Of a stretch of 7,902 bases of DNA, positions 1 through 7,902 are shown in pieces; the stretch's first letter is position 1, and each line of letters opens with the position of its first letter. Made by a program: the position numbers and the translations under genes. Below the pieces are notes generated by a model. That model saw nothing but the letters and a program-made list of their open reading frames with translations, was not told where the DNA came from and did no database searches. Origin of the DNA: a bacterium (GTDB lineage Bacteria; SM23-31; JAUVVT01); contig JAUWXV010000174.1 in assembly GCA_030616165.1 (NCBI GenBank), positions 1 to 7,902 of the forward strand, given 5' to 3'.

Positions 1-45
1 AATCCAATTGGTCCCCCTTCTGTATTGACAGTATTTCTTATTCTT

Positions 46-68
46 GTTCCCAAACTCTGTTTTGTAAC
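46..68. repeat. Degenerate REP-like palindrome, opposite orientation to the copy at 165-193
   Basis: The arms GTTCCCAAAC (46-55) and GTTTTGTAAC (59-68) flank the trinucleotide TCT and pair at 8 of 10 positions. The core CAAACTCTGTTT is the reverse complement of the AAACAGAGTTT core shared by the hairpins at 141-157 and 169-189, so this is an inverted, partly decayed copy. Pairs of oppositely oriented palindromes are typical of bacterial REP/BIME-type elements; assigning it to that class is inference. Confidence 0.5.
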
Positions 69-140
69 ATAAATTGTAAAAAAAATTCTATTTTGGAATT
101 ATATAAAAATAGATGAGATATTAATTTAATCGAGGATTTT

Positions 141-157
141 GAGAAACAGAGTTTCTC
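141..157. repeat. Short perfect hairpin sharing the AAACAGAGTTT core
   Basis: GAGAAAC (141-147) and GTTTCTC (151-157) form a perfect 7-bp stem around an AGA loop. The central AAACAGAGTTT (145-155) is identical to the centre of the next palindrome (174-184), in the same orientation, while the outer stem bases differ. The two hairpins look like variants of one element family placed next to each other. Confidence 0.6.
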
Positions 158-164
158 AGTCACC

Positions 165-193
165 CTCATTCCCAAACAGAGTTTGGGAACGAG
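165..193. repeat. REP-like palindrome with 13-bp stem
   Basis: TTCCCAAAC (169-177) and GTTTGGGAA (181-189) pair perfectly around AGA. After one mismatch (A168/C190) the stem continues with CTC (165-167) against GAG (191-193). Palindromes of the GTTCCCAAAC-trinucleotide-GTTTGGGAAC form are, to my knowledge, dispersed in many unrelated bacterial genomes; that is recollection and was not searched. There is no T-run after it, so it is not an obvious intrinsic terminator. Confidence 0.65.
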
Positions 194-201
194 AGTTGGA
201 A

Positions 202-238
202 ATTATCCGACATGGCGGATACGGCTGCGGCGGATAAT
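202..238. repeat. Inverted repeat with GC-rich loop (ATTATCCG/CGGATAAT)
   Basis: ATTATCCG (202-209) and CGGATAAT (231-238) are perfect 8-bp inverted arms around a 21-base loop that is GC-rich and contains the sub-repeats GGCGGAT and GGCGGATAA. Its base composition differs sharply from the AT-rich surroundings. It begins 8 bases after the preceding palindrome and ends 4 bases before the next. Confidence 0.55.
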
Positions 239-242
239 GTAA

Positions 243-307
243 GGGCGAAGCATTCAAAGGAAGGGTTTTCAAAGGATTTAATCAATGAATAAAAGAATAC
301 TTCGCCC
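243..307. repeat. Long inverted repeat, GGGCGAAG...CTTCGCCC
   Basis: GGGCGAAG (243-250) pairs perfectly with CTTCGCCC (300-307); after one mismatch (C251/A299) ATTC (252-255) pairs with GAAT (295-298), giving a 13-bp arm with one mismatch. The 39-base loop contains part of a 9-base direct repeat, TTCAAAGGA, at 253-261 and 268-276. The element ends 29 bases before the SPL-like gene and would lie in its leader if transcription starts further upstream. The outer GGGC/GCCCC edges resemble those of the hairpin at 2636-2669. Confidence 0.6.
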
Positions 308-336
308 CAACTTTAAGCACGTAATTCATATATAAA

Positions 337-1392
337 ATGCAGAGTTTTTTGCCAGATAAAATTTTTATTGAAAAGGGCTGTGAGAATAATGTTTTAAGTC
401 TTAATATTTTGAAAAGACTTTCTCGTATTCCAATAGAATATTTTGATGGAAAAGACAATAAATATTTAAATCAAAACGCTTTAGTTATAAGAAAATATAA
501 AGGCAATTTTTTTAAGCGTTGTCCGGGCAGTCCAGATGTGATTTGCTGTAATTATTACGTGCTTCAAAATGCAGAAAACTGCCATCTTAACTGCACGTAT
601 TGTTTTTTACACGAATATTTCAAAGGTAAGGCAATAGTCATTTATTCAAATATTGAGAAAATGTTTGATGAAATAGATAGGATATTGAATAAAAATCAGC
701 GAAGATTTTATCGCATAGGGACAGGAGAATTTTCGGACAGTCTGGCTCTTGATGATTTGACAAATTTTAGTAAATCAATCGTTCCATTTTTTGCTGAATA
801 TAATAATGCTCTCCTTGAACTGAAGACTAAAAGTATCAATGTAAATAATTTACTTGAACTCAATCATAAAAAAAGGACGGTTGTTTCATGGTCAGTTAGT
901 CCCGATAAGGTGATTTATGAGGAGGAGAGTTTATCTCCATTGTTGGATGAGCGATTAAAGGCAGCAAAGATTTGCGCCGAGAAGGGTTATCGGATAGGAT
1001 TTCACTTTGACCCTGTAATTTATTATCAAGGATGGGAAGAGGATTATAAAATAGCAGTAAAAAAAATTTTCAGTTATGTACATCAAAAGGAGATAATTTG
1101 GATAAGTCTTGGAAGTTTCAGATATGTGCCTGAATTTAGGAATATTATCAGGCAAAAATTTCCACGAAGCAAAATTATTTATGGTGAGCATATTTTGAGC
1201 AATGATGGGAAAATGAGATATATCAAGCCCCTTAGAGTTGATATTTATAAGAAAATGCTCTCCTGGATAAGAGAATACTCGAAAGATGTTTTTGTTTATT
1301 TATGTATGGAACCAAAAGAAATATGGAAGAAGGTATTTAACCTTGATTTAAAAGAAAGTGGTGACCTTGAAAAACTTTTTCCCAGAAGTTAA
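337..1392 (+). CDS. Spore-photolyase-like (SPL family) radical SAM protein
   Basis: A 351-residue predicted cytosolic iron-sulfur enzyme. The radical SAM motif is C82-x3-C86-x2-C89, with the CX3CX2C spacing that binds a [4Fe-4S] cluster and S-adenosylmethionine. It is preceded by C62-P-G and C70-C71, which I recall as typical of SPL-like proteins from non-spore-formers. The order R-F...S-D...D-D-L-T (about 124-141), the central barrel and the GWEEDY segment (about 227-232) follow the layout of Bacillus SplB, whose length (342) is close. The SplB hydrogen-donor cysteine (Cys141) aligns with Glu131 and the second tyrosine of the relay (Tyr99) with Phe90, so photoproduct lyase activity is doubtful and the substrate is unknown. 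The ATG has no clear Shine-Dalgarno site, but the N-terminus starting just before F-x-P-D-K-I fits the family. It converges with the minus-strand gene ending at 1408, with a 15-base gap. Confidence 0.88.
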   Translation: MQSFLPDKIFIEKGCENNVLSLNILKRLSRIPIEYFDGKDNKYLNQNALVIRKYKGNFFKRCPGSPDVICCNYYVLQNAENCHLNCTYCFLHEYFKGKAIVIYSNIEKMFDEIDRILNKNQRRFYRIGTGEFSDSLALDDLTNFSKSIVPFFAEYNNALLELKTKSINVNNLLELNHKKRTVVSWSVSPDKVIYEEESLSPLLDERLKAAKICAEKGYRIGFHFDPVIYYQGWEEDYKIAVKKIFSYVHQKEIIWISLGSFRYVPEFRNIIRQKFPRSKIIYGEHILSNDGKMRYIKPLRVDIYKKMLSWIREYSKDVFVYLCMEPKEIWKKVFNLDLKESGDLEKLFPRS

Positions 1393-1407
1393 TGCAAAAA
1401 TAAAATA

Positions 1408-1605
1408 CTAAGCAACGATATTAATATTTTTTCCAGTCCCGGCAGGTGGATTTTTTCTTGTGTTTTTGGTTGGATTTGTTTTTGATTCAGGAGTTGTAGT
1501 TTGGGTTCTTTGGGTTTTCCTTGGCTGTTGTGTTTTTTGAGCTTGGCGCTGATTTACAGGCTGTGTTTTACTGACTCCCTGAGTGGGATTTATTGATTGA
1601 GGCAT
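1408..1605 (-). CDS. Small basic Thr/Gln/Lys-rich disordered protein, 65 aa
   Basis: No family recognised. The 65-residue product has about 12 Thr and 10 Gln, no aromatic residue, no Cys, no Asp and a single Glu, so it is strongly basic (about +10) and almost certainly unstructured. It starts with Met-Pro and ends G-T-G-K-N-I-N-I-V-A, which recalls the Met-Pro start and the S-G-T-I-N-K-K-V end of the 49-residue ORF at 2399-2250. It lies 41 bases downstream of the DUF2203 gene on the same strand and could share its transcript. The ribosome-binding site is weak (AAGAG about 10 bases before ATG). Low-complexity coding on a non-shadowed strand between two genes, with a look-alike nearby, favours a real gene, but a chance ORF is possible. 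Nucleic-acid binding is only a guess from charge. Confidence 0.55.
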   Translation of the reverse strand: MPQSINPTQGVSKTQPVNQRQAQKTQQPRKTQRTQTTTPESKTNPTKNTRKNPPAGTGKNINIVA

Positions 1606-1646
1606 TTTTATTTTGCTCTTTTAGGTATAAAATAAAAATTATTTAA

Positions 1647-2054
1647 TCAGTCAAACCAGAGATATTTTCTTTCGTTATATCCGGTATCGATTTCGTGATA
1701 ATACGAGATTTCATCCTCATCTGGTATCCAGCAAAGGAATATTGGTCTTCCGTCTTTTTCTGATAAAAAATCAATCACGCCCTGGTCAACATCTTTGAGA
1801 AAACAGCCAAGGTCGTGAATCCTTTTGATTATTGAATTTAGTTCTACGACAATTTCATTGAGTTCCTTTTTCTTGTTGTAAATTTCTTTTTTCCCTTCGT
1901 ATCCGATTTTGTATTCATTAGTAAGTTGGATAAGAGCAATCTCATATTCAATGTAATCGGCTTTTTCTTTTTTCCTTTTCAGTTTGTTTATTATCTTTTT
2001 TAATTCGGGGACCAATTTATTAGCTTCTTCAACTGTAAAAAACTTTGCAATCAT
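1647..2054 (-). CDS. DUF2203 family protein
   Basis: A 135-residue cytosolic protein that matches the DUF2203 pattern from memory: N-terminal F-F-T-V-E-E-A-N-K-L-V-P-E-L (5-18), a long charged, probably coiled-coil helical region (about 17-80), then L-G-C-F-L-K-D (82-88), G-V-I-D-F (92-96), L-C-W (107-109), Y-H-E (119-121) and D-T-G-Y (123-126). Length is close to the family norm and the protein looks complete. The family has no established function that I know. The start ATG has only a weak AGAGA upstream, but a strong promoter-like sequence at 2088-2116 would place transcription start about 27 bases before it. It precedes the 65-residue ORF on the same strand. Confidence 0.85.
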   Translation of the reverse strand: MIAKFFTVEEANKLVPELKKIINKLKRKKEKADYIEYEIALIQLTNEYKIGYEGKKEIYNKKKELNEIVVELNSIIKRIHDLGCFLKDVDQGVIDFLSEKDGRPIFLCWIPDEDEISYYHEIDTGYNERKYLWFD

Positions 2055-2087
2055 TATTTATCTCTGATTATTTTAATTACACTATAT

Positions 2088-2116
2088 ATTATATAAAAAT
2101 TTGTAAATAAAATCAA
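2088..2116 (-). promoter_or_regulatory. Sigma-70-type promoter for the DUF2203 gene
   Basis: On the minus strand TTGATT (2116-2111) and a perfect TATAAT (2093-2088) are separated by exactly 17 bases. Transcription would begin near 2081, giving a leader of about 27 bases before the ATG at 2054. The neighbourhood is very AT-rich, which raises the chance of random matches, but box quality, spacing and position all agree. Confidence 0.6.
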
Positions 2117-2249
2117 GAATATTTTTATTAAATTTCAAATTATTTTGTAATTTAGTAGATATTACATAGGTATAGGATGGATTAATAGAATGGATTAAAT
2201 TACGAATATATTATTTATTTAAAAATTTGTGTTTTAGTAGAACAAATAT

Positions 2250-2399
2250 TCAAACCTTTTTGTTTATTGTGCCGGAACTTCTTTTAGGTGGAGGAGCAGG
2301 TGCTTTCCGCGGTGCGGTTTTCTTTTTTGGGGGTGGACTCCTTTTAGCTGGTGTTTGTTGAGGTGGAGGCTGACTCCTTACTCCGCTGACTCTTGGCAT
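2250..2399 (-). CDS. Small Pro/Lys/Arg-rich disordered protein, 49 aa
   Basis: A 49-codon ORF ending in TGA, with a textbook ribosome-binding site (AGGAG at 2409-2405, five bases before ATG). The product has 13 Pro, 8 Lys and 5 Arg and no acidic or aromatic residue or Cys, for a net charge of about +13. It reads like a histone-H1-type tail with clusters such as P-P-P-K-K-K-T-A-P-R-K. It repeats internally with a 20-residue (60-base) period: P-A-K-R-S-P (17-22) and P-P-K-R-S-S (37-42). Like the 65-residue ORF downstream it begins Met-Pro, and it ends S-G-T-I-N-K-K-V. Function is unknown; binding to DNA, RNA or another acidic partner is inferred from charge alone. It lies 195 bases upstream of the DUF2203 gene on the same strand. 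Confidence 0.6.
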   Translation of the reverse strand: MPRVSGVRSQPPPQQTPAKRSPPPKKKTAPRKAPAPPPKRSSGTINKKV

Positions 2400-2427
2400 T
2401 TTTTCTCCTATATTGTTTTAATAAAAT

Positions 2428-2456
2428 ATTATAAAGATTATTATAAGTTATTTTAA
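2428..2456 (-). promoter_or_regulatory. Possible promoter for the 49-aa ORF
   Basis: On the minus strand TTAAAA (2456-2451) and TATAAT (2433-2428) are 17 bases apart. Initiation near 2421 would give a leader of about 20 bases ending in the AGGAG site. The -10 box is perfect, but the -35 box matches at only 4 of 6 positions and the surroundings are AT-rich. Confidence 0.35.
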
Positions 2457-2635
2457 TATTGATTCTGTTTTTATAATCGTCATGATTTTCAGTATCTTTA
2501 ACCGGGAACTGTGTATTTTATTTTAATGGCAAATTATATTAATTTTTTTGGGTATTTCTGATTTTTTGTGATAATCAACGAATTTTATGTGGATTTATAC
2601 ATTATGGATGTGTTTTTATTAACAGTCTATTGTGA

Positions 2636-2669
2636 GGGCAGAACAATGCCTGCACACTGTGTTCTGCCC
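2636..2669. repeat. REP-like hairpin, GGGCAGAACA/TGTTCTGCCC
   Basis: Perfect 10-bp inverted arms (2636-2645 and 2660-2669) flank a 14-base loop. It is a GC-rich island in otherwise AT-rich DNA. The 3' edge GCCCC followed by TAC resembles the GCCCC-AAC edge of the palindrome at 243-307, which suggests related dispersed elements. There is no T-run on either side, so a terminator is unlikely. It could equally be a structured non-coding RNA segment. Confidence 0.6.
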
Positions 2670-2886
2670 CTACGTTAAATTCAATATTACATGAAATTTA
2701 ATACATTACCATTAACATTAATCTTTACTTTTTTAGTTATAAATATTATCAACTGATGTCTTTCATTTTAAAAAATTTATATCATCATAAGATTCCAGAA
2801 AGAATCAATTTTTTAATTTATAGCAGAAATAATTTTATACATTGATTTTTTTTGAAGTAATTTTTAAATTTTTATAGAAATAATAT

Positions 2887-2891
2887 AGGAG
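2887..2891 (+). promoter_or_regulatory. Shine-Dalgarno site that favours a TTG start at 2900
   Basis: AGGAG (2887-2891) overlaps the first base of the GTG at 2891, so it cannot serve that codon. It lies 8 bases before the in-frame TTG at 2900, an ideal distance. No other purine-rich site lies at a usable distance upstream of 2891. Confidence 0.6.
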
Positions 2892-2899
2892 TGAGTATT

Positions 2900-4048
2900 T
2901 TGAAAACTTCGGAAGACGACAAAAATAGAACGAAATATGCCAAAGATAATTTAACAAAAGCAAGATACTACAAATCAGCCGGTGATTTTAAGAAATCAAA
3001 GGAGTTTGCAATAGAAGAATTCAAACTTAAGATTATTCAGGGCAATTTAAAGATGGCTGAAATGATACAAAAAGAATTTAATCTTCCTGCTGAGGCAGTA
3101 AATAGTTATGTTTTAAATGCCTTAGAAAAGAATAAGGAAAAAGGGAAACATGAAATTGCGGCAAGGATAGGAAAAATATTTAAACTTTCTCCAGATAAAT
3201 ATATCTCATCGGCGATAAAAGCATTTGAAACCTATATTAAAATGGAAATGTATAAAAAAGCGTTTCAGATAGAAAAGGAGTTCTCAATTCCATACAATGA
3301 AATAAAAAACTTGATGATTGAGATATTTGAGTTAAATGTTTCCAAGAAAAGGTTTGAAATGGCGGTATTTATAGCAAAAGAATATAAAATATCTGGTGAA
3401 AGGGTGATGAATGCTACAGAAAAAACACTCCGAAATTATGTTTATTCTAACCGATTTGATGAGGCTGATGAGCTTTGTGATAGTCTGAAAATTCCGAAGA
3501 GAAGTTTAATGAAAGTGGCTGTTGATGAATTTAAAAGGCGATTCAATTCAGGAGATTATGCTGGTGCTACGTTTATAAAAAAGCATTATAAAATACCCAA
3601 TGAAAATGTGCATGGTATAGTGCTGAAAGTTTTCAATTATCATATAAATAAAAAGATTTTTGATGTTTCAAAGTCACTCCTGAAAGAATATAGTCTGCCA
3701 AAAGAAAAAGTTCGCTCGATTGCTGAAAAAGTAGTGGAGGATTTATTGGCAAAAAATGACTTTGCAACGATTCATAAGATTTCAAAAGAATATTCATTAG
3801 GTAAGGACTTTATAAAGAATGCTGCAGTCAAGGTTTTTAAAGAAAAAATGACTCAAAAAAAATATAATACCGCCATTAATATGAAAAATGAGTTTAAAAT
3901 ACCACGGGACCAAATTTTAAATACTGTTATAAAAGAATATAAAAATTGTGTGAATTCCAAGCAAATAAGATTAGCAGAACTAATAAAAAGGGAGTGTTTA
4001 GGAGAAAAAGAAGGTTTTTGGGGAAAATTATTGAAAAAATCAAAATAA
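2900..4048 (+). CDS. Alpha-solenoid protein of ten 34-residue helical repeats
   Basis: No named family recognised. With the TTG start the protein has 382 residues; the numbers here count from the GTG at 2891 (385 residues). Units of exactly 34 residues begin at 40, 74, 108, 142, 176, 210, 244, 278 and 312, with a partial tenth at 346-371 and no insertions between them. A degenerate half-unit ending G-D-F-K-K-S-K-E-F lies at about 28-39. Recurring positions are aliphatic 2, F/Y 14, A 17, I 20, E 23, F/Y 24, I/L 26 and P or S 27, so each unit looks like two antiparallel helices in a TPR- or PPR-like way, without the classical TPR glycine and alanine pattern. The product is Lys-rich, has no signal peptide or membrane segment, and ends in a basic amphipathic tail, G-F-W-G-K-L-L-K-K. 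A scaffold or binding role is inference. The aldolase gene follows after 63 bases. Confidence 0.8.
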   Translation: MKTSEDDKNRTKYAKDNLTKARYYKSAGDFKKSKEFAIEEFKLKIIQGNLKMAEMIQKEFNLPAEAVNSYVLNALEKNKEKGKHEIAARIGKIFKLSPDKYISSAIKAFETYIKMEMYKKAFQIEKEFSIPYNEIKNLMIEIFELNVSKKRFEMAVFIAKEYKISGERVMNATEKTLRNYVYSNRFDEADELCDSLKIPKRSLMKVAVDEFKRRFNSGDYAGATFIKKHYKIPNENVHGIVLKVFNYHINKKIFDVSKSLLKEYSLPKEKVRSIAEKVVEDLLAKNDFATIHKISKEYSLGKDFIKNAAVKVFKEKMTQKKYNTAINMKNEFKIPRDQILNTVIKEYKNCVNSKQIRLAELIKRECLGEKEGFWGKLLKKSK

Positions 4049-4059
4049 AATTTTATAAA
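4031..4059 (+). promoter_or_regulatory. Possible promoter for the aldolase gene, overlapping the solenoid stop
   Basis: TTGAAA (4031-4036) and TATAAA (4054-4059), each matching 5 of 6 consensus bases, are exactly 17 bases apart. The -35 box lies inside the last codons of the solenoid gene and the stop codon (4046-4048) falls in the spacer. Initiation near 4066 would give a leader of about 45 bases to the ATG at 4112. AT-richness makes a chance match possible. Confidence 0.4.
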
Positions 4060-4111
4060 GGTTTTATTGATAGAAATATTTTAACTTGAATGAAAATATT
4101 GGGAGGGAAAT

Positions 4112-4915
4112 ATGTATAACAAGATTGGATATGAACTTCGAATGAGTAGGATAATAAATCCAATAAGTGGGAATACGATTATTGTTGCAATAGACCATGG
4201 ATTAATTATAGGACCCATTTCTGGAATAGCTCCGATAGAGGATGTTGTAAAAAGGATATCCAATGCATCTCCGGAAGCGATTCAACTTTCACCTGGTTCA
4301 GTTTCTGCTGTTTTCAGAGTATTCAAAGGGAAGAACAGACCGGCATTGATTCTTAGAATTGACGCAACAAATACCTGGAGAAAGGGACTTCCTGGTGAAA
4401 ATGAGAATATTTTCCATACAGGGATTATATCCCCACTGGAGGCATTGAAAATCGGAGTAGATGGGGTTATCTGTTTCTTTTTTGTAGGACATAATGATGC
4501 AATCCTTGAAGGCGAGATGATGCAGCATCTTTCAGATTGTTCATACCGATGCCGGGAGATAGGTCTTCCACTTATAGTTGAGGCGGTACCTGTGGGAGTT
4601 GAAAATGAATACGAACATAAATTAGTGAGACTTGCAGTCAGAGTTGCATCAGAAGCAGGGGCTGATATAATTAAAACCAATTATACAGGAGATATTGATA
4701 GTTTCAGGGACGTTTTGGAACACGCTTCGGTTCCTGTGCTTATTAGAGGTGGTCCTAAAACAAAATCAGTGGAAGAATCTTTCAGGATGGTCGAAGACGC
4801 TATGAAAGCTGGTGCAAGAGGAATAGTTTTTGGCAGGAATATCCTTCAAGCAGAAGACCCATCAAAAATGATTCAGGATTTCTCTAAAATTGTTCATGAA
4901 GGAAAAGGCAAGTGA
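4112..4915 (+). CDS. DeoC/FbaB-LsrF family class I aldolase
   Basis: A 267-residue TIM-barrel enzyme forming a Schiff base with its substrate, typical in length for archaeal-type class I fructose-bisphosphate aldolase and its relatives. Visible marks are D28-H29-G30 near the N-terminus, E157 in the strand L-I-V-E-A-V-P-V-G, the likely Schiff-base lysine K188 in I-I-K-T-N-Y-T-G-D, and phosphate-binding loops R212-G-G-P-K216 and G-I-V-F-G-R-N (237-243). The family includes FbaB-type fructose-bisphosphate aldolase, LsrF, and the 2-amino-3,7-dideoxy-heptulosonate synthase of the alternative aromatic pathway; sequence alone does not choose between them. A strong GGGAGG (4101-4106) precedes the ATG by 5 bases. 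The MtlD homologue 194 bases downstream favours sugar or polyol metabolism, hence a fructose- or ketose-phosphate aldolase, but this is inference. Confidence 0.88.
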   Translation: MYNKIGYELRMSRIINPISGNTIIVAIDHGLIIGPISGIAPIEDVVKRISNASPEAIQLSPGSVSAVFRVFKGKNRPALILRIDATNTWRKGLPGENENIFHTGIISPLEALKIGVDGVICFFFVGHNDAILEGEMMQHLSDCSYRCREIGLPLIVEAVPVGVENEYEHKLVRLAVRVASEAGADIIKTNYTGDIDSFRDVLEHASVPVLIRGGPKTKSVEESFRMVEDAMKAGARGIVFGRNILQAEDPSKMIQDFSKIVHEGKGK

Positions 4916-5055
4916 AACATTCGAAATAGTAATTTGAAGTTTTCCTGTGCAACTTATTTTAAAGAATAAAAATTCTGCTTTTGTTGTAAATATTTAACTA
5001 TGAGCCATTTCGTAAATTAAAAAATAGTAGATATTTTATTGTCTAACTGACACAG

Positions 5056-5075
5056 AGACGCATCGCGATGCGTCT
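5056..5075. repeat. Perfect 20-bp palindrome, AGACGCATCG/CGATGCGTCT
   Basis: Two 10-base arms meet with no spacer; G55/T76 (wobble) and A54/T77 extend the pairing to 5054-5077. It is followed by TTTATT, so as RNA it could end transcription from the aldolase gene 140 bases upstream, although a hairpin would have to sacrifice central pairs for a loop. GC-rich palindromes of this AGACGC type also occur as dispersed repeats in other bacteria (recollection, not searched). It lies 34 bases before the mtlD start. Confidence 0.55.
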
Positions 5076-5109
5076 TTATTATGAATTTTTTTAATTTAAA
5101 AGAAATATA

Positions 5110-6312
5110 GTGAATAAAATTGTTATATTTGGAGCAGGTAATATAGGAAGGTCGTTTATTGCACAATTATTTTCAAAGGCAGGATATGAAGTGGTTTTTA
5201 TAGAGATAGATCCTGTAATCCTCGAAGCACTGAATAAATATCATAAATATAGAATTGAAGTTAAGGATATTCGTTCGGAGACGATATGGGTAGATAATGT
5301 TAGTGGGATTAATCTAAAAGAATCCGAAAAGGTGAGAGATGCAGTCTCAACTGCGGGTATTATAGCAACTGCTGTGGGTTCAAAAGCTCTCTCTGATATT
5401 TATGAAGATATTGCTTATGGGATTTTATTAAGGAGAAAAACGAATCCAGAGAATCCACTTAATATAATAATATGCGAGAACCTCAGAAATGCAAAAGAAG
5501 AGTTTTATAGAGGATTAAGAAAATATCTTCCCTGGGATTTTCCCGAAGATGAAATGCCCGGACTTGTGGAGACAAGTATCGGAAAGATGGTTCCCATAAT
5601 GAGAGAAGGGGATAGGATGAGTGACCCCCTTTTAGTTTATGCAGAGGCTTTCAATACTTTAATACTTGATAAGAAAGAATTTAAGGGTAAAATACCTGAT
5701 GTCTCCGGTCTTGACCTGAAAGATAATATGAAGGCGTATGTGGATAGAAAGTTGTTCATACATAATCTTGGACATGCCGCAGTAGCATATTTGGGATATG
5801 TTTTTAATCCAGAATTAGAGTATATCTGGGAAGCAGTTAATATACCCGAAATTGAACAAACAGCAAGGTCTGCTATGTGGGAATCAGGATTATCATTAAT
5901 TGAAGAATATCCACAAGAGTTCAATAAAGCAAATCAAAAAGAGCATATTGATGACTTGTTAATTAGGTTTAAAAACAAGAATTTAAACGATACGATATAC
6001 CGCGTAGGGAGAGATATTCAAAGAAAACTTAGTCCTGAAGATAGGCTTGTTGGAGCTGTTAGACTTGATATAAAGTATAATATTAATTATGATAATACCG
6101 CAAAAGCAATTGCTTCTTCCGTTCTTTTCAGAGCAAAGGGCGAAAAGGGAAAGTTATTTTACAGAGACGAAATATTTGTAAATAATATCTATTCGAAAGG
6201 TATAGAAAGAGTGCTGACCGAAGTCTGCAAATTAAATAAAGTTTCAGATAGTGAGATTATTAGAAAAATAAGTTTGTTTCATAAAAGGATTCTTGAATCC
6301 GGGACTTTTTAA
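5110..6312 (+). CDS. mtlD: Mannitol-1-phosphate 5-dehydrogenase (MtlD-like)
   Basis: A 400-residue cytosolic member of the long-chain polyol dehydrogenase family, which interconverts mannitol-1-phosphate and fructose-6-phosphate with NAD(H). The N-terminal Rossmann motif G8-A-G10-N-I-G13-R follows the start directly, as in E. coli MtlD (382 residues). Further matches are L-N-I-I-I-C-E-N (122-124 are C-E-N), the catalytic block D-R-K-L-F-I-H-N-L-G-H with K214, N219 and H222, and R-V-G-R-D-I-Q-R-K-L (298-307) followed by P-E-D-R-L. The GTG start has only an A/G-rich stretch (AAAAGAAA) as a weak ribosome-binding site, but no other start preserves the Rossmann motif. No mannitol PTS genes lie in the window, so the substrate could come from another uptake route or from fructose-6-phosphate. 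Related polyol-phosphate or uronate reductases are the main alternatives. Confidence 0.88.
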   Translation: MNKIVIFGAGNIGRSFIAQLFSKAGYEVVFIEIDPVILEALNKYHKYRIEVKDIRSETIWVDNVSGINLKESEKVRDAVSTAGIIATAVGSKALSDIYEDIAYGILLRRKTNPENPLNIIICENLRNAKEEFYRGLRKYLPWDFPEDEMPGLVETSIGKMVPIMREGDRMSDPLLVYAEAFNTLILDKKEFKGKIPDVSGLDLKDNMKAYVDRKLFIHNLGHAAVAYLGYVFNPELEYIWEAVNIPEIEQTARSAMWESGLSLIEEYPQEFNKANQKEHIDDLLIRFKNKNLNDTIYRVGRDIQRKLSPEDRLVGAVRLDIKYNINYDNTAKAIASSVLFRAKGEKGKLFYRDEIFVNNIYSKGIERVLTEVCKLNKVSDSEIIRKISLFHKRILESGTF

Positions 6313-6334
6313 ATAAATGAGAAATTTATTTAAA
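6308..6334. terminator. Possible bidirectional terminator between convergent genes
   Basis: TTTAAATAAAT (6308-6318) and ATTTATTTAAA (6324-6334) pair perfectly over 11 bp around GAGAA. The arms contain the stop codons of both mtlD (6310-6312) and the minus-strand small gene (6326-6328). The stem is all A-U, so it is weak as an intrinsic terminator, and such pairing arises easily in AT-rich DNA. Confidence 0.35.
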
Positions 6335-6481
6335 GTATTTGTAATCAATCTTTTTTGGTTTAGAGTTTTCTACAAATATAACAGTTGATCCACATTTTCT
6401 ACAGTTGTAAATGTTTACATATTTTCTCCCATTGACATTTTCGATTCTTCCAAGCATTTCAATTTTTCTGTGATAGCACAT
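6326..6481 (-). CDS. Small zinc-ribbon-like protein, 51 aa
   Basis: A 51-codon ORF ending in TAA, with a strong ribosome-binding site (AAGGAG at 6495-6490, 8 bases before ATG). The product begins M-C-Y-H-R-K and carries C27-R-K-C30-G, so C2, H4, C27 and C30 could bind one metal ion as a minimal zinc ribbon. Between them is a beta-prone stretch (R-K-Y-V-N-I-Y-N, 19-26), and after them T-V-I-F-V (33-37) and a lysine-rich C-terminus. No family recognised. It lies 13 bases from the end of mtlD, facing it, and is divergent from the FAH gene. The Shine-Dalgarno site, metal-ligand pattern and mixed composition make a chance ORF unlikely. A role in nucleic-acid or protein binding is only inferred from the fold type. 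Confidence 0.72.
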   Translation of the reverse strand: MCYHRKIEMLGRIENVNGRKYVNIYNCRKCGSTVIFVENSKPKKIDYKYFK

Positions 6482-6559
6482 ATTTCTATCTCCTTGACTT
6501 TATATTTTTACTTGCTTTAGTATCGGCATAATAGTTTTTTTAGTTGAATTTTCAGGAAG

Positions 6560-6581
6560 TTTTGCAGTATTCTATGCAAAA
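6560..6581. promoter_or_regulatory. Dyad TTTTGCA-N8-TGCAAAA in the divergent region, possible operator
   Basis: Perfect 7-base inverted arms (6560-6566 and 6575-6581) are separated by 8 bases, placing them about two helical turns end to end, as many repressor sites are. It lies between the divergently read zinc-ribbon gene (starts 6481) and the FAH gene (starts 6687), where one regulator could affect both. No regulator gene is present in the window. Confidence 0.3.
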
Positions 6582-6686
6582 AGATTAATCTCTGGAGAAT
6601 AAATATTGGATTTTCAAAATAATTTTGATAAATTTTTATAGAATTATTCATAAAACGGAATGACAGTATAATTTAAGGAGTATCTA

Positions 6687-7652
6687 ATGAAACTTCTGCA
6701 TTATATAAAAGGTTCTAAATACCGCCTCGGATGTTTGGTGGATGATTATGTCGTAGATTTGAGCAGGGGTTGGAGGGATTATATTAAAATTGGAGGATTG
6801 GATAATAATAAGGGGGAACTCCCATCCGATATGGTTGAATTTTTTATGGCAGGAAGAGAATCTTTGAGGAATCTTAAAAGAGTTATAAGATTTGCAAAGG
6901 GATTGATAAAAAAAGAAGAATTTCATACTGATTTTATTTTTAATGCTGAAAAAGTAAAATTTGGTCCGCCTGTATTGAATCCCGGAAAGATAATATGTAT
7001 AGGTTTAAATTATCGTGATCACTGCGCCGAACAAGGAGTAAAAATTCCAAAAGTCCCGATAATATTTTCTAAGTTCAGCACTGCTGTTATTGGGCATAAT
7101 GATTTTGTGGTTAAACCCTCTTTGACAGAAAAACTTGATTATGAAGCAGAATTGGCATTTGTTATTGGAAAAGAGGGACGATGGATTAATAAAAAAGATT
7201 GGTTAAAGTATGTTGCAGGATATACAATTATGAATGATATAAGTGCCAGGGATATTCAATTTTCAGATGGTCAGTGGGTAAGGGGGAAGACCTTTGATAC
7301 TTTTGCACCTATTGGACCTTATATCGTTACAACTGACGAAATCAAAGACCCTCATAATCTTGTCATTCAACTTACTCTAAATGGAAAAATTATGCAAAAT
7401 TCTAATACATCCAATCTGATATTTGGTATTCCTCATCTGGTTAGTTTTCTTTCTAATGTAATGACATTGAAACCTGGAGATATTGTGACAACTGGAACAC
7501 CCCCAGGCGTTGGAATTTTCCGCAAACCTCCAGTTCTTTTGAAGCATAGTGACCAAATTGAAATATACATTGAAAAGATTGGAAAATTAAGAAATATGGT
7601 AATCGATGAATCTTTTTACAAAAAACAAATCAGGAATATTAAAAGAAAATAG
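6687..7652 (+). CDS. Fumarylacetoacetate hydrolase (FAH) family protein
   Basis: A 321-residue metal-dependent enzyme of the FAH superfamily, whose members hydrolyse or decarboxylate beta-diketo or 2-keto acids. The N-terminal domain (about 1-95) is the FAH-associated beta region; the catalytic domain starts at P-G-K-I-I-C-I-G-L-N-Y with H112 in R-D-H-C-A-E. Metal ligands are E153 and E155 in D-Y-E-A-E-L-A and D184 in N-D-I-S-A-R-D. The C-terminal G-D-I-V-T-T-G-T-P-P-G-V-G is characteristic. Relatives act in homoprotocatechuate, deoxy-keto sugar acid (such as diketo-deoxyfuconate) and acylpyruvate breakdown, and some decarboxylate oxaloacetate; which applies here cannot be read from sequence. 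AAGGAG (6675-6680) lies 6 bases before the ATG. TTGATA (6625-6630) and CATAAA (6649-6654), 18 bases apart, are a weak promoter candidate. It has no near neighbour upstream on its strand, so it is probably transcribed separately from mtlD. Confidence 0.88.
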   Translation: MKLLHYIKGSKYRLGCLVDDYVVDLSRGWRDYIKIGGLDNNKGELPSDMVEFFMAGRESLRNLKRVIRFAKGLIKKEEFHTDFIFNAEKVKFGPPVLNPGKIICIGLNYRDHCAEQGVKIPKVPIIFSKFSTAVIGHNDFVVKPSLTEKLDYEAELAFVIGKEGRWINKKDWLKYVAGYTIMNDISARDIQFSDGQWVRGKTFDTFAPIGPYIVTTDEIKDPHNLVIQLTLNGKIMQNSNTSNLIFGIPHLVSFLSNVMTLKPGDIVTTGTPPGVGIFRKPPVLLKHSDQIEIYIEKIGKLRNMVIDESFYKKQIRNIKRK

Positions 7653-7835
7653 AAAAGATAAATACTGTAATTAAGTCGATAACGAGGCAGTTGAAAATAC
7701 TTTCTCTCAATGCTTTTATCGAAGCCTAAAGAACAGAGAAATATGGGTAGGTTTTTCAGGGATATAAATGTAAGTACAAAAACTTGCTAAAAATACGGAC
7801 ATCAATCGAAGTATGCTTTGAAGGGAGAGATAATA

Positions 7836-7902
7836 ATGTATGAAAAAAAATTTATTCCTGAACAAAATTTAAAGGATTCAGTATTATTGGTCAACAAAAA
7901 AG
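7836..7902 (+). CDS. 5' end of an unidentified gene, cut by the window edge
   Basis: Twenty-two codons are visible after an ATG with a good ribosome-binding site (GGGAG at 7823-7827, 8 bases before the start). The product begins M-Y-E-K-K-F-I-P and continues L-K-D-S-V-L-L-V-N-K-K. In outline this resembles the first strands of an OB-fold such as that opening YhaM-type exoribonucleases, but 22 residues are too few to assign it. It is 183 bases downstream of the FAH gene; that spacer holds no gene on either strand. Confidence 0.55.
   Translation, partial: MYEKKFIPEQNLKDSVLLVNKK

Follow-up and report, generated by a model that had tools for sequence, protein, structure and literature searches.

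The window, a stretch of 7,902 nucleotides, encodes a protein that is predicted with high confidence to form a rod-like superhelix of about ten helical hairpins. From its structure and its distribution, we are confident that this protein belongs to a real, unnamed repeat family within a known fold class. What is new about the family is its sequence type; the fold is known.

The open reading frame runs from GTG 2891 to position 4048 and comprises 385 residues, or 382 when read from TTG 2900. The placement of a Shine-Dalgarno-like motif relative to these two codons (Table 1) suggests that TTG 2900 is probably the start; residues are numbered throughout from GTG 2891, with the 385-aa reading. Comparison with the closest homologue, which comes from another genus and is 60 % identical over 179 aligned residues, gave a dN/dS of ~0.15-0.18, indicating that the gene is under purifying selection and encodes a maintained protein.

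Table 1. Features of the solenoid gene and its product, with positions in the window
Feature	Position	Strand	Description and basis
Shine-Dalgarno-like motif	2887..2891	+	AGGAG; overlaps GTG 2891, 8 nt before TTG 2900; sequence reading
Solenoid protein gene	2900..4048	+	Likely start TTG 2900, stop TAA 4046-4048; open reading frame, homologues in six genomes, dN/dS
N-terminal capping hairpin	2903..2977	+	Residues 5-29; helices 5-16 and 20-29 in the model
Nine full 34-residue units	3008..3925	+	Residues 40-345; most consist of a helix of 17 and a helix of 10
Most conserved polar cluster, candidate ligand site	3527..3652	+	E213, R217 (unit 6); H251, K254 (unit 7)
Tenth, C-terminal unit	3926..4006	+	Residues 346-372; period and model
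C-terminal basic amphipathic tail	4007..4045	+	KEGFWGKLLKKSK; residues 373-385, core GFWGKLL; low pLDDT, outside the solenoid

Elsewhere in the window, positions 337-1392 (+) encode a radical-SAM protein that Pfam assigns to the spore photoproduct lyase family (SPL 5.6e-32); it scores far under the NCBIfam equivalog cut-offs and possibly has another function. Between DUF2203 and the solenoid gene lies a palindrome, GGGCAGAACA...TGTTCTGCCC, at 2636-2669; this region has 41 matching places in the genome, the window's own counted, and was therefore taken as a dispersed REP- or MITE-like element. A functional link to the aldolase gene 63 bp downstream of the solenoid gene was rejected, because the closest orthologue (in G001) has a convergent phosphofructokinase-like gene there instead.

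Self-comparison of the 385-aa reading revealed one sharp peak, at a lag of 34 residues, where the BLOSUM62 self-similarity was +0.54 compared to -0.73 (sd 0.11) in 1000 shuffles (z = 11.3). All other lags between 28 and 41 gave values of -0.64 to -1.07. With the register starting at residue 40, nine full units follow one another without indels, and a tenth runs into the tail. Similar residues recur at unit positions 5 (F), 14 (F/Y), 17 (A, in 8 of the 10 units), 20 (I/L/M), 22-23 (K-E), 24 (F/Y), 26 (I/L) and 27 (P/S). The units are merely 6-32 % identical to one another, which points to an old array. The first full unit is preceded by a conserved helical hairpin, at which the conserved stretch DNL.KARY.K..GD is found; D19, N20, K23 and D32 are invariant in the subfamily sequences covering these residues. 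A preliminary description of this DNA had proposed an exact 34-residue period with about ten units and no indels, had named consensus positions that recur in the units as described, and had regarded the array as old rather than recently expanded in tandem, all of which was borne out. Its start coordinate for the gene was likewise 2900.

The AlphaFold2 model of the window protein, computed from ten aligned sequences, shows a regular solenoid with a mean pLDDT of 89.6, in agreement with the alpha-solenoid of 34-residue hairpins expected from the sequence. Helices of typically 17 and 10 residues alternate over residues 20-370, and pLDDT values below 50 are limited to a few residues at the N-terminus and 13 at the C-terminus. 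The alternation of a longer (mostly 17 residues) and a shorter (10-11) helix is common to this model and to that of a distant paralogue of 540 residues (mean pLDDT 91.0), which has helices of up to 23 residues in its middle part and a separate terminal helix (526-539). The matches obtained with Foldseek and VIA were TPR, PPR, HAT and SNAP-like solenoids and were local only, with Foldseek TM-scores of 0.1-0.35 and VIA Z-scores of at most 8.7, values such as have been reported for arrangements that are common in helical proteins. None of the matches listed covered the superhelix over its full length. The designed and natural TPR-like solenoids among them (LapB, APC5, IFT, HAT-repeat splicing factors) are alike in the local stacking of helix pairs but differ in the overall superhelix. 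As modelled, the protein falls into the known class of TPR/PPR-like helical-hairpin solenoids, and its superhelix as a whole is unmatched.

Searches of the window's genome and its relatives yielded 44 member proteins with 455 units, fragments at contig edges being counted. The unit consensus of the family is ALKAFNKLLKKGKYEKALEIKKEFKLPKEEIKEA. Several members each were found in all six sampled genomes of the window's GTDB phylum (MAGs of the candidate-division-KSB1 type), and none in 380 genomes outside the phylum at E = 1e-6. A strict peptide pattern run against 84,980 named genomes hit five loci only, on contigs that correspond in size to contigs of four of the six phylum genomes. Phage records and viral contigs contained no relative, leaving a phage origin unsupported. 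Each genome carries about ten diverged paralogues, each in its own, often conserved, gene neighbourhood.

The tree, which covers the window's half of the family, contains three groups. Members of the first mostly have 490-540 residues, and five of them are located downstream of gatB, in some cases with a threonine-synthase-like gene in between; the order gatA - gatB (- threonine-synthase-like) - solenoid member was read by eye in five genomes (L083, L104, L108, L111, L117). The second group comprises proteins of 385 residues that adjoin either lepA and thiL or a rhomboid-protease-like gene; by eye, we assigned the order lepA - solenoid - thiL at L085 and L092, and the rhomboid-protease-like neighbour in three genomes (L094, L095, L099). 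The third is the window's own 385-residue group, found in four genomes, in whose neighbourhoods no constant gene names a partner. The window member groups with that of G001, a genome of the same family, and then with those of G002 and G004; this branching agrees with the kinship of the genomes (90/90 support) and indicates vertical inheritance of the group. Protein length and unit number hardly vary within the two 385-residue orthologous groups.

Further members were located at L089 6752-8521, L090 3-1535, L091 7156-8886 and L105 5609-7090. They make up a third branch, which is more diverged, and two of them lie near hydrogenase-maturation-like genes. At L084 5895-8717 (-) (G000:C42), a 541-residue member lies ~40 bp upstream of an ArsA/Get3-like ATPase gene (assigned by eye), which is followed by a gene for a predicted membrane protein starting with MDESW..ILRLFRI.PPS; relatives of the latter also adjoin members in L120 and L121. 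The gene at L087 4061-5182 (+) (G000:C280), truncated at the end of its contig, encodes a fusion in which a class III nucleotide-cyclase domain (Guanylate_cyc 2e-13) lies N-terminal to the 34-residue units. This fusion would fit a role of at least one paralogue in signalling or recruitment.

Most family members end in a short amphipathic stretch that is not part of the repeat. These tails read GFFSKLFG, GFFSKLLK, GFWGKLLKKSK and similar in the window's half of the family, and in the other half and in other paralogues they are longer, such as GIITWIIELIKSILRIFF and FFTWLLELIKKILLW. Of the 39 C-terminally complete members, 14 have the motif [GRT]-h-h-[SGK]-[KR]-h, defined post hoc once the tails had been inspected, within their last 24 residues; 0.3 are expected from shuffled tails, and 1 of 186 neighbour proteins has the motif there. 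The basic amphipathic tail, already pointed out in the preliminary description, is conserved across the family. The core GFF-S-KLF of the window's branch is nearly identical to the membrane-targeting tail of E. coli MinD, which in strain K-12 ends in EEEKKGFLKRLFGG. The closest likeness is seen in the gatB-linked paralogues, where KKGFFSKLFG or KKGFFKKLFG stands beside KKGFLKRLFGG of MinD; both are basic and amphipathic and place KKGF-(F/L)-x-(K/R)-LFG at the extreme C-terminus. The window protein's own GFWGKLLKKSK is a looser match. Unlike in MinD, the tail is borne by a repeat protein and not by a ParA-type ATPase, and the likeness is one of sequence. The first hypothesis for the tail is therefore anchoring to the membrane: by analogy to MinD, it probably sticks to the cell membrane. 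The MinD tail is weak alone, and firm membrane binding needs two or more copies (PMC6803595). Short amphipathic tails are not restricted to lipid and can also bind protein or DNA; TubY, for example, binds membranes as well as DNA through its C-terminal region (PMC7762940).

We tentatively favour a reading in which the window protein is a cytoplasmic, membrane-peripheral helical-repeat adaptor or scaffold that keeps a ligand, either anionic or a protein, at the inner membrane. Some ten TPR/PPR-like hairpins, of a sequence type not described before, form the superhelical rod predicted above, and the ligand would be held on the side of the rod marked by positions 4, 8 and 11 of the longer helix, above all at the candidate site formed by E213, R217, H251 and K254. 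These four residues lie on two successive long helices, at unit positions 4, 8 and 11. R217, H251 and K254 are invariant among the nine subfamily sequences, and residue 213 is E or D. Conservation at unit position 8 is good throughout the array, and the clustering of invariant polar columns gave p ~0.02, with few sequences. The ligand would most likely be a protein or another anionic partner, because the window's subfamily is strongly basic: the net charge per 100 residues is +6.0 to +9.7 in all nine 385-aa sequences, with a median at the 99.5th percentile when compared to 185 neighbouring proteins. The strong basic charge, described as a lysine-rich surface in the preliminary description, is thus real in this subfamily. 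The C-terminal GF[FW].KL tail may act as a weak MinD-like membrane anchor, in which case the rod would bring its partner to the inner membrane, and clustering of several copies would make this recruitment stronger. The family would have arisen in or before the ancestor of the phylum and then split into paralogues; each of these is kept in a gene neighbourhood of its own, which suggests that every paralogue has a separate partner.

The same charge would also suit the main alternative, a basic solenoid with nucleic acid or the ribosome as its ligand, like PPR, TALE and other basic solenoids, with a tail that aids polyanion binding rather than anchoring. Nucleic-acid binding by the solenoid, tentatively suggested in the preliminary description, is possible, and paralogues do adjoin lepA-thiL and gatAB; taken as the main function, we consider it somewhat unlikely, since the gatB-linked branch is mildly basic only and the other 28 members are neutral on average (median -0.4). 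The PPR proteins cPPR, PPR10 and dPPR, designed ones included, are among the Foldseek matches and share with the family a helical-hairpin superhelix, a basic surface and a G-x-F/Y-x-x-A turn. However, in PPR proteins the RNA code resides in the first residues of the longer helix, and the equivalent unit positions 29-33 are among the least conserved between orthologues. Moreover, the unit has 34 residues and not 35 (303 spacings of exactly 34, seven of 35), its second helix and loop are shorter, and the Pfam PPR model responded to a synthetic idealised consensus only (0.0015; 19 bits over a short stretch, the cut-off being 25). TALE repeats are near-identical 34-residue repeats with a variable di-residue, whereas the window units are diverged as described above. 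The structural matches listed include no TALE, an absence that does not speak against a TALE-like fold. The unit junctions do mimic a helix-turn-helix, and for this reason the phrog_10045 'HTH' match (1.5e-5), a sum over units with no single stretch passing, was rejected as a DNA-binding domain. Finally, the tail resembles a membrane-targeting sequence.

It is unlikely that the protein is an ordinary, much diverged TPR-type protein-protein adaptor, with the tail as a mere helical cap and no membrane role. The fold class is identical: TPR proteins are likewise tandem 34-residue helical hairpins, appear among the Foldseek and VIA matches, and have the G-x-F/Y-x-x-A turn that is common to TPR and PPR. 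Weak, scattered matches to TPR_19, TPR_1, ANAPC3 and Clathrin_H_link were obtained among the paralogues, but the first helix of the family is longer (mostly 17) and the second shorter (10-11) than in TPR, and the TPR signature was absent in every register tested over 357 units. In the register fitting A20, small residues (G/A/S) at TPR positions 8, 20 and 27 account for 1, 95 and 1 %, and proline 32 for 3 %; the family has F/Y where TPR needs small residues at 8 and 27. TPR_12 matches 78 places in the window's genome, none of them on contigs with a family member. In addition, the tail is conserved beyond what the fold demands, and its motif is rare in neighbour proteins.

Scans of the window protein against Pfam, NCBIfam, PHROGs and PADLOC returned nothing over a curated cut-off, where one exists, and PDB sequence searches with the protein, an orthologue profile and a two-unit profile gave chance matches only. 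In the Pfam families listed for 21 paralogues, no repeat model scored strongly, the best TPR match being TPR_19 at 4.9e-3. The above-cut-off Pfam scores of the idealised consensus (Clathrin_H_link 1.5e-9, DUF5663) were treated as an artefact, because four identical short matches are summed. The earlier view that the protein is neither TPR nor PPR by sequence is upheld. Its claim of novelty stands as far as no strong TPR or PPR profile match was found; the fold stays TPR/PPR-like, and the novelty is thus confined to the sequence family.

A lineage-specific coat or skeleton, polymerised on the inner membrane from several paralogues like membrane-coat solenoids, is highly improbable: the roughly ten paralogues per genome do have membrane-tail-like C-termini, and 9 of 21 members match Clathrin_H_link weakly (best 1.2e-3), but such matches are expected for any helical repeat, and the members examined contain no beta-propeller or other coat domain, with no propeller among the 25 most frequent Pfam families of the 21 members. 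The membrane-coat-like proteins of Planctomycetes-Verrucomicrobia-Chlamydiae (PVC; PMC2799638) are also bacterial alpha-solenoids with a possible membrane role, but differ in repeat and phylum and in their N-terminal beta-propeller, of which the all-helical model of the 385-residue window protein has none.

The results define an unnamed helical-repeat family with a consensus of its own, present in every sampled genome of its phylum and in none of those searched outside it. A profile built from the 34-residue unit would name genes that current pipelines leave hypothetical, and the regular unit is a possible scaffold for repeat-protein design. We regard it as quite improbable that each cell has a membrane-organising scaffold system, unknown from other bacteria, made up of some ten solenoids that are anchored to the membrane and either recruit a partner each or assemble together. 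Should the tails be membrane anchors, these bacteria would have an entire set of lineage-specific adaptors at work on the inner membrane.
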